From assembly GCA_030748215.1 (NCBI GenBank), contig JASMMK010000045.1, positions 1 to 64,000 of the forward strand: DNA of 64,000 nucleotides, in the 5' to 3' direction. The DNA comes from Candidatus Scalindua sp. GTDB taxonomy: Bacteria > Planctomycetota > Brocadiia > Brocadiales > Scalinduaceae. Under the pieces are notes generated by a model. The model saw only the letters and a program-made list of their open reading frames with translations, was not told where the DNA came from and searched no databases. This document shows positions 1 to 64,000 of the stretch, piece by piece (the first letter of the stretch is position 1; each line of letters starts with the position of its first letter). The position numbers and the translations under genes are program-made.

Positions 1-870
1 CATTTCCTAAGATTATTTCCGAACGTCGGGCATGCAAGGTATTGGGTCAGCCAAGATCAACTCAAAGGTATAATGCTGGTACTTCTGATGACGAGAAGAG
101 ATTAGTGCAGAGGATTGTAGAATTAGCGAAAGATTACGGTAGTTATGGTTATCGAAGGATTATGGCCTTGTTAAGGGAAGAAGGGTGGCAAATTAATCAT
201 AAGCGTATGCTACGGTTGTGGAGGCGAGAAGGCTAAAAGTGCCTGCCAAGTAGCCGAAACGTAAACGTCTACGGTTTAATGATGGTTCCTGTGTCAGGCA
301 ACGTCCAGAATATAAAGAGCATGTATGGAGCTATGATTTTGTGATGAATCGTAGCGATGATGGAAGATCAATGAAGACGCTTACAATAATAGATGAATAT
401 ACAAGGGAATGCCTTGCTATTGTAGTTGAAAGACGGTTAAACTCAGAAGATGTACTTAGCACATTGTACGAGTTATTTATAAAACGCGGCGTACCGGAAT
501 ACATTAGATCGGATAATGGGTCAGAGTTTACCGCAAAAGCAGTAAGGGAATGGCTGTCAAATGTGGGAGTAAAGACACTTTATATAGAGCCTGGAAGTCC
601 TTGGGAGAATGGTTACAATGAAAGTTTTAATGGAAAGTTTCGTGATGAGCTTCTAAACGGTGAGATATTTGATACATTGTTTGAAGCAAAGGTATTGATT
701 GAAAGATGGCGTAAGGAGTATAATACGCATCGGCCTCATAGTGCTCTTGGATACCTGCCACCTGCTCCAGAGACAATTGAAGCGGTACAGACAGTTTCCA
801 CTACGTTACAACTGTCTGTATTATCCTGAACTCTAACTTTAAAGGTGGTACAAAGAACGGGGGCATGTCA
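1..870 (+). mobile_element. IS3-family insertion sequence, right-hand part, inactive
   Basis: The left end lies outside the window. The body encodes an IS3-type OrfB transposase. The right end is placed at about base 870 because the bases at 859-870 (run of G, then CATGTCA) resemble the G-rich right terminal inverted repeat of this IS group, which usually ends GGGGGCAGGTCA. Beyond 870 the sequence is chemoreceptor coding sequence, so the element appears to sit inside that gene. The transposase carries a frameshift and a nonsense codon, so this copy should not move on its own. The exact end is inferred from resemblance; the target-site duplication cannot be checked without the left end. Confidence 0.8.
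3..829 (+). pseudogene. IS3-family transposase OrfB, frameshifted
   Basis: The open frame enters from the window edge and reads the conserved IS3 OrfB motif SERRACKVLGQPRSTQRY, then an HTH_21-type segment ending LWRREG. A one-base loss near 233 moves the reading to another frame, where the expected continuation KVPAK is followed by a TAG at 251-253. The rve/DDE integrase core follows (about 341-829): TIIDEYTRECLA, SDNGSEFTA and the ENGYNESFNGKFRDE segment with the final catalytic Glu. The core itself looks intact. Both lesions lie within OrfB and away from the OrfA/OrfB overlap, so programmed frameshifting does not explain them. Confidence 0.88.
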
Positions 871-3218
871 GTGAAGGATTCGATTATAACGGTGGATAAA
901 GATATGGTTGTTATCGAAATCAATGAGGCCGCTAAAAGTATCTGTAACCTGTCTCGTGATTCTATCGAAAAACCATTTGAGTCTCTCCTGACGCATTGTG
1001 AGGGAAGGTGTATAGATGTTCTTTCAGAAACTGTTAACAGGAAGAAACCAGTTGAAATATACTATCTGGAACCTGCCAATCCTATCCTTGACGGCACCTC
1101 ACTCATAGACGGTCCATGCGCCGATACTAATCTCGGAAAAGTTTTCCGTGAAGCAAATAAGAGTACAAGCCCCGATTTCGTCAAATTAGTTGATTTCGAA
1201 TCATACTCCCCTTCCTATGATAGTGCTGCGAGTTTCATCGCATCACCTATATTTGATGACCAGAGAAAGGTTGGTATTCTGATTTTCCAGATGCCAATTG
1301 ACAGGGTTAATATGGTCATGACCAACAATCACAAATGGAAGGTTTGTGGTCTTGGAGAATCCGGGGAGACGTATATTATCGGTAGTGACTATAAGATGAG
1401 AAGTCAGTCACGTTTTCTTATAGAAGACAAAGAGGGCTATCATGCACTGATGGCAGGATTGGGTATGGAGGAGAGTACCCTTAATGTTATCGAGTCTAAG
1501 GACAGTACCATCCTTTTGTAGAAGATAGAGACCAAGGGTACGCATGCTGCCACAGCAGGTGAGACCAATATTGAGATTTTTGAGGATTACAGGCATATAC
1601 CTGTCCTCAGTGCCTATGCGCACCGTTGGAGATTGAGGGTGTAGACTGGGCTATTATGGCAGAGATAGATGAGGAGGAGGCCCTTAGGGCGGCGACTACA
1701 TTAGGTAAGCGGATGATGATGATTTCGGTCGTTCTTCTGGTAGTTATTATAGGGTTGAGTTTATTGGTTCTCAGGATTACCGGTAAGGTAACTAATGTCA
1801 TTAAGAGGATGGTTACAAGCCTGACTGATTGTTCTGTTCAAATATCCGATGCTTCTGAGCAGATATCCAGCTCTAGCCAATCCCTTGCGCAGGGTTCATC
1901 AGAACAGGCATCTTCTCTGGAGGAGACATCTGCTTCCATGGAAGAGATGTCCTCAATGACTAAACAAAATGCAAAAAATGCAGAAGAAGCTTCGAAACTG
2001 GTAGACGTGTGTACTACTGCCGCAGAGGATGGTAATAAAGCGGCTGGAGAAGTGAGCAGTTCAATGGAAGAGATAACTGCCAGTAGTAAGAAAATCGCAG
2101 AGATTACAAAGGTAATAGACGGCATAGCATCGCAGACTAATGCACTGGCAGTTAAAGCCGGGGAGGATACATCTCAGATCATAAAGCAGGGGAACAGCTT
2201 TTCCGTGGTTGCAAAAGAGGTGAGAAACCTTGCTAATAAGAGTACGGTAGCAGCAAAAGAGACAAGGGTTATAGTAGAAAGTTGTATTGCCAGTGCAGAT
2301 GAGTCCGGGAGTGGAGCAGGCATAAATGAAGAATTTAAGGAAAACATAAAAAGGATTTCCAGAGGTATCAAAGATATAGAGACCATAGCATTTCAGACTA
2401 ACCTCCTGGCACTTAATGCTGCAGTTGAGGCAGCCCGTGCAAGTGACAACGGGGAGAAATTTGCTGCCGTGACAGAAGAGGTAAGCAACCTGGCTAAAAA
2501 GAGTGCGGATGCTGCAAAGGATACCACGGCCCTTATAAGTGAATGTGTTACAAAGGCTAGTAGTGGAACCAGGGTTGCTGATAAATGTAAAGAAACCATG
2601 GAAAGCATTGTAAATGATGTGAAGAAAGCTTCTGTACTGACAAATGAGATTAAGGAAGCGTCTTCAGAACAATCCGAGGGTATAAGCCAGGTTACCGGAG
2701 CAGTGCAACAGATGGATGCAGTTACACAGCAGACGGCAGCTGGCGCAGAGCAAGCTGCATCGGCAAGCGAAGAGTTAGCAGCTCAGGCGCAGACAATGAA
2801 GGAACAAATCGATATATTAGCGATGCAGGTTGGAGGTAAAGGCAACGGAGAGCTGCCTCCACAAAAATCTGATAAAGAGAGCACTGGAAAGGCTGATAAT
2901 GAAACTACAGAGAAAGTGTCAGAACAGCAGATTGAGAAGAAAGAAACATCAGGCAGCAAGGTTTTCAAATTACTCTTTTCACCAATATATATCTTGAAAT
3001 CAATTGTTAAGCTGAGAAAGCGCAATGATTCCAACAAAGGAATCAAGTCCGGATCTTTGGATTCATCTGAAACTACTCCTGATGTTGATAATAAAACCGG
3101 AGGTAATGGCAATGGTAACAAAGAAGATGTTTCCGTCAAAACAGCCTCAAATGAAAGTATAGTTCCAATGGGTGAGAATAGAATTTCGGGGCATGATGAA
3201 AGTTTTAAAGATTTTTAG
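871..3218 (+). pseudogene. Methyl-accepting chemotaxis protein, interrupted by IS and degraded
   Basis: Read through its lesions, the remnant has a PAS-like segment (871 to about 1070), the distal half of a Cache-type ligand domain (about 1080-1620, with GLGESGETY and PVLSAYAP), a transmembrane helix near 1710-1785 and a cytoplasmic methyl-accepting signalling region to about 2830. A charged tail follows. The 5' end is cut by the IS3 copy. An in-frame TAG lies at 1519-1521, where homologues continue, and a frame change occurs at about 1621, after which the long frame resumes (from 1626). The PAS part passes straight into half a Cache domain with no membrane helix between them, suggesting an additional internal loss. 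The 530-codon C-terminal frame could still be translated but would lack the sensor. Confidence 0.85.
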
Positions 3219-3280
3219 TTGTAGGAGCCGTAAACGCTGGAACGATATTATTAAAATGCAAAAGATTAAGGAGATTGATA

Positions 3281-3712
3281 TTGAAAAAAAATAGAATCCT
3301 GCTTATAGAGGACAATCCGGATCATGCGGATTTGATCATCAATGCACTCAATGATGAAGGAGCAGGCAACGGCGATAAGGATGTTTTCTTAATAAAAGAT
3401 GGCCAGGATGCTATCGATTTTTTTGACGAAAATGATTTACCTGAAGAGTATTTTCAAATTGAATTAATATTACTGGATATAAATTTGCCTAAAGTGAACG
3501 GGATGGACATTCTGAAATACATAAGAAAGACGCCAGGTTATTCTGAAACACCCGTTACTATTATGTCGACAGATTCTCGTAAAGATACTGTTGGGAAGGC
3601 GTACAGGTATGGGGCTAATAGTTATATAGAAAAACTTGTTTCATACGATAAACTCGTTGAAAAGTTAAAAAACGTGAAAGATTTGTTCACGAGATCATAT
3701 GCATTTTCGTAG
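3281..3712 (+). CDS. CheY-like single-domain response regulator
   Basis: A stand-alone receiver domain of the Rcp1-like type. It starts KKNRILLIEDNPDHADL with the acidic pocket, has the phospho-acceptor Asp in LILLDINLPKVNG, a Thr/Ser position in VTIMST, and the conserved Lys in SYIEKLVS. There is no output domain, so it probably signals by protein contact, as a chemotaxis or phosphorelay partner. Its place just downstream of the broken chemoreceptor suggests they were once one signalling unit. I prefer the TTG at 3281, which lies 7 bases after an AAGGAG at 3268-3273; a TTG at 3275 is too close to that site. Confidence 0.85.
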   Translation: MKKNRILLIEDNPDHADLIINALNDEGAGNGDKDVFLIKDGQDAIDFFDENDLPEEYFQIELILLDINLPKVNGMDILKYIRKTPGYSETPVTIMSTDSRKDTVGKAYRYGANSYIEKLVSYDKLVEKLKNVKDLFTRSYAFS

Positions 3713-3756
3713 TATTCGAGTTTCTGTCTATGCGGGAACGATTTTCTACCTTTTTA

Positions 3757-3954
3757 CTATTCAGCACTGAACACATCGTTTATTTGCCTTGCCAATTCTA
3801 ATAATCTAAAAGGTTTTTTGACGATGAAATCAGGCTTCAGCTTCCCTTCTACAAATTCAATTTTTTCATCCCAGCCTGTGATTATACCAATCTTCGGCCT
3901 CCTCTCTAACTCATTCAAGCTTTTAGCCTCTTGTTTCTCTTCCATTGTCTCCAT
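3757..3954 (-). pseudogene. Response-regulator receiver fragment
   Basis: This 65-codon frame matches only the distal part of a receiver domain: a beta-strand IGIITGWD, then a helix and KPDFIVKKPFRL, where the Lys-Pro is the typical conserved switch lysine. It ends with a terminal helix ELARQINDVF. The acidic pocket and phospho-acceptor Asp that should precede it are absent, and no continuation was seen upstream on that strand. It is probably the decayed 3' end of a response-regulator gene that converges on the intact one at 3281-3712. A functional short protein cannot be excluded. Confidence 0.5.
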
Positions 3955-4054
3955 ATATTTCTCTTTGACTCATGTTAATAGCGATGGTAACATGTTGCTT
4001 CGTTATTTTTTATAAGAGTGTTGGCGTAAACAAGAAGGCCAGAAGACAACTTTG

Positions 4055-4504
4055 ATGGTTTCCAGAGATAAAATCACTCCAGAAAAAAGGGTTGGAATAA
4101 CAGCAAATCTAACGATTTTCCTTGGAATTCTTTATACAAGTCTGAGCATTGCTGCCATTGCGGGAATCTCCTCTCTCTCAACAAGGGGATATGGGACAAA
4201 GAGCATTGTCATAGGGTGTATGATAATAGGGTTGGGCTATGGTACCCGTTATGGAAGCAAAATATGCTTATATATTGCAACCGTTATCTTTGGGTCGTTA
4301 GCTGCGTACTTTATGTACAATTTTCTGTTAAGTAAATCTATTGGCCCGATAGTTCGTTTTGCATTCAGCATATGGGCAGCCAGTACGCTTGTCAGAACTA
4401 TACCTGCTATGAACAGGTTAAAAGCGGCAGGTTCTTTACCTGACAGGAACAATAAATACAGAGATTTTTTTTTAGAGCGTATACAAAATAAACGAATTAA
4501 TTGA
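4055..4504 (+). CDS. Hypothetical multi-pass membrane protein
   Basis: I do not recognise the family. The roughly 149-residue product has about four hydrophobic segments (residues near 18-40, 48-66, 70-92 and 100-118) separated by short Gly/Ser/Arg loops, and a charged C-terminus rich in Arg, Asn and Asp. The segments LGILYTSLSIAAIAGISS and IVIGCMIIGLGYGTRYGS look like paired helices. It ends 36 bases before argG and is read in the same direction, but nothing links it to arginine synthesis. The ATG at 4055 is preferred over the adjacent TTG at 4052; no strong ribosome binding site is visible. Confidence 0.6.
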   Translation: MVSRDKITPEKRVGITANLTIFLGILYTSLSIAAIAGISSLSTRGYGTKSIVIGCMIIGLGYGTRYGSKICLYIATVIFGSLAAYFMYNFLLSKSIGPIVRFAFSIWAASTLVRTIPAMNRLKAAGSLPDRNNKYRDFFLERIQNKRIN

Positions 4505-4540
4505 CATAATTGATATTCAAATAACAACAAAGGAGGAAAG

Positions 4541-5815
4541 ATGGGAACCGAAAGAAAGAAAGTTGTCTTGGCGTATTCGGGTGGACTTGATACCTCTGTT
4601 GCCATAAAGTGGATACAGGACAAGTACGACATGGACGTAATAGCACTGACCATTGATCTGGGAACGGACAAGGATTTGAAGCCGGTAGTGGAAAAAGCGA
4701 TAAAGACAGGCGCAATCAAATCCATGATTATAGATGCGAAGGAGGTCTTCGTTAACTATTTTCTTTTTCCTGCGCTTCAAGCCGGAGCCCTTTACGAGAG
4801 AACATATCCCCTCGCGACTGCACTGGGCAGGCCATTGATAGCTAAACTGCTGGTTGATGTTGCCGCGGCGGAAGGCGCTTGCGCCGTAGCTCATGGTTGT
4901 ACCGGGAAAGGAAATGATCAGGTTAGATTTGACGTTGCCATACATACATTGGATCCGTCTTTGCAGATAATTGCACCACTGCGAGAGTGGAATATGACCA
5001 GAGATGAGTCAATGGTTTATGCCAGGGAGAACAATATTCCTATTGACGTAAGCAAAAAAAATCCTTACAGCATAGATGAAAACATATGGGGGAGAAGTAT
5101 TGAGTGCGGAATACTTGAAGACCCTTGGGAAGAGCCGCCGGAAGATATTTATAAAATGACAAAGAACGCGAAGGATGCTCCTGAAGAACCGACATATATA
5201 GAATTAGGTTTTGAAAACGGTATACCTTTAACCTTGGATGGGCAGGAGATAGATGGAATAAGCCTCATTGATAAATTGAATACGTTAGCCGGTGATAATG
5301 GTATAGGAAGAATTGATCATCTTGAAAATCGTATTGTTGGTATAAAATCCAGAGAAATTTATGAATCACCTGCCGCCATAGTTCTTAACAAAGCTCACCA
5401 GGCGCTTGAAGAGATTGTTATGTCGAAAGAGACTCACCGGTTTAAGGAGGTGGTTTCAACTCAGTATTCCGATATGGTTTATAGCGGTTTGTGGTTTTCA
5501 ACATTTCACCAGGATCTGGCAGCGTATATATTAAGTAATCAGCGATTTGTTGTTGGTACGGTCCGTCTCAGACTTTATAAGGGGAACTGTGTTGTTGTTG
5601 GAAGAAAATCACCTCTGTCATTGTACGACCACTCACTGGCAACTTATGATGCCGGGGATACTTTCGAACATAATGCGGCGCTAGGTTTTATTAAAATTTT
5701 CGGTCTGGCTACAAAGACACAAGCGCAGATCCAACTTAAGGTACTGAAGAAAGGTGAAGTGATTCCTTCAATCATGCCTCCCAAAGTAAATCCGACTGAC
5801 GTAATGGAGAAATAA
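4541..5815 (+). CDS. argG: Argininosuccinate synthase
   Basis: ArgG condenses citrulline and aspartate with ATP cleavage to form argininosuccinate, the penultimate step of arginine synthesis in the cytoplasm. The protein has 424 residues, near the family norm of about 400-450. The N-terminal ATP-pyrophosphatase loop reads VVLAYSGGLDTSVAIKW. The citrulline/aspartate-binding region includes AHGCTGKGNDQVRFD, and SIDENIWGRSIECG is also typical. The start has a strong AAAGGAGG site 5 bases upstream. It is probably transcribed alone or with the membrane protein before it; a strong hairpin follows at 5830-5882. No other arg gene is adjacent. Confidence 0.96.
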   Translation: MGTERKKVVLAYSGGLDTSVAIKWIQDKYDMDVIALTIDLGTDKDLKPVVEKAIKTGAIKSMIIDAKEVFVNYFLFPALQAGALYERTYPLATALGRPLIAKLLVDVAAAEGACAVAHGCTGKGNDQVRFDVAIHTLDPSLQIIAPLREWNMTRDESMVYARENNIPIDVSKKNPYSIDENIWGRSIECGILEDPWEEPPEDIYKMTKNAKDAPEEPTYIELGFENGIPLTLDGQEIDGISLIDKLNTLAGDNGIGRIDHLENRIVGIKSREIYESPAAIVLNKAHQALEEIVMSKETHRFKEVVSTQYSDMVYSGLWFSTFHQDLAAYILSNQRFVVGTVRLRLYKGNCVVVGRKSPLSLYDHSLATYDAGDTFEHNAALGFIKIFGLATKTQAQIQLKVLKKGEVIPSIMPPKVNPTDVMEK

Positions 5816-5829
5816 GAAGTATAGATATC

Positions 5830-5882
5830 AATAGTGAACGAGTGGATGGGGGGGGGTATGTTACTCATCCACTCACGCTATT
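5830..5882. terminator. Intrinsic terminator between convergent genes
   Basis: A long inverted repeat pairs AATAGTG..GAGTGGATG with CATCCACTC..CGCTATT around a G-rich loop (a run of eight or more G). It lies between argG (plus) and the SYLF gene (minus) and could terminate both. Confidence 0.6.
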
Positions 5883-5885
5883 AAA

Positions 5886-6566
5886 TTAAAAATTACTATA
5901 TTTTTCCAATGTTCTAAGCAGCTCTTTTGCCTCATCTGGAATATCGTCCTCATTCTCTAATATTTTTCTTGCAGATATTTTCTTGCCGTAAAACAGTTTA
6001 TTTGCACGATCATCCTGCGAGATAAATCCACCTTCAAAAGTAAGTCCTCCATACAGGCCTTTCGACTTTGAATATACCAGAAATGCTGTATTCGGTCCTA
6101 TCTTAGCTTCTGTATCTCTTCCAATCGGACCTAATGCGAGAGAGGCATCGACACCTATTTTAAATTTTGAAAACAGCAATGACTCAACTCCGAACCTGTT
6201 CATTATCAAGATCACCGCGTCGGCCATTTGCCCTCCAGCCTGGAATCCGAAACTCGCTTCCGCGCTGGCAACGAAGGAAGGTGCACTCCATTTGCGTGTT
6301 TTTATGTTCCTGGTCAATGCGACGCCTTGGCCTACCTTGGCGCCAAAAATAAATCCGGCATTATACTGACGCATTATTATGATACCCTGGCAACTCTTCA
6401 AAAGAGTTGACGGTATTGAAGTTTCGGGGATTTCCATTATCTCTTCAAGATAGTTGTTAGATCTGTTAATTCTATCAGTTAATTTCTCTTTTGTTATCGC
6501 GTATACATTAGAAGTGACCACGAAAAATAAGCAGCAGGCAATTGACAGTACTAATTTTATTTTCAA
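5886..6566 (-). CDS. Exported SYLF (Ysc84-type) lipid-binding domain protein
   Basis: The N-terminus is a Sec signal (KLVLSIACCLFFVVTSNVYA). The remainder is a single SYLF domain of about 200 residues, with the recognisable run CQGIIIMRQYNAGFIFGAKVG, the glycine-rich SFGFQAGGQ segment, ALGPIGRDTEAKIG and LYGGLTFEGGFI. SYLF proteins of bacteria are secreted, bind phosphoinositides or other lipids, and are poorly understood. A close paralogue lies at 22535-23191. The start is a TTG preceded by AAGGAGGG. It stands alone, between the argG terminator and an acetyltransferase. Confidence 0.88.
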   Translation of the reverse strand: MKIKLVLSIACCLFFVVTSNVYAITKEKLTDRINRSNNYLEEIMEIPETSIPSTLLKSCQGIIIMRQYNAGFIFGAKVGQGVALTRNIKTRKWSAPSFVASAEASFGFQAGGQMADAVILIMNRFGVESLLFSKFKIGVDASLALGPIGRDTEAKIGPNTAFLVYSKSKGLYGGLTFEGGFISQDDRANKLFYGKKISARKILENEDDIPDEAKELLRTLEKYSNF

Positions 6567-6669
6567 CTCTCTAACCCTCCTTCTTCATTAGAAATCACAA
6601 AATAGATATCTTTAATTTCATTCCTGATTAAATAAAACAGTTTAATTTATAATGGCGAAGATAGAGCCT

Positions 6670-7278
6670 TCACGCAATTTTCTTGATCATTGTAACAGCA
6701 GATGAGAACCCCATGTCACGGCATAAAAACTGAAAAGGTATAGGGCACCTTCTAATCCTGGTAGCAACAAAACCATTTTGTTCGTAAAAACGTCTTGCGT
6801 CAGGATTTGTGTCTACGACGTCCAGTCTTATTGTGCTGAAATCATGTGCCCATGCAAAATCTGTAACACCCGTTAACAGGTGTGTGCCGACTCCTCTACC
6901 TTGCATCTCTGAGCGGACCATAACGGCCTTCAAGTACAATTCACCTTTATGATCAGGCGAATTAAACAGACGCATCTTGAGCATTTTCATAATACCTCGT
7001 AGCCAGCCGAACTCGCGAGTTAAATCAGATGCGGAAGGGCTGAAGAAATGGCATCCTTCGTACTGTAAGCCTGCTATGCCCAGCAACTCTTTTCCTCTTG
7101 CGGCTACCATTGTGCCCTTGGGATTCAGATGCTTCTGCAGGAAAGAGACTCCCTGCTCCCTTGTACTCATGATAGGGAAAAACTTCTGTTGAAACGAATC
7201 ATAGAAGAGTTCTGCTGCTTCCTGAATGTATTCATCGGGGAGCCCGATATATATTTCGATTGTACCAGCATTACTCAT
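6670..7278 (-). CDS. GNAT-family N-acetyltransferase
   Basis: A 202-residue GCN5-related acetyltransferase. The acetyl-CoA binding motif A is clear in VMVRSEMQGRGVGTHLL (Q/R-x-x-G-x-G/A), and motif B appears as NPDARRFYEQNGF. The N-terminal third, with FYDSFQQKF and a glycine-containing GIAGLQYEG strand, fits the fold. The substrate cannot be read from the sequence. It starts at an ATG and ends within minus-strand genes that are not obviously related. Confidence 0.85.
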   Translation of the reverse strand: MSNAGTIEIYIGLPDEYIQEAAELFYDSFQQKFFPIMSTREQGVSFLQKHLNPKGTMVAARGKELLGIAGLQYEGCHFFSPSASDLTREFGWLRGIMKMLKMRLFNSPDHKGELYLKAVMVRSEMQGRGVGTHLLTGVTDFAWAHDFSTIRLDVVDTNPDARRFYEQNGFVATRIRRCPIPFQFLCRDMGFSSAVTMIKKIA

Positions 7279-7306
7279 GTTTTTATATTAAGGCAGTATT
7301 CATTTA

Positions 7307-7477
7307 CTACCTTCCTACCTTTATCTGTGTTAGGGCCAGCACTTCCAGTTTGTTTCCTACTAAGTATTCTATCTGATCTTTCGCATCTTCTTCGTTGCCT
7401 GCTTGTACATTGATAATGAATAGCTGATCTCCTCCGCCTTCCCAACTAACTGTTAATCTGAATTCATACATCTCCAT
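7307..7477 (-). CDS. Small 56-residue conserved-looking protein
   Basis: A short frame beginning MEMYEFRLTVSWEGGGDQLF and ending LEVLALTQIKVGR. It shows an alternating beta-strand pattern, a middle amphipathic helix (residues about 26-40, rich in Glu, Asp and Ala) and a final strand, as expected of a compact alpha/beta mini-domain. An AGGAG lies 11 bases before the ATG. It fills the gap between the acetyltransferase and the 202-residue protein upstream, in the same direction. The family is not recognised; support comes from the ribosome site, sensible composition and gene packing. Confidence 0.55.
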   Translation of the reverse strand: MEMYEFRLTVSWEGGGDQLFIINVQAGNEEDAKDQIEYLVGNKLEVLALTQIKVGR

Positions 7478-7549
7478 TTTCTGTTCTCTCTCCTGTGTAA
7501 AATTGTAAAAACATTATCAAAAATTATTAAACTCTTTCTGGATATCATT

Positions 7550-8158
7550 TCACTGAGGTGTATGGATCCTGTCTATACAGGGGAAATCCATATTCAAGTC
7601 TTTAAATCTCTGTACCAGGCTCTTTGCCCCGGGTATGAGCTCCTCAGTGGATTTGGCCGATTGAATTAATTCCCAGAGTTCGTGAATAATACCACTGTCA
7701 TATAATTTTTTGTAACGATCACTGTTGCATCCTTCTGCTACGTCAACATCAAACAGGGCATATTCAAGTTCCTTCCAGAAATCATCGGCGCCTATAACTC
7801 CTCCTGCGGCAGCGCCTTCAATACCCTCCTTATAAAACCTGTTTAATGTTACCTCAAATTTTGGAAAGCGCTGGCAAAAGTGATAATTGACAAAGGACTG
7901 TTCTATAGTATCCAGGGACATGGACACCTCGTATTCCAGGTTGCATTCAGGGACCTTGGTGCTAAACAGAACGTGTGCTGTCTCGCGCAGAGCGGCTCTG
8001 AATATCAACAGAAAATCATATTGATACAGAGGAAGTATAATTTGCTTTTTATCCGGTAACGAATATCCGGCTGGAACATCTTCAAATTGGACTTTTATTT
8101 CCGGGTCTAATATCTCGACACATTTGACCACCATCTCATGAACCTTTTCCATTGACAA
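7550..8158 (-). CDS. Hypothetical 202-residue protein with an RETAH motif
   Basis: A soluble protein with no signal or membrane segment. Residues about 50-105 carry LIFRAALRETAHVLFST followed by a helix (MSLDTIEQSFVNYHF) and the word RFPKF. This arrangement recalls the N-terminal helical region of some CobT/VWA-linked proteins, where HExAH is followed by a helix with LEDxRIE and then a YPG-like turn, but here the first His is replaced by Arg. The similarity is by eye and weak. The remainder is acidic and helical. No function is assigned. It is co-directional with the small gene at 7307-7477. Confidence 0.6.
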   Translation of the reverse strand: MSMEKVHEMVVKCVEILDPEIKVQFEDVPAGYSLPDKKQIILPLYQYDFLLIFRAALRETAHVLFSTKVPECNLEYEVSMSLDTIEQSFVNYHFCQRFPKFEVTLNRFYKEGIEGAAAGGVIGADDFWKELEYALFDVDVAEGCNSDRYKKLYDSGIIHELWELIQSAKSTEELIPGAKSLVQRFKDLNMDFPCIDRIHTPQ

Positions 8159-8306
8159 AACCTTTCAAACTTAAATTTAGTTAATTGTACTTACATTTAC
8201 TTCATAATTCAGAACGAGATTCTAACAGATTTGGCCTTGTAATTGAAATCAATAGTTAAAATTGGACACTTCTGAACAACATAGAGAACAGATCATCCGA
8301 TTCATG

Positions 8307-8798
8307 TTATGGTAATTTTGAAACCGTTAGTATGCAAAGCAGATAAAGAATTTTACGTGTTAACGATAAAATCTCTTTGTCGAAAGGAACCGGCCTCTCT
8401 TTAAGGCCCCGGGCGCATATTATATCTAGAACTCTGACTAAATTAATAAATGCGTCTTTTGGATCAGAGTCCCTTGATGACCTTAACGTTCCAATTGCCC
8501 TCATAATTGAAACTTCATCCACTGTTCCTTCGGTATCGGTAAGTACGGTTTCCAGTGGTGGATCAAGAAAAACCAATGAGTCTACAGATTGGTCCTTTAA
8601 CAGCCTTTTTATCTCATCTTCAGAGAATTTTTCCTTAAGTGATTCCAATTTCTGAAGATCGTGTTCGGGTATACTTTTGCCATCTTCCTTAGTTATCTTT
8701 ACTGCGTTTGTCAGCGTAGTCCACAAAACGTCTGCAGCTTTATAATCGGGGAGAGATTGGGTGGATATAATTTCAGTTAGTATTGTCTCTTTTTCCAT
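8307..8798 (-). CDS. Hypothetical cytoplasmic helical protein
   Basis: The product (about 163 residues from the chosen start) is charged and mostly helical, beginning MEKETILTEIISTQSLPDY and ending in a more hydrophobic stretch ILYLLCILTVSKLP. No motif is recognised. The ATG at 8798 is preferred because GGAG precedes it and because the alternative ATG at 8831 lies inside the end of the upstream gene without a ribosome site. The gene is 11 bases downstream of the 229-residue exported protein, so the two are probably co-transcribed. Confidence 0.55.
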   Translation of the reverse strand: MEKETILTEIISTQSLPDYKAADVLWTTLTNAVKITKEDGKSIPEHDLQKLESLKEKFSEDEIKRLLKDQSVDSLVFLDPPLETVLTDTEGTVDEVSIMRAIGTLRSSRDSDPKDAFINLVRVLDIICARGLKERPVPFDKEILSLTRKILYLLCILTVSKLP

Positions 8799-8809
8799 AT
8801 CTCCAACTC

Positions 8810-9499
8810 TTAAAATGACTTTATTACCCATTCGCCATGTGAATCCTTCACAAACGTCAACTGAAAAGAGGACTTTTCTCCTTTCAATTCACTTGTTATT
8901 TCGTATATCGCAGTGTTTGTTATTACTTCTACTATTTGAATATTTGCAAGATCCTTACCTATCTTTTTCCTGCCGTCAGGATTCAGCGTTTTAAAAAGTT
9001 TTCTGTACCTGTCGCTTGCTGTATGATGAAAATAGTTTACTGCTTTATCAATATCATTCTGTTCCAACGCTTTCAACATATCGTTCCACTTTGCTCTGAG
9101 CAGAATATCCAGTTCCTTTAATTCATCGTTTGACCGCTCTTCCCATAGTTCCTTTTCTATAGCAGGCATGATAGCTGCGATTGATTCATTAATCCTCTCC
9201 AGTTTTTCCTTCGATAATCCTTTTTTTACATCTTCAATATGTAATAAAACATCCTTTAATCTGTTTTTTTCTTCTTCATTCAGCTTATTATATATCTTTT
9301 CTATTCTACAAATTTCTGCATTGCCAATATATCCCAGCAATTTTTCAAAAGATTGATCTTTTAACTCTCCGGAGTGTTGGATTAAGAAGTTTTTGCACTG
9401 ATGTGTATATTCTTCTTCAGGAGAAGAGTATGAATAACTTTGTAAACCAATTAACAACATAAAAACAGCTATTAGAGCTGTTATATTTTTAATTATCAT
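8810..9499 (-). CDS. Exported hypothetical protein with NTF2-like C-terminus
   Basis: An N-terminal hydrophobic signal (NITALIAVFMLLIGLQSYSYS) is followed by a charged helical middle (residues 30-135). The C-terminal part has a helix LKALEQNDIDKAVNYFHH and a series of strands ending QLTFVKDSHGEWVIKSF. This closing pattern (strand, turn, xGEWxIxxF) is common in NTF2-like/DUF4878-type domains of periplasmic proteins. The fold assignment is inference from pattern. It lies in a minus-strand cluster of envelope genes. Confidence 0.55.
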   Translation of the reverse strand: MIIKNITALIAVFMLLIGLQSYSYSSPEEEYTHQCKNFLIQHSGELKDQSFEKLLGYIGNAEICRIEKIYNKLNEEEKNRLKDVLLHIEDVKKGLSKEKLERINESIAAIMPAIEKELWEERSNDELKELDILLRAKWNDMLKALEQNDIDKAVNYFHHTASDRYRKLFKTLNPDGRKKIGKDLANIQIVEVITNTAIYEITSELKGEKSSFQLTFVKDSHGEWVIKSF

Positions 9500-9574
9500 A
9501 AGTGAATCCTTAGGAAAATCTGTAGCCTCTCCTATACAAAAATCTTAATTCGTACATCACAATCTCCTCTGGCT

Positions 9575-10057
9575 CTACTCTTCTCCTGTATCACTAAAAT
9601 CCAGCTTACCTTCTGCATCTTTATTAAAACTGTCATGGCATGCGTCACACGAATATACTAAATTTTTGAATTCTAAATCTGCTCTTTCGGAATAATGGTC
9701 TTTGCTGGCTAACATCAATTTATTTATGGCACTGTTAAATTGATTACTCAACATAATGAATCTCAGTGAAATATCATTATTCTCAATCATATACTGTGTT
9801 ACGCAACTGAAGCCAATACCTTCTTTAAGTTCTTGTGTCCACATATCCATTTCGACCCAATCGTTATTTTTCACAGCTCTTGATAATCTCCTCATTACCA
9901 GAGATGCCTTCTTCATGGATCTCGCCAGATCATCCTGAAGAAGTGTATACGCTTTGTCCTCTTCAATTTTCACTTCATCAGACTTCTTGCAGGAAGAAAT
10001 GATTGTAAGAGCTCCTATAATAAAAACAGAAATTATCAGCGAAAATTTTTTTTCCAT
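9575..10057 (-). CDS. Mono-heme cytochrome c'-like lipoprotein
   Basis: A lipobox (TIISSC at residues about 19-24) predicts a lipid-anchored periplasmic protein. The remainder is helical with a single heme-c motif CDACH near the C-terminus, preceded by a helical bundle containing RADLEFKNLVYS. A C-terminal CxxCH after three helices is the layout of class II cytochromes (cytochrome c' or c-556). An electron-transfer or small-ligand-binding role is likely. Length (160 residues) fits the class. Neighbours are other exported proteins, and no redox partner is adjacent. Confidence 0.65.
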   Translation of the reverse strand: MEKKFSLIISVFIIGALTIISSCKKSDEVKIEEDKAYTLLQDDLARSMKKASLVMRRLSRAVKNNDWVEMDMWTQELKEGIGFSCVTQYMIENNDISLRFIMLSNQFNSAINKLMLASKDHYSERADLEFKNLVYSCDACHDSFNKDAEGKLDFSDTGEE

Positions 10058-10111
10058 ATCTTATATTCTACTGTCCGAGTCTGACAGTGCCTTTGCGTGA
10101 AAATCAGTAAT

Positions 10112-11002
10112 TTAATCTAAAATATTCCTGAGAGCGTTTTCGAGTTCCGGGTATTGAAATTGATATCCTGAGTCTGCCAGCTTCTTTGGTGCAACCTTTG
10201 TACTTGCCAGTAGAAGGTCATTTGCCATTTCACCAAATGCGAGCTTTGCTGCAAAGGCAGGCATTGGCACTACGGCTGGCCTTTTTATCACCTCGCCAAG
10301 CGTATTGGTGAATTCTTTGTTTGTTACCGGGTTGGGTGCTGTTACATTTACAGGTCCTCTCAGCGAGTCTGTAACCAACGTATGATGAATTGCGCCTGTT
10401 ACATCGTCCATGGCTACCCAGCTCATGTACTGTGTTCCACTTCCAACTTTTCCACCCATTCCCATCTTAAAAGGGGTCAGCATCTTTGCCAGGGCACCGC
10501 CGTCTTTGCTGAGAACTATACCAAATCTTACATTTACTACTCTGATACCTGCTTTCGATATGGGTTCTGTTGCCTCTTCCCAGCCGAGACAGACATCCGG
10601 TAGAAACCCGCTCCCTCTTGAGCTACCTTCATTTAAGAACTCCACTCCTCTGTTTCCATAGTAGCCTATTGCCGACGCGCAGATCAGGACAGAAGGGGGG
10701 GTGAGTAGTTTTAAGATGTGATCACAAAGTCTTTTGGTCCCTTCAATACGGCTATTCCTGATCTTCCCCTTTTTCTTTTTAGTCCATTTTCCTGACGCGA
10801 TGTTCTCACCTGCCAGGTGGACAATTCCGTCAACTCCTCCGAGAAAAGCAGAACTCCAATCACCATCCTCTGGCTTCCAGGAAATATCATCATCTTCTGG
10901 GTTTTCACGTAGGATCTTACTGACGGTAACACTCTTTCCCGATAGAAATGAAATCAGGCTGGATCCTATGAGTCCTGAAGAACCTGTTATTGCAACTTTC
11001 AA
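10112..11002 (-). CDS. TIGR01777-type NAD(P)-dependent epimerase-like protein
   Basis: The protein (296 residues) starts KVAITGSSGLIGSSLISFL, the Rossmann GxxGxxG of extended SDR enzymes, and continues with GVDGIVHLAGENIASGKWT, typical of the YfcH/SulA-like family. The catalytic region SAIGYYGNRG has the Tyr with neighbours expected for the family, and a C-terminal DUF1731-like tail is present (ANDLLLASTKVAPKKL). The substrate of this family is unsettled; a role in envelope or division has been suggested. A second NAD(P)-binding reductase lies 1.5 kb upstream. Confidence 0.85.
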   Translation of the reverse strand: MKVAITGSSGLIGSSLISFLSGKSVTVSKILRENPEDDDISWKPEDGDWSSAFLGGVDGIVHLAGENIASGKWTKKKKGKIRNSRIEGTKRLCDHILKLLTPPSVLICASAIGYYGNRGVEFLNEGSSRGSGFLPDVCLGWEEATEPISKAGIRVVNVRFGIVLSKDGGALAKMLTPFKMGMGGKVGSGTQYMSWVAMDDVTGAIHHTLVTDSLRGPVNVTAPNPVTNKEFTNTLGEVIKRPAVVPMPAFAAKLAFGEMANDLLLASTKVAPKKLADSGYQFQYPELENALRNILD

Positions 11003-11104
11003 TGCAACACCTCCTTTTGTTGAATTAGTTGATCTTTACTGTTTTGTATGTAAGGTTCATATTCGGCTTACTTAGATCAGTATCGGTTTTACGATAATTA
11101 CCAA

Positions 11105-12382
11105 TTACTTATTTGATTCAAAGAAAGTTACGTCTACTGTTATATTCTCTTCTCCACGCAATATTTCTAATTGGCAGGTATCTCCGGGCTTTTTCTGACG
11201 TACATGATAGATCACATCAAATACCCTGTTGATAGTTTCATCGTCCATTGACAGGATAATATCTCCTGCCTGCAGACCGGCCTTTTCGGCGGGACTATCC
11301 TTCCGTACGTTATCCATAACAACCTTATATTTTTGCTCTTTTTTGTCTATGCTTTCTTTCCCCTCTTCTGTTTCGTCCTCTTTCAGGTTTCGAATCATTA
11401 CTCCCAGTACCACTTTTGTTTTCTTTGGTTCTGGCAACTGAATAACCTTAACAAAATCTGCGGGCTGAAGGGGTATATCCCCTGCGAATAGAGGATGATC
11501 CTTTTCAGGATTAAGAGTTCTCTTCTCGTATGTCTCAATAGTTAGATAAGGGAGATAGTTGCTTCGGAACACTCTTTTTGGAACACCAAAGTGATAAATA
11601 ATGTGACCTCCACCCACGAATACCAGTAACTTTTTGTCTTTTGCTTCCGGAGATGATAGATACCCTGTTATACTGTCAGCCATAACATCTTCCCATACAC
11701 ACTGCACCAGGTAGAATTCTTCGAAGAGACCACTCATGTCGATATCACCATGGCTATGGCCCATTAATACCCTTTCAAGGTATTTTCTATGATATACATC
11801 CGTTGTATCTATTTCAGGCAGGGTTTTCCTCTCTTCCTCACTCAGGCCTTCAATCCCCTTCTTTCTTATTGTTTTACCAAGGTTTTTTGTAATGTTCAGT
11901 GCAACAACCGGGATCTTATTATCACGTATGAAGTCCATAATCTCTTTATAATGATTATAGTCATATCCCCACTCGTAATCCCAGTCTGTTGAATATAACA
12001 GCTCTTTCTCGCTGATTTCCCCATTTGTCCATTTATCAAGAATCTCCTGATGCGGCCTTTTAAACATCTCCATACCTACCGCTATATTACCACTGCTTCT
12101 CTTGTAACATTCCTTCAGTACCTGTAGTTCTAATTCGTGAGATTCCTTGTTTGAATGTACCTCACCTACATAGATTATTCTTGCACCGTCAAAAGAGTCG
12201 GCAAGTTGTGAAAACGTTATTTTCTCACCGGTAGCAACATGGACAATATCTCCTTCACTTATTTCAGCAGGAAAGTTTCTCAGCCTGTCAGCCTTTACAA
12301 TATCCGGTGTTGAGTGGCAACCCAAGCCGATCGCAATAATTACGGTTATAAGTAATAGTTTTTTGTTTAGCATTATTTTCAA
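11105..12382 (-). CDS. ChaN-like (DUF399) lipoprotein fused to a PDZ domain
   Basis: A lipobox (AIGLGC) anchors the protein. Residues about 45-290 form a ChaN/DUF399 domain: ARIIYVGEVHSNKESHELEL with the conserved Glu-Val-His, then VGMEMFKRPHQ, ALNITKNL, VWEDVMADSI and VFVGGGHI. ChaN homologues bind heme. Residues about 315-425 are a PDZ domain (VRKDSPAEKAGLQAGDIILS, then VFDVIYHVRQKKPGDT). ChaN proteins of about 250-300 residues lacking PDZ are the common form, so this is a fusion that could recruit the domain to envelope protein partners. Confidence 0.85.
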   Translation of the reverse strand: MKIMLNKKLLLITVIIAIGLGCHSTPDIVKADRLRNFPAEISEGDIVHVATGEKITFSQLADSFDGARIIYVGEVHSNKESHELELQVLKECYKRSSGNIAVGMEMFKRPHQEILDKWTNGEISEKELLYSTDWDYEWGYDYNHYKEIMDFIRDNKIPVVALNITKNLGKTIRKKGIEGLSEEERKTLPEIDTTDVYHRKYLERVLMGHSHGDIDMSGLFEEFYLVQCVWEDVMADSITGYLSSPEAKDKKLLVFVGGGHIIYHFGVPKRVFRSNYLPYLTIETYEKRTLNPEKDHPLFAGDIPLQPADFVKVIQLPEPKKTKVVLGVMIRNLKEDETEEGKESIDKKEQKYKVVMDNVRKDSPAEKAGLQAGDIILSMDDETINRVFDVIYHVRQKKPGDTCQLEILRGEENITVDVTFFESNK

Positions 12383-12525
12383 ATAAATGGTCTTAAATGT
12401 AGAATTCCAGGTAAGTATTTGCCGTGTATTTTACATAATTTAATTATTGATAGGAAGTTAATAAAGTATAAAATTTGGCATGACATAGCCGTACACTTGG
12501 CAAAGTCTGGTCTGTCCGAATGGGT

Positions 12526-13491
12526 TCATCCTGGCGGGCAGGCACTTTTAACTTTTTCAGAAACTGCAATCTTTACCGCTGCCTTGAAGGGTATTCTTTC
12601 TATGTGAATATACTCCGTAATACTGTCATCAAGACATACTACCTCGTTCCTCAACCCTTCTATCAATGCATGTGCTAACCCTGACGATACCGGTGTGGTC
12701 AGCCCTGCCCAGTAGGAGGCTAGGAGTGATGATAAAACAGGCGTACGGAAAATAATCCTTTTGGGAATTCCTACGGCCTCTGTATATTGCTGTATCATCT
12801 TTCTGTAGGTCAAGACGTCAGGGCCGCCAATATCAAATTTCTTTCCTGCCGTTTCCGGGTGAAGTAAACATCCTGCAAGGTATGCAAGGACATCATTTAC
12901 TGCAATTGGCTGGATCTTTGTATCTATCCACTTTGGACATATCATAACGCGCATATGTTCAACAAGATACTTGAACATTACAAACGATGCGCTTCCTGCC
13001 CCTATTATGACAGCCGCACGAAGAACGGTGGCATGTAGTTTGCCTGAAGACAATATTTTGGCAACTTCCTCTCTGCTTTTGAGATGCTCTGAAAGACCTT
13101 CTCCAACCTTCCCGAGCCCACCAAGGTAAATTACTCGCTTGATTCCTGCTGAATCTGCTGAATTGACAAAATTCTTGGCAGCATTTTCATCCATCCTGGC
13201 GAAATCAGTACTTTTAAACATACTCTTACTACCCATGGAGTGAACGAGATAATATGCGATATGAATCCCACGGACAGCTTCCTTTAGTCCATCTCCACTG
13301 ACAATGTCGCCCTTTACAATCTCGATATCTCTGTTTTTCAGAATAGTGGTAGGTACTTTTGACGGGTTACGTACAAGCAGTCTAAGTCTGATGTTTCTTC
13401 CTGTGAGTTCAGAAACAAGCCTTTTTCCTATAAAGCCGGTTCCCCCGAGAATCAATACTCTATCATCAGGTTTGAGTGCTAAGTTATCCAT
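12526..13491 (-). CDS. Atypical SDR/NmrA-type NAD(P)-binding protein
   Basis: The N-terminus VLILGGTGFIGKRLVSEL is the Rossmann nucleotide-binding loop. RLLVRNPSKVP, AYYLVHSM and RVIYLGGLG are typical of the atypical SDR group related to complex I NDUFA9. ATVLRAAVIIGAGSASF follows. Relatives often carry an extra C-terminal DUF2867 domain; this one stops at 321 residues just after the substrate-domain helix. Its final codons overlap a CCTGGCGGGCAGG repeat-like sequence at about 12530, so the natural C-terminus may have been shortened by a repeat. Confidence 0.8.
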   Translation of the reverse strand: MDNLALKPDDRVLILGGTGFIGKRLVSELTGRNIRLRLLVRNPSKVPTTILKNRDIEIVKGDIVSGDGLKEAVRGIHIAYYLVHSMGSKSMFKSTDFARMDENAAKNFVNSADSAGIKRVIYLGGLGKVGEGLSEHLKSREEVAKILSSGKLHATVLRAAVIIGAGSASFVMFKYLVEHMRVMICPKWIDTKIQPIAVNDVLAYLAGCLLHPETAGKKFDIGGPDVLTYRKMIQQYTEAVGIPKRIIFRTPVLSSLLASYWAGLTTPVSSGLAHALIEGLRNEVVCLDDSITEYIHIERIPFKAAVKIAVSEKVKSACPPG

Positions 13492-13559
13492 TCCAGAGTT
13501 TCATCAATATTAAACAAAATGTAAGAATGAAGCGACAATAATTATATATACCAATAAGA

Positions 13560-14315
13560 CTATGGTGAGATTCTATCAGGTTCCGGCCCTTGTGTTTTTA
13601 TAAGCAGCTCAACAATCGCTGCTGCATCCTCATTTCCGATTCTGATTCTCGGAGTAGCGTTTCTGGCAAATTGCTGCCTGTCCTTAACAATTTCTTCCCA
13701 TTCAGCTCTGTTATGTCTTGCCAGAAGAATCTTTTCACCCGGAGGATGGCAGACAAGACATTTAGCTACGAATAATTCGCTTCCGGCGTCTTCCTTTAAA
13801 ACTTCTGATCTTTTAGAAAGAAACGCTGCAATGCTAGTTGCATCTTCTGCAGTTATGTAATCACCGGCCTCAGAACGCATCCGCTCTACAGTTTCACACC
13901 ACTCTTCGGGAGACCTGTTCTCTTTCAGAATACGGTTTACAGGATGACAAATTGCACAACGGTCAAGAAACAAAAATCTGTTATCAGCATAATCTCTTCT
14001 CTCTGCAGTAATTTCCTTTACACGTTCCTGCCGGTTGGTAATAATTTCGACAAAAATCTGCTCTGCATCCTCCGGACCAAACCAGCCCGGAATTTTAGCC
14101 ATCATTTCCCCGATAACAGTGTGCCACTCTTCTTCTGTCCGTGCATGAATAAAGACTCGATTAAGCGTATGACATTTTGAACACTTTGTATCTACTAATA
14201 AGGATTTGTTCTTATTGGCAGCCGTTTCCGTGGCGATTATTTCAGTCACTACAGAACATTGATAGAGAAATAATAAGAAAACTAATATATACATTTTCAT
14301 AGAGTAATATTTCAT
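13560..14315 (-). CDS. Tri-heme c-type cytochrome with three repeated domains
   Basis: A signal peptide (ILVFLLFLYQCSVVTEIIA) is followed by three homologous units of about 70 residues. Each has a heme motif (CSKCH, CAICH, CLVCH) at its start, an EEW/AEW tryptophan turn about 15-20 residues later, and a terminal helix beginning EDA (EDAEQIFVEI, EDATSIAAFL, EDAAAIVELL). This is a triplication of a small class I-like cytochrome c fold. Periplasmic electron transfer is likely; partners are unknown. No CxxCK or other variant site is present. Confidence 0.85.
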   Translation of the reverse strand: MKYYSMKMYILVFLLFLYQCSVVTEIIATETAANKNKSLLVDTKCSKCHTLNRVFIHARTEEEWHTVIGEMMAKIPGWFGPEDAEQIFVEIITNRQERVKEITAERRDYADNRFLFLDRCAICHPVNRILKENRSPEEWCETVERMRSEAGDYITAEDATSIAAFLSKRSEVLKEDAGSELFVAKCLVCHPPGEKILLARHNRAEWEEIVKDRQQFARNATPRIRIGNEDAAAIVELLIKTQGPEPDRISP

Positions 14316-14363
14316 AATTGGTTTTTCATGATGATAATTGTTATTAATAAATAATTGAGGTTA

Positions 14364-15074
14364 CTATCTAAAAGGAGTTTCCACCTCTTCTGAGAAATAA
14401 ATAAACTCATCTCTGACTGATTCAGGTAATATGTCAAGTTTAGATAATAACATATATCGATGAATAATGTCCCGGCCAGGGATTTGAGTGATGTTCAACT
14501 CAGGCTTTAGTGACGAAGGCATCAATTTACCTGCATAAGGGTAACCATAAGTGGATACATATGCAATTTTGGATGTTATATTTTGTTGTAGGCTTATCTG
14601 GATTGTAGCAAAATTTACAACTGTATCAGAAACATCAACATTTATTCTGGAGGTTTGATGCACAGGGAAAAGGAGATGTCCGTTGAGTTTATTATACTTA
14701 ATCCTTGAGATGTAATATTGGCCTTCATCTACAGGTATGTATACATATCCTTCTTCATCAGGTTGAAACATTCTGAGTGTTTTATCCTCTCTTTCTTTAA
14801 AAAATACGGAAAACCCTTCACCGTTCTCGATGTGTACATCGTCATTATAGAAAATAAAACGGCCTGTCAGCAATTTGTTACCGTTTAGTTCACTGGCAGA
14901 TTTAATATTATATGCCGTTGTGCCACAACCAAACAGGAGAGTTGTCAGTGATAACACCACCAATATTTTACTCAGAAACGCTATACCCGGGTTTATTAAG
15001 TTTTCAGTAGGAAAACAGATACCCATTTTTTCAATTAACATTTTATTATTCAAAAAGCTTTTTATATTCACCAT
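14364..15074 (-). CDS. Hypothetical lipoprotein
   Basis: A hydrophobic stretch ending in a lipobox (TTLLFGC) lies about 40 residues after the first Met, so the true start may be the Met codon at about 15041 or 15023. The mature part is rich in beta-strands ([33 protein letters not shown]) without recognised motifs. The frame overlaps the end of msrAB by up to 29 bases, which suggests co-transcription. No function is assigned. Confidence 0.6.
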
Positions 15075-16113
15075 ATCCCTCTTTTTTCAGATCCTCTTTT
15101 GGAATGAAGCGGAGAGATGCTGAGTTTATGCAGTAGCGGAGACCAGTAGGCTCAGGGCCATCTTCAAAAACATGTCCGAGGTGGGAATCCGCATGTTTGC
15201 TTCTTACTTCTATTCTCTTCATAAAGAACTTTCTGTCTTCCACCTCTACAAAATTTTCAGGTTCAAGCGGTTTAGTAAAACTTGGCCATCCGGTTCCTGA
15301 TACAAACTTGTCGTGTGAGCTGAAAAGTGGTTCTCCGGATACGATATCTACATAAATTCCCTCTTTTTTGTTTTCCCAATATTCATTATCGAATGGTCTT
15401 TCCGTGCCACTCTCCTGAGTTACTTTATGTTGGAGTGGATTTAATTTTTTCAACAGCTCATCTTTAGTGGGTTTATCAAAATTTTTATAACTACTACTAT
15501 GTTCTGTATCCATCTTTTTACCCCAAATCCTTTCCAGGAATTTATCACGACTCGTTCCTTTCCTATATGCTTTATATTTTAACGGGTTCTTTTTGTAGTA
15601 ATCCTGATGATATTCTTCTGCTTTATAAAATGAAGTTGCTTCAATAATCTCTGTAACGATTTGCTCGTCGTATCTTCCTGGTTTATCCAATTGCTCTTTC
15701 GATTCTTCTGCCAGACGTTTCTGTTCATCATTGTGATAAAAGACAGCTGTCCTGTATTGCAGACCACGATCAACAAACTGGCCGTCCGGATCAGTTGGGT
15801 CTATCTGTTTCCAGAAGAGATCAAGTAGTTTTGAATAACTTATTTTAGAAGGATCGTACGTTATCTGGATCGATTCAAAATGAAAGGTTGCTCCAGCACA
15901 AACCTCTTCATACGTCGGATTCTTCTTACGTCCGCCAGTATAACCGGATATTACTTCTGAAACACCTTCCAGCTCTTCAAAGGGATGTTCCATACACCAG
16001 AAGCATCCTCCAGCAAAAGTCGCTTTTTCATATTTAGTTTCAGCAAACAGACTAAATGGCATAAAAAGCAAAACAAGAACGAGAAGGAGATGTTTACAAT
16101 ATTTTCCTGACAT
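15046..16113 (-). CDS. msrAB: Exported bifunctional methionine sulfoxide reductase MsrA-MsrB
   Basis: The enzyme repairs oxidised methionine in both sulfoxide stereoforms. A signal peptide ([16 protein letters not shown]) sends it to the periplasm. MsrA occupies residues about 27-185, with the catalytic Cys in [13 protein letters not shown] and EVISGYTGG and YHQDYY downstream. MsrB occupies about 215-350, with [20 protein letters not shown] and the catalytic Cys in [13 protein letters not shown]. The zinc-binding CxxC pairs of many MsrB proteins are not visible, as in the zinc-free subgroup. The start has no close alternative. Repair of exported proteins is the expected role. Confidence 0.95.
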
Positions 16114-16311
16114 ATTTACCTCCGTAGTAAAATTTGTATATTTTGCATATATTTATTTTATATTATTAAGAGCAGCAAAACATTATATTTTTCTGTATAG
16201 GTGAAGTTGGATTGTGGTGCTGTTAGTAAATGGATGGTGTTTTTAGGAATGAAAGGTTTAAATCATCTCTATCAACCTTGAGGCATAACCCTGATCAGGA
16301 TAAGCTTTTCA

Positions 16312-17520
16312 TTATCTCAGGCCAAGCAGCCTTTCTGCATTCTTGAAGTATATTTTCTCTAAGACTTCGTCAGGTAAGAATACACCATAAATCTTCCACT
16401 CACCGGTTGGTGGAAATGGATGATCGTAATAATCAAAGTATTCATCCTGCGTTTGAAGAAATCGATAATAGATTTTATATCTTGGCTGAATAGTTTTACC
16501 CGGGTAACGGTCGGTTCCGAACAGTATGCGATCCTGATATTTTACAAGAAACTCTCTTGCAGTATAAGGCTGCCGTCCGAGCTCTGCTACCCTGGCAGCA
16601 ACATCCACATAAAAGTTCGGATAGGAATCAAGCAGCTTGCCTATCGCCATTAAATCTTCAGCACTGTTACCGACGTGGGCTCCAATAAAAATCGTATCGG
16701 GATGCCTTGCAATCACCCGGTTTCGTTGTGCGATGATGGTCTCCCGCTTTGGGAATTCAGCACCATAAAAACTCCAGTCCGGGTGTCTTTTTAGTTGCAT
16801 CAAACGTTCATTAGATCGATCAGTCGGTTTAAAAAATGCTACCGGGTCTGCTGTGTGTATCAGTACCGGCATCCCGAGTTTCCCTGCTCTGGCCCAGACA
16901 GGATCAAGTCTGGCATCATCAATAGCAACAATCTGGCCTGTTTTGTCTTTCAAGGTCAACCCCAGGTTCTTAAAAATTTTCAGACCTTTAGCCCCTTTCG
17001 CATGTGCGGCACTCAGAAATGTCACCATCTGCTCACTAAAATCCGAATCATCTATTTTTGAAAAATCGAGATTGCAGAAAATGATCAATCGATCAGGGTA
17101 ATATCCTGAGAACTTCTCCAGCATTCGGTCCAGCTTTGCCCCATAACCTCCGCTCAAATTGATGATGGCTCTAATCCCCAGTTCATCCATCTTTTCAAGC
17201 AAGAATATCGGAGATAGGTCACTTGAAAAATGGGTATGTACATCAATGACCGGATATTTTGGTTTACCGGGAGTAGATTGTTTCAGAACAAGATTTGACT
17301 TCGGTTGGTAACCTAAGACCAGGTCTCCTTTAATATATAATGCCTGACTTATACTGACTTGTTTGGTACACCCCAGCATCAAGCTGACAGCAATAGCAAT
17401 AATGCACGCATAATGTCTAAGTGTACGGTTTGTATATTTCTTCCAGACAGGTTTGTAAGACCTGGCTGGTTTGAGGATGATTGATAATTGATTGATATAT
17501 TTGGTAAGCTTCTTTTTCAT
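16312..17520 (-). CDS. Amidohydrolase-2 family protein with exported N-terminus
   Basis: The long N-terminus has a hydrophobic segment ending in a lipobox-like SLMLGC at about residue 51. The catalytic TIM barrel begins with PVIDVHTHFSSD (metal-binding His-x-His). It continues with GAKGLKIFKNLGL, MPVLIHTADP, TIFIGAHVGNSAE and RILFGTDRYPG (metal Asp). This is the amidohydrolase-2/ACMSD-like pattern, where decarboxylation or hydrolysis of small carboxylates is typical. The substrate is unknown. The final residues (IYFKNAERLLGL) are the standard C-terminus of the family, so the gene is complete. Confidence 0.82.
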   Translation of the reverse strand: MKKKLTKYINQLSIILKPARSYKPVWKKYTNRTLRHYACIIAIAVSLMLGCTKQVSISQALYIKGDLVLGYQPKSNLVLKQSTPGKPKYPVIDVHTHFSSDLSPIFLLEKMDELGIRAIINLSGGYGAKLDRMLEKFSGYYPDRLIIFCNLDFSKIDDSDFSEQMVTFLSAAHAKGAKGLKIFKNLGLTLKDKTGQIVAIDDARLDPVWARAGKLGMPVLIHTADPVAFFKPTDRSNERLMQLKRHPDWSFYGAEFPKRETIIAQRNRVIARHPDTIFIGAHVGNSAEDLMAIGKLLDSYPNFYVDVAARVAELGRQPYTAREFLVKYQDRILFGTDRYPGKTIQPRYKIYYRFLQTQDEYFDYYDHPFPPTGEWKIYGVFLPDEVLEKIYFKNAERLLGLR

Positions 17521-17689
17521 GCAATGGATTCGAGATTAATGCCGATAGATGAAAGGAAAACTACTTCTTAACGATTTAGTAAGGGTAGTAAAATAGTCAA
17601 TAAAACTCAAGTATTTATTGGGAGTCATGTCCTGAATTGATTTATACCTGATTACGCTTGATGTGAGAATGGTATTTAAGAAACAGGCA

Positions 17690-17836
17690 TGAAAAAAGGC
17701 CTATGCAGTTCCGCCATATAGACCTTTTAATTTATGTTAACTGGGAGGTGCCCAAAACTCAGCTACTGGGGATTAGTGGGTAGTAGCTAAGCTTTTACCC
17801 TTGGCTACCTCCCAGAATTTATATTCCCTTCCCTCT
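17690..17836 (-). ncRNA. Candidate free-standing structured small RNA
   Basis: No protein frame of note lies between 17521 and 17972. On the minus strand the interval holds a promoter, a long hairpin and an intrinsic terminator. The hairpin has a 9-bp base (17741-17749 with 17807-17815), an internal bulge with possible GCC/GGC pairing, a 14-bp upper stem (17754-17767 with 17782-17795) and a C-rich loop of 14 bases. Two base pairs in the upper stem and one in the terminator are G-U on the minus strand but would be C-A mismatches on the plus strand, so the minus strand is the likely RNA. It does not look like 6S, SRP, tmRNA or RNase P RNA. The function is unknown; the loop could pair with G-rich ribosome sites. 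Confidence 0.6.
17692..17730 (-). terminator. Intrinsic terminator of the candidate small RNA
   Basis: On the minus strand AAAGGTCTAT pairs with ATAGGCCTTT around a 13-base loop (17718-17728 with 17695-17704), followed by a run of T (17697-17692). Confidence 0.7.
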
Positions 17837-17842
17837 ATTTGT

Positions 17843-17871
17843 ATTATAAGCTAAATTTAATAGACTTTAAA
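17843..17871 (-). promoter_or_regulatory. Promoter of the candidate small RNA
   Basis: On the minus strand a perfect TATAAT (17848-17843) lies 17 bases downstream of TTTAAA (17871-17866). It points at the hairpin and predicts a start near 17836. Confidence 0.5.
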
Positions 17872-17972
17872 GGTGGAAAAAGCATGAGAGTTTCCGGAAG
17901 AATGAACGGGTACCTATAGAGATAATAGTCAAGAGTAAAAACAGTTTTAAAAGTTGAAAGGAAAAGAATTGA

Positions 17973-18701
17973 TTACTTGATTCCTTTTAAACGAATCTGC
18001 TCAGCTTGTTCAGATAATTTTTCTGCCTCATCAGTTTTTCCTGTTTTCAGGTAAAGCGCTGCCAGATTTTCCAGGGTGTATGCAACATTCTGATGGTCCG
18101 GACCGAGGGCTTTTTTCAATATTGTCAGCACTCGCTTATAAAGAGCCTCTGCCTCTTCATACCTTTTCTGATCATTATAAAGCTGGGCTAGATTATTGAG
18201 GGATAACGCTACATCAGGGTGCTCCGGACTGAGTATCTTCTCATCTATCTCAAGTGCCCGTTTATACATATGTTCCGCTTCGGCATACTTCTCCTGCTCA
18301 TGGTAAAGTCTTGCCAGATTGTACAAGGCCGTTCCTACTTTGGGATTATCAGAACCCAGCGATTTCTCTAAGATTGTCAATGCGCTCTTATAAAAATCCT
18401 CGGCCGCAGCCTGCTTACCTTGAGCTTTATATATTAAGGCCAGATTGTTCATAGATGTTGCAACCCTGTGGTGTTCAGGGCCAAATGTGTTTTCTGCAAC
18501 CTTCAATGCTTCATTGGCGACACTTATCGCTTCAGTATACTTGTTTTCGCGATAAAATTTAATCACCTTACTATTCAGCTCTTTCCACAACGTTTCCTGT
18601 GCATATACCGGAAAGGCAAACAGTAAGCCCATAGTCAATATGACAATGATTCTTAACCGATAAGTGGTTAGAAATATTACACGATTTCCATGTGTCTTCA
18701 T
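17973..18701 (-). CDS. Exported TPR (kinesin-light-chain type) protein
   Basis: A signal peptide (IVILTMGLLFAFPVYA) is followed by about four to five 42-residue tetratricopeptide repeats of the TPR_12 type. These have the recurring core MNNLALIYKAQGK, LYNLARLYHEQEKY, LNNLAQLYNDQKRY and LENLAALYLKTGK, and inter-repeat words GPEHHRVATS and SPEHPDVALS. Such repeats scaffold protein-protein contacts in the periplasm. The ATG at 18701 has GGGGAG at good spacing; the ATG two codons earlier is too close. The gene stands alone between the small RNA and the radical SAM pair. Confidence 0.88.
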   Translation of the reverse strand: MKTHGNRVIFLTTYRLRIIVILTMGLLFAFPVYAQETLWKELNSKVIKFYRENKYTEAISVANEALKVAENTFGPEHHRVATSMNNLALIYKAQGKQAAAEDFYKSALTILEKSLGSDNPKVGTALYNLARLYHEQEKYAEAEHMYKRALEIDEKILSPEHPDVALSLNNLAQLYNDQKRYEEAEALYKRVLTILKKALGPDHQNVAYTLENLAALYLKTGKTDEAEKLSEQAEQIRLKGIK

Positions 18702-18957
18702 TATCATAATCTCCCCATCTTATAGTACAAAAATAGTATGAACAGTTCGCATCTCTTTTGCCGCTATAGGTACTAAATTTTTTGAAAACATTATTAGCCA
18801 TTTTACATGTATGGCTAAAACCAATCAAATGAAATTGCTTACCGAATAATATCTTAAAAAACAGTTGTAGTCTTACTGTATTCTGTTTAAATGATACATT
18901 ATCAAGCAAAGAAGTTACTTTCTATTTTGTAAGTCTGGTTGATCCCGGGAGATATAG

Positions 18958-20637
18958 ATGAATCGATTTCACGTTATTTTGATAAAACCTTCTCGATACG
19001 ATGATGATGGCTATGTCATCAGTTGGTTTCGGGGTGTGCTTGTTTCCAACTCTATGGCAGTAATTAATGCACTAACGGAACAGGCTTCTCATGAGAAAGT
19101 ATTAGGGCCGGATGTGGAGATTATAACTCATTTCTATGATGAAACCGTTCGGAGAATACCTGTAAAGAGTTTGGTAGCAGAGGTTCAGTCGGGTGTTGAC
19201 CGTGCCATTGTATGTATGGTTGGCGTTCAGACAAATCAATTTACCCGTGCTGTTGATCTCGGAAAGGAGTTCAAAGAATGCGGCCTTAACGTAATGATTG
19301 GTGGATTTCATGTGAGTGGGTCCATTCAGATGCTTCCCCGAATTCCGGATGAAATACAGGAAGGTATTGATGTAGGCATAACTATGGTAGCCGGAGAAGT
19401 AGAAAAACGCTGGGGGGAGTTGTTGAAGGATGCTTACAACAATTCTCTCAAACCAATATACAATTTCCTGAATGATCAACCTTCGCTGGAAGGGGCGGTT
19501 ACTCCATTTGTTTCTAAGGAGATACTCTCCTTTTATGGTGTTTTGCGCCAGACATCATTTGATGCGGGACGGGGTTGTCCATTTAAGTGCTCTTTCTGTA
19601 CGATTATAAATGTACAAGGCAATACTATGCGGGGGCGTTCACCGGACGATATTGAAGCGTTAATTAAACGCAATCAAGAGCAGGGTATTAGAGGGTATTT
19701 CGTAACTGATGACAATTTTGCCCGTCATCCACACTGGGAAGAGATTGCTGATCGTATCATTTCATTAAAAGATAAGAAGCATATCTCGCTCATGGTACAG
19801 ACTGATACTATGTCATATCGGATCCCAAGGTTCGTCGATAAAGTTGCACGAGCCGGTTGCCGGCGTATTTTCATTGGTATGGAGAGTGTCAATCGGGATA
19901 ATTTGAAGGCGTGTAGTAAACCGCAGAATCGTATCAGTGATTATCGTACCATGCTTCAGGCATGGCGCGATGCTGGTGTAGTAACTCATGTCGGTTATAT
20001 TATTGGATTTCCCGGTGATACCTATGATTCTATTATGAGTGACGTAGAGCGATTGAAACAGGAACTTCCTATTGAATTTGTTGAGTTTTTCATGATGACG
20101 CCGTTGCCGGGTTCACAGGATCATCTCGATAACTATCTGAAAGAAGTACCGATGTCTAATTATATGAATGATTATGACACGTGTCGGCCCTGTATGGAAC
20201 ACCCTAAGATGAGTCGTGATGAGCTGGTTCGGGCTTTCCGGGATGCGTGGAAATCTTTTTATAGCCGCGAACATGTTGTGACAATTTTGAAGCGCAGGAA
20301 GGACCGTCGGAGGAAAAATATTGCCAGGCACATGATATGGTTTCGAAATGCGGTTTTTATTGAAGGTCTCCATCCTTTTCTTTTTGGCATTTTTCGGATG
20401 AAGGGTAGGAAACGGCGTTCACCAAAGTTTCACACGGAGTCAGTCCCAGTCTATTATTGTCGCAGGACCTGGGATACTGTTTCGTGGGTGGTACGTACGC
20501 TGTTAATGGTAGTTGAGTTGAGATACCTGTACTTTAAGGCAAACCAGAAAAAAAATAACGATTACATGGATATAACTATTACCACTGAGCCACCTGTAAA
20601 GAAGGTCGCGACCTCAAAGGAGGCCAGCATTCCGTAA
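18958..20637 (+). CDS. B12-binding domain radical SAM protein
   Basis: This 559-residue enzyme has an N-terminal cobalamin-binding Rossmann region (residues about 60-150, including AIVCMVGVQTNQFTRA and GLNVMIGGFHVSG). A radical SAM domain follows, with the iron-sulfur motif CPFKCSFC near residue 208, the GGE-like region replaced by YFVTDDNFARHP, and downstream AGCRRIFIGMESVN and VGYIIGFPGDT. The C-terminus is of the DUF4070 kind. Relatives carry out B12-dependent methylation or rearrangement, for example in hopanoid or lipid modification; the substrate here is unknown. It depends on cobalamin, for which this window carries uptake genes. The second copy is a pseudogene. Confidence 0.88.
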   Translation: MNRFHVILIKPSRYDDDGYVISWFRGVLVSNSMAVINALTEQASHEKVLGPDVEIITHFYDETVRRIPVKSLVAEVQSGVDRAIVCMVGVQTNQFTRAVDLGKEFKECGLNVMIGGFHVSGSIQMLPRIPDEIQEGIDVGITMVAGEVEKRWGELLKDAYNNSLKPIYNFLNDQPSLEGAVTPFVSKEILSFYGVLRQTSFDAGRGCPFKCSFCTIINVQGNTMRGRSPDDIEALIKRNQEQGIRGYFVTDDNFARHPHWEEIADRIISLKDKKHISLMVQTDTMSYRIPRFVDKVARAGCRRIFIGMESVNRDNLKACSKPQNRISDYRTMLQAWRDAGVVTHVGYIIGFPGDTYDSIMSDVERLKQELPIEFVEFFMMTPLPGSQDHLDNYLKEVPMSNYMNDYDTCRPCMEHPKMSRDELVRAFRDAWKSFYSREHVVTILKRRKDRRRKNIARHMIWFRNAVFIEGLHPFLFGIFRMKGRKRRSPKFHTESVPVYYCRRTWDTVSWVVRTLLMVVELRYLYFKANQKKNNDYMDITITTEPPVKKVATSKEASIP

Positions 20638-20787
20638 ATCTCCTGCTACAGAGCAGACGTAATAATTTTTTCATGAATTAATCTGAAAAAGGTGTTGAAG
20701 TCTTGCCGTGTTCTGTATAGATGATGCATTATTAAGCGAAGAGATTTCTTTGTATTTTGTAAGTCTTATTGGATCTAAGGGATATAG

Positions 20788-22426
20788 ATGAAACGATTTC
20801 ATGTCATTTTGATAAAACCTTCTAAATACGACGAGGACGGTTACGTCATAAGTTGGTTTAGAGGTGTGCTTGTGTCCAACTCAATGGCTATGATGAATGC
20901 GCTGACAGAACAGGCGGAGCATGATAAAGTATTAGGGCCGGATGTAGAAATCATAACTCATTTCTATGATGAAACCGTCAGGCGTTGACCGCGCTATTGT
21001 ATGCATGGTTGGTGTTCAGACAAATCAATTTACCCGTGCAGTAGATCTCGGAAAGGAGTTCATGGCATGCGGTCTTAACGTAATGATTGGTGGATTTCAT
21101 GTGAGCGGTTCCATCCAGATGCTTCCCAGTGTACCGGATGAAATACAGGAAGGTATTGATGCCGGCATTACAATGGTAGCCGGAGAGGTCGAAAATCGCT
21201 GGGGGGAGTTGCTGAAAGATGCTTACAACAATTCTCTCAGGCCACTTTACAATTTTCTGAATGATCAACCCTCACTGGAAGGTGCGGTAACTCCATTTGC
21301 TTCTAAAGAGAACCTTTCATTTAATGGTGATTCACGCCAGACTTCATTTGACGCGGGTAGGGGATGTCCATTTAAGTGCTCTTTCTGTACGATCATAAAT
21401 GTTCAAGGTAACGACATGCGAGGGCATACGCCTGTTGATATTGAAGCGTTAATCAAACGTAACCAGGCGCAAGATATGAGAGGGTTCTTCATTACGGATG
21501 ATAATTTTGCTCGTCATCCACGATGGGAGGAAATTGTAGATCGCATTATTTCCTTAAAAAAGAAGAAACGTGTTACCCTCATGATACAGACCGATACAAT
21601 GTCATATCGGATCCCGAGGTTTGTCAATAAACTTGCATGAGCCGGATGTCGCCGCATTTTTATAGGTATGGAGAGTGTCAACCCTGATAATTTGAAGGCA
21701 TGTGGTAAACCGCAGAATCGCATCAGTGAGTATCGTATAATGCTTCAGGCATGGCGCGATGCCAGTGTAGTAACTCATACGGGGTATATTATAGGATTTC
21801 CAGGCGATACATATGATTCCATTATGCGTGATGTGGAGCGCCTGAAACAGGAGATCCCAATTGAATTTGTTGTTTTTTTTATGATGACGCCACTGCCAGG
21901 TTCACAGGATCATCTCGATAACCATCTGAAGGGTGTGCCGATGGCAAAAGAGATGAATGATTACGACACAACCCGACCCTGCGCGGAACATCCAAAGATG
22001 AGTCGTGATGAGTTAATGCGGGCTTACCGGGATGCGTGGAAATCCTTTTACTCCCGTGAACATGTTGAAACAATTCTGAAACGCAGGAAAGACCGTCGGC
22101 AAAAAAATATTGCCAGAGACATGATATGGTTTCGAAGCGCTGTTTTTGTGGAGGGGCTCTATCCTTTTCTTTTTGGCATTTTTCGGATTAAGGTTAGAAA
22201 ACGGCGCTCTCCAAAGTTTCCTACGGAGTCTATTCCAGTCTATTATTGCCGCAGGATCTGGGATATTGCTTCATGGACGGTTCGTATGTTACTAGTATTT
22301 ATTGAGATGAGATACTTGTCCTTTAAGGTAAACCTGAAAAAGAACAACGATTACATGGATATAACTATCACCCCGGAACCACGTGTAGAGAAGACTGTTC
22401 TTTCAAAAGAGACCAGCATGCCTTGA
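20788..22426 (+). pseudogene. Degraded second copy of the B12-binding radical SAM gene
   Basis: It is closely similar to the upstream gene along its length. Relative to that gene, about 41 bases are missing just after ETVRR (near 20983), which changes frame. A second lesion at 21638-21640 is TGA where the intact copy has CGA (Arg in VARAGCRRIF). The deletion may have occurred between short repeats, since GTCAGG is at the junction. The CPFKCSFC motif survives in the middle frame (20966-21640) and the C-terminal frame is open from 21668. The product cannot be full length. Confidence 0.93.
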
Positions 22427-22534
22427 GTCGTCAGCTACAGAGAAATGATAGGATTGGTACCTTTTCATACTATCTCCTTACAAATTATCAACGATAAAAG
22501 ACTGGACGCTTAAGTATGTTTCAGATTTTCAGTA

Positions 22535-23191
22535 TCAATTACAATATTCTTCCAGTGTATTTACCAGTACGTTTGCCCCTTCAGGCATATCTACTTCGCC
22601 CTTGAAAATCTCTTTTACGGTTACCTTCCTGCCGTAGAACTTTTTGTTAGCACGATTATCCTGTGTGATAATTCCGCCCTCAAATGAAACCCCTCCATAA
22701 AAACCTTTAGCCTTCGAATAGACCAGGAACGCGGTGTCGGGTCCTAACTTGGCCTCCGCATCTCTTCCAACCGGACCCACGGCAAAAGATGCATCAACGC
22801 CTACTTTACATTTCGCTTTGAGTAACGACTCAACACCACTTTTATTCATTATCAAAAGTATAGCGTCAATCGCCTGGCCTCCAATTTGGAATCCAAAACT
22901 CCCCTCGGTATTGGCGACAAATGTGGGGGCACTCCATTTACCTGTTTTTATGTCCCTCTTCAGTGCGACACCCACTCCACCTTTGGCACCAAAAATAAAC
23001 CCTGCTTTGTACTGACGCATTATTAAGATGCCTTTGCAACTCTTTAAAAGCTTCGATGGTATTGCAGTCTCAGGGATTTCCATTACCTCTTTAAGATAGT
23101 TGTTATACCGTTCAATCCTATCATTTAATTTCTTTTTTGATACTGCGTATGTTTCAGAAGCAACCAGGAGAAAACAGCAAGTTATCAACAA
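22535..23191 (-). CDS. Exported SYLF (Ysc84-type) domain protein, paralogue
   Basis: This is the second SYLF protein of the window, clearly homologous throughout to the one at 5886-6566 (CKGILIMRQYKAGFIFGAK, SFGFQIGGQ, GPVGRDAEAKLGPDTAFLVYS). The signal peptide (LITCCFLLVASETYA) looks slightly short. The earliest usual start is a TTG at 23191, but the AAAGGA ribosome site lies about 22 bases further upstream, so an unusual start codon (ATT or ATA nearer that site) is possible. Two copies 17 kb apart suggest gene duplication in this genome. Confidence 0.85.
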   Translation of the reverse strand: MLITCCFLLVASETYAVSKKKLNDRIERYNNYLKEVMEIPETAIPSKLLKSCKGILIMRQYKAGFIFGAKGGVGVALKRDIKTGKWSAPTFVANTEGSFGFQIGGQAIDAILLIMNKSGVESLLKAKCKVGVDASFAVGPVGRDAEAKLGPDTAFLVYSKAKGFYGGVSFEGGIITQDNRANKKFYGRKVTVKEIFKGEVDMPEGANVLVNTLEEYCN

Positions 23192-23236
23192 TACAAATCT
23201 TATTCTTATAATTAATCCTTTCTTTAAAAATGTAAT

Positions 23237-24160
23237 CTATTTCAATACTTTGTTAGCTGTTCTTACTTTGTATAAGGATTGATCTTCACAGATTTTCACT
23301 TTACCTGAACTGCCACCAGTCATCTTTTGAAAGATTAACTCCGCTTTGGCTGATGAATCACTGATTTCCGTTTTTAAGTATCGTACTGCCATTCGACAAT
23401 ACTCTTTATCGATGTCTATGCCAATGCTGTTTCTGCCATTTCTTAAAGCAGCAATCATTGTCGTTCCGGAGCCGCAGAAAGGATCCAATACCGTATCATT
23501 ATAGAAGGAAAACATCCTGATCAGGCGAGTTGCTAATTTGAGAGGAAAGGGAGCAGGGTGATTCTTCGTAGAAGCGCCGGTTATGTTCCATATCTGCTTA
23601 AACCAATCGTTAAAATCACTTTTACTGATTTTACTCCTCTTTCTCTGTTCTGTTGAAGGCTGTCTATACCCTCCCGGTTTCCGTTGCATTAATATGTATT
23701 CCATATCATTTTTGATAATAGCATTGGGTTCGTATGGTTTTCCCAGAAATTTTGTACCATTAGATACCTCAAAGTTTGCATTTGATATTTTATGCCAGAT
23801 GATCGGATTGAGATTATCAAATCCAAGTTTTCTGCATATTACAGAAATATCAGCGTGTAAGGGGAAGACGAGATGTCGTCCGTGCTTGCGTCGTGAAACG
23901 CAGACGTCACCTACGATGCATACTAGTCTGCCGCCCGGAACCAGGACCCGAAATACACCCTTCCATACTTTTTTCAACTCCTTTAAAAATACCTCATAAT
24001 CATCTATATGACCCAATTGATTGGAATTTTCATTATAACGTTTAAGGTTCCAGTATGGGGGTGATGTCACTACAAGATGAACCGATTCGTTTGGCAAAAA
24101 CGACAGGTTTCGCGAATCTCCATGTATCAGTTTTTGACATGTTTCGTTAGTGCTGATCAT
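23237..24160 (-). CDS. Type II DNA methyltransferase, beta class
   Basis: The motif order defines the beta class: catalytic motif IV TSPPYWNLKRY comes first (about residue 32), and the AdoMet motif I DPFCGSGTTMIAAL lies near the C-terminus (about residue 222), followed by NSIGIDIDKEYC. The TSPPY form is most typical of N4-cytosine methyltransferases, although some N6-adenine enzymes share it. Its start overlaps the stop of the restriction endonuclease gene by 4 bases (ATGA), so both come from one transcript. It should protect the host at the sequence cut by its partner. Confidence 0.88.
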   Translation of the reverse strand: MISTNETCQKLIHGDSRNLSFLPNESVHLVVTSPPYWNLKRYNENSNQLGHIDDYEVFLKELKKVWKGVFRVLVPGGRLVCIVGDVCVSRRKHGRHLVFPLHADISVICRKLGFDNLNPIIWHKISNANFEVSNGTKFLGKPYEPNAIIKNDMEYILMQRKPGGYRQPSTEQRKRSKISKSDFNDWFKQIWNITGASTKNHPAPFPLKLATRLIRMFSFYNDTVLDPFCGSGTTMIAALRNGRNSIGIDIDKEYCRMAVRYLKTEISDSSAKAELIFQKMTGGSSGKVKICEDQSLYKVRTANKVLK

Positions 24161-24885
24161 TCCGTAAACATCCTTACATGAGAGGAGAGAGATTTGGCAA
24201 AGTTAGAGAAGGCAAGATCATTTGAGGGTTCATCATAAATACCATTAATCCCATTAACACAGTCAGAAGTTATAAATGATGCGGAAGTATAATGACGTTC
24301 ACGAACAAGCTTTTTGCAAAACAATTCATACCGCTTCATATATGAAGCTCCTACAAATTCAGGAAAAACCTTGAAGTGGGGCTCTTTCACCTTCACCGGA
24401 CGTGTTGAAGCTTCACAATCTTCAAGCATAAAAAAATAACCAAGAAAAGGTTGAGTATCTCCATTAAATGCACCTTCTCTGAATGCAGTCCACAGATCAA
24501 TGGCGGTTCCCATTGCTTCTTCTGTCCGGTTGTTAAAATTGTTACCAAATGAAGGACCAACTTGAGATTTTGCCTCTACCGCAGCGACTAAGCTACCATC
24601 TTTGATAACAAGCAAATCCCACTCCTTGGTTGGTCTAAAAAACCCTGGCAGTTCTAATGATTTTTTCTGATAAACATACTTGTTTTCAATTCCGGTATCT
24701 AAGATTATCTTTGTAACAAGATTTATAAATCCATCCATTTGAGCCCCACCGGTAACAGCACTTCTCAAGCCGGCATCAGAGGTACCTTTACTCTTTTGCT
24801 TTTCCCTTTGTGCTTTGCGGGTGGTCCAGTAATGAGCAACTGCCGCAGCAACCTGCTGATCTAAATTATCAGTGATTTCCGGCAT
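24157..24885 (-). CDS. Type II restriction endonuclease of the XhoI/PaeR7I family
   Basis: The 242-residue protein matches the PaeR7I/XhoI family, whose members cut CTCGAG. Visible features are SDAGLRSAVTGGAQMDGFIN, EWDLLVIKDGSLVAAVEAKSQ (a PD-(D/E)xK-like D...ExK core) and SFGNNFNNRTEEAMGTAIDLW. The length fits (XhoI and PaeR7I are near 245). It is encoded first in the pair and overlaps the methylase by 4 bases; no controller gene is seen upstream in 24886-25129. The recognition sequence is inferred from the family only. Confidence 0.85.
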   Translation of the reverse strand: MPEITDNLDQQVAAAVAHYWTTRKAQREKQKSKGTSDAGLRSAVTGGAQMDGFINLVTKIILDTGIENKYVYQKKSLELPGFFRPTKEWDLLVIKDGSLVAAVEAKSQVGPSFGNNFNNRTEEAMGTAIDLWTAFREGAFNGDTQPFLGYFFMLEDCEASTRPVKVKEPHFKVFPEFVGASYMKRYELFCKKLVRERHYTSASFITSDCVNGINGIYDEPSNDLAFSNFAKSLSSHVRMFTE

Positions 24886-25129
24886 GGTGTAATTGGTTTC
24901 TAGTTATTTCTATAATCCTGATTCTAAGGAGAACATAAAACTATTTTGCAAATGTATATGAAGAAGCCCGTTTTGTCAATAAATAGAGGTAATTGAATGA
25001 AATGAAATTGCATCCTTGATACTTATTTCAGCTTTACTTGCTGTTTTGTAAGTGGATGCACAATCGAATAAGCCGGAAACAAATGACGAAGTATTTTATG
25101 GAACTCTTTCAATATTCGATCTTAAGCTA

Positions 25130-26332
25130 TTATGGGTAGACTTCCATCTTTTTTCCGATAGCATATAGTTTGCCATCTGTTGAGGCGATATAAATAGTTC
25201 CGTCTTGATCTATAGCGGCGGATGATTCAATAGCGCTACCGGTTTCAACAAACCACTTCATGGTACCGTTCGGGTTTATTGCGTAGAATTTTTTATCACG
25301 CGAGCCCACATAAATGACGCCATTGGCATCAATTGCCGGTGAAGACATCACTGAATATTTTGTTTGAAATGTCCATTTTAGAGTACCGTCAGGATTTATC
25401 GCATAGAGTTTGCCATCTCCGGATCCAATATAAACTGTACCGTCCAGCGCCAGGGCTGTGGATGAATCAATATCATATTCGGTTTTATATTTCCATTTCA
25501 GTTTGCCGCCAGGGTCAAGTGCGTAGACGTTTGCATCTTCAGAACCGAAATATAATGATCCATCATCTCCAATAGTGGGTGATGATTCCAGCAGGTAGCG
25601 AGTGCCGAATGACCATACGGCCTTGCCATCAGGCTTGAGGGCAAATATGTAGTAATCTTCTGCACCACAATAAATCATATGATCGCTCCCTATCGCAGGA
25701 GAAGACCATATATGGTCCGCCGTCTTATATTCCCACTTGTGCTTGCCTTCCGCATCTATAGCATGTACCCTGTTATCCCAGCCTCCAAAATAGAGTGAAC
25801 CGTCATCGCCTATTGCGGGAGATGAGATAATACCTCCCTCTGTTGCGTGCTTCCATTTCAGCTTGCCGTCCGGATAAAGCGCATAGAGGAATTTGTCCCA
25901 TGAACCAAAATATATAACGCCATCGATATCGATTGCCGGAGTTGAGTCGACTTCAGCTCCTGTTTTAAACTTCCATTTCAGCGTACCATCCGGATTAACG
26001 GCATAGAGATGTGTATCTTGTGATCCGAAATAAATAGTACCGTCAATGCCTATCACGGGAGAAGATGATATTGGCTCTTCTGTCTGAAACGTCCATTTTA
26101 TGTCGTTTGTTTCTGATCCTGCGTATGGGCTGCGTCCTGTATGGTGAAGGTCGTGGCGGAACATCGGCCAGGGTGTACGAGCAACCCTTTCTCCAAGATA
26201 TTGTGGAGAGATATCTGTTTTCTGTTCGTCTGACCATGCAGTTTGTATTGAGGTATATAAAAGAATACCAATAATGAGAAACGCTAAAAACAGCGTATTT
26301 CTATTTATAAAGACAATATTGTTGAACATCAC
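25130..26332 (-). CDS. Exported PQQ-like (BamB-type) beta-propeller protein
   Basis: After a signal segment (LFLAFLIIGILLYTSIQTAW), residues about 55-395 consist of eight to nine repeats of about 38 residues. Each has the pattern SSPAIGxDGxIYxGSxDxxLYAxxPDGxLKWxF, for example SSPVIGIDGTIYFGSQDTHL. This is a quinoprotein-type propeller. The N-terminal words WPMFRHDLHHTGRS are also typical. Free PQQ binding is not implied; such proteins commonly bind proteins in the periplasm or outer membrane. It stands just downstream of the hisDCB operon, on the same strand. Confidence 0.9.
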   Translation of the reverse strand: MMFNNIVFINRNTLFLAFLIIGILLYTSIQTAWSDEQKTDISPQYLGERVARTPWPMFRHDLHHTGRSPYAGSETNDIKWTFQTEEPISSSPVIGIDGTIYFGSQDTHLYAVNPDGTLKWKFKTGAEVDSTPAIDIDGVIYFGSWDKFLYALYPDGKLKWKHATEGGIISSPAIGDDGSLYFGGWDNRVHAIDAEGKHKWEYKTADHIWSSPAIGSDHMIYCGAEDYYIFALKPDGKAVWSFGTRYLLESSPTIGDDGSLYFGSEDANVYALDPGGKLKWKYKTEYDIDSSTALALDGTVYIGSGDGKLYAINPDGTLKWTFQTKYSVMSSPAIDANGVIYVGSRDKKFYAINPNGTMKWFVETGSAIESSAAIDQDGTIYIASTDGKLYAIGKKMEVYP

Positions 26333-26388
26333 TAAAAATATTTCCTTTCGATTATGTTGTTGGTTGTATGCAACAGAGGCAGGAATGT

Positions 26389-26985
26389 CTATAAAACACC
26401 CTTTGTCGAGGGGACTTCATCAGTTCGTTCATCGATTCTCGTTGCCCTGTCAAGGGCTTTTGCCATGCCTTTGAAAATTGCTTCCGCAATGTGATGTGCA
26501 TTTTCACCATATGGAACGTCTACGTGAAGATTCAGACCGGCGTTCACAGTAAATGCTTCCAGGAACTCCTTGATCAATTCAGAGTCAAAATCACCAATTT
26601 TCTTTGAGTCCAACTTCGCATTGAAAACAAGGGCCGAACGCCCGCTGATATCAAGCGCAATATTTGCAAGCGATTCCTGCATTGGTACGCTGACGTTAGA
26701 AAAACGGACTATACCCGCCTTTTCACCTAAAGCTTCTTTCACTGCCAGCCCCATACAGATACCCACATCCTCAACCGTATGATGAAAGTCTACATTCGTA
26801 TCACCGGTAGCCTTAATCTCCAGATCAAACAAGGCGTGTTTTGCAAGCAGATCCAGCATGTGGTCAAAGAAGCCTATACCCGTAGATACAGAACGCTTAC
26901 CCTCACCGTCCAGATTAAGTGATAGGCTGATATTCGTTTCATTCGTGTTTCTGTCTATATTGGAAGTCCTGTTTTTCATAATCAC
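26389..26985 (-). CDS. hisB: Imidazoleglycerol-phosphate dehydratase
   Basis: HisB removes water from imidazole-glycerol phosphate in histidine synthesis. The 198-residue protein is monofunctional (no phosphatase domain), with the metal-binding motifs GIGFFDHMLDLLAKHA, DFHHTVEDVGICMG and a second set ENAHHIAEAIFKGMA. The final TKGVL is typical. It overlaps hisC by 4 bases and is last in the hisD-hisC-hisB operon. The length is as expected. Confidence 0.96.
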   Translation of the reverse strand: MIMKNRTSNIDRNTNETNISLSLNLDGEGKRSVSTGIGFFDHMLDLLAKHALFDLEIKATGDTNVDFHHTVEDVGICMGLAVKEALGEKAGIVRFSNVSVPMQESLANIALDISGRSALVFNAKLDSKKIGDFDSELIKEFLEAFTVNAGLNLHVDVPYGENAHHIAEAIFKGMAKALDRATRIDERTDEVPSTKGVL

Positions 26986-28067
26986 CTATTTTGATTTAGT
27001 AAAACCAGCTGTATATCTGCCAGCTCCTTAAGTAACGTGTCTATTTCTTCGTCGGTTCCTACAGTAATTCTCAAGCAATCATCAAGTCTTGGTTCTTCTA
27101 TATATCTGACAAGTATCTTTCTTTCCCTTAGCTTCCGGTAGATATCTTTCGCTTCACAGGAATTTTTACACTTGATCATAACAAAGTTTGTCTGAGATGG
27201 GTATACAAAAAATCCTAGTTCTTTCAGTGAGTCCAACAGGCATTCTCGTGTTTTTATTATTCGGGAAACGTTTTGTCTGAATGTTTCCTGATCGTCCAGT
27301 GCGGCAACTGCAGATGCCATACTGAGCCTGTCCACGTTATACGAGTCCTTTACCTTCATCATACCGTTAATCAGTTCCTCTTGTGCTATTGCAAAACCCA
27401 GACGCATTCCGGCCAGCGAATATGATTTGGAAAGTGTGCGCAGGACAATAAGGTTTGGGTGTTTATCAACCAGCCTCAAACAGTTATCATCGGCAAAATC
27501 CGCATACGCCTCATCAACCACAATGATTCCGTCTATCTTTCCTGCAATTTCTGAAATTTTCTCAACCGGTATCATTGTTCCGGACGGTGAGTTGGGATTA
27601 CACATAAAGGTAACGGAAGCATCTTTTACCAGAATGTCATCCGAAAGAGAATAGTCATCACTGAAATCAATAATGCACTCTTTCGCATTCTGGATCTCTG
27701 AAAGTATTTTGTAGAGAAGATAGGTCGGATACGGATAAACAACCTTATCATCTCTGCTGACAAAGCTTCGGGTTATAATGGTTAAGAGATCGTCAGATCC
27801 GTTTCCAACCATAACCCTTTCAGGTTTTGTCCCAAAGATCTCTGCTACCTTTTCCCTGGCACCCGTAGAGACAGGATCAGGATACAATCGCAAATTGTCA
27901 TTTATTTCATCTCTCAAGGCTGAAAGGACTTTGGGAGAAGGGGCATATGGGTTTTCATTAGTATTGAGTTTAATGTACAGGCCGTCTTGCGGCTGCTCGC
28001 CGGGAATATATCCGGTCATTTTATCAACATTTTTTCTGAAATAACTTGATTGCTTTTTAGTTTCCAT
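26982..28067 (-). CDS. hisC: Histidinol-phosphate aminotransferase
   Basis: A PLP-dependent class I/II aminotransferase of 361 residues. It converts imidazole-acetol phosphate to histidinol phosphate. Visible are LNTNENPYAPSP at the N-terminus, GNGSDDLL, CNPNSPSGT, VVDEAYADF and the PLP lysine in RTLSKSYSLAGMRLGFA. It lies between hisD and hisB with a 9-base gap to hisD and a 4-base overlap with hisB, so translation is probably coupled. Confidence 0.96.
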   Translation of the reverse strand: METKKQSSYFRKNVDKMTGYIPGEQPQDGLYIKLNTNENPYAPSPKVLSALRDEINDNLRLYPDPVSTGAREKVAEIFGTKPERVMVGNGSDDLLTIITRSFVSRDDKVVYPYPTYLLYKILSEIQNAKECIIDFSDDYSLSDDILVKDASVTFMCNPNSPSGTMIPVEKISEIAGKIDGIIVVDEAYADFADDNCLRLVDKHPNLIVLRTLSKSYSLAGMRLGFAIAQEELINGMMKVKDSYNVDRLSMASAVAALDDQETFRQNVSRIIKTRECLLDSLKELGFFVYPSQTNFVMIKCKNSCEAKDIYRKLRERKILVRYIEEPRLDDCLRITVGTDEEIDTLLKELADIQLVLLNQNR

Positions 28068-28076
28068 TTCTTTTTA

Positions 28077-29420
28077 TTATTTACTTATTCTTATCCGTAC
28101 CGAGTCAGCATGGGCCTGCAGTCCTTCTGACTCTGCAATTGTGATTATGTCATCGGCCGCTGCTCTCAGGACTTCCTCAGAATATGAAATTATACTTGTC
28201 CTTTTAAGAAAATCATTAACTGACAGGCCGGAGAAAAATCTTGCCGTTCCGCCGGTTGGTAATACGTGTGATGGTCCGGCAAAGTAATCGCCAACTGCTA
28301 CCGGAGTGAACGGTCCGGCAAAAATAGCTCCTGCATGTTTAAGTCCTGATAAAACCTCATCTTCGTTTTCTACCATCACCAGTAAGTGTTCCGGAGCCAG
28401 AGTATTTGAGATATCTACGGCTTCATTCATATCTTTTGTAAGGACGATAAAGCCAAATTTATCCAGGGATTCCCTGATCAGGTCACCGCGGGATGAAGTC
28501 TCCATTTGTCTGGATATTTCCTGTGACACCCCGTTTGCAACTTCCTTAGAGTCGGTAACCAGTATTGAAATGCCGGGGGCATGTTCGGCCTGTGACAGCA
28601 GATCAGAAGCGACATAAGCATGATTAGCAGATTCATCTGCTATTATAAGTACCTCACTTGGTCCTGCCAGCATGTCTATGCCTACATGCCCATACGCTTC
28701 CCTCTTGGCAAGTGTTACAAATTGGTTACCGGGTCCGACAATCTTATCAACTGCAGGGACAGTTTTAGTTCCAAATGTGAGCGCGGCTATTGCATGTACT
28801 CCTCCAATCATGTAAACTTCGTCCACTTCTGCTTCACCGCATGCGACCAGCCTTTCAGGGGAGATAGTTCCGTCTCTGCCGGGTGGTGTTACAACCACTA
28901 TTTTTTTTACTCCCGCAACTCTTGCAGGTACAGCGTTCATCAATACTGAAGACGGGTATGATGCTGAACCGCCGGGGACGTAAATTCCGATATTTTCGAT
29001 GGCATTATATTTTACCTTTATCCTTGCCCCATCTGAATGAAAGGGTTCAGGCTCCTGTATGCGAATGTATTCCTGGAATTTCCAAATATTTTCTTTTGCA
29101 TTTTTTATAGCGCTTATTAATTCCGGAGATACTTTTTTGTAGGCATCCTCAATTTCAGAAGCTTTGATCTTAATATTTTCTGCAATCAGGCTTATACCTT
29201 CAAACTTTTCTGAATAATATTCCAGTGCCTCATCACCTTTTTCTATTACGTCATCAATTACACGCCTGGCACTTTCAGATGGAGATAACGGTTCGCCAAA
29301 GACTTTTTTCGTTTTAGCTTCCATTCCTTTGGTAACCGTATCAGCAAATATGCTCATTCCCTGCTTGAGCTTTTCAATTTCCTGAGTGATATTACCTTCC
29401 TGTGATCTTAATATTTTCAT
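28077..29420 (-). CDS. hisD: Histidinol dehydrogenase
   Basis: HisD oxidises histidinol to histidine in two NAD-dependent steps. The 447-residue protein has [62 protein letters not shown] (zinc and catalytic residues) and APEHLLVM. The first ~25 residues are a helical extension that is common in the family. It is the first gene of hisDCB. Confidence 0.96.
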
Positions 29421-29488
29421 GTTTTCCTTGTTCTGAGGCTATTTTTCGCACGTATCAGTTAGACTAAATAATGTGTTGAGCTCTTCCC

Positions 29489-29926
29489 TTATCCACCTAC
29501 CTCAACGGCTCGTACCATATCACCGACTGATATCGGGCCCAATTGTGGAACACCGGTGATCTGAGAGGTATTAACATTCAGTTTTTCATTACTTAGCTTA
29601 CTGTTTCCGGGCCTTACCGTCATGGATTCTTCCATCATGGCGCCGCTGAGTGTCTGTGCACCATGAGATTCATGTTCGCAGGACGCGTCCTTTTCTCCGG
29701 CAACACAGGTTGAGAATTTGTCCTGTACATGAGCCACAAATACATGCTCCTTGATATTCTCCAGTTTACCCAGAGCTTCGCCACTGTCCGGATCCTTAAC
29801 CTCCTCGTCACTCTGTACGAAGACGGCAAATACCATCCCGTTCACCACATCGTTATCTCTACCGACATTAATCACTATACTATACTCATCGAGTATTTTG
29901 GCAACCTTACCTTCTATTTTTTCCAT
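29489..29926 (-). CDS. FlgT C-terminal-like hypothetical protein
   Basis: The N-terminal 60 residues, MEKIEGKVAKILDEYSIVIN and VVNGMVFAVFVQ, with DPDSGEALGKLE and HVFVAHVQDKFSTCV, resemble the SH3-like C-terminal domain of flagellar FlgT and related proteins, which binds periplasmic partners. The second half is low-complexity and polar, ending QLGPISVGDMVRAVEVGG, which closes the barrel-like domain. No signal peptide is seen. The gene lies upstream of hisD on the same strand but is not obviously part of that pathway. Confidence 0.6.
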   Translation of the reverse strand: MEKIEGKVAKILDEYSIVINVGRDNDVVNGMVFAVFVQSDEEVKDPDSGEALGKLENIKEHVFVAHVQDKFSTCVAGEKDASCEHESHGAQTLSGAMMEESMTVRPGNSKLSNEKLNVNTSQITGVPQLGPISVGDMVRAVEVGG

Positions 29927-30173
29927 ATTTATACCTTATAATAATATAGTTTTAATTATCTTTATTCTAAATAATGCTTTTTGCTACAACTTTTTGTTAC
30001 TGGAAATTGCGTGATGTTATAAAGCATTAAGTAATTATATTTTAGACACTTTTTTTGTCAAGGAGAATTGAATTGGCAACCACTCATTTCTTTTGTATAT
30101 AGGGTCATGATTAGCCTCAAAAAAGATTTTTTCTTCAAAGAGTTTATCAGGATTCATGGCGTAAAATGGCTTC

Positions 30174-30201
30174 TTGACACTCTGAGCCCACTCGTTATAA
30201 T
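30174..30201 (+). promoter_or_regulatory. Sigma-70-type promoter before the RNase H gene
   Basis: A perfect TTGACA (30174-30179) and a perfect TATAAT (30196-30201) are separated by 16 bases, about 48 bases before the RNase H start. The rest of the gap 29927-30248 holds nothing that I recognise. Confidence 0.7.
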
Positions 30202-30248
30202 CCTTAAGTACTCTAAATTTTATACAATTCCCACGTTTTTTTTGGAAA

Positions 30249-31214
30249 ATGCCAATAATTGCTGGTATTGATGAAGCCGGTTATGGCCCCACATTAGGCC
30301 CGCTTGTTCTCTCAAAGGTCGTAATGGAAATACCGGATGAATATCACCATGAAACAAACATCTGGCATCTCCTGAAGGATGCTGTTTCTGAGAAAATTCA
30401 AAAACGTGGAAATCGTGTAATCGTTGGTGATAGTAAAAAGCTATATCAGCAAAAAACCGGGTTAAAAATGCTGGAAGAGACCGTTTTATCTTTTGTATGG
30501 CACACAAAGGGCCCGGTAACAAAATTCACTGATTTACTGAAACTATTGTCAGGTTGCGATGATGGCGTTCTGGAAAAATATCCATGGTACCAGGGAAAAG
30601 ATCTTGATCTGCCTGTTGCTTCGAATGTATCTGCAATCATGAATTATGCGGACATTTTCAATGATACGGCACACTTGCTGGACGTACACATACTTGACAT
30701 AAAAAGCCGGTTTCTATGTGTGTCAGAGATAAACAGGCAACTTGAGATTCTTGGTAACAAGTCTTTACTTCTTTTCAAGGATTGTGTAACGCACCTTAAA
30801 GAAATTTTTGAACATTATGGGGTGCACAAACCAAAGGTTTTAATAGATAAGCATGGGGGAAGAAACTATTACGAAAAATTGCTGACACAGAATTTTGAGG
30901 GATGTAATATAGATTCGATTGTAGAGGGAAACCCTTTGTCAACCTACAGTGTTAAGAATGAAAACAAAATGATGGATGTCTCTTTTATTGTGGGCGCAGA
31001 TTCAAAGTATTTTCCAACGGCGCTTGCTTCGATGTTTAGTAAATACATCCGTGAGCTGTTTATAAAATTATTCAACTCGTTCTGGCAGGAAAAGGTTCAG
31101 GACATAAAACCAACTGCCGGTTATCCAGAAGATGCAAGGAGGTTCCTGTCTCAGATTCATGACGTTAAGAACAAATTGAATATAAGTGACGATATCTTAA
31201 TCAGGGCTAAATAG
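30249..31214 (+). CDS. Large RNase HII-like protein
   Basis: The start IIAGIDEAGYGPTLGPLV carries the RNase HII DEAG core (first two catalytic acids), and IVGDSKKL and VLIDKHGGRNYYEKLL supply the later conserved Asp positions. The protein has 321 residues, about 100 longer than standard RNase HII. Extra material lies at residues about 35-55 and 85-140, and the substrate-recognition Tyr region of RNase HII is not obvious. Proteins like this occur in planctomycetes. Cleavage of RNA in DNA hybrids is the expected activity, but the inserts make the exact role uncertain. A near-consensus promoter lies directly upstream. Confidence 0.75.
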   Translation: MPIIAGIDEAGYGPTLGPLVLSKVVMEIPDEYHHETNIWHLLKDAVSEKIQKRGNRVIVGDSKKLYQQKTGLKMLEETVLSFVWHTKGPVTKFTDLLKLLSGCDDGVLEKYPWYQGKDLDLPVASNVSAIMNYADIFNDTAHLLDVHILDIKSRFLCVSEINRQLEILGNKSLLLFKDCVTHLKEIFEHYGVHKPKVLIDKHGGRNYYEKLLTQNFEGCNIDSIVEGNPLSTYSVKNENKMMDVSFIVGADSKYFPTALASMFSKYIRELFIKLFNSFWQEKVQDIKPTAGYPEDARRFLSQIHDVKNKLNISDDILIRAK

Positions 31215-31301
31215 TGCGGCAAAGGTTTGGCGACTGAGAACATAGGTTAATTTACGAATTACGTTTCAGATTTACGATTTAATATAAAAGGAGTGAAGAA
31301 T

Positions 31302-32312
31302 ATGGGAGTTAATGTTGCAGTAGTAGGGGTTACAGGAGCAGTAGGGACAGAGATGCTCAGGGTGCTTGAAAGAAGAGATTTTCCCATTGATGAATTAAGA
31401 CCGCTCGCTTCAAGCCGTTCGGCAGGAAAGAGTGTAGTCTTTCGTGGAAAAGAGGTACAGGTACAGGAATTAACAGCAGATTCATTTGAAGGGATGAACA
31501 TCGGACTATTCAGTGCGGGGGGGGGTATCAGCAGGGAATTTGTGCCTTATGCTATAAAGAGCAATTGTGTTGTCGTGGACAACACCAGCGCCTTTAGAAT
31601 GGATGAAGACGTACCTTTGGTCGTACCTGAAGTAAACGCAAACAGGATCTCGGAACATAATGGCGTAATTGCGAATCCAAACTGTTCAACAATACAACTT
31701 GTTTTGGTTTTAAAGCCGATACATGATGCAGTAAAAATCAAGAGGGTGGTAGTTTCAACATATCAGGCAGTATCCGGAGCAGGCTATAATGCCCTGGTGG
31801 AATTAAAGAATGAAACCGAGCATATTCTTTCAGAGAAGAGTGAAGGATTTAATCGCAGTGTTTTTCCTCATCAGATAGCATTTAATGCCCTCCCTCAATT
31901 ACCTCAGAGTGATGCCTTCAAGGAAAACGGCTATACCGATGAAGAGATGAAGATGATTAACGAAACAAAGAAAATCCTGGAGGACAGTTCATTCCGCATA
32001 ACAACAACTACTGTGAGGGTACCGGTATTCAGGGGACACAGTGAGTCGGTTAATATAGAAACAGAGGGGGCGTTTAGTGCTGATCAGGCCAGGGATTTAT
32101 TAAGCAAGTCTGAAGGCGTTGTAGTCCTTGATGATCCGTCAAAACAATTATATCCATTGGCAACAGATGCTGCCGGTAAAGATGATACTTTCGTGGGAAG
32201 AATACGGGAAGACAGCTCTGTCGAGAACGGACTAAACATGTGGGTCGTAAGTGATAATCTCCTGAAAGGTGCGGCACTTAACGCAGTCCAGATTGCTGAG
32301 AAGCTAATATGA
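31302..32312 (+). CDS. asd: Aspartate-semialdehyde dehydrogenase
   Basis: Asd reduces aspartyl phosphate to aspartate semialdehyde, the branch point to lysine/diaminopimelate, threonine and methionine. The protein (about 336 residues) has VAVVGVTGAVGTEMLRVL for NADP binding, the catalytic Cys in IANPNCSTIQLVL, TYQAVSGAGYNAL and the catalytic His in VPVFRGHSESVN. The ATG at 31302 is chosen because AAAGGAG lies 9 bases before it; a GTG three codons earlier overlaps the ribosome site. Confidence 0.95.
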   Translation: MGVNVAVVGVTGAVGTEMLRVLERRDFPIDELRPLASSRSAGKSVVFRGKEVQVQELTADSFEGMNIGLFSAGGGISREFVPYAIKSNCVVVDNTSAFRMDEDVPLVVPEVNANRISEHNGVIANPNCSTIQLVLVLKPIHDAVKIKRVVVSTYQAVSGAGYNALVELKNETEHILSEKSEGFNRSVFPHQIAFNALPQLPQSDAFKENGYTDEEMKMINETKKILEDSSFRITTTTVRVPVFRGHSESVNIETEGAFSADQARDLLSKSEGVVVLDDPSKQLYPLATDAAGKDDTFVGRIREDSSVENGLNMWVVSDNLLKGAALNAVQIAEKLI

Positions 32313-32318
32313 TATTAT

Positions 32319-32399
32319 GGAGTGCATCATCCGTGATGATGCGTATTTAAGCAGTGACACCCGCCTAACAGACTGGCGGACAGGCGGTCACTGCACTCC
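32319..32399. repeat. Nested palindrome downstream of asd
   Basis: An outer pair GGAGTGCA / TGCACTCC encloses two hairpins: GCATCATC..GATGATGC and GCAGTGAC.CCGCCT / AGGCGG.GTCACTGC. It may act as a terminator or be a mobile palindrome; the CCGCC/GGCGG core recurs near 12530 and 49210. Confidence 0.55.
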
Positions 32400-32494
32400 A
32401 AAAAGATAATTAATAGATTCTCTTTACATAATCCACCCTGCAACTACAACCCTGCATTCAATATCTTGGTTTTTAATTTCTATACTAAATAAAT

Positions 32495-33265
32495 ATGCGA
32501 CATCTTTTGTCAGCCACAATTCTGGTAATACTAACATGCGGATGTTCATTCGCACAAAAAAAAGAGGAAGTCTTATATCAGACATCAACTATAAACGCTC
32601 TGTTGGATGAGATCTATGAGGGGGATATGACATTTGGAGAATTAAGGAGACATGGCGATTTTGGTTTGGGAACATTTAACAACCTTGATGGTGAGATGGT
32701 TGGATTAGATGGTGTGTTTTATCAAATTAAAGCGGACGGAATCGCTTATCCTGTTGACGATTTAATGAAAACTCCGTTTGCCGTGGTTACTTTCTTCGAA
32801 TCAGACAAAACAGAGGAGATAGACAAGTCAGTTGACTACGATCAACTAAAACTATTTCTGGACGGCATGTTGCCGACAGAAAATATCTTTTATGCATTTA
32901 AAATTGAAGGGACATTTGAGTATATCAAGGCAAGGAGTGTCCCCAGGCAGAACAGACCGTATCCACCGCTTGTTGAAATAGTAAAGGACCAACCAATATT
33001 TGAGTTTCATGATGTAAAGGGTACATTAGTGGGGTCCTGGTTTCCGGACTATATGAAAGGAATAAATGTTCCCGGTTATCATTTTCACTTTATTACTGAA
33101 GATAAAAAGGCTGGAGGGCATCTGCTTGAGTGCCAGACGGAAAATGTAAGGATCGGGATTGATTATACTTCTAATTCGTACCTGTCATTGCCGGAGGATG
33201 AGGGCTTTTATAATGCAGAGCTGTCTAAAAAAAACCAGGCTACGTTAGAAAAGGTGGAGAAATAA
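32495..33265 (+). CDS. Exported acetolactate decarboxylase
   Basis: The 256-residue protein has the full ALDC signature: INALLDEIYEGDMTFGELRR, HGDFGLGTFNNLDGEMVGLD, the conserved Glu/Arg region and the zinc-binding GYHFHFITEDKKAGGHLLEC (His-x-His ... His). The enzyme converts 2-acetolactate to acetoin. The N-terminus LLSATILVILTCGCSFA carries a lipobox, so it should be a lipoprotein of the envelope. Bacillus-type ALDCs are mostly cytoplasmic, although exported ones exist. No acetolactate synthase is nearby. Confidence 0.87.
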   Translation: MRHLLSATILVILTCGCSFAQKKEEVLYQTSTINALLDEIYEGDMTFGELRRHGDFGLGTFNNLDGEMVGLDGVFYQIKADGIAYPVDDLMKTPFAVVTFFESDKTEEIDKSVDYDQLKLFLDGMLPTENIFYAFKIEGTFEYIKARSVPRQNRPYPPLVEIVKDQPIFEFHDVKGTLVGSWFPDYMKGINVPGYHFHFITEDKKAGGHLLECQTENVRIGIDYTSNSYLSLPEDEGFYNAELSKKNQATLEKVEK

Positions 33266-33266
33266 A

Positions 33267-33332
33267 ATAAGGAGAATACCAGTAAGAATTGCTTTACAAT
33301 TCTTGCCTGTGCAGTTCTCCTTATCATATTTT
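33267..33332. terminator. Terminator between the decarboxylase and ferredoxin genes
   Basis: An outer stem ATAAGGAGAA / TTCTCCTTAT with an inner AAGAATTG / CAATTCTT hairpin is followed by a T-rich stretch. It separates converging transcripts. Confidence 0.65.
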
Positions 33333-33379
33333 ATACTTGTCATAGCACCTTCCCGCCTGGGACGGTGTTATGCAAGAAA

Positions 33380-33568
33380 TTAATCTTCAATAGCTATGCA
33401 TTCAACGGGACACTCTTCTGCTGCCTGTTTACAGTCTTCCTCTGCGCCACCAGGAACGGAATCACCCTTTACGACAGCGACATCATCTTCCATGTCAAAA
33501 ACATCCGGACATGTTATTACACAGAGTTCACAACCGGTACACTCATCAGCATCTATTGTAGCCTTCAT
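33380..33568 (-). CDS. Single-cluster [4Fe-4S] ferredoxin
   Basis: A 62-residue electron carrier. The cluster ligands are in DECTGCELCVITCPDVF (C-x2-C-x2-C-x3-C) and the later ECPVEC. Acidic residues predominate, as usual in ferredoxins that donate low-potential electrons. The second cluster of clostridial ferredoxins is absent; the middle segment VVKGDSVPGG replaces it, as in Desulfovibrio and Thermotoga monocluster types. The gene is monocistronic with its own promoter upstream. Confidence 0.92.
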   Translation of the reverse strand: MKATIDADECTGCELCVITCPDVFDMEDDVAVVKGDSVPGGAEEDCKQAAEECPVECIAIED

Positions 33569-33665
33569 TAACTTCCTCCTTTTATAAAAAAATAATTATG
33601 TTAGTTCTTCGCTACTAACAAAACCCTACTCGACTCTTGCAAATAATAAGATAATAATTTAGATT

Positions 33666-33695
33666 TTAATATAAATAATCCTCATTAATTGTCAA
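33666..33695 (-). promoter_or_regulatory. Promoter of the ferredoxin gene
   Basis: On the minus strand TTGACA (33695-33690) and TATTAA (33671-33666) are spaced by 18 bases, about 100 bases upstream of the ferredoxin start. Confidence 0.5.
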
Positions 33696-33897
33696 GCTTT
33701 TTTATACAGTAAAATTTTTAAAAATCATGAAGCACTTTTCTGTAATTAAATATTAGATAAGTAGTTATTATTCCATTACATAAGGAAATGTTTGAAAGCG
33801 TTTAAACAGTTTCTTCTTGACAATAATTTCCATGTCATTATATTCAAGGAACGAGTCAATTTTAGATTGATTACTGTACTTTGAAAATTCAAAAGTT

Positions 33898-34106
33898 TGT
33901 TTACGGGTGTTCGCAAACAGCAGTTTACTGCTGCTAGCGACATAATAGGGAAGTCCCTTAAAGGGCACGGACCCGCCGCTGTAATCGGCTACTGAAACTG
34001 CGTATCATTTTTTTTCGTGATAACAGGCCACTTCTCCCGGCTTTGACCGGGGTGGGAAGGCGCAGTCTTCAGGATGACCCGATAGTCAGAAGACCTACCT
34101 GTAAAT
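33898..34106 (+). promoter_or_regulatory. Cobalamin riboswitch 1 (first of a tandem pair)
   Basis: The conserved core GGGAAG..GGGCACGGACCCGCCGCTGTAATC is followed by the CCACT stem, GGGAAGGCGCAG, and the B12 box AGTCAGAAGACCTACCTG. The ends TTTACGGGT and ACCTGTAAA close as P1. An intrinsic terminator follows at 34182-34217, so control is probably transcriptional: bound B12 favours termination. A poorly spaced TTG-initiated 27-codon leader frame (34145-34228) runs through the terminator. Confidence 0.95.
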
Positions 34107-34181
34107 ACTTCACAATAACTCTTCGAAGGTAAAGAAGGTGGAGGTTGAATACGTATTTATTACATAATACACATAAACATG

Positions 34182-34217
34182 AAACCCGGATCTTCAATGA
34201 GAAGATCCGGGTTTTTT
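34182..34217 (+). terminator. Terminator of riboswitch 1
   Basis: AAACCCGGATCTTC pairs with GAAGATCCGGGTTT around a 5-base loop, followed by T residues. It sits 75 bases after the B12 box and before the second riboswitch. Confidence 0.9.
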
Positions 34218-34329
34218 TATTGGAGTAATAAATCAGCCTGCGAAAAACACTAAAAGATATTTTCGTGGTATTTCGTGTTTTTTGTGGGCAATGGAGGTAA
34301 TCGTTTGAGTTAACATTTTAGTAATTTTT

Positions 34330-34500
34330 TTCTGTGTGTGAGATATCAGGGAATCCCCGCCGGGTTTAAACTCGGTTAACGGGAGCTGCCCCGCAACTGT
34401 AATCGGTGACGAAATCTGCAAAATGCCACTGTCCGCTTTCGGCGGATGGGAAGGTGCAGAAGCAAGGATGATCCGAAAGCCAGGAGACCTGTCTTGCGCA
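34330..34500 (+). promoter_or_regulatory. Cobalamin riboswitch 2 (second of a tandem pair)
   Basis: The core reads CAGGGAATCCCCGCC, GGAGCTGCCCCGCAACTGTA, GCCACTGTCC and GGGAAGGTGCAG, with the B12 box AAGCCAGGAGACCTG. P1 may form between GTGTGAGA (near 34337) and TCTTGCGC. No T-run terminator follows. Instead, a TTTTTCC / GGGGAAAA hairpin lies against the AAGGAGG ribosome site of the porin gene at 34542, suggesting control at translation. The 5' limit is approximate. Confidence 0.93.
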
Positions 34501-34541
34501 TTTTTTCTAACATTTTTTTCCGAGGGGAAAAGGAGGTTCGC

Positions 34542-36074
34542 ATGAAGTATTTTTATTATCTACCGCATCTATTCATTATTTTACTTTCTTGTAATCCGGT
34601 GTTTGCAGCAGTTTCTGATGAGGAATTTGAGGCATTAAGCAGGCAGGTCAAAAGCATGAAGAACACCATAAACAGGTTGGAAAAGTATCTTGATAAGGTC
34701 GAAAGTGTTGAGCCGGAGGTGGCAAGGTCTTCTGCAGGGACAAAACAAAAGCACAGTCAGTATGACTCTATTGATGACCAAAAGGGCCTTGCTAAGTCTG
34801 AAGAGGGACTTGCAAACAAGATTAGTACGTTAGAAGATATGGTTTACGATCTTAAAGACAGGGCCTCACTCATGGATATAACTGATGAAATAAGACGTAT
34901 TCAGGAATATGTCTGCCGAAAAGGGCATGTCTTTACGGCACAGGGCGAGGACAAAAAATGCCCAAGTTGCGGTTTGAAGCAGAAGAAAAGATCGCGGTTC
35001 AAACTATTTAAATTTGCCAGGCGAGAGAGTATATCAGACAGGATCTCAGCTGCGGTTGAAGATGAAATGGAGAGCCGTGTAATCGTTGGGGCCAGCGGTA
35101 CAGGTATTTTTCAGCAATTAATAAATAGTGACAGGCAGGGAAAGAGTGTTGCTAATAGCGGAAAGAAGAGTTTTGCAGAAGGTTCCACGGACCTGCTGTT
35201 TATAGCGAGGCCGCTTCTCTACACTACTTTTTTCCTGGACCTCGAATCGATAGGAGGTAATGGGCCTGATGAGATTGTTGGAAGTATTTCAGGTCTTAAT
35301 GATGATTCCGGTTCGCTGCAGGACACTGATGGAGTTGACAGGGTTTCTGTCAGAGAAGCATGGTTGCAGACGTTTCTTTTGCTGGAAAGATTAAGGATTG
35401 TAGGTGGTAAGGTAGACTTGACAAACTACTTCGATTCCAACACGGTTGCTAACGATGAAACCACCCAGTTTATAACAAGCGCCTTTGTGAATAATCCTGC
35501 AATGGAGCAACCTGGAAACGGTCCCGGCTTATTGGCATTTTTTGATACAAGAAGAGCATTCACGATTGGGTTTGGTTTGCAAAGTATTGATAATTCAGGT
35601 ACCAATGTCACTGATGGTATATATGCTATAGCTGAAATAGGATATAGATCTCACTTCTTCTTTAACCAGGAGGGTAACTATCGCCTGTGGGGAAAGACTA
35701 AAGGTGGTACGGAGGATAACAACGGTTTTGGCGTCAGCATAGATCAGAACCTTTCCACCAGGCTGACCGCATTTGGACGTTATGGAGCCAATGAGTCTGA
35801 AGAGGATGACGCGAGTATTGCAAGCGCATGGAGTGCGGGTCTCCGGTTCCGGTCTCCATTCTTTTCAAGGGTCAATGATGAAGTCGCTATGGCATTTGGT
35901 ATGTTAGACATAGTAGATGGAGATAAAGAGAGCGCGTTAGAGGTTTATTATAAATTTCAGGTTAATAATCGCTTTGCCGTTACACCAAACGTTCAAGCAG
36001 TGTTTGATCCTGCCGGGATGGGCTCAAATGCTACAGCTGGCGTTATTGGTATTAGAACACAGGTAGAATTTTGA
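34542..36074 (+). CDS. B12-regulated outer-membrane porin-like protein
   Basis: A signal peptide (YLPHLFIILLSCNPVFA) precedes a coiled coil (residues about 22-60 and 82-108). A zinc-ribbon-like pair follows, YVCRKGHVFTAQ and KKCPSCGLKQ, and then a long beta-rich domain (about 180-510) with alternating strands and a terminal Phe (RTQVEF), the usual close of an outer-membrane barrel. This layout fits planctomycete porins with a periplasmic coiled coil. Its leader has two cobalamin riboswitches, so it probably admits corrinoids or cobalt, in the place where a TonB-dependent BtuB would be expected. The ATG at 34542 has AAGGAGG; an ATG inside the riboswitch is rejected. Confidence 0.75.
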   Translation: MKYFYYLPHLFIILLSCNPVFAAVSDEEFEALSRQVKSMKNTINRLEKYLDKVESVEPEVARSSAGTKQKHSQYDSIDDQKGLAKSEEGLANKISTLEDMVYDLKDRASLMDITDEIRRIQEYVCRKGHVFTAQGEDKKCPSCGLKQKKRSRFKLFKFARRESISDRISAAVEDEMESRVIVGASGTGIFQQLINSDRQGKSVANSGKKSFAEGSTDLLFIARPLLYTTFFLDLESIGGNGPDEIVGSISGLNDDSGSLQDTDGVDRVSVREAWLQTFLLLERLRIVGGKVDLTNYFDSNTVANDETTQFITSAFVNNPAMEQPGNGPGLLAFFDTRRAFTIGFGLQSIDNSGTNVTDGIYAIAEIGYRSHFFFNQEGNYRLWGKTKGGTEDNNGFGVSIDQNLSTRLTAFGRYGANESEEDDASIASAWSAGLRFRSPFFSRVNDEVAMAFGMLDIVDGDKESALEVYYKFQVNNRFAVTPNVQAVFDPAGMGSNATAGVIGIRTQVEF

Positions 36075-36214
36075 ATATCGCTATACGGTATTTAAGAATT
36101 GGAAATTCATATGACAGGAAAAAGTTCATCAAATTCATGGAAGGAGGTGGATTGATCAAAATGAAAAGTTTTTATTTTATAATTTCGAAAAATCTTGAAA
36201 GGAGGAGAAAGAGT

Positions 36215-37417
36215 ATGTTGAAAAATTTGAAGATGTTTAATACAGGTATCTTTGTATGTTGCATGGTTACTGCATCCTGGGTCTTTGCATTGGCTGGCCA
36301 GGCCGGAGATAAACAGGTAAGTTTTGATCCTAATTCAGTCGCATTCGTTACCAATCGCGATTCCAGTGATGTTACCGTTATAGATCTGAATACGGATGTG
36401 ATACTGGACCGCATTGCATGTGGTGACTGGTCAAATCCACACATGGCCGTTGCGACTCTGGATGGAAAAAACTTATTGGTAACAGGTACAAACTCTAATT
36501 TTGTAGCGATCATTGATCTAAAGACCAGGGAGCTTACCAAGGTCAGGTTGGGACTTATGCCGGAGCATTTCGATATTACTCCTGACAGTAAATATGCATA
36601 TATTGGAAATATGGCTGCAGGATGTGTTTCTGTCGTGGATATAGAAGCTAAAAAAGAGATAAGAAGGCTCAACGGTTTCTTTGAACCACACGGCATTGTT
36701 TGCCTGCCGGGCAGCTCTAAGGTTTACATCTCTAACATGGGAGCACATGAAGTAGGAGTTATAGATGTTGAAACACAGTTGGTTGCATCAACGATGGAAG
36801 TAGGAAGTGCATATGTAATGGCCCAGGTAGACATGAATAGTAAATTAGCTGAAGTTGTAGGTATCGCAAATCCTACATTGACAATTGACGGCCGTTACGC
36901 TTATGCCGCTGACGGTGATTCAGATCAGGTTGCTGTTATTGATACAATAGATGACAGTGTGGTAGCAACGATCCCTGTAGGAGATGATCCATGGCGAGCT
37001 TATGCGTCACCTGACGGTACAAAGATGCTTGTGCCAAATAATGGTGATGAGACTATTTCCGTGATCGATACAACTATTAATAAGGTTGTAGCTACCTTCC
37101 CCGGTGGTGCGGATATGACTGGAGTCAATTTTGTAAACGGAGGTAAAAAGGCTTATGTCATAAGCAGAGGAGATAATGGAGTATATATATATGACATGGA
37201 AGAGATGAGAGAAATAAAGAAGATTAAGCTTGGTCTAAATGTGAGTCCTGAAACCGCATCGACTACACTAGACGGAAAGAAAGTGTATCTTGCAGCATCT
37301 GCAAGGAATTCAGTCTTTGTCTTTGATGCGGATACTGACGACTACAAGGAGATAACTAACGTCGGTCTTTCACCATGGGCAGTAACAATTATTGGTGCAG
37401 CAAATTATTGTCATTAA
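36215..37417 (+). CDS. Exported YVTN-type beta-propeller protein
   Basis: A signal peptide (TGIFVCCMVTASWVFALAG) is followed by seven or so repeats of about 42 residues of the YVTN/NHL-like type: VAFVTNRDSSDVTVIDL, KNLLVTGTNSNFVAIIDL, YAYIGNMAAGCVSVVDI, KVYISNMGAHEVGVIDV and YAYAADGDSDQVAVIDT. Such propellers bind proteins or metals in the periplasm. The start at 36215 has AGGAGG nine bases before; the longer frame from 36071 would begin inside the end of the porin gene. The 141-base spacing suggests it may share the B12-controlled transcript. A terminator follows at 37458-37508. Confidence 0.85.
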   Translation: MLKNLKMFNTGIFVCCMVTASWVFALAGQAGDKQVSFDPNSVAFVTNRDSSDVTVIDLNTDVILDRIACGDWSNPHMAVATLDGKNLLVTGTNSNFVAIIDLKTRELTKVRLGLMPEHFDITPDSKYAYIGNMAAGCVSVVDIEAKKEIRRLNGFFEPHGIVCLPGSSKVYISNMGAHEVGVIDVETQLVASTMEVGSAYVMAQVDMNSKLAEVVGIANPTLTIDGRYAYAADGDSDQVAVIDTIDDSVVATIPVGDDPWRAYASPDGTKMLVPNNGDETISVIDTTINKVVATFPGGADMTGVNFVNGGKKAYVISRGDNGVYIYDMEEMREIKKIKLGLNVSPETASTTLDGKKVYLAASARNSVFVFDADTDDYKEITNVGLSPWAVTIIGAANYCH

Positions 37418-37457
37418 TTTAGTCTTAGCTACATAGTAGTTTGTTTCATGGTTTTTA

Positions 37458-37508
37458 AAAGGAGCAAGGGGGAATTGTCTTTTACATATAGCCCTTGCTC
37501 CTTTTTTT
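37458..37508 (+). terminator. Intrinsic terminator after the beta-propeller gene
   Basis: AAAGGAGCAAGGG pairs with CCCTTGCTCCTTT around a 21-base loop, followed by seven T residues. Confidence 0.85.
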
Positions 37509-37563
37509 GTGCAAAAAGTATTTTGAAAATAGTACTATATTCTTAAATTTTTCATATTAGCGT

Positions 37564-37593
37564 AGGGTGGTTTAAGCGATAGCGAATCCACCC
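37564..37593. repeat. Short palindrome AGGGTGG..CCACCCT
   Basis: A GGTGG / CCACC inverted repeat with GCGAATCCACC on one arm. The same GCGAATCCACC word is found in the palindrome at 63730-63778, so it belongs to a dispersed family. Confidence 0.5.
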
Positions 37594-37624
37594 TTAACCT
37601 GAGAGCCTGCCCGTGCCGGTACGG

Positions 37625-37667
37625 ACGGGGAGTCGAAGTGTTATCAACGTTGAAAATTCCTATGCAT
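37625..37667. repeat. Dispersed repeat copy 1 (GAGTCGAAGTGTT type)
   Basis: GGGAGTCGAAGTGTTATCAA followed by GTTGAAAATTCCTATG. Copies with the same order of blocks are at 47372-47412 and 52377-52424. It overlaps an apparent upstream extension of the protease frame, which is why the protease start is placed downstream. Confidence 0.65.
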
Positions 37668-37684
37668 ATATCTTGAAAGAGACA

Positions 37685-39250
37685 ATGAAATATATAATAA
37701 GAGCGTTTTTGTTATTGCTGTTTTCCTGTCTCAATGTCCTTGCACTGAGTCCGGTATATTCACACCAGGCTGGGAATGCCATTCCACGGCCAACCGTGAT
37801 AAATCATCTCAAAGAGACGGAAGAATACAGGACCACTCTTTCCTATTATCCAGTTGGAGACACCGGAGTCTTCGATTTCACCGTTCGGGTTGAAAAAATC
37901 AGTTCAGGATATTATTACAATCAGAAACTTGAGTTTAAGGTTGTTGATCCCCAAGGCATAGAAAGAATTTCTTATAGACCGTTCCTTGATAATGAATCCA
38001 ACTATAGAATGAGACAGGTTCTGGAAGATGAGGGACAGTATCTGTTCATCGTACAGTTTAATTGGGAAGGAAGAGAGCAGGAAATATCATTTCCGCTCAA
38101 AATAGAAAAATATAATATTGAAAACATGTGTCCCTGGTGTCTCATGTTAGTAACAAATATAAAAACCGCATATTTTTTAACCATGAATGATGGTGACAAA
38201 AAAACTTGTTGTATTCATTGCGCCTTAAGTTATAGAAACAAGTTTAGTGATAAATTTCTTTCAATGAAATCTGTGGATTATTATAGCGAAGAGATCATTG
38301 ACAGCCAGAACGCCTGGTATATTAATGATCCTGATATCACTCTTGAGGATTCAATGCCACCCTATGTAGTCGCTTTCAGTTCCATAGAATCTGCAAGAGA
38401 TTTCCAGAAAGCGTATGATGGGGAGATTGTTGACATTAACAGATTGGAATACGAGGTGTTGAGGAAAAAGGATCCTGAATTCTCATCTGAAGAGGATGAA
38501 GATGTGCTTCTTTTAGAAAATCTTATTCTCAAGATAAAAAATAACTACTATAAAGATACTAATGTTAAAAAGCTAATCAAGTCATCCATTAAGAGCATAA
38601 CAACTTCTCTGGATCAACATAGTTCGCTCAAAGAGATTAAGCCTTCTTCTTCCGGTTTCATAAGAGGCTTCGAAAGGGCAGAAACTATATCTGGCACAAG
38701 GATTATTAATGATAATATCGGATACATTAAAATTGAGCATTTTGGGAGAAGAACAAAGGAAGGCTTTACAAAGGCATTGGCAGATTTAAAAGATAAAGAC
38801 CTCTGTGGATTAATCCTCGATCTGCGGGATAATCCGGGAGGAAGCCTGGAAGAGACTATTCCAATAATGGAGTTATTTATTTCTGAAGGCAAACTTCTAC
38901 TAACGGTAGAAAGTAAAGGGCAGACAAAATATTTTTCCAGAAATGATGAAGTATTTACTAGCCCTCTGGTGATATTAATAAATAGTAATACTGCAAGCTG
39001 TGCTGAAATATTTGCAACAACTTTACGTTACTATCAAAAAGCTATACTTGTGGGTACAAATAGTTATGGGAAGGGAACGATACAAAAAATTTTTCCGTTA
39101 GACTACAAACATTCCTTAGTTCTTACCATCGGTGAATTCTACCTTGCTGATGGTACCTCACTACAGGGTGCAGGTGTAAAACCAGATTATGTTGTTGAAG
39201 GTAATGATGAGCAGGTTAAGTTTGCTATAGAGCTTATTAACAAATGGTAA
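37685..39250 (+). CDS. Exported NosL-like domain fused to S41 protease
   Basis: A signal peptide (AFLLLLFSCLNVLALSPVYS) is followed by three parts. Residues about 30-135 are beta-rich (YYPVGDTGVFDFTVRVEKIS...), YtkA/FixH-like. Residues about 140-260 have CPWCLMLV, KKTCCIHCALSYRNKF and MPPYVVAFSSIESARDF, a NosL-like metal-binding pattern. Residues about 290-520 are an S41 C-terminal processing peptidase with LCGLILDLRDNPGG, the catalytic Ser in NTASCAEIF and Lys in YGKGTIQ. The PDZ domain usual in this family is missing, and the metal-binding region takes its place. The ATG at 37685 is chosen over an upstream frame that lies within a repeat. Confidence 0.8.
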   Translation: MKYIIRAFLLLLFSCLNVLALSPVYSHQAGNAIPRPTVINHLKETEEYRTTLSYYPVGDTGVFDFTVRVEKISSGYYYNQKLEFKVVDPQGIERISYRPFLDNESNYRMRQVLEDEGQYLFIVQFNWEGREQEISFPLKIEKYNIENMCPWCLMLVTNIKTAYFLTMNDGDKKTCCIHCALSYRNKFSDKFLSMKSVDYYSEEIIDSQNAWYINDPDITLEDSMPPYVVAFSSIESARDFQKAYDGEIVDINRLEYEVLRKKDPEFSSEEDEDVLLLENLILKIKNNYYKDTNVKKLIKSSIKSITTSLDQHSSLKEIKPSSSGFIRGFERAETISGTRIINDNIGYIKIEHFGRRTKEGFTKALADLKDKDLCGLILDLRDNPGGSLEETIPIMELFISEGKLLLTVESKGQTKYFSRNDEVFTSPLVILINSNTASCAEIFATTLRYYQKAILVGTNSYGKGTIQKIFPLDYKHSLVLTIGEFYLADGTSLQGAGVKPDYVVEGNDEQVKFAIELINKW

Positions 39251-39311
39251 GTAGTTGAGAAAAGTAAGAAAGAAACTATTTCTTTAGAATCATAATCTGG
39301 ATAATCCAGTA

Positions 39312-40157
39312 CTATTGCACTGCACCAGCTTCCGCGAGCAAACTACCGATCTTTCTATAGTCATTTATATCTGCAATTCTAAGAGCTGTAAGACCACTCT
39401 TATTTCTTACGCTCACATCTGCTCCCGCATCTAACAAGGCTTCCACTATATTTGAGTGTCCATTACGTACTGCAATTATCAGGGCTGTGTTACGGTTCTT
39501 GCTTATGATGTTCACATCAACCCCTGTATCTATCAAAATTTTCGTGATCTTTATATTGTCACTGGAAGCTGCATGCATCAGTGCGGTGTTGCCATTATTA
39601 TCTTTTGCATTTACATCGGCACCCTCAATGAGTGTGAGCTTTACGGCGGTGTAGTCCCCACACATTGCCGCAAACATCAGGGCTGTCCTGCCTAACTTAT
39701 CTATAGCCCCGGCTGCCTCAAGTGAGGTTATGATCTTCTTTCGGTTATTCGTTACTGCGACCTCAAGGGCTGTAATCCCATCCGTGTTTTTCACATTCAC
39801 ATTGGCCCCTGCCGCTATCAAGGCGTTTACAATGTTTGCACGCCCATGCCATGCGGCAATTATCAGGGCGGTATTTCCGTCCCTATTCTCAACATTCACA
39901 TCAGCCTTTACGGCTAGTAAGATTTCTAAGATCTTAATTTTATTACTGGAAACAGCATACATCAGGGCAGTGTTGCCATTATTGTCTTTTCCATTTATAT
40001 CCATGTTCCTGTGTTCTGTCAGTAAACTCCTTACGGCATCGATGTCACCATTAATTGTCGCATACTTCAAGCGTTCTACTTCTCCACAGATTACGGATTC
40101 AGCTACAAGTAGGATTGTGACTACTATTAATGGGTATTGTACAAATCTGAATTTCAT
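39312..40157 (-). CDS. Exported ankyrin-repeat protein
   Basis: A signal peptide (VQYPLIVVTILLVAESVICG) precedes about seven ankyrin repeats of 33 residues, with repeated NGNTALMYAVSSNKIKIL, GNTALIIAAWHGRANIV, GITALEVAVTNNRKKII and GADVNAKDNNGNTALMHAAS. Ankyrin repeats bind proteins; here they would act in the periplasm or at the cell surface. The start at 40157 is chosen because the upstream 20 codons do not form a signal. It points towards the protease gene and is not part of the B12 transcript. Confidence 0.87.
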   Translation of the reverse strand: MKFRFVQYPLIVVTILLVAESVICGEVERLKYATINGDIDAVRSLLTEHRNMDINGKDNNGNTALMYAVSSNKIKILEILLAVKADVNVENRDGNTALIIAAWHGRANIVNALIAAGANVNVKNTDGITALEVAVTNNRKKIITSLEAAGAIDKLGRTALMFAAMCGDYTAVKLTLIEGADVNAKDNNGNTALMHAASSDNIKITKILIDTGVDVNIISKNRNTALIIAVRNGHSNIVEALLDAGADVSVRNKSGLTALRIADINDYRKIGSLLAEAGAVQ

Positions 40158-40562
40158 TATATTATTACCAGGCAGATTAATAAGCAGTATTAGCAATCCA
40201 GCATGAGCTGAATCCACGTCATTCTTGATTTTTCAGAAACTGTTATAAAAATATGGAATTCTATGTAAATTGAAAATACAGGAATAAAAAAATGATGAAG
40301 TCGTGATCTCTTCTTCTCAGTAGTTACTATTATATAGCCTTCAGGCTGCTATGATAATATAAAGTAAAAAGCAAAATCAAGAGGAAAAACCCTCAGCAAA
40401 TTGAAGAATATATTCACTTCCCCGGACAAAAGGCGCCGATGGCTTTGATTCCCTCCTTGCGAAGGCAATGTTATTGGGCCGAATATGATTAAGTTGACAG
40501 GGTTAAGTATTATAAGTAGAACTACCTATTCTTAATTTTGATCTTAAACAATTAAAGAGTAC

Positions 40563-40744
40563 GGTTACAGGTAATTCCATCCTGAATGTAATGGATGGGA
40601 TTTAAAAGGGAATCCCTGGTAGAACAGGGAACGGACCCGCCGCTGTAGTCGATGACGAAAATTGCAATGCCACTGTTCGCCACTGGCGTATGGGAAGGCG
40701 CAATGAGTAGAACGATTCGATAGTCAGAAGACCTGCCTGTAACT
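40563..40744 (+). promoter_or_regulatory. Cobalamin riboswitch 3, upstream of cbiM
   Basis: GTTACAGGTAAT (40564) pairs with CCTGTAAC (40736) as P1. The core has GGGAATCCC..GGAACGGACCCGCCGCTGTAGTC, the GCCACTGTTC stem and the B12 box AGTCAGAAGACCTGCCTG. It closely resembles riboswitch 1 in the core and also in the 3' flank (CTTCGATGGTAAAGAAGGTG). A terminator follows at 40832-40868. The upstream interval 40218-40562 shows only a TTGACA at 40494 as a possible promoter element. Confidence 0.95.
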
Positions 40745-40831
40745 GCTTCACATAAACTTCGATGGTAAAGAAGGTGAAGGTTTATATGGTAATTGATCAT
40801 CAAGTTAACTTGTATGCAGACTTACTGATAG

Positions 40832-40868
40832 CCCGTACCTTTTTTCCGCAAAAGGTACGGGTTTTTTT
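40832..40868 (+). terminator. Attenuator terminator of riboswitch 3
   Basis: CCCGTACCTTTT pairs with AAAAGGTACGGG around TTTCCGC, with seven T residues after it. Confidence 0.9.
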
Positions 40869-40887
40869 GTTTGTTTTTGATTCCAGA

Positions 40888-41661
40888 TTGATTGAAATAA
40901 AAAAAATATTATTAGGCTTATCTATCGTCATTGCACTTCTGCTGTTGCCACATAACGCGTATGCAATGCATATTACTGAAGGTATATTGCCTCCAAAATG
41001 GGTTGTTTTCTGGTTCATTCTGATTATACCATTTGTTGTCATTGGTACACTCAGTCTGAAGAGAAAGAAGAGAGAGGTACCGGGCTTCCTTCCGTTAGTT
41101 GGATTGGTCGGGGCCGCCGTGTTTGTTTTTTCCTGTTTTCCAATTCCTGTAGTAGGTTTGAATGGAATGGCAACTGCACACCCGGCGGGAACAGGAATGA
41201 GTGCGATGCTGTTGGGACCATTTGTGAGCGTTGTTATTGCAGGAATTGCGCTTTTTATACAGGCACTTTTTCTTGCTCATGGAGGGATTACTACCCTGGG
41301 TGTTAATATCTTTTCTATGGGTGTACTCGGCTCCTTTTCAGGGTACTTTGCATTCAGGCTGGCGCAGAGGATGGGCCTTAAGCTGTTCTGGTGTGGTTTC
41401 CTGGCCGGAGTAATTTCCGATTTGTGTACTTATATGGGTACCTCGATAGGATTAGGACTTCTGGTATTTGAAGGGGACGAGTCGTTCTCCGTTGCCATGA
41501 TGCACAGTGCAAAGGCAATGTTAGAGATATTCGTAGTGTTTATGGCTACTTCTCAAGGGTCACTATGTATTGCGGAAGGCATTGTCGTTGGATTTGCTCT
41601 GTCCTACGTATATAAAGTCAGTCCGAGTATTTTATACAACCTGAGGGTTATAAAAGAATAA
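40888..41661 (+). CDS. cbiM: ECF cobalt transporter substrate-binding subunit CbiM
   Basis: CbiM is the membrane S-component that selects cobalt for the ECF transporter. The mature start MHITEGILPPKW follows a signal-like segment ending HNAYA; cleavage there would expose Met-His, the N-terminal metal-binding residues of the family. Six to seven membrane segments follow, with GMATAHPAGTGMSAMLLGP, LFLAHGGITTLGVN and FLAGVISDLCTYMGTS, all typical. The TTG at 40888 begins the signal. The frame is also open from an ATG at 40786 with a GAAGG site, through the terminator stem, which could be an alternative start or leader peptide. The gene is controlled by riboswitch 3. Confidence 0.93.
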   Translation: MIEIKKILLGLSIVIALLLLPHNAYAMHITEGILPPKWVVFWFILIIPFVVIGTLSLKRKKREVPGFLPLVGLVGAAVFVFSCFPIPVVGLNGMATAHPAGTGMSAMLLGPFVSVVIAGIALFIQALFLAHGGITTLGVNIFSMGVLGSFSGYFAFRLAQRMGLKLFWCGFLAGVISDLCTYMGTSIGLGLLVFEGDESFSVAMMHSAKAMLEIFVVFMATSQGSLCIAEGIVVGFALSYVYKVSPSILYNLRVIKE

Positions 41662-41699
41662 TAATCCCTCAATTATTAAATCCTTAAATTGGTTTTATT

Positions 41700-42044
41700 A
41701 TGTCTAAGTATTTCACTATTTTTGCATTCATATTATGTCTTACTCAATCGCATGTTCTGTACGCGGAAGGGCCATACATGCCTGATCCAATTGAAGGTAT
41801 TGAGGTGGAGGAAACAGTAGCGGTTGAAGAAGAGGGGAAATGGACAGGAATTGATGTAAGTATTGTAGGGAAATATGCCGAAAAATATGGCCATCCACCA
41901 AGAGATCCTTATATCAACACAGATCAGGGAGACCTCCTGCTGTTTGTTTTTACCTTTTTTGGTCTGGTCGGGGGTATTGTCATTGGTTACAACTTCAGAA
42001 AACTATTTGTTGAAGGAAAAGATAAGAAAAATTCACAAGAATAA
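41700..42044 (+). CDS. CbiN-like small membrane protein of the cobalt transporter
   Basis: A 114-residue protein with an N-terminal signal/anchor (YFTIFAFILCLTQSHVLYA), an acidic periplasmic loop and a C-terminal membrane helix (LLLFVFTFFGLVGGIVIGY) ending in a basic tail. CbiN proteins have this same two-helix layout and lie between cbiM and cbiQ, as here. Sequence likeness to enterobacterial CbiN is limited to the second helix region, so the name rests mainly on topology and position. It probably assists cobalt loading of CbiM. Confidence 0.7.
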   Translation: MSKYFTIFAFILCLTQSHVLYAEGPYMPDPIEGIEVEETVAVEEEGKWTGIDVSIVGKYAEKYGHPPRDPYINTDQGDLLLFVFTFFGLVGGIVIGYNFRKLFVEGKDKKNSQE

Positions 42045-42104
42045 AAATTGACAGGATAACAGGAAGTAATCTATCTGGTTTATCCTGTCTAAGAATAGAT
42101 AACT

Positions 42105-42887
42105 ATGGAAATATTAAAGCATGTTGTTATGGATCATTTTGCACAAAGGAGCAACTGGCTTACAAATGTAGAGGTAAGGGTTAAGCTGTTTTATATTGGT
42201 GTAGGTTTGATCCTTAATATTTTATCTAATGACATTACGCTTCCGTTACTGTTTTTTGTTACATCCTTAATCTTGTTATTGACCATAAGGGTGTCATTTA
42301 TAACGTTAGGTCTTCGAATGATGATGCCGTTTTTATTCGGGATATTTATCCTGGTTATAATGGGGTTGCACAATGGCGAGACAGTATTGTTTTCCGGTAC
42401 GCTTTTTGGTTATGAACTCGCTTTTAAAAAAGAGGGATTGCAGATTGGCCTGTTGCTGTTTACAAAGGTGGCAGGGGGGGTAATGCTTATGCTTTTATTA
42501 TCCTTTACCACAACAGTTACAAAGATATGCATGGCTACCCGCTGGATGAAGACGCCAGAGACCCTGATAGAAGTTTTGTCATTTGTATATAGATACCTGT
42601 TTTTGTTGATTGAAGAGACGGAAACGATGATGTCTTCACAAAGAAGCAGACTGGGCTATGTTACATGGTTTAAAACAATAAAATCATTTGGGAGCCTTGG
42701 TGGTACACTGATTATCAGATCAATTACCAGGGCTGAGAATGCCCATGTTGCAATGGTTTCCAGGGGTTACGATGGAGGGAGGGTGCTTACCGTTCAGCTT
42801 ACTCCATTAGCAGGAAGAGATTATGCTCTGTTTTTGTCATGTGGGTTATTGCTGACGGCTTTATCCTATTTGGGATTTTTCTGTTAA
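42105..42887 (+). CDS. cbiQ: ECF cobalt transporter transmembrane subunit CbiQ
   Basis: CbiQ is the T-component that couples the ATPase to CbiM. The 260-residue protein has FAQRSNWLTNVEVRVKLFYI at the start, about five hydrophobic segments and the cytoplasmic coupling motif with the Ala-Arg-Gly type words SQRSRLGY and VAMVSRGYDG (the second is the standard ARG motif equivalent). It lies between the CbiN-like gene and cbiO, with 61 and 159 bases of spacing. It probably shares the riboswitch 3 transcript. Confidence 0.92.
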   Translation: MEILKHVVMDHFAQRSNWLTNVEVRVKLFYIGVGLILNILSNDITLPLLFFVTSLILLLTIRVSFITLGLRMMMPFLFGIFILVIMGLHNGETVLFSGTLFGYELAFKKEGLQIGLLLFTKVAGGVMLMLLLSFTTTVTKICMATRWMKTPETLIEVLSFVYRYLFLLIEETETMMSSQRSRLGYVTWFKTIKSFGSLGGTLIIRSITRAENAHVAMVSRGYDGGRVLTVQLTPLAGRDYALFLSCGLLLTALSYLGFFC

Positions 42888-42902
42888 AGATTAAAAAAAT
42901 AA

Positions 42903-43001
42903 TCACGCAAAGGCGCAAAGAACGCAAAGTTATAAAGATTTGTAAAAGAAATTGAAGATAAAGATATTACAACCCTTGGCGTTCTTGGCGACTTGGCGTG
43001 A
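42903..43001. repeat. Inverted-repeat element (ACGCAAAGGCGCAAAG type)
   Basis: TCACGCAAAGGCGCAAAGAA at 42903 is complementary, with few mismatches, to GTTCTTGGCGACTTGGCGTGA ending at 43001. This kind of palindrome is found between genes in many bacteria. It lies inside the cbiQ-cbiO gap, within the putative operon. Confidence 0.7.
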
Positions 43002-43046
43002 GGGAAAAGCTTTTAATTGCGAGGATAGGTGTCCTTTTAAATTATT

Positions 43047-43919
43047 ATGTTTAAAATAAAGGTTGACGATTTAATTCATAAGTACCCTGATGGTACGCAA
43101 GCGCTGAGTGGGGCTAACATTGATGTCAGGGAAGGTGAATTCCTTGCCATACTTGGTGCAAACGGTTCTGGGAAGACGACATTACTGAAACATTTTAATG
43201 GTCTGTTGAAGCCTGCTTCTGGTTCCGTAATCCTGGATAATAAAGCATTAAGTGAGTTTAAATCAGGTGAGGTTTTCAGAAAGGTTGGTATGGTTTTTCA
43301 AGATCCCGGTGACCAACTCATTGCGCCTACTGTCGAGGAGGATGTTGCCTTTGGTCCGACAAACCTGGGCCTAAGCTATGATGAAACTATGAGCAGGGTT
43401 AATACTGCACTCGAACTGGTTAAAATGAAAGAGTTTGCCAAAAAGGCAATCCATGCACTTAGTTACGGTCAGAGCAAGCGAATATGTATAGCCGGAATTC
43501 TTGCTATGGAGCCGGAAGTACTAATATTAGATGAACCAACCAGCGGACTAGATCCTGATGGCGTAAAAACTGTAATGAAAATTCTGAACGATCTGAATAA
43601 AAAACAGGGTATTACCATAATACTCGCCACAAATTCTGTTGACCTTGTGCCTGTTCATATGGACAGGGTTGCCATTATGGATAAGGGCATTGTTCTACAG
43701 GAAGGTACTCCGGAAGGAATTTTCACTGACTCGGAAAAACTTAACAGCCTTAAGCTGGAGCTGCCACAGATAGCACAATTAATGGAACTGTTGCGTGACA
43801 AAGAAAAATTGCCAATAAATCCACTCCCTCTGACAATTGGTCAGGCGAGACAGGAGCTTGCACATCTATTCAGCAGAGAAGATGATGTCCGGCATGCCGA
43901 TTCAATTTTACCTGCCTGA
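43047..43919 (+). CDS. cbiO: ECF cobalt transporter ATP-binding subunit CbiO
   Basis: An ABC ATPase of 290 residues. Walker A is LGANGSGKTTLLKHF, the Q-loop is in MVFQDPGDQLIAPTVEED, the signature is ALSYGQSKRICIAGIL (SYGQ in place of SGGQ, as in some CbiO), and Walker B is VLILDEPTSGLDPDG. Only one ATPase gene is present, so it would act as a homodimer. A C-terminal extension of about 60 residues (INPLPLTIGQARQELAHLF) is common in CbiO. It is last in the cobalt operon. Confidence 0.94.
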   Translation: MFKIKVDDLIHKYPDGTQALSGANIDVREGEFLAILGANGSGKTTLLKHFNGLLKPASGSVILDNKALSEFKSGEVFRKVGMVFQDPGDQLIAPTVEEDVAFGPTNLGLSYDETMSRVNTALELVKMKEFAKKAIHALSYGQSKRICIAGILAMEPEVLILDEPTSGLDPDGVKTVMKILNDLNKKQGITIILATNSVDLVPVHMDRVAIMDKGIVLQEGTPEGIFTDSEKLNSLKLELPQIAQLMELLRDKEKLPINPLPLTIGQARQELAHLFSREDDVRHADSILPA

Positions 43920-43993
43920 ACGAAGTTGCCTGTATCGATTTGTATATGTGTGCTCTGGAATTATGTTGAAGGGGGAGGCGTCTCATATCAAAT

Positions 43994-44110
43994 AAAAAAG
44001 GCTCTCACAGTGCCGTGCAGTAACTTCAACCTACCAATTTATTTAATATAAATGATATGTGATTAGGTTGCGAAGTAATACGATACACGAACCTGCAAAA
44101 GCCTTTTCTT
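43994..44110. repeat. Tandem structured repeat, copy A
   Basis: A hairpin of about 115 bases. CTTCAACCTA (44024-44033) pairs with TAGGTTGCGAAG, an A-T pair (44023/44076) extends the stem, and GGCT / AGCC lies at the base. The loop is AT-rich (ATTTATTTAATATAAATGATAT). A T-rich tail follows. Copy B follows directly. Confidence 0.75.
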
Positions 44111-44120
44111 CTTGTAAAAA

Positions 44121-44234
44121 AAACCCTTTCAACGTGCTGTGCAATAGCTTCAACCTAACTATTTATTTAATATAAATGATATATGTTTTAGGTTGCGAAG
44201 CAATTCGTTACACGAACTTGTAAAGGCCTTTCTT
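44121..44234. repeat. Tandem structured repeat, copy B
   Basis: It has the same layout as copy A with base changes. The pair A44023-T44076 of copy A is G44147-C44201 here, a compensatory change, and the base stem is CCTTT / AAAGG. The AT-rich loop is the most conserved part. Confidence 0.75.
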
Positions 44235-44666
44235 AACGTTTTCTACCCCTATTATCGACACAAACAGGAAAGTCTTTAGTAAAAAAATTTCTTTTTCTGG
44301 TGTAATAGAATCGCAATAAACATGCCAGTTAAGCGCCACAATCTCATCGTCTCATATGCTCAGGAAGTAGATAATCGTAAGTCAAACCTCTATAAAATGT
44401 TAGTCAGATTGTGTTTTTGTTGATGTCAAAGAATGAGAGATTCTTTATATTATGTTCAGATAAAGAATAGAGTCTTTCTGACTGATTATTAGACATATAT
44501 GTTTAAAATGGACATCATCTTTCCTCTTGATTTTGGTAGTTGCTTGAGTATTATGAACCACTGAATTGACACAATCTTCAAGTTTTCATACCATACAGAA
44601 GTGCATTATCAGGCGATAGATATGCTATTCTCAAACTAGTAATCTGGTTTTCTGGATATCTTTACA
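44235..44666. other. Intergenic region, no feature recognised
   Basis: About 430 bases of AT-rich sequence before the 260-residue protein gene. I saw no frame, riboswitch or clear terminator. Two similar words, AAGAATGAGAGATTCTTTAT (44429) and AAAGAATAGAGTCTTTCT (44463), are the only repetition. Confidence 0.4.
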
Positions 44667-45449
44667 ATGAAACGTAGTGTTTTGATATTACTGGTATTTT
44701 CAGCGATAAGCTTTGTTGCCACGCTTTTGCCTAGATACCTTGAGCGAAATAAATTATTACAGGGAATAAAGAGTGTACGTTCCGAGCAGGAGCAGGAAGT
44801 TAAGCAGGGTTTTGGCGATTCCGGCAACAGAAATGGTTCGATGCTTCTGTTAATGAGGAGACAGGTTGAAGAGATTGAGAGACTTAAGAGTAGTCCGGGA
44901 AGTGAATCGGAAGTAGTTCTGGATTCTATATCAGAAATTGTTAAAGAGATGATATCGGTTTATTCTGAGTACGAGAGTGCCAGGATCAAGGTTCTTGCCG
45001 CATTAGAGTTCCGTGCTATCAACTCCCATGAAGGTATTGGCAAGTCTATAGAGAGGGCGAAGAAGGCCGAGATAGCAGCCAGGGAAATGGTACGGCTCAA
45101 CAGTGAGATGGGGGCAAAACTCAAAGAGTATCTTGCCGGAAGTCAGGAGCCACCTTCAGATACTGATTTAACCATGCAAGGTTTTTATCGAACTGCCGAT
45201 ATAGGGAGAAGAGGTAAGCTATATAAATTGAGTGCTGAGATAATGAAAGACGCGAAGTCGGCTCTGCAAGTTGTGGAAAAAGAGTGGGGTGCGTGGGAAT
45301 ACAACGTGGAGGGTGGTGGTGTGCTTTTCGAATCTGAGAGTGCAGTTATAGAATTCAATGACGCCCTGGCACAAATTGGTATTCTCGTACAGAAGGCTGA
45401 GGAGCTGCAACTTATGATTCTAAAGGCTCAAGCAGGCGACAGCAGTTAG
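44667..45449 (+). CDS. Hypothetical membrane-anchored helical protein
   Basis: One N-terminal membrane segment (SVLILLVFSAISFVATLLP) anchors a 230-residue helical, charged domain with coiled-coil character (residues about 35-75 and 95-160). No known motif is seen. The body probably faces the periplasm, since RNKLLQ follows the anchor. It stands alone between the cobalt and zinc islands. Function is not assigned. Confidence 0.6.
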   Translation: MKRSVLILLVFSAISFVATLLPRYLERNKLLQGIKSVRSEQEQEVKQGFGDSGNRNGSMLLLMRRQVEEIERLKSSPGSESEVVLDSISEIVKEMISVYSEYESARIKVLAALEFRAINSHEGIGKSIERAKKAEIAAREMVRLNSEMGAKLKEYLAGSQEPPSDTDLTMQGFYRTADIGRRGKLYKLSAEIMKDAKSALQVVEKEWGAWEYNVEGGGVLFESESAVIEFNDALAQIGILVQKAEELQLMILKAQAGDSS

Positions 45450-45518
45450 ATTGTATAAAATCGTCTAACAAGGAGCTAACGATAAAATTTGTGTGAGTAG
45501 CTGCCTCACTCTGCATGT

Positions 45519-46352
45519 CTATGTACTTCTTAACAGAAATCGTTTAACAAATAGACAAATAAGAAGAATTAATGCATTGGTAACAGAAATGGATGGCCCG
45601 GTTGGGAAATCAAACCAATATGAAACTACTATACCGATAATAGATGAAAGCCATATAGATAAGACAGACACAAGAAAAATCCACTTCAAACGTTGAAAGA
45701 GACACAAACCAGTCATTGCAGGAATAACAAGAGATGAGAAGATAAAGAGCATGCCTGCAGAACGAATACCTACTGAAATAGCTATACCCAATGTAAAATA
45801 GATGAGGAAATCATAGAAACGTGCAGGAATCTTTAAAGTCTGTGCAGTAGTAAGATCAAAAGAGACAAAGATGAACTCTTTGCGGAATATCATGTGAACG
45901 ATAAAAATTAATCCTGAGATAATAGATATTAACAAAAGATCAAAATCACTTACAAACAGAATATTTCCTGAAAAGAGGTCCAGATTTTCTACTTCAGCGA
46001 GCGGGTCTTTTGCAATAATAAGGATAGCAAGGGCAGAAGCGAAGATATAGGAAAACCCAATAAGACTCTCTCTTGTGATGGAACCGCCGGAAACAGGAAG
46101 CCAGAAAAACAGCACTCCCAGTATTGAAAAAAGAAATGCCAATGCTTCAAAATTAAGGCCTATTTTATGTCCAATCATATGCCCTATTACTACACCAACT
46201 GCAGCCATCTGTGAAAGAGCAGCGCCTACGAATACAATCCTTTTCAAGATCAGAAAGACCCCGAGGTATGCGCATATACCACCCAAAATAACACTTGCGG
46301 CTAATCCTACCTGGATAAATCGTTCACTAAAAATTTCAATCAGCAAATCCAT
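45519..46352 (-). CDS. znuB: Zinc/manganese-type ABC transporter permease
   Basis: A member of the ABC-3 permease family (277 residues, about eight hydrophobic segments). Recognisable are RFIQVGLAASVILGGICAYLG at the start, AALSQMAAVGVVIGHMIG, the EAA-like coupling helix LTTAQTLKIPARFYDF and SAGMLFIFSSLVIPAMTG. It forms the membrane channel for a Zn or Mn uptake system with the ATPase encoded just upstream, which it overlaps by 17 bases. The binding protein is encoded 3 kb away (49290-50219). A decayed copy of its 5' end is at 48967-49125. Confidence 0.92.
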   Translation of the reverse strand: MDLLIEIFSERFIQVGLAASVILGGICAYLGVFLILKRIVFVGAALSQMAAVGVVIGHMIGHKIGLNFEALAFLFSILGVLFFWLPVSGGSITRESLIGFSYIFASALAILIIAKDPLAEVENLDLFSGNILFVSDFDLLLISIISGLIFIVHMIFRKEFIFVSFDLTTAQTLKIPARFYDFLIYFTLGIAISVGIRSAGMLFIFSSLVIPAMTGLCLFQRLKWIFLVSVLSIWLSSIIGIVVSYWFDFPTGPSISVTNALILLICLFVKRFLLRST

Positions 46353-47103
46353 TAGAGATAACTATCTTTTTTCCTGATACCTCACCCACCTTCACATGAC
46401 TGTCAAAGACTTCTGAAAGATATTTGTCTTTTATAGCCTCTTGAATTGGATGAATATAAAACTTACCCTTTGTAATAAAAGCAAGCTTTTTTACATAGTT
46501 GATAATGTTGTGTAAAAGATGACTGACGATTACTACTGTTACATTTTGCTCAGAATGAATCTTTCTTATTAATTCCATGATCTGAGTTTCACCCTTAATA
46601 TCCATATCGTTAGTAGGCTCATCCAGTATTAAAATATTAGCCTCACTTGCAAGTGCACGAGCGATAAGGACACGCTGTTTCTGCCCACCGGAAAGGCTAC
46701 GGTATGTTTGATGAGCAATGGAATTGATTCCTGCAATCTCTAAAGCATGGTTAACATACTTCCAATCCACTTTACTAAGTCTTCTTCCCAGCTTTGTATT
46801 TCTGTATCTTCCCATAGAAACAATCTCTCTAGCAGTAAGAGGAAAAACCTCATCCACAAACTGACGTTGAATGACATAACCAAATTTATTTTGATCTGTC
46901 TCAGATGTAATAGTGCCCGATACTGGTTTTATAAGACCGAGAATACCTCTCAGCAGTGTTGTTTTACCGGACCCGTTTGGGCCTATAATTCCGAGAAAGT
47001 CATTAGAATGAATATCAAAATTCAGGTTTTCCAGGATACACTTTTTCCCATAACCGAGAGTTACGCCTTTAAAATTTATCAAGGACTGGTTTGCAGTTTT
47101 CAA
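46336..47103 (-). CDS. znuC: Zinc/manganese-type ABC transporter ATPase
   Basis: The 255-residue ATPase has Walker A GPNGSGKTTLLRGIL, Q-loop YVIQRQFVDEVFPLTA, signature LSGGQKQRVLIARAL, Walker B NILILDEPTNDMD and the H-loop VVIVSHLLHN. The Pro-Leu-Thr-Ala-Arg-Glu words in the middle are typical of ABC-3 metal importers. Upstream, where znuA would be expected, only the last codons of a znuA copy remain (47415-47466). A 3' fragment of a second znuC is at about 49084-49125. Confidence 0.93.
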   Translation of the reverse strand: MKTANQSLINFKGVTLGYGKKCILENLNFDIHSNDFLGIIGPNGSGKTTLLRGILGLIKPVSGTITSETDQNKFGYVIQRQFVDEVFPLTAREIVSMGRYRNTKLGRRLSKVDWKYVNHALEIAGINSIAHQTYRSLSGGQKQRVLIARALASEANILILDEPTNDMDIKGETQIMELIRKIHSEQNVTVVIVSHLLHNIINYVKKLAFITKGKFYIHPIQEAIKDKYLSEVFDSHVKVGEVSGKKIVISNGFAD

Positions 47104-47294
47104 ACTATTCTTTTCTTTCTGTTTTCCACAATTTGAACCACGAATAAAACGAAAATATTAATTTTATAGTTACATTGCAAGTATAATGATCCTTGAGAGA
47201 TATATTCGCTTAGCAAACATACCACTCTAGTACATTTTAACACAAAATTCAACTCGAATAATTAAGTTTCATCGCTGCACTACAAAAAACTATC

Positions 47295-47412
47295 CTTCGA
47301 CTCCGCTCAAGCCGCCAGAGGCGCCCCGTTTGGTTCACTTCAGATCCGACTTAGTCGGGATGACGTCACACTGAGCGGAGTCGAAGTGTTAATAGCATTG
47401 AAATTTTTATGT
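47295..47412. repeat. Palindrome plus dispersed repeat copy 2
   Basis: CTTCGACTCCGCTCA (47295-47309) is repeated inverted as TGAGCGGAGTCGAAG (47372-47386), about 60 bases apart. It is continued by TGTTAATAGCATTGAAATTT, the dispersed repeat also at 37625 and 52377. The rest of 47104-47466 holds the znuA relic and AT-rich sequence. Confidence 0.75.
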
Positions 47413-47414
47413 TT

Positions 47415-47466
47415 CAAGTTATACTGCAGTTAACTTCCTAATGCCTGAACCAGATCATTTATAACA
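47415..47466 (-). pseudogene. Relic of the znuA 3' end
   Basis: Read on the minus strand the sequence gives INDLVQALGS and a stop. This matches the end of the intact znuA (INELVQALGG and stop at 49290), and the downstream bases CTGCA are also shared. It lies directly upstream of znuC and is cut at about 47466, where the IS30 fragment begins. Confidence 0.8.
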
Positions 47467-47763
47467 ATGACAGTGGACAATGGTCGTGAATTTGCCGGTC
47501 ATAAAGAAATATCATCAAGGTTAAATGTTGACGTTTACTTTGCCCATCCGTATCATTCATGGGAAAGAGGACTGAACGAGAATACCAATGGACTACTAAG
47601 ACAATATTTTCCAAAGAAAACGGATCTCCGCAAGGTCTCTGATCAGAAAGTTGAGCATGTAGAGCACATGCTCAACAACAGACCAAGGAAGTTACTGGAC
47701 TTCTTGGCTCCTTATGAAGTATTTAATCATATAACTTACAAAACCAAGAGGTGCACTTATTAG
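47467..47763 (+). pseudogene. IS30-family transposase, C-terminal fragment
   Basis: The 98 residues VDNGREFAGHKEI, VYFAHPYHSWERGLNENTNG, LLRQYFPKKTDL and LNNRPRKLLDFLAPYEVFNH are the distal half of an IS30 transposase, with the later two catalytic acids (D of VDNG and E of NENTNG). The N-terminal DNA-binding half and the first catalytic Asp are absent, and upstream sequence is the znuA relic. It is an insertion-sequence remnant. Confidence 0.88.
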
Positions 47764-47829
47764 TTGAAGTTGCGATATGTCAGCATATCAAAATCGTTCA
47801 ATTTGTGATGGGTATATATCAAATTTGTT

Positions 47830-48117
47830 TTAATGATGACCATGCTCATCACGTTCGTGATGTTCTCCGTGTTTATGATGTGATTCATCATGATGTTCTT
47901 TTGCATACTTTTTAGCACAACGCTGACAGCAAAATACCTGATATTTATCACCTGCTTCAACTATTACAGCACCGCTGTGGCTGTCTGCAGGATTTCCACA
48001 TTCTAAGCATTTATCAGCTGGATGACTATTTGCATAGGTAGTTACACTGCCTGCACAAAAGGCAATCATCAAACAAGTAAAAGTAACAACTACAGTAAGG
48101 TTTGTAATTCGCTTCAT
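47830..48117 (-). CDS. Exported His-rich metal-binding protein with TRASH-like domain
   Basis: A signal peptide (VVVTFTCLMIAFCAGSVTTYA) is followed by a small cysteine domain, KCLECGNPADS and QVFCCQRCAKKY, a C-x2-C ... C-C-x2-C pattern like TRASH/treble-clef metal-binding modules. The last 17 residues are His-rich (HHKHGEHHERDEHGHH). It probably buffers or delivers zinc in the periplasm for the ABC importer encoded around it. The Cys domain resembles the NosL-like part of the protease at 37685. The gene stands alone in the scar region. Confidence 0.7.
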   Translation of the reverse strand: MKRITNLTVVVTFTCLMIAFCAGSVTTYANSHPADKCLECGNPADSHSGAVIVEAGDKYQVFCCQRCAKKYAKEHHDESHHKHGEHHERDEHGHH

Positions 48118-48181
48118 GTTCTCACCCCTTCAAAAAAAAATAATTATTTGGAACTCTACTTTCTATGACATCCTGATATGT

Positions 48182-48796
48182 CTATTTAAATCTTGCTTCA
48201 ATCTCATTATAAGGGAAATACTTGCCAGGACATGCTGTTTGTTTAAATGTTTTATGATATATAATATTATCTTTATGTATGTGGCAACGTTTTTGTAAAT
48301 AATTTATCAAATAAAATAAAGATGACATTTGTGATTTTGTAGGAGAAGTTTGTTCAAAATTACCAATTAGGCATATACCAATTCCAAATTTATTATATTC
48401 AGCATTTCCGGCATGAGCACCATCAATCTGCCTGTTCCATCTATTTCCAACTTCTATCTGTCCATCTCTAGAACCACTTCCATTTCCAATAACAAAATCA
48501 TAACCCAAACCATTTACCCATCCTCTATTGTTTTTGTGATATTTTCCAATTGAATCAGCATTCCCTGAATCTGAAGCGCTATGATGTATTACTATGTATT
48601 TCCAAGATCTAAGTTTAAATTGATTCAATTCTTTTTGGATGCTGTATGGTACAAATATTTCAGTCTTTGGTGCGTATGTTTTATGCTTGTAAGGCCTCGA
48701 TAAAGTTGAATCCCGGGTAGTATTACAACCATACAAAACAGGTAGTAAAAAGAAAAGCAACTTCAAATTAGAGTATTTAAATTTTTCCTTCATCAT
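48182..48796 (-). CDS. N-acetylmuramoyl-L-alanine amidase / PGRP-like lipoprotein
   Basis: A lipobox (LLPVLYGC) precedes an Amidase_2/PGRP domain of about 160 residues. Visible are KYIVIHHSASDSG (first zinc His), WVNGLGYDFVIGNG, QIDGAHAGNAEYNKFGIGICL and HKTFKQTACPGKYFP (second His and Cys ligands). The enzyme cuts the bond between muramic acid and the stem peptide. The start codon lies within the end of a dtd fragment, so the 5' end may have been rebuilt by that rearrangement; the first 15 codons still form a usable signal. Confidence 0.82.
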   Translation of the reverse strand: MMKEKFKYSNLKLLFFLLPVLYGCNTTRDSTLSRPYKHKTYAPKTEIFVPYSIQKELNQFKLRSWKYIVIHHSASDSGNADSIGKYHKNNRGWVNGLGYDFVIGNGSGSRDGQIEVGNRWNRQIDGAHAGNAEYNKFGIGICLIGNFEQTSPTKSQMSSLFYLINYLQKRCHIHKDNIIYHKTFKQTACPGKYFPYNEIEARFK

Positions 48797-48966
48797 TTGC
48801 AGAAATTCTTAAATCCATTGATCTTAAAGCAATATGTACAGCACCAGAGCAGGTGTCATCTTTACCAATCCCTGGAAAAATTAATAAACCATGTCCAATT
48901 TTGCTTATTAGTTCAGAGTTCACCTTTACAGAGTCTCTTTTGATTCTTTGTATAACAGCCCCTTGA
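48783..48966 (-). pseudogene. D-aminoacyl-tRNA deacylase (dtd) 5' fragment
   Basis: The minus-strand words AVIQRIKRDSVKVNSELI, SKIGHGLLIFPGIGKDDT and a later LRISANDEGKI are the N-terminal half of Dtd, which recycles D-aminoacyl-tRNAs. The fragment has lost its first codon to the znuB relic and ends at EGKI followed by TAA, where Dtd normally continues. The catalytic C-terminal part is missing. Confidence 0.75.
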
Positions 48967-49125
48967 AAACAATCCTTTTCAAGATCAAAAAAAACCAAGG
49001 TATGCCGTACACCGTCCCAAATAACACTTACAGCTAATCCTACCTGAATAAATCGTTTGCCAAAAAATTCAGTCAGCAAACTTGTTAGAGATCACTACCT
49101 TTTGTCTGATACCTCTGCCGCCTTC
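48967..49125 (-). pseudogene. Relic of the znuC 3' end and znuB 5' end
   Basis: It aligns base for base with 46243-46395 of the intact znuCB. On the minus strand it gives EVSDKR and a stop (intact EVSGKK), and then LTEFFGKRFIQVGLAVSVI (intact LIEIFSERFIQVGLAASVI). The znuB start ATG has become ACA and znuC has a premature TAG. It runs into the dtd fragment in one open frame. Confidence 0.88.
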
Positions 49126-49204
49126 ATCTCGAATAATCCAAATAATGAAATATGCTTGTTTTATACAAGCCCTCACCAAAAAAAGTTAATGTAGGGACAA
49201 ACAC

Positions 49205-49231
49205 CCGCCTTTTGGGCGGGCAAGATTTTTT
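49205..49231. terminator. CCCGCC/GGCGGG hairpin with T-run
   Basis: ACCCGCCTTTTGGGCGGG is followed by CAAGATTTTTTT on the plus strand. It lies downstream of znuA on the opposite strand, so it may be a repeat and not a true terminator. Confidence 0.4.
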
Positions 49232-49289
49232 TGTCCTATTATAAAAGGTTTAAGATAGAAATTCCCGAAATAATAAATTTACATTGCAG

Positions 49290-50219
49290 CTAACCTCCAA
49301 GCGCCTGAACCAGCTCATTAATATTTGCCTCAAGATTTTGCAGATAGGTACGCGCATTTTTACGTCCACCGGGATAATTTACCAATTCTACAACCTTTAT
49401 TCCCGTTTTTTTCACCAATTTTTTTACCGGTCTCTTCGGATAATATGGTTCCTTTAAGATTATCTTTACCTGATACTGATTGACGAACTCTATCAACTCC
49501 TTGGTATGCTTAGGTGTAGCGGGAAGCCCCGGTTTGGGTTCAACATATCCCAGAATTTCCAGTCCGAACTCGTCCGCAAAATATTCCCAACTCTGATGGT
49601 AAGCAACTACTTTTGTACCTCTGAAAGGCTTCATTAATTCCTTGCTCCTCTTGAAAGCAGTCTGAACCTCCTGCCAATACTTATTCTTATTTTCTTGAAA
49701 AACATTCGCGTTGTCAGGATCATTTTTCGAAAGTCCTGTAACAATATTTTCGAGGACTCTACCGACATTATCCATGTTCCAGAAATAATGGGGATTACCA
49801 AAGGGATGTACATCACCCATCGCCATATCAACACGCCCTACAGGTTTTTGAAGAACTCTTGTAATGCCAAAGGACGCATCCACATACCCATCTCTACCAT
49901 ACTGTATTTTATGATTTCTCGAAGCATCCAGAAGAGCCTGCATCCACACATCTAAATCCAACCCTCCAATAATAACCATGTCAGCTCTCGTACACAATAA
50001 GACGTGAGCCGGCCTTGGTTGAAAGTAATGTACGTCTAATCTGCTGTCGTGAACAAAGTTAACATCAACATGTTCCTGTCCAATTTGCTTTGTCCAATCC
50101 GCCAGAAACTCCATGGTGGCAACAACTTTGAGTTTTTTGCCTGCATGCGCATCGTTCATCGCCGGAAAGAAAAACATCATTGACAGGATAAAACATAGTA
50201 CCAATCTATTTTTAAACAT
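49290..50219 (-). CDS. znuA: Zinc/manganese-type ABC transporter binding protein
   Basis: The periplasmic binding protein (309 residues) captures Zn or Mn. It has a signal peptide, KVVATMEFLADWTKQIGQ, and the metal ligands expected for cluster A-I proteins: DVHYFQPRPAH, GDVHPFGNPHYFWNMD, AYHQSWEYFADEFGL and the final acidic ligand in LKEPYYPKRPV. It lacks the His-rich loop of many ZnuA proteins. The gene is in the same direction as the porin-like gene 73 bases upstream, with a palindrome between them. A decayed znuC-znuB lies downstream; the working ATPase and permease are 2-3 kb away. Confidence 0.92.
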   Translation of the reverse strand: MFKNRLVLCFILSMMFFFPAMNDAHAGKKLKVVATMEFLADWTKQIGQEHVDVNFVHDSRLDVHYFQPRPAHVLLCTRADMVIIGGLDLDVWMQALLDASRNHKIQYGRDGYVDASFGITRVLQKPVGRVDMAMGDVHPFGNPHYFWNMDNVGRVLENIVTGLSKNDPDNANVFQENKNKYWQEVQTAFKRSKELMKPFRGTKVVAYHQSWEYFADEFGLEILGYVEPKPGLPATPKHTKELIEFVNQYQVKIILKEPYYPKRPVKKLVKKTGIKVVELVNYPGGRKNARTYLQNLEANINELVQALGG

Positions 50220-50251
50220 GGTAAACCTCCTTTTAAAGTAAAGAATCTATT

Positions 50252-50264
50252 TGTATATTATACA
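50252..50264. promoter_or_regulatory. Palindrome TGTATATTATACA before znuA
   Basis: A perfect 6-1-6 inverted repeat in the 73-base gap upstream of znuA. Its symmetry would suit a Fur/Zur-type operator, but I found no second copy near the other zinc genes. Confidence 0.3.
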
Positions 50265-50292
50265 TAAATAATTTTGTACAAGACTAAACTTT

Positions 50293-51753
50293 TTATCGTT
50301 TTATACCGTGCGCATGAGGTCCTAGACCCCACACAAGCTGGAGAAAAAACTCGTTAGTACTGTTCACGTTACCAGCGGAAACACCTTCTGATTCTAATTC
50401 TCCATAACGATATTGTGCCCTGACATAGGTGGATTCAGTCAAATGCCATGTTACCATAGGGTTCAACGCCCATTGATGAGCATCATCATTTAAACCAAGC
50501 TCTGCCCAGTCATAACGAAATGCTAAATCAAGGTTTCTGTTGCGGGTATATTTTAAAAAGGAATAAAAACCCTTGCTAGCATTGGCTATATTATCTACAT
50601 CGGCTACATAAACTTCATTCTGCCAGAGGATTTTAGACCAACTGTTAGGTATTCGATATCTTAATGAAAAATGTCCATTATGAACTGCCGTATTCCCTGC
50701 ACCATTATCATCCCACATGACGTGATAACCGGTAGAGATATCAAGATGTGGTAATAGCAGCATGTTTGTATCGATCTTGGCAAGGAATACATGATCACGG
50801 AATGCAACCGGTGTACTGTCAAAGAGGTTGAAGGTCCCGCTATCTTCTTCCTCTTCTTCCTCGGCCAGGGATTTGGCACCGTCAAAGATAGCAAATCCAA
50901 GCTCTACAGGAATGGAAATTTTAGGGACCATAACAGAGAAATCAATACCTTCGTCAACGTATCCTTCCGCACCCAGAAAGTTCTGTACTACCAGAGGAAC
51001 ATCCGCATAATCTCTATGATGCTGATGTAAACCATTTACCAGGCCGTACCTGACCCTGTGCTTTCCTACCAGCATGTTTGAATTGAGAGGGAGTGTCAAA
51101 AAGTTTGCAAATGCCTCTTCCATCTCAACTTTCCCTTCTGCAATCTCAAAACAAGGAAAAAACTCAGCTCTGACTCCAGGGTATATATATCCCTGAAGCC
51201 CCAGTTCCACCTCTCGAAAATACATATCTTCATCCGTAAACTCACCCACGCCAAATTTTGAATCGCTGAAGTGATAAAAGGTATCTGCTACGACACTGAC
51301 ATCAGGATTCATAAATGAACCTTTAGTACCATAAAAGAGTGGCCTTTGCTGCAAACTCGTTGTTCTTTGTGGCAGATTGGAACAATTCCCATATGAACGA
51401 GTTTTTTCAATATCTATCAATTCTTCCAGGGTACGGATTTTTATATCGTATTCATACTCAATTTCAGTTCTCTGTTCTCCCAACAATTCCTCCAGTGAAC
51501 GGATTCTTACCTTATTGTCATCTTCGACCTTCTGAATCCTCGCACTGTAATCCTTTTCCGTCTGCTGTTTTTCCAGTCGTGCTTCCAGCTTGTCAATCTT
51601 TGCCTTGTAATTTGATTCCATCTCTTTAAGTGCACTCTGTAATTGCTTAATTTCTGACGCTATCTCATCCATTGTTACGTCATTATTTGCAAAAGAGACA
51701 GTATTGAATAGACAGAAAAAAAAGAAAATTATGAAAAAAAAAGTTTTGACCAC
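50293..51753 (-). CDS. Outer-membrane porin-like protein of the zinc island
   Basis: The 486-residue protein has a signal peptide (FFIIFFFFCLFNTVSFA) and a long coiled coil (residues about 24-110, heptad-rich with LEELLGEQ and LEELIDIEK). A beta-barrel domain follows (about 140-486) with aromatic-girdle strands such as YVRAQYRYGELESEG and a C-terminal FFLQLVWGLG. It shares the coiled-coil-plus-barrel layout of the B12-controlled porin at 34542, without the zinc-ribbon pair. Being next to znuA, it may be the outer-membrane entry for zinc. The acidic EEEEEED loop at about residue 297 could attract cations. Confidence 0.7.
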   Translation of the reverse strand: MVKTFFFIIFFFFCLFNTVSFANNDVTMDEIASEIKQLQSALKEMESNYKAKIDKLEARLEKQQTEKDYSARIQKVEDDNKVRIRSLEELLGEQRTEIEYEYDIKIRTLEELIDIEKTRSYGNCSNLPQRTTSLQQRPLFYGTKGSFMNPDVSVVADTFYHFSDSKFGVGEFTDEDMYFREVELGLQGYIYPGVRAEFFPCFEIAEGKVEMEEAFANFLTLPLNSNMLVGKHRVRYGLVNGLHQHHRDYADVPLVVQNFLGAEGYVDEGIDFSVMVPKISIPVELGFAIFDGAKSLAEEEEEEDSGTFNLFDSTPVAFRDHVFLAKIDTNMLLLPHLDISTGYHVMWDDNGAGNTAVHNGHFSLRYRIPNSWSKILWQNEVYVADVDNIANASKGFYSFLKYTRNRNLDLAFRYDWAELGLNDDAHQWALNPMVTWHLTESTYVRAQYRYGELESEGVSAGNVNSTNEFFLQLVWGLGPHAHGIKR

Positions 51754-51907
51754 AACAAACCTCCTTAAAATATTTATTAAATTTCTAATGTTGAAACTTG
51801 AATGTTATGCCTGCAACAACAATTTGTACTTCTCCTACATTGCACATAGTGTGTTCATCTGAACTCAAACTAGATGCCATAGACAAAGATCTCTTGCCAT
51901 TGTAGGA

Positions 51908-52291
51908 TTATGTAAGGAAGTTCTTTAGAGGTGGACCACGAATAGGAGTGATACGTATGAGCGTAGAAGATTGATGGGGAGTACTATTAGTTGCTAAAAT
52001 TAAACTCTCAAAGTCAATTGCATAGTAATTAGGAACATACTCAATATCTTTGATGAATGATTTACAAAAAGTACAATGAGCAGGGTCATGCCTGTGGCCG
52101 TAATGGTGGTGGTGTACAGGATTATCGCATGGTCCATGCGTATTGTTACAAGGAGAGTTTAGCAATGTACCTGTGTAACAATCTTCACAATCTTTTCCGC
52201 TCCCTTCACTTAAACAGTGGATTACAGGAACAAAAAATATTTGAGATAGATAAATACACAGGACAATAAAAATTTTTCTTTTCATTTGCAT
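51908..52291 (-). CDS. Small exported Cys/His-rich protein (DUF2946-like)
   Basis: A signal (IFIVLCIYLSQIFFVPVIHC) is followed by a Cys-rich stretch (CEDCYTGTLLNSPC), a His cluster VHHHHYGHRHDPAHCTFCKS and a C-terminal RGPPLKNFL. The CTFCK ... RGPP arrangement is shared with the next gene and recalls the DUF2946 group, found beside metal-uptake genes. A periplasmic metal-handling role is inferred from the context. The family name is by eye. Confidence 0.55.
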   Translation of the reverse strand: MQMKRKIFIVLCIYLSQIFFVPVIHCLSEGSGKDCEDCYTGTLLNSPCNNTHGPCDNPVHHHHYGHRHDPAHCTFCKSFIKDIEYVPNYYAIDFESLILATNSTPHQSSTLIRITPIRGPPLKNFLT

Positions 52292-52376
52292 AGTAAAAAT
52301 CTGAGCTGTCTATAGCAGCATTAAACTAAATGCCCGACGCCACTCGTCCTCATGCTGGACGGACTGGTAAATGATG

Positions 52377-52424
52377 TCACACTGGGCAAAGTTGAATTGT
52401 AAGCAACATTGAAATTCCTTAGCG
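52377..52424. repeat. Dispersed repeat copy 3, degenerate
   Basis: TCACACTGGGCAAAGTTGAA, then TTGTAAGCAACATTGAAATTCC. It is the most degraded of three copies. The rest of the 52292-52605 gap shows no other feature. Confidence 0.55.
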
Positions 52425-52605
52425 TTTAATTATACGGGGAGGACAAGGACTACACCTTATTTCCATAAACCTAAATTGGAAATCCCTCATTGTAAACGAC
52501 CAAAGTATTCAGGGATCAATGCACATACATATATTCTTGTTTCAAATCCAATCAATCGTAGGAAAACCTATTATTTTAAGGAGTCAAGATACAGATGTAT
52601 GTGAA

Positions 52606-52998
52606 TTATGAAATGTGTGATGGAGGGGCGCGTGAGTGGTATTTTCCGTTATTGAGGAAAGAGTACGCGTCCTGTTCGTTTAAGCGTAAAGCGGATGTGT
52701 TTAGAATAAATGAGGAAGTATCCTGTGATAAATAGACCTTCTTAGGCGAATTCTTGAGCCATTTGCAGACAATACAGTTGTCTTCGCTATGGTCGTTGTC
52801 GCATAGGATAGGTGCGCTGTTGCCAGATTGTTCGCTGTTCGAGAGATCACTTACCGTTTGACTACAGTCTGCATGTCCATGATACGCCTTATGATCAAAT
52901 GCATGGAAACCGCCGGCTGTTATGCACAAGATGAAATAGGGGATCAGTATGAGTATGGACAGCTTTCTGAATACGTGTTTTGACTTTAAAAGATACAT
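52606..52998 (-). CDS. Small exported Cys/His-rich protein (DUF2946-like), second
   Basis: From the ATG at 52998 the product has a signal (LSILILIPYFILCITAGGFHA), His/Cys-containing DHKAYHGHADC, DNDHSEDNCIVCKWLKN and a closing YHSRAPPSHIS. The CIVCK ... SRAPP layout parallels CTFCK ... RGPP of the neighbour, so the two are probably distant paralogues. Upstream codons to 53121 do not look like a signal and are left out. Metal binding is inferred only. Confidence 0.55.
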   Translation of the reverse strand: MYLLKSKHVFRKLSILILIPYFILCITAGGFHAFDHKAYHGHADCSQTVSDLSNSEQSGNSAPILCDNDHSEDNCIVCKWLKNSPKKVYLSQDTSSFILNTSALRLNEQDAYSFLNNGKYHSRAPPSHIS

Positions 52999-53260
52999 AA
53001 CGTTATCTACAATTCCCAGACTAATTAAAATGCCCTGTTTAAGCTTACTTCTAACACAACAACCATATAAGATATAAGTTTTAAAATGGAATTGCAAGAA
53101 AAAAATTTGAATTTTAGTCAAGGCCGGGGCAGGTGATAATTAAATGAACAAATATTGTCTCATTTGAATGACTGTTTTGATAGCATCTTTAAGTTCGGTG
53201 GTGTCATTCTTGTCTTAATAGGTTTTAAAATTCTATTTACGCATTTGTATCAAAATATCT

Positions 53261-53300
53261 AAAAAAAGAGGGCAGGAGTTTTGATATCTCCTGCCCTCTC
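53261..53300 (-). terminator. Terminator of the octaheme cytochrome gene
   Basis: On the minus strand GAGGGCAGGAG pairs with CTCCTGCCCTC around ATATCAAAA, followed by seven T residues (53267-53261). Confidence 0.9.
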
Positions 53301-53316
53301 AAAAACAATAATTGTT

Positions 53317-54669
53317 TTATTCTGTTTTTTCAATTGTATTAAGTGTGTCTGTGTATTCACCCTTCTTCCAGAACTCGTCAGGTACATACTCTATACCTAC
53401 CTTCGTTTCCAGGGCTTTTAGACGTCTCAACTTGCTTGCTTCTGATTTTACTTTCAACAGAGATTCGTCCTGTTGGAAAGCAGCAACGTATGTCTGCATA
53501 TCCGCTGACATATGGAAGGCCGACTTGAATATAGTCGTTCCCTGGTAGACAAGCATATCAAAGTATGTACGTTCAATCTCAGTGATATTGTACATTCTGC
53601 CTCCCAGATTCCATTTATGTCCTTCGTCAAGATATGGGGCCAGGTCCTTTGGCATCGCTTCCAACAATCCCTCTTTCTGCAAGTCCTCAACAACTGCCTT
53701 TGCCTCTCTCACTTTTGCATGGCTCACCTTGACTGTCTCGTCAGCTCCGCGTAAATAAGCATTAGCGAATCGAGACGAATGGCAATCGTTACAGATGCCT
53801 ATCCATTTCTTTCTTTTTGCCGCGTGTTCCTCGGCTCCACGATCAACTTCCAGAACTCCCATATGGGCATATACAGTGTTCTCAACAGCGTTGTGAGTGC
53901 CTTTATACATGTGACAGTAGGCACAGGTTGGTGCTCTGTAATTTCCTGCTTTTAGAGTTTTGTCCCAATCCCAGTTGTCTCCGTCAATTTTTGTAATGAC
54001 TCCATGTGCGGAGGATTCATAGCACTCTATATCACGATGATCCGGGCCGTTATGGCAATATCCACACGCTTCCGGCCGTCTTGCTTCAGCGGCTTTGAAG
54101 GTATGCCTGAAATGACATGAGTCACATTTGTTCTCAACAGCATGACACTGCGCACACCCGGCGACCTCAGGCTGAGGTTTGTTGATCTGCCACCCCGCTT
54201 CAACAACGTCCGGATGGAAGGCTCTCGCATGAGAAGGGTGTCCTGATTCCCTTTCAGATTTAAACTGTTTAACCTGTTTGGCATGACACCCTTTGGTTCC
54301 ACAGGTGTCCGGTGTTGGCATAAATAGCTTCTGATGATCATTGCCATGACATTTATCACAGGTTACTACTGAACTGCTGTGTTTACTCTCCTTCCAGGCA
54401 AGAACAATTCCCGGAGTTGTCACTTTGTGGCATGTAATACAATCTGTTCCTTGAAATTGACCTTCAACCTTGTTGTCCGGTTCAAAATAGTGTCCCGGAT
54501 CCCACCAACGGAACATCTCGATAGGTGTCCAGAATTTGCCCCATTTACCCTCGCCATTCGCAAGTTTTCCTAGTCCTCCATCTGCAAATGTATTCACAGA
54601 TGAAAAAAGCCCACAAGCTGCCAGTGCAAATGTAAAATAGAATACGAACAACTTCCTTTTTCTATTCAT
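53317..54669 (-). CDS. Octaheme cytochrome c, hydroxylamine oxidoreductase-like
   Basis: A signal peptide (FVFYFTFALAACGLFSSVNTFA) precedes eight heme-c sites: CITCH, CDKCH, CGTKGCH (a CX4CH in place of CXXCH), CAQCH, CDSCH, CGYCH, CAYCH and CNDCH. Order and intervening words (PTPDTCGT, NKCDSCHFRHTF, APTCAYCHM, CNDCHSSRFANAYL) follow HAO of nitrifiers and anammox bacteria. HAO oxidises hydroxylamine; anammox paralogues handle hydroxylamine or hydrazine, or run in reverse on nitrite. By eye, Tyr in QTYVAAF lies where the heme P460 cross-link Tyr of HAO falls. No C-terminal membrane anchor is present. The second ATG (54669) is preferred for ribosome-site spacing. Confidence 0.92.
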   Translation of the reverse strand: MNRKRKLFVFYFTFALAACGLFSSVNTFADGGLGKLANGEGKWGKFWTPIEMFRWWDPGHYFEPDNKVEGQFQGTDCITCHKVTTPGIVLAWKESKHSSSVVTCDKCHGNDHQKLFMPTPDTCGTKGCHAKQVKQFKSERESGHPSHARAFHPDVVEAGWQINKPQPEVAGCAQCHAVENKCDSCHFRHTFKAAEARRPEACGYCHNGPDHRDIECYESSAHGVITKIDGDNWDWDKTLKAGNYRAPTCAYCHMYKGTHNAVENTVYAHMGVLEVDRGAEEHAAKRKKWIGICNDCHSSRFANAYLRGADETVKVSHAKVREAKAVVEDLQKEGLLEAMPKDLAPYLDEGHKWNLGGRMYNITEIERTYFDMLVYQGTTIFKSAFHMSADMQTYVAAFQQDESLLKVKSEASKLRRLKALETKVGIEYVPDEFWKKGEYTDTLNTIEKTE

Positions 54670-54822
54670 ATACATCTCCTCCCTTTCTCAACGTAGCTTT
54701 TTTTACTAGTAATAAATTAATAATTATATCAGGAAGACGTATCCATGAAATTGCCTGCCCAATAGCGCATAATGTTTTGACGTATACATAGTGTTATTTT
54801 AATTACTTATAATAATATATGG

Positions 54823-55803
54823 TTGAAAAGAAAAGCAAGAAGAAAAATGGCCCTGAAATTGGATCGGTTTAAAAAGTTAGTTGACTGTCTGGTAAGATTT
54901 AATAGAATTTCTAATATGACAACTGAAAACAAAATGAGATCCGAAGTAGTGAAAAGATACGAGTTTAAATTACACGGCTGGATAGGTATCTTCTTAATTG
55001 TGATTGCTGAGCTGGCAGTTATCTTTCAGCACAGTTCCCCTATATCTCACCGTATAGGTATGTGGACTACTCCCTTATGCTGGTGGGGTTATATCTTTCT
55101 GATCGATGCTATAATTTTTCGGCTGAAGGGTAACTCGCTTATCAGCAACAGAAGAAGAAACTTTCTGCTGCAACTTCCTCTATCGATAATAATCTGGTTG
55201 CTCTTCGAGCTATACAACCTGCACCTCGCTAACTGGAAATATATTGGTCTGCCGACTAATCCGGTAGAGCTTTGCCTGGGGATGGGATTGGCATTTGCAA
55301 CGATAATGCCAGGGATGTTTCTCACAGCAGAGCTTCTGGAAACACTTCGTATCTTCGATAGATTCCATATTGCAAAACTTAAGGTAACAAACAGGACAAT
55401 TTACGGAGGTATCGTTCTAGGCTTCTTCTTTGTCATGGCGCCACTCTTACTGCCGCAAAGTTCCGCTAAATACCTGTTTGGTCTCGTATGGACAGGCTTT
55501 GTGTTGCTGATAGAACCGATCGTGTACTCAAGCAGGGGTGATTCTCTATTAAGGGATCTGGAGGATGGAATGCTGAACAGAATCCTCTCTCTCTTTGCGG
55601 CCGGATTTATCTGCGGTTTCCTATGGGAGTTCTGGAACTTCTGGGCACCGTCAAAATGGATCTACACAGCACCTTTCATGCAGGACCTTAAGATATTTGA
55701 AATGCCCGTCGTTGGCTTCCTTGGCTTTGGCCCTTTCGCGTGGGAATATTTTGTAATGTATAACTTCGCCAGGTTGTTATTAAAAAGAGATTTGGAGAAA
55801 TAG
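54823..55803 (+). CDS. Hypothetical polytopic membrane protein
   Basis: The 326-residue product has about 8 hydrophobic segments, starting after residue 50 (IGIFLIVIAELAVIF), with WWGYIFLIDAIIF, LPLSIIIWLLFELYNLHLANWKY and, late in the chain, GFICGFLWEFWNFWAPSKWIY. The two segments FELYNLHLANWKY and WEFWNFWAPSKWIY look like a repeated motif (E-x-(Y/F/W)-N ... W-x-Y), suggesting an internal duplication. No family is recognised. A TTG at 54823 or an ATG at 54847 may be the start. Confidence 0.6.
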   Translation: MKRKARRKMALKLDRFKKLVDCLVRFNRISNMTTENKMRSEVVKRYEFKLHGWIGIFLIVIAELAVIFQHSSPISHRIGMWTTPLCWWGYIFLIDAIIFRLKGNSLISNRRRNFLLQLPLSIIIWLLFELYNLHLANWKYIGLPTNPVELCLGMGLAFATIMPGMFLTAELLETLRIFDRFHIAKLKVTNRTIYGGIVLGFFFVMAPLLLPQSSAKYLFGLVWTGFVLLIEPIVYSSRGDSLLRDLEDGMLNRILSLFAAGFICGFLWEFWNFWAPSKWIYTAPFMQDLKIFEMPVVGFLGFGPFAWEYFVMYNFARLLLKRDLEK

Positions 55804-55835
55804 TTTTAAGGTTCTCCTTTATTCTAACATCTTGA

Positions 55836-56771
55836 TTATTGTGCCCCCATCAATCCTTTGTAAATCGTTACTTCTCGCATGGCTTTCTTCTTCAAATCTT
55901 CGTCTTTGCTTTTGAGGCCCTTATTCCAGTATGCAAATCCCAGATTGCTGTGAGCGTCGGGTAGCGTGGGGTTTATCTCTATCGCTTTTTTGAGGATGGC
56001 AATGGCTTCATCAAACATTTTTTTCTCACAATAGACCAGGCCCATATTGCTGTATGCGTCTGCGAATTTTGGATCGATACCAATAGCAAGTTCATACTCC
56101 TCCATTGCCTCGTCAAGCTTGCCCTGTTCATAGTAGACAAAGCCCAGATTAAGGTGCGCTGTCTTGAATTGTGGATCGATCTCGATAGCCTTTTTAAGTT
56201 CCGCAGCTGCATCGTCCAGCCGTCCCATGCTGAAATAGACGCTTTCAAGATAGCAGTAGATTTCGGGATCTTTTTTCTCTATCTCCAGGGCCTTTTTGAA
56301 CTCTGCAAGCGCTTCATTCAGCAAGCCTGTTTTGTAATAAGAGCGTCCGATGTATTTATGTGCATCCACGTTATCAGGGTCTATCTCCAGGACCTGTTTC
56401 AGTGTGCTTACACTCTCTTGATACATATTGCGTTCGGTATAGACGAGAGAGAGATTAATACGTGCTTCAATGGAATCTGGTTTCAGCTGAATGGTTTTCT
56501 GGTACTCTGATATTGCGTCATTGAACTTCATCTTCAGTTCGTAGAGGGTACCGAGGTTAAAATGCGCATCTGCATCGTCCGGGTTGGCGATAACTGTCTC
56601 GTTGTATGCGATAATTTTCTTGTCTATTTCCTTAAGTTCTGCTTCTGTTTTTCCAATCTGGCTTGCAAGCTCTTCTGTTGAGAGCTCTGTTCCCTCATGC
56701 GCATAACCGGTAGTGAGAGTAATACATGCAATTGTAAGAGCCATACAAACTATTGATATATATTTATTCAT
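55836..56771 (-). CDS. Exported TPR-repeat protein
   Basis: A signal peptide (ISIVCMALTIACITLTTGYA) is followed by about seven 34-residue TPR units, for example ADAHFNLGTLYELKMKFNDA, DAHKYIGRSYYKTGLLNEA, TAHLNLGFVYYEQGKLDEA and DAYSNMGLVYCEKKMFDEA. This is a periplasmic scaffold. It lies 44 bases downstream of another TPR gene, probably its operon partner. Confidence 0.9.
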   Translation of the reverse strand: MNKYISIVCMALTIACITLTTGYAHEGTELSTEELASQIGKTEAELKEIDKKIIAYNETVIANPDDADAHFNLGTLYELKMKFNDAISEYQKTIQLKPDSIEARINLSLVYTERNMYQESVSTLKQVLEIDPDNVDAHKYIGRSYYKTGLLNEALAEFKKALEIEKKDPEIYCYLESVYFSMGRLDDAAAELKKAIEIDPQFKTAHLNLGFVYYEQGKLDEAMEEYELAIGIDPKFADAYSNMGLVYCEKKMFDEAIAILKKAIEINPTLPDAHSNLGFAYWNKGLKSKDEDLKKKAMREVTIYKGLMGAQ

Positions 56772-56815
56772 AGATTCGTTTCCTGTTTTGTTTATTGTTA
56801 ATTTAATTAATAATT

Positions 56816-57550
56816 TTAATGTGATGCTCCGCCCATTATTTTTGCCTGTTTTGCGTCTTTCTCTTTCATTAACTCTTCGAATTTTTTAAATTCGTTATCA
56901 GCATCTTTTGATCTTCCCTGCATCAGGTAGATGACCCCAAGGTTGTTGTGCGGCTGTGGAAATTTTGCGTCAATAGCAATTGCATTATTAAATGCGGCAA
57001 TGGCTTCATCATTTTTCTCTAATTTTATGAGAGCCATACCGATCTCATCGTACGCAAGTGCGGAAAGGGGGTTTAATTCGATTGCCTTGTTGAGCTCTTC
57101 TATTGCCAGTTCATATTCATCGTCGTATCTATAGGCAATTCCCAGGTTTATGTAACTTTGTGGATTTGCAGGATCAAGCTCTGCAGCTTTCTTATAAGCA
57201 TCGATCGCACCCTCTATCATTCCCTGTGTATAGTAGGCACGTCCCAGATAATTATATACTTTAACCATCTCAGGGTTAATTTCTACTGCCTTCTCCCATG
57301 CCTGAACAGCCAGGGTAAAGTTTCCCTCTTTTATCGCATCAATACCGAAAGTATAATAATCTTCCGCGTCTGTACCCAGGTTTGGAAGCTTCGCTACCGG
57401 TTTTTTCTCAACCGGTGCTTCAACTTTCACTTCTGCCGGTGCAACTACCACTTCCGGTGCCTCTTCTTTTCCGCATCCATTTATTAAGAGTGCTGCCACT
57501 ATCAGGCAAACAATTGGATAGAGATTTGTTAGTTTACAGATGTTTTTCAT
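56816..57550 (-). CDS. TPR-repeat lipoprotein
   Basis: A lipobox (ALLINGC) is followed by a Pro/Val/Ala/Lys linker (residues about 28-55) and five TPR units (VYNYLGRAYYTQGMIEGA, SYINLGIAYRYDDEYELA, AYDEIGMALIKLEKNDEA, PHNNLGVIYLMQGRSKDA). It is anchored by lipid and probably works with the exported TPR protein encoded just downstream. The 244-residue length and the extended linker suggest reach across the periplasm. Confidence 0.9.
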   Translation of the reverse strand: MKNICKLTNLYPIVCLIVAALLINGCGKEEAPEVVVAPAEVKVEAPVEKKPVAKLPNLGTDAEDYYTFGIDAIKEGNFTLAVQAWEKAVEINPEMVKVYNYLGRAYYTQGMIEGAIDAYKKAAELDPANPQSYINLGIAYRYDDEYELAIEELNKAIELNPLSALAYDEIGMALIKLEKNDEAIAAFNNAIAIDAKFPQPHNNLGVIYLMQGRSKDADNEFKKFEELMKEKDAKQAKIMGGASH

Positions 57551-57615
57551 GTGTTTTCCTTTTGTAAAAAAATTATTGTAATTGTTACAAATTCTTAACT
57601 ATTTTATGCTGGCTC

Positions 57616-58605
57616 TTATGTCATACGTTGAGCCATAAAGTTTGCGATATCCTTGAAGACCGCTTTATTATCTGTTGGTATTTCGTCGATTATATCATAA
57701 GTCTGCTTTATTAAATCATCAGCATATTTTTGTGCATGCTCTATAGAGCCATGTTTATTGTAAATATTCAGAACAGATTGTACATCGTCATCAGTAGTCT
57801 CTTCTCTCTGTTTCGTCATTATTTCGATAAGTGATGTTTTGTCGTCATTATTTGCTATCTCTAATGTATATGCATATAAGAAACTGGCTTTTCCCTCTTT
57901 AATGTCTGATCCAATAACTCCTCCGCGTCCTTTACCTACCGTTAAATCAATCAGATCGTCTTTTATCTGGAAGGCGGGTCCCATTAACTTACCTAACGCC
58001 CAGATCTTATCTATAGTTCCCTCAATATTTCCCGATGCTACAGCACCGCCGACCATTCCACAGGCGAGATAATACCCGGTTTTCAACCTTACAAGTCCAA
58101 GATATTTCTCAACTGTATAATCAGTAGCACCTCTTGCATTGATATCCAGCGCCTGACCCTCTACAGTTTTTTCGTATGTCAGGTTAAATATCTCTAATAG
58201 CTTCAGCTTTCTGTCTGATGGAACCGGGCTTATTAGAATACAGTGGTATGCCCGCGCCAACAGGTAATCGCCGGCATTGATAGCATTGGCAACACCATAT
58301 TTAACCCAGACGGTTGGCTGATCGCGTCGCATGGTATCTTCATCTTCAATATCATCGTGCAGAAGGAACATATTGTGTAGAATCTCTATAGCCAATGCAA
58401 AATGAAGCGCTTCGTCCGGATTGCCACCCAGTTCCTTGCACGTAATCAGGCATATAGCAGGCCTTATGCGTTTTCCTCCAGTTCTCAGGTGATGCCAAAT
58501 CGGCTCGCTCAAATAGTCATCTCTATCCGGAGGTATGATCTCTTTAAGAAGATCATCAATCTTTTTGCCATACGTTTTTATAGATTCTTCTATGTTCGTC
58601 TGCAT
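57616..58605 (-). CDS. Polyprenyl diphosphate synthase
   Basis: A trans-isoprenyl synthase of 329 residues that extends allylic diphosphates with IPP. The first Asp-rich motif is LLHDDIEDEDTMRR and the second is AFQIKDDLIDLTVGKG. GGKRIRPAICLI also fits. Chain length is set by the residues before the first motif (NMFLLHDD); the Met-Phe there suggests products of C15-C20 or longer, without certainty. The family includes farnesyl, geranylgeranyl and octaprenyl synthases. Confidence 0.9.
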   Translation of the reverse strand: MQTNIEESIKTYGKKIDDLLKEIIPPDRDDYLSEPIWHHLRTGGKRIRPAICLITCKELGGNPDEALHFALAIEILHNMFLLHDDIEDEDTMRRDQPTVWVKYGVANAINAGDYLLARAYHCILISPVPSDRKLKLLEIFNLTYEKTVEGQALDINARGATDYTVEKYLGLVRLKTGYYLACGMVGGAVASGNIEGTIDKIWALGKLMGPAFQIKDDLIDLTVGKGRGGVIGSDIKEGKASFLYAYTLEIANNDDKTSLIEIMTKQREETTDDDVQSVLNIYNKHGSIEHAQKYADDLIKQTYDIIDEIPTDNKAVFKDIANFMAQRMT

Positions 58606-58663
58606 TTTCTTGTTTTAACTTTAGGCGCTTTAGCTCACTTAAGACACTTCACACTTATTTATT

Positions 58664-59221
58664 CTATGCTCGACCCATGAATTCACCCGTACGAGTATCA
58701 ATCTTTACCATTTCATCTGTATTTACAAAGAGTGGTACTTTGGTTACATAGCCTGTTTCCAGTGTTGCCGGTTTGAATACGTTTGTTACTGTATCACCTT
58801 TTGTGCCTGGATCTGTCTCTGTAATCTTCAATATGACAGAGGATGGAAGTTCAATCCCGATTGGGTTATTATTGTAAAGCGAAACCGATACTTTGGAATT
58901 TGGCGCTATATATGACATTGCATCTCCAAGTACTTCCTTTGAAAGAAAGGCTTGCTCATAGTTTTCTGTGTCCATAAAGCAATAGTTGTTTCCTTCCTGA
59001 TATAAATATTCCATATCCCTGTGATCCACAAATATATCTTCCACCTTATCTGATGGTCTGAAACGTTTTTGAGTGACATTGCCCTGTTTTAAGCTTTTTA
59101 TACTCACCTGCATATGAGCACGCCCCTTACCGGGGGTGACGTGATTAAAGCCGGCTACCGTATAGAGTTCTCCGTCAATCTTTACAACCAGTCCTTTTCG
59201 CATATCTATTGCATTTATCAA
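58664..59221 (-). CDS. efp: Translation elongation factor P
   Basis: EF-P relieves ribosome stalling at proline runs. The 185-residue protein has all three domains: KOW-like (MRKGLVVKIDGELYTVAGF), the OB domain, and the C-terminal GYVTKVPLFVNTDEMVKIDTR. The modified position is Lys32 in TPGKGRAH, in the usual loop. No modifying enzyme (EpmA/B) is in the window. The gene lies between the polyprenyl synthase and hemW in a closely packed minus-strand cluster. Confidence 0.96.
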   Translation of the reverse strand: MINAIDMRKGLVVKIDGELYTVAGFNHVTPGKGRAHMQVSIKSLKQGNVTQKRFRPSDKVEDIFVDHRDMEYLYQEGNNYCFMDTENYEQAFLSKEVLGDAMSYIAPNSKVSVSLYNNNPIGIELPSSVILKITETDPGTKGDTVTNVFKPATLETGYVTKVPLFVNTDEMVKIDTRTGEFMGRA

Positions 59222-59245
59222 TTGAATAGCTCCTTAATAAAATTG

Positions 59246-60382
59246 TTACACAAATTCCATCATTACTGAGTCTGCTACAGACAGGCCTTTTGTGGTTAAC
59301 TTAACTCTCTCATTATCGAAGTTAATCAAGCCTGCTTGTGTCAGATTATTTAATTGTTTTTCAAAAAGTTCGTTTAAATCAAAACCGGATCTTTTGGTAA
59401 ATTCTTTTTTTGATATTCCGGATGTCATTCTCAATGCCATAATGAGTATTTCAGATGCGCGCTGCTTCTGAGGTAATTTCTCAGAAAAACATTTTAACCT
59501 CTTCTTCGATATAGATGAAGAGGTATACTCTTTTACGCTCTTTATATTACAGTATCGTTCGCCATTAACATAGGAAAATGCTCCGGCGCCTATTCCGATG
59601 TATTCCCTGTTTTTCCAGTAGACGGTATTATGCAGACACTCTTTATCCTGCTTTGCAAAGTTTGATATTTCATAATGATTATAATCATTGTCACGGAGAA
59701 AGTCATTTGTGAATTCATACATTTTCAGCTCATCCTCTTCACTTAATTTCTGAAGGGTTCCGGAATCAGTCATCTCAACAATTGGTGTTCCCTGTTCATA
59801 AGTAAGGCAATAAGCAGAGATATGTTCCGGGTCCAGTTTGCAACATTCTCGCAAGTCCTTCTTCCATTCGTTTAAGGTTTGAGCAGGATAACCGTAAATG
59901 AGATCAATACTGATATTATTGAACCCTTTTTCTCTTAAGTTAATGAAAATATCTTTTGCTTCATTTGCAGAGTGGATTCGCCCCAGAAGTTTCAAATATC
60001 GGTCGTTAAAGGATTGAATACCAATACTGACCCGATCAACATGGCGGTTTTTCATGATGATGGCTTTTTCATCGCTCAATGTGCCGGGATTTACTTCAAT
60101 TGTATATTCCTTGAGGCTGGGGACATCGACGTGTTTGGAGATTATATTCAACAGCCTGTCTAGTTGCATCTCATTTAAAACTGTTGGAGTGCCGCCACCA
60201 ATAAAAACGGTCTTAAAGGAGTGTTTTTCGGTTGCCGATTGAAGTTCCTGTTCAATCGCCTTTAGATACTCATCAACTATATGTGATTTTGTTACAATTG
60301 AATTGAAATCACAATATATGCATTTGCTTATACAAAATGGAATATGAATATACAGAGAAGGTATATGATGTTGAATAGTCAC
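59246..60382 (-). CDS. hemW: HemW-like radical SAM heme chaperone
   Basis: The radical SAM motif CISKCIYCDFNS follows SLYIHIPF, as in HemW/HemN. FIGGGTPTVL, EVNPGTLSD, RVSIGIQSFND and SIDLIYGYPAQT are also diagnostic, and a C-terminal HemN_C region is present. HemW inserts heme into proteins; the coproporphyrinogen dehydrogenase HemN is longer, has extra N-terminal residues and a different C-terminus. The GTG at 60382, 8 bases after pcm ends, is chosen; the frame upstream overlaps pcm. Confidence 0.9.
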   Translation of the reverse strand: MTIQHHIPSLYIHIPFCISKCIYCDFNSIVTKSHIVDEYLKAIEQELQSATEKHSFKTVFIGGGTPTVLNEMQLDRLLNIISKHVDVPSLKEYTIEVNPGTLSDEKAIIMKNRHVDRVSIGIQSFNDRYLKLLGRIHSANEAKDIFINLREKGFNNISIDLIYGYPAQTLNEWKKDLRECCKLDPEHISAYCLTYEQGTPIVEMTDSGTLQKLSEEDELKMYEFTNDFLRDNDYNHYEISNFAKQDKECLHNTVYWKNREYIGIGAGAFSYVNGERYCNIKSVKEYTSSSISKKRLKCFSEKLPQKQRASEILIMALRMTSGISKKEFTKRSGFDLNELFEKQLNNLTQAGLINFDNERVKLTTKGLSVADSVMMEFV

Positions 60383-60390
60383 TGCTAAGC

Positions 60391-61083
60391 CTAATTGTTT
60401 TCGAACTCTTGTCTTACCAATGGAACAAACATACATTGAAAGAGCTCTTCTTTAATTAATTTCCCTTTTACTTTTGTCGCCCTGACTAGAGTTTGTGCGT
60501 CAGTGCCACCTATAGGTATTATAATCCTTCCTTTTTCTGCGAGTTGTTTAATAAGCGGTTCAGGTATGTCGAAAGTTGCTGCAGTCACTATTATACCGTC
60601 AAAAGGAGCTTCTTCCTCGTAACCTACACTTCCGTCAGCAATATGAAGCTTTACTCTGTCTCCGTAGCCTAACTCATTTATCTTTGCCATCGCTTTGTGT
60701 GCCAGCTGTGCCCTGACTTCAACAGTATAAACTTTTTCGTGTATTTCTGCAAGAAGTGCAGTTTGATAGCCGGAACCGGTACCAACTTCAAGAATCCGGT
60801 CTCCTTTTTTAATCGAAAGTGCCTGGATCATATATGCAACGATATAGGGCTGAGAAATAGTTTGCATCTCTTCAATTGGAAGAGGCGTATCATCGTAAGC
60901 TCTGTCCCAAAGATCAGCAGGCAGGAATTCGTGTCTGGGGACCTTTGCCATAGCCCGGAGAACTTCCTTATCTACAATATCTCTGGCTATTAATTGAGCT
61001 CTTACCATTCGTTCCCGTTTTTCATTAAAAGATGAGTTTGTAGAAACCATATTTTTTAAGAATTTTTTTATTGTGTACATCAA
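60391..61083 (-). CDS. pcm: Protein-L-isoaspartate O-methyltransferase
   Basis: Pcm repairs L-isoaspartyl residues in aged proteins using S-adenosylmethionine. The 230-residue protein shows RVPRHEF-like KVPRHEFLPADLWDRAY, DDTPLPIEEMQTISQPYIVA, the AdoMet loop VGTGSGYQTALLAEI and DGIIVTAATFDIPEPLI. All are typical of the family. It ends 8 bases before hemW and starts 2 bases after the glycosyltransferase gene, so the three are probably co-transcribed. Confidence 0.94.
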   Translation of the reverse strand: MMYTIKKFLKNMVSTNSSFNEKRERMVRAQLIARDIVDKEVLRAMAKVPRHEFLPADLWDRAYDDTPLPIEEMQTISQPYIVAYMIQALSIKKGDRILEVGTGSGYQTALLAEIHEKVYTVEVRAQLAHKAMAKINELGYGDRVKLHIADGSVGYEEEAPFDGIIVTAATFDIPEPLIKQLAEKGRIIIPIGGTDAQTLVRATKVKGKLIKEELFQCMFVPLVRQEFENN

Positions 61084-61085
61084 AT

Positions 61086-61799
61086 TTACACTGCCAGCTG
61101 ATTTCTTGAGCTTTCACTCATCTCTTTCTTAATTATCTCTTTGTAATAGTTAATTCTTGTTGTGGGGTTATCGAGCTCTCCGCTGAAACGTTTCTCTGCA
61201 TTGTTATAAATAAGTTCAACCGGTATCTCTTTAATGTTGAGTCCTAATTTCCACGCCTGCATCCACAATTGCAGAGGCATGCCGTAGCCTTCCTCTGTCA
61301 GCTTCATTTCCTTTATTGCATCAGCTTTATATGCTTTGAAACCACAAAAGGAGTCTGTCAGCTCAAGCGTTGTAGTTTTATTCAGTATTCTGGTTATTTC
61401 CATATTTATTGCATATCGGTCTGGTGGGATTTGTGGGTTTAATTTATTGGCTTGTACTAGATATCTTGATCCTGACACAATATCATAGTTTGATATTTGA
61501 GCCAGGAATATTTGTATTTCATCCGGTATGTGTTGACCGTCACAATCCATTGTAATTATGCTGTCGTAGCCATTTGAGATTCCATGTTTGAATGCGTCAA
61601 TAATAGTCTGTCCATAGCCAAGATTTTTTTCATGGACGATAGTGTTTATATTTTCAATATCTGACAATTCTTCTTGCGTGCCATCTGTAGACCCGTCGTC
61701 TATAACCAGTATGTCTAAATCGTATTTTTTTATTTGTGAAATAATAAAACCGATATCTTTTTTTTCGTTGTAGGCTGGTAGTGCTATGAGTGTATTCAT
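61086..61799 (-). CDS. Family 2 glycosyltransferase (DPM1/GT2 type)
   Basis: The 237-residue enzyme starts TLIALPAYNEKKDIGFIISQ, with LVIDDGSTDGTQEEL and the metal-binding ITMDCDGQHIPDEIQIF (DxD-like). This is the dolichol-phosphate mannose synthase-like group, which transfers sugars from nucleotide donors to lipid carriers. There is no membrane anchor. It heads the pcm-hemW cluster. The sugar and acceptor are unknown. Confidence 0.87.
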   Translation of the reverse strand: MNTLIALPAYNEKKDIGFIISQIKKYDLDILVIDDGSTDGTQEELSDIENINTIVHEKNLGYGQTIIDAFKHGISNGYDSIITMDCDGQHIPDEIQIFLAQISNYDIVSGSRYLVQANKLNPQIPPDRYAINMEITRILNKTTTLELTDSFCGFKAYKADAIKEMKLTEEGYGMPLQLWMQAWKLGLNIKEIPVELIYNNAEKRFSGELDNPTTRINYYKEIIKKEMSESSRNQLAV

Positions 61800-61941
61800 G
61801 GTTAAATTTTTTCTGCTGAAAGTGACAAACTTATAATCTTTTCAATCTTATAATGTAAACAATTTAAATCAAGAAAAATATACACATGGGAAAGAGTGTG
61901 CGCGAATCATAAATTATAGTATGTAAACGCATATTTTTTTC

Positions 61942-61970
61942 TTGACAATAATTAAGTCGCATGATACAAG
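61942..61970 (+). promoter_or_regulatory. Promoter of the histone-like gene
   Basis: TTGACA (61942-61947), a 17-base spacer and TACAAG (61965-61970) preceded by TGA. The leader of about 90 bases to the start at 62064 has no obvious riboswitch. Confidence 0.65.
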
Positions 61971-62063
61971 CCACTTATAGTGTGGGAGAGAGCATAAAGA
62001 GTACTGGCGATTACGACTTAATTATTGTTCTAGTTTTTATAATTTTTGGAGAAGGAGATCTCT

Positions 62064-62375
62064 ATGGCTGCTAAAAAACCAGCTAAGAAGAAGGCGAAAA
62101 AAACAGTTGTTAAATTATGGACAAAGGCAGAGTTGAGTACGCTAAAAAAAGAGTATCCGAAAAGTGACACACAGAAACTTGCAAAAAAACTTAAGAGAAC
62201 ATTAGAAGCCGTTCGTTTCCAGGCAAAAAAACACGGTCTGAAAAAAACAAAAACATATATGCAGTCTTTATATAAAGCAGCCAGTAAACCAGCTAAGAAA
62301 AAACCAGCAGCAAAGAAAAAGGTAGTTAAGAAAGCTACAAAGAAAAGGGCTGCCTGCAAGAAGAAAAAGCGTTAA
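62064..62375 (+). CDS. Small Lys/Ala-rich DNA-binding protein with SANT/Myb-like core
   Basis: The 103-residue protein is strongly basic. A lysine/alanine/proline tail at each end (AAKKPAKKKAKKT at the start and KKPAAKKKVVKKATKKRAA near the end) flanks a central core (residues about 17-56), LWTKAELSTLKKEYPKSDTQ followed by KLAKKLKRTLEAVRFQAKKH. Core spacing of W, then L, then a helix with Arg-Thr-Leu-Glu-Ala-Val recalls SANT/Myb-like helix-turn-helix domains. The tails look like bacterial histone H1-like (Hc1) proteins. A nucleoid role is likely. The ATG at 62064 has AAGGAG. Confidence 0.7.
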   Translation: MAAKKPAKKKAKKTVVKLWTKAELSTLKKEYPKSDTQKLAKKLKRTLEAVRFQAKKHGLKKTKTYMQSLYKAASKPAKKKPAAKKKVVKKATKKRAACKKKKR

Positions 62376-62388
62376 TTGTAATCAGTAA

Positions 62389-63681
62389 ATGGTAGAGCTA
62401 AAGAGAACGGATTTATCAGTAAGGGCGGAACGTGCAATACTGCTTTACACGTTGTTGCATAAAGACAAAAATGACGAGGCTCCCCTTGAAGAACTTAAAA
62501 GCTTAGCTGAAACGGTGGGAGCAAAAGTATTGGATAGCGTTGTGCAGAGGAGGAGGAAGGTGGATCCTTCTCATTACATAGGCAAGGGGAAAGTTTCTCA
62601 ATTAGCTGAACTGTGCAAAGACAAAGAGATAGACGTTGTGATCTGCGATGATGATCTTGCTCCCGCACAAGTTAGTAATTTGGAGAAGATCATTGATACG
62701 AAGGTGATTGACAGGAGTGAACTGATCCTGGATATCTTTGCCGCGAGAGCGAAAACTGCTCAGGCAAAATTGCAGGTTGAACTGGCGCAACTCGAATATA
62801 CAAGATCCCGCTTGAAGAGGATGTGGTCTCATCTTTCCAGGATAGAAGGGGGCATAGGGACCAGAGGGCCCGGGGAAAAGCAGTTAGAAGTGGACAAGCG
62901 GTTGATTTCAAAAAGAGTACTTGCTTTGAAGAAAAGGCTCGCGCAGGTAACCGACCGCAGGAAGAGACAGGCAAAGTCAAGAAAAGAGCACACAACCGTT
63001 TCCCTGGTAGGATATACAAATTCCGGCAAGTCAACTTTAATGAATAGATTGACAGAAGCCGGAGTACTTGTTGAAGATAAACTTTTTGCCACCCTTGACA
63101 CAAAAACCAGTATTTGTGACCTGGGAAATGGCAAGAAGGTTATCTTAAGCGACACCGTTGGATTTATTAGAAAACTTCCCCACCATTTAATATCATCATT
63201 TGAAGCAACCCTTGAAGAAGTGATATGGGCTGATTTTCTGTTACATGTTGTTGATGTCAGCTCTCCTGATGTAATTGAACAGGTCGCAGCTGCTAATAAA
63301 GTTCTCAAGGAACTTGAGTGTAGCAAAAAGCCCACAATAATGGTCCTCAATAAAGTGGACGTATTGAAAGATCCATCAATCATCACTCTTTTTCAAAGCA
63401 AATATGACAATGTAGTAACTATTTCTGCACTGACCGGAAATGGCCTGGAAAAGCTGAAACAGGAGATGGTTGGTATAGCAAATAGGGGTATCGCAGAGAT
63501 TAAACTAGAGTGTGATGCAAGTGACGGGAAATTGCTGGCATATATATATGAACATAGCCAGGTTCTGAAACGTACCTTTGTAAATTCAGGTGTTAATTTC
63601 CATATTATGATTAATGAGAAAAATCTATCGAAATTGTATCAATTGGGTGGGGGGCACTTCAAAGTTACGCAGCTTTCGTGA
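62389..63681 (+). CDS. hflX: Ribosome-associated GTPase HflX
   Basis: HflX binds ribosomes and splits or rescues them under stress. The 430-residue protein has the N-terminal HflX domain (GKGKVSQLAEL, RSELILDIFAARAKTAQAKLQVELAQLEY), the helical linker GGIGTRGPGEKQLEVDKR and the G domain: G1 GYTNSGKSTLMN, G3 DTVGFIRKLPHHLISSF, G4 NKVD and G5 SALTG. It starts 13 bases after the histone-like gene, so the two are co-transcribed. Confidence 0.96.
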   Translation: MVELKRTDLSVRAERAILLYTLLHKDKNDEAPLEELKSLAETVGAKVLDSVVQRRRKVDPSHYIGKGKVSQLAELCKDKEIDVVICDDDLAPAQVSNLEKIIDTKVIDRSELILDIFAARAKTAQAKLQVELAQLEYTRSRLKRMWSHLSRIEGGIGTRGPGEKQLEVDKRLISKRVLALKKRLAQVTDRRKRQAKSRKEHTTVSLVGYTNSGKSTLMNRLTEAGVLVEDKLFATLDTKTSICDLGNGKKVILSDTVGFIRKLPHHLISSFEATLEEVIWADFLLHVVDVSSPDVIEQVAAANKVLKELECSKKPTIMVLNKVDVLKDPSIITLFQSKYDNVVTISALTGNGLEKLKQEMVGIANRGIAEIKLECDASDGKLLAYIYEHSQVLKRTFVNSGVNFHIMINEKNLSKLYQLGGGHFKVTQLS

Positions 63682-63729
63682 ACCTGAACGTCGCTTTGCG
63701 AATCGATATGTAAATACAATTAATCTGTT

Positions 63730-63778
63730 ACTGGTGGATTCACTTCCTGCCAGACGGCATGAAGCGAATCCACCAGTA
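63730..63778. repeat. Palindrome ACTGGTGGATTC..GAATCCACCAGT
   Basis: Arms of 17 bases with two mismatches around a 15-base centre. It could terminate hflX and the convergent peroxidase gene. It shares GCGAATCCACC with the palindrome at 37564. Confidence 0.65.
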
Positions 63779-63791
63779 ATTTTATATAAAA

Positions 63792-64000
63792 TCAATTCCG
63801 ATTAGGTTTCGGAGTAGTTGGGGTTGAAGGTGGTAGTATTGGAAAAATAACTGAAGGTTGGTCTCCGGTTAGAGTTCGTAGAAAAGCTACAATTTTGTTT
63901 GTTTCACCGTCAGTAAGTTTAAGTCCCAACTGATATTCCGCCATGATATTCACTGCTTCGTTCAAATCCCATGTGCTTGCATCGTGGAAGTAGGGGGCCG
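63792..64000 (-). CDS. Di-heme cytochrome c peroxidase, C-terminal part (cut by window)
   Basis: The minus-strand frame enters from the right edge and gives APYFHDASTWDLNEAVNIM, AEYQLGLKLTDGETNKIV, AFLRTLTGDQP and a Pro/Thr-rich tail ending PKPNRN and a stop. The words PYFHDxS, EAVxIMAxYQLG and IVAFLxTLTG are those of the C-terminal heme domain of CcpA/MauG-type peroxidases, which reduce hydrogen peroxide in the periplasm. The heme sites would lie outside the window. The Pro-rich tail after LTG is longer than usual. Confidence 0.85.
   Translation of the reverse strand, partial: APYFHDASTWDLNEAVNIMAEYQLGLKLTDGETNKIVAFLRTLTGDQPSVIFPILPPSTPTTPKPNRN

Follow-up and report, generated by a model that had tools for sequence, protein, structure and literature searches.

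The window, i.e. the whole 64,000-nucleotide stretch of Candidatus Scalindua sp. DNA analysed here, contains on its + strand a gene for an OprB-like porin (34542-36074; PF04966, E 1.4e-20), which has a CxxGH...CxxC site before the barrel. The next gene on this strand (36071-37417; PF21783, PF02239; start codon uncertain) codes for a beta-propeller protein of the YVTN/YNCE type. In an Infernal search, RF00174 was the sole Rfam family that reached its gathering threshold in the window, with three matches against a gathering score of 31.5: RS1 (33888-34116, 69.3 bits), RS2 (34324-34510, 81.0 bits) and RS3 (40552-40754, 100.1 bits), all on the + strand. When the search for RF00174 was extended to all 2.44 Mb of the assembly, the same three aptamers were listed and no further ones. 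RS1 and RS2, which lie upstream of the porin gene, both span the full model (positions 1-189) above the gathering score. This confirms the first-pass annotation of this DNA, which had placed two cobalamin riboswitches in series before the porin gene and proposed Infernal with RF00174 as a check; its coordinates sit within the Infernal boundaries. RS3 lies outside the tandem and is used here for comparison. It stands alone, is of the same kind as RS1 and is followed by its own terminator (40830-40863, + strand), upstream of cbiM, cbiQ and an ABC ATPase gene.

For the comparisons below, an aptamer that is paired and followed by a terminator is labelled type A, a single one with a terminator type C, and one without a terminator type B. 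RS1 is of type A, with the core motif CCGCCGCTGT and the B12 box GTCAGAAGACC at 34085. RS2 is of type B, with the core motif CCGCAACTGT and the B12 box GCCAGGAGACC at 34479. RS3, although single, was assigned to type A. The core identities are 71% between RS1 and RS2, 70% between RS1 and RS3 and 72% between RS2 and RS3. Because these values are so low, none of the three is a recent copy of another, as had been proposed for RS1 and RS2. A scan of 33000-42000 found no tandem repeats. The proposed likeness of RS1 to RS3 stood in one respect and fell in another: the two agree in type, having in common CCGCCGCTGT, GTCAGAAGACC, the L13 letters GGTAA and a terminator, but not in overall identity, which at 70% is no higher than for the other combinations.

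RS1 is followed by a P13 hairpin (34108-34143, fold -7.2 kcal/mol), which carries L13 AAGGTAA at 34126-34132 and which is found in the type A relatives as well. Further downstream lies an intrinsic terminator (34181-34218) with a stem of 15 pairs at 34181-34215, a T-run at 34212-34218 and a folding energy of -24.2 kcal/mol, where the first-pass annotation had expected one. In a simple terminator scan of 1551 bases two hits were found and 0.9 were expected by chance; the two hits are one hairpin read on both strands. The 3' strand of P13, GAAGGT at 34134-34139, could act as an antiterminator by pairing with ATCTTC at 34190-34195, as it does in the minimum-energy fold. When the RS1 transcript was folded up to the terminator arm, the minimum contained this GAAGGT/ATCTTC duplex and had a total energy of -10.0 kcal/mol, against -7.2 kcal/mol for P13 alone. 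When the 3' arm of the terminator was added, P13 together with the terminator was preferred. Across the 77 elements with a terminator, the antiterminator duplex was no better than with shuffled arms (mean -9.5 against -9.0, with more than one standard deviation in 21/77), so the antiterminator step in RS1 can only be inferred. It is retained here solely because the RS1 fold and one published case concur. Pairing of the B12 box with the terminator arm was discarded as a candidate, the best pairing target in the window being the 3' strand of P13.

RS2 has a platform of another kind. Its P13 hairpin (34509-34538; fold -9.5 kcal/mol, z -1.7) encloses the Shine-Dalgarno sequence AAGGAGG (34530-34536), which ends five bases ahead of the porin ATG at 34542. 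The hairpin against the ribosome site that had been predicted from the sequence is thus present. In the window fold the scored Shine-Dalgarno letters were paired with a probability of 0.77, and the terminator finder detected no terminator after RS2. Among the B-type elements the scored letters were paired with a probability of at least 0.5 in 47/50. The fold z-scores of these hairpins are modest (mean -0.98; under -2 in 4/50). An arm-swap analysis of the P13 stem in the 46 distinct hairpins among these 50 gave p 0.07 overall and p 0.90 for the lower stem, and f3 was the one family that gained clearly. We therefore rejected the arm-swap as a proof of covariation; the tandem claim does not depend on it.

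According to the accessible parts of the literature, AdoCbl switches usually act via a pseudoknot in which a C-rich loop takes part (PMC2258182) and which is named L5-L13 (PMC9600662, PMC10653944). In RS1, L5 GGACCC (33969-33974) is the predicted kissing partner of L13; in RS2, the same role is predicted for L5 TGCCCC (34387-34392) towards L13 GAGGGG at 34522-34527. CTCGG in the P5 extension had been considered as the L5 of RS2 and was abandoned when L5 was identified with the C-rich loop. Loops were tabulated for 127 elements with patterns that were written after inspection of the sequences and that missed the loop of 6 elements. L5 GGACCC or AGACCC was paired with a GGT-bearing L13 in 50 elements. 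With L5 GGTACC, L13 bore GTA in 20/22 elements and GGT in 0, and among the B elements L5 CCCC went with L13 GGGG in 46/48 and with GGG in the other two. One L5 GGTCCC faced an L13 with GGT, a partial mismatch, and in G018:C138 L5 GGGCCC faced GGC in L13, as judged by eye. Since the letters hardly vary within a type, this match amounts to few independent changes. Nevertheless, it is the best evidence that both P13 hairpins may form ligand-linked platforms.

Do the two aptamers act on one transcript? Three promoter-like sites were found on the + strand of 33250-34800, every one of them upstream of RS1. The best is TTGACA-16-TATATT at 33817-33844, with 11/12 consensus matches. These sites are consensus matches, which are no evidence of function, and on both strands of this region there were 7 of them with 3.4 expected. 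The first-pass annotation had named a separate gene or promoter between the aptamers as the finding that would speak against a shared transcript. Between RS1 and RS2 the consensus scan gave no promoter-like site on the + strand, nor is there a + strand ORF of more than 27 aa in a listing that went down to 20 aa. A relic gene between the two, which we had also considered, is unsupported by the ORF listing and by the spacer scans. In the relatives introduced below, the 150 bases that precede the first element contain a promoter-like site in 34/47 listed pairs (with at least 10/12 matches in 29/47), and such sites occur in 6/36 of the spacers that are long enough for scanning. From position, spacer lengths and promoter scans, RS1 and RS2 would thus reside on one shared transcript.

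The opposite reading is that RS1 is a separate unit, a small RNA or a relic that ends at its terminator, and that RS2 alone controls the porin from a promoter of its own. The strength of the RS1 terminator (-24.2 kcal/mol) and the 108 bases that separate it from RS2 in the window are what one would expect in this case. The spacer without a + strand promoter-like site is not, and neither are the fewer than 30 bases that 7/47 listed pairs leave between the terminator and the second aptamer, nor the retention of the pair in at least 44/62 genomes. We consider this reading very improbable.

We quite confidently predict that the RS1-RS2 leader is a bi-mechanism tandem cobalamin riboswitch, transcriptional and then translational, with both parts being OFF switches. 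It comprises two complete riboswitches of the same class before one gene, with no gene between them, and its first platform is an intrinsic terminator and its second a hairpin over the ribosome site; in these features it agrees with the published definition of such a tandem (PMC9481103). That corrinoids are bound and that both elements switch OFF would follow from the riboswitch family to which they belong. A single transcript would begin upstream of RS1. Once RS1 is occupied by a B12-type corrinoid, L5 (ACC) would pair with L13 (GGU) and hold P13, the 3' strand of P13 would be unavailable to the 5' arm of the terminator, and transcription would end at about 34218. In the ligand-free state, the P13 3' strand GAAGGT would pair with ATCTTC instead. 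Transcripts that escape would carry RS2, in which ligand would cause pairing of L5 (CCCC) with L13 (GGGG), and P13 would then close and mask the site at which ribosomes bind the porin mRNA. Porin output would be lowered twice, early and permanently by RS1, and on existing mRNA by RS2. The series reading of the first-pass annotation, with the transcriptional platform first and the translational one second, is supported by the window sequence and by the relatives. Other tandem classes fit less well. In a pseudo-cooperative tandem the two platforms are of one kind and share their level of action, but no terminator was found after RS2; in a cooperative tandem of the glycine type the aptamers have one common platform, but RS1 has its own terminator ahead of RS2.

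The direction of the first switch could in principle be inverted. RS1 would then be an ON switch in which ligand blocks the terminator, and RS1 and RS2 would oppose each other. An activating corrinoid riboswitch is indeed known, that of A. halodurans cobT (PMC10653944, in its accessible part). However, the P13 and the terminator of cobT have a strand in common and are mutually exclusive, whereas those of RS1 are separate and the full platform folds with both. We therefore give an ON function of RS1 next to no credence and retain the OFF-OFF assignment.

What would a bi-mechanism tandem gain? The first-pass annotation had expected a steeper or more complete shut-off than with one aptamer. In a simple model of two independent 1:1 switches with equal affinity, the range from 90% to 10% narrows from 81-fold to 40-fold (n_H 1.19), and a leak of 10% at each switch becomes 1%. 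Hence the model predicts only a slight gain in steepness, and the expectation holds mainly for completeness: the larger predicted gain lies in the depth of the shut-off together with the control of existing mRNA. Control of mRNA already made has also been argued for SAM-II/SAM-V (PMC9481103, in its accessible part).

The arrangement is widespread in the order Brocadiales (anammox bacteria), of which 62 genomes were sampled and within which the window belongs to the Scalindua side. Among 153 matches listed, there are at least 47 same-strand aptamer pairs in at least 44/62 genomes, with the partners 77-325 bases apart; these account for 94 of the 153 matches. Genomes with a listed pair number 12/17 in the family of the window, 1/2, 8/9 and 23/33 in three others and 0/1 in a fifth. 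The pair count is a lower bound: a further pair (L100, G054:C144), an A-A pair whose partners are 622 bases apart (L097, G017:C31) and a second element of 22.5 bits in G010:C126 lie outside the 47. The low score of the latter is due to an insertion. Conversely, in two of the 47 pairs one partner falls short of the gathering score (G011:C138, 26.2 bits; G015:C12, 27.9 bits). A scan of the phylum, with 119 genomes of which 5 are Brocadiales and with stricter filters that lose weak matches, gave two same-strand pairs less than 800 bases apart in the 114 genomes outside the order (G132:C200; G118:C352, with a second partner of 34 bits).

The order of the platforms is largely constant. By the raw counts of the terminator finder, a terminator follows the first element in 47/47 listed pairs, that of G050 being of a different kind. 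After the second element a terminator was flagged in 7/47; 4 of them lie below -15 kcal/mol and count as strong, the other 3, at -9.1 to -13.2 kcal/mol, as weak. The strong ones belong to G035, G041, G046 and G048, where the second element is itself of type A (A-A pairs, 4/47 listed). The order of transcription first and translation second can thus be read in 43/47 listed pairs, and in 40 of these 43, whose second elements lack a strong terminator, the chosen start codon lies 21-36 bases past the end of the model.

Two variations on the pair were seen in passing. The second aptamer of G010:C126 (L044, 2770-3074) and that of G015:C12 (4389-4595) have a long insert in the variable arm, and the insert stretches look alike; both aptamers score under the threshold of the family model (22.5 and 27.9 bits, respectively). 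In two Brocadia-type genomes, G035:C55 (L114, 329-3014) and G048:C1 (3855537-3858221), two type A switches in a row are followed by a type B switch about 1.8 kb further on; in L114 the intervening DNA includes part of a porin.

The two members of the pair belong to distinct lineages. By platform, 127 of the 153 listed matches could be sorted, 77 with a terminator and 50 without. After removal of 6 A and 5 B elements (core length or start motif missing), 116 of the 127 entered a FastTree analysis of the cores, in which all 45 B stood apart from all 71 A/C with a support of 0.974. The nearest relative in another family was a B for 45/45 B and an A or C for 70/71 A/C. The motif CCGCAACTGT was present in 45/45 B cores. 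At two coupled core positions, A occurs with G in 45/45 B, and G with A in 69/71 A/C (A with A in 2/71). Taken together, the lineage split and the core letters suggest that type A/C and type B switches appear to have separated before the Brocadiales families did. The single type A switches before cbiM bear a CCGCCGCTGT-type motif in 26/26 cases; the core therefore tracks the type of platform and not the tandem alone.

These differences bear on another interpretation, namely that the tandem is a two-input gate. Aptamers of the two types would favour different corrinoids, distinguished by the upper ligand or the lower base, and either one would shut the gene; the lineages would have been distinct since before the anammox families split, with the coupled purine change tuning corrinoid selectivity. 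The core differences fixed at the coupled positions (69/71 A/C against 45/45 B) and the separateness of the two lineages across families are compatible with such a gate. If it were true, every outer-membrane uptake gene would read one B12 species at one level of expression and a second species at another. On the other hand, RS1 and RS2 are both full members of RF00174, and the type A core of the single cbiM switches indicates that the core follows the platform. We regard the two-input gate as unlikely, and unlikely also its premise that the purine change tunes selectivity. The bi-mechanism tandem set out above remains the preferred reading.

Tandems with mixed platforms have precedents. In the accessible part of PMC9481103, SAM-II/SAM-V and some SAM-II doublets are described as bi-mechanism. 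As in SAM-II/SAM-V, the leader studied here has the terminator aptamer first and the ribosome-site aptamer second, before one gene and for the same class of ligand; it differs from the SAM tandems in that it is made of two lineages of the cobalamin class. In view of the SAM-II doublets, a design within one class is not new in itself. For cobalamin, the same source lists 26 AdoCbl doublets, which share with the Brocadiales leader the two cobalamin aptamers but are classed as pseudo-cooperative, whereas here a terminator is followed by a ribosome-site hairpin. In the literature that could be searched, cobalamin doublets are listed only in that class. Among the matches listed in our literature search, which covered texts other than subscription journals and supplements, no report of the present arrangement in Brocadiales was apparent. 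In the TPP and AdoCbl classes, tandems are described as making up less than 1% of leaders (PMC2258182, in its accessible part), yet at least 44/62 genomes of one order keep a pair. They offer a natural series for asking why transcriptional and translational switches for one ligand stay together and, with the output order fixed in 43/47 listed pairs, whether aptamer core and platform evolve jointly.

The single platforms also have counterparts, as far as the accessible text of the sources goes. In P. megaterium metE, L5-L13 holds P13, and the P13 3' strand and the 5' arm of the terminator pair as in the antiterminator proposed for RS1 (PMC10653944); there the logic was shown by mutation, whereas for RS1 folding alone points to it, and weakly. 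RS2 resembles E. coli btuB, in which the gene for an outer-membrane protein has a kissing loop and a hairpin that covers its ribosome site (PMC10653944, PMC2258182). The difference is in the target: the window has the OprB-like porin, and in many relatives the gene in this position codes for a TonB-dependent receptor.

Of 76 first genes after the aptamers, 55 were scanned (44/45 after second elements and 11/31 after single ones, cbiM-like genes being left out). TonB Plug was found in 36 and OprB in 17 (E up to 1e-5). Since the tandem fronts two unrelated outer-membrane proteins, the OprB-like porin is a candidate channel through which anammox bacteria presumably take up cobalt or corrinoids. 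The residues of its CxxGH...CxxC site (C125, G128, H129, C140, C143) are invariant in 13/13 aligned porins, a set chosen by hand. The site resembles a metal ribbon, here in an outer-membrane protein.

A relative of the porin with 41% identity is encoded outside Brocadiales, on the Ca. Manganitrophus plasmid CP114562.1 (L111, 2712-4251). Its gene is closely preceded by a TTTCCGAGGGG hairpin and by an RF00174 aptamer that scores 92.2 bits, which hints at a joint transfer of switch and porin gene. Two further observations concern the surroundings of the tandem in the window. The interval that separates the porin operon from the cobalt importer contains an ORF (37613-39250) that fuses a NosL-like stretch with an S41 peptidase domain. 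On the - strand, the cobalt importer genes are adjoined by a second ABC importer of metal type, with an ABC-3 permease and an ATPase (45519-47103).
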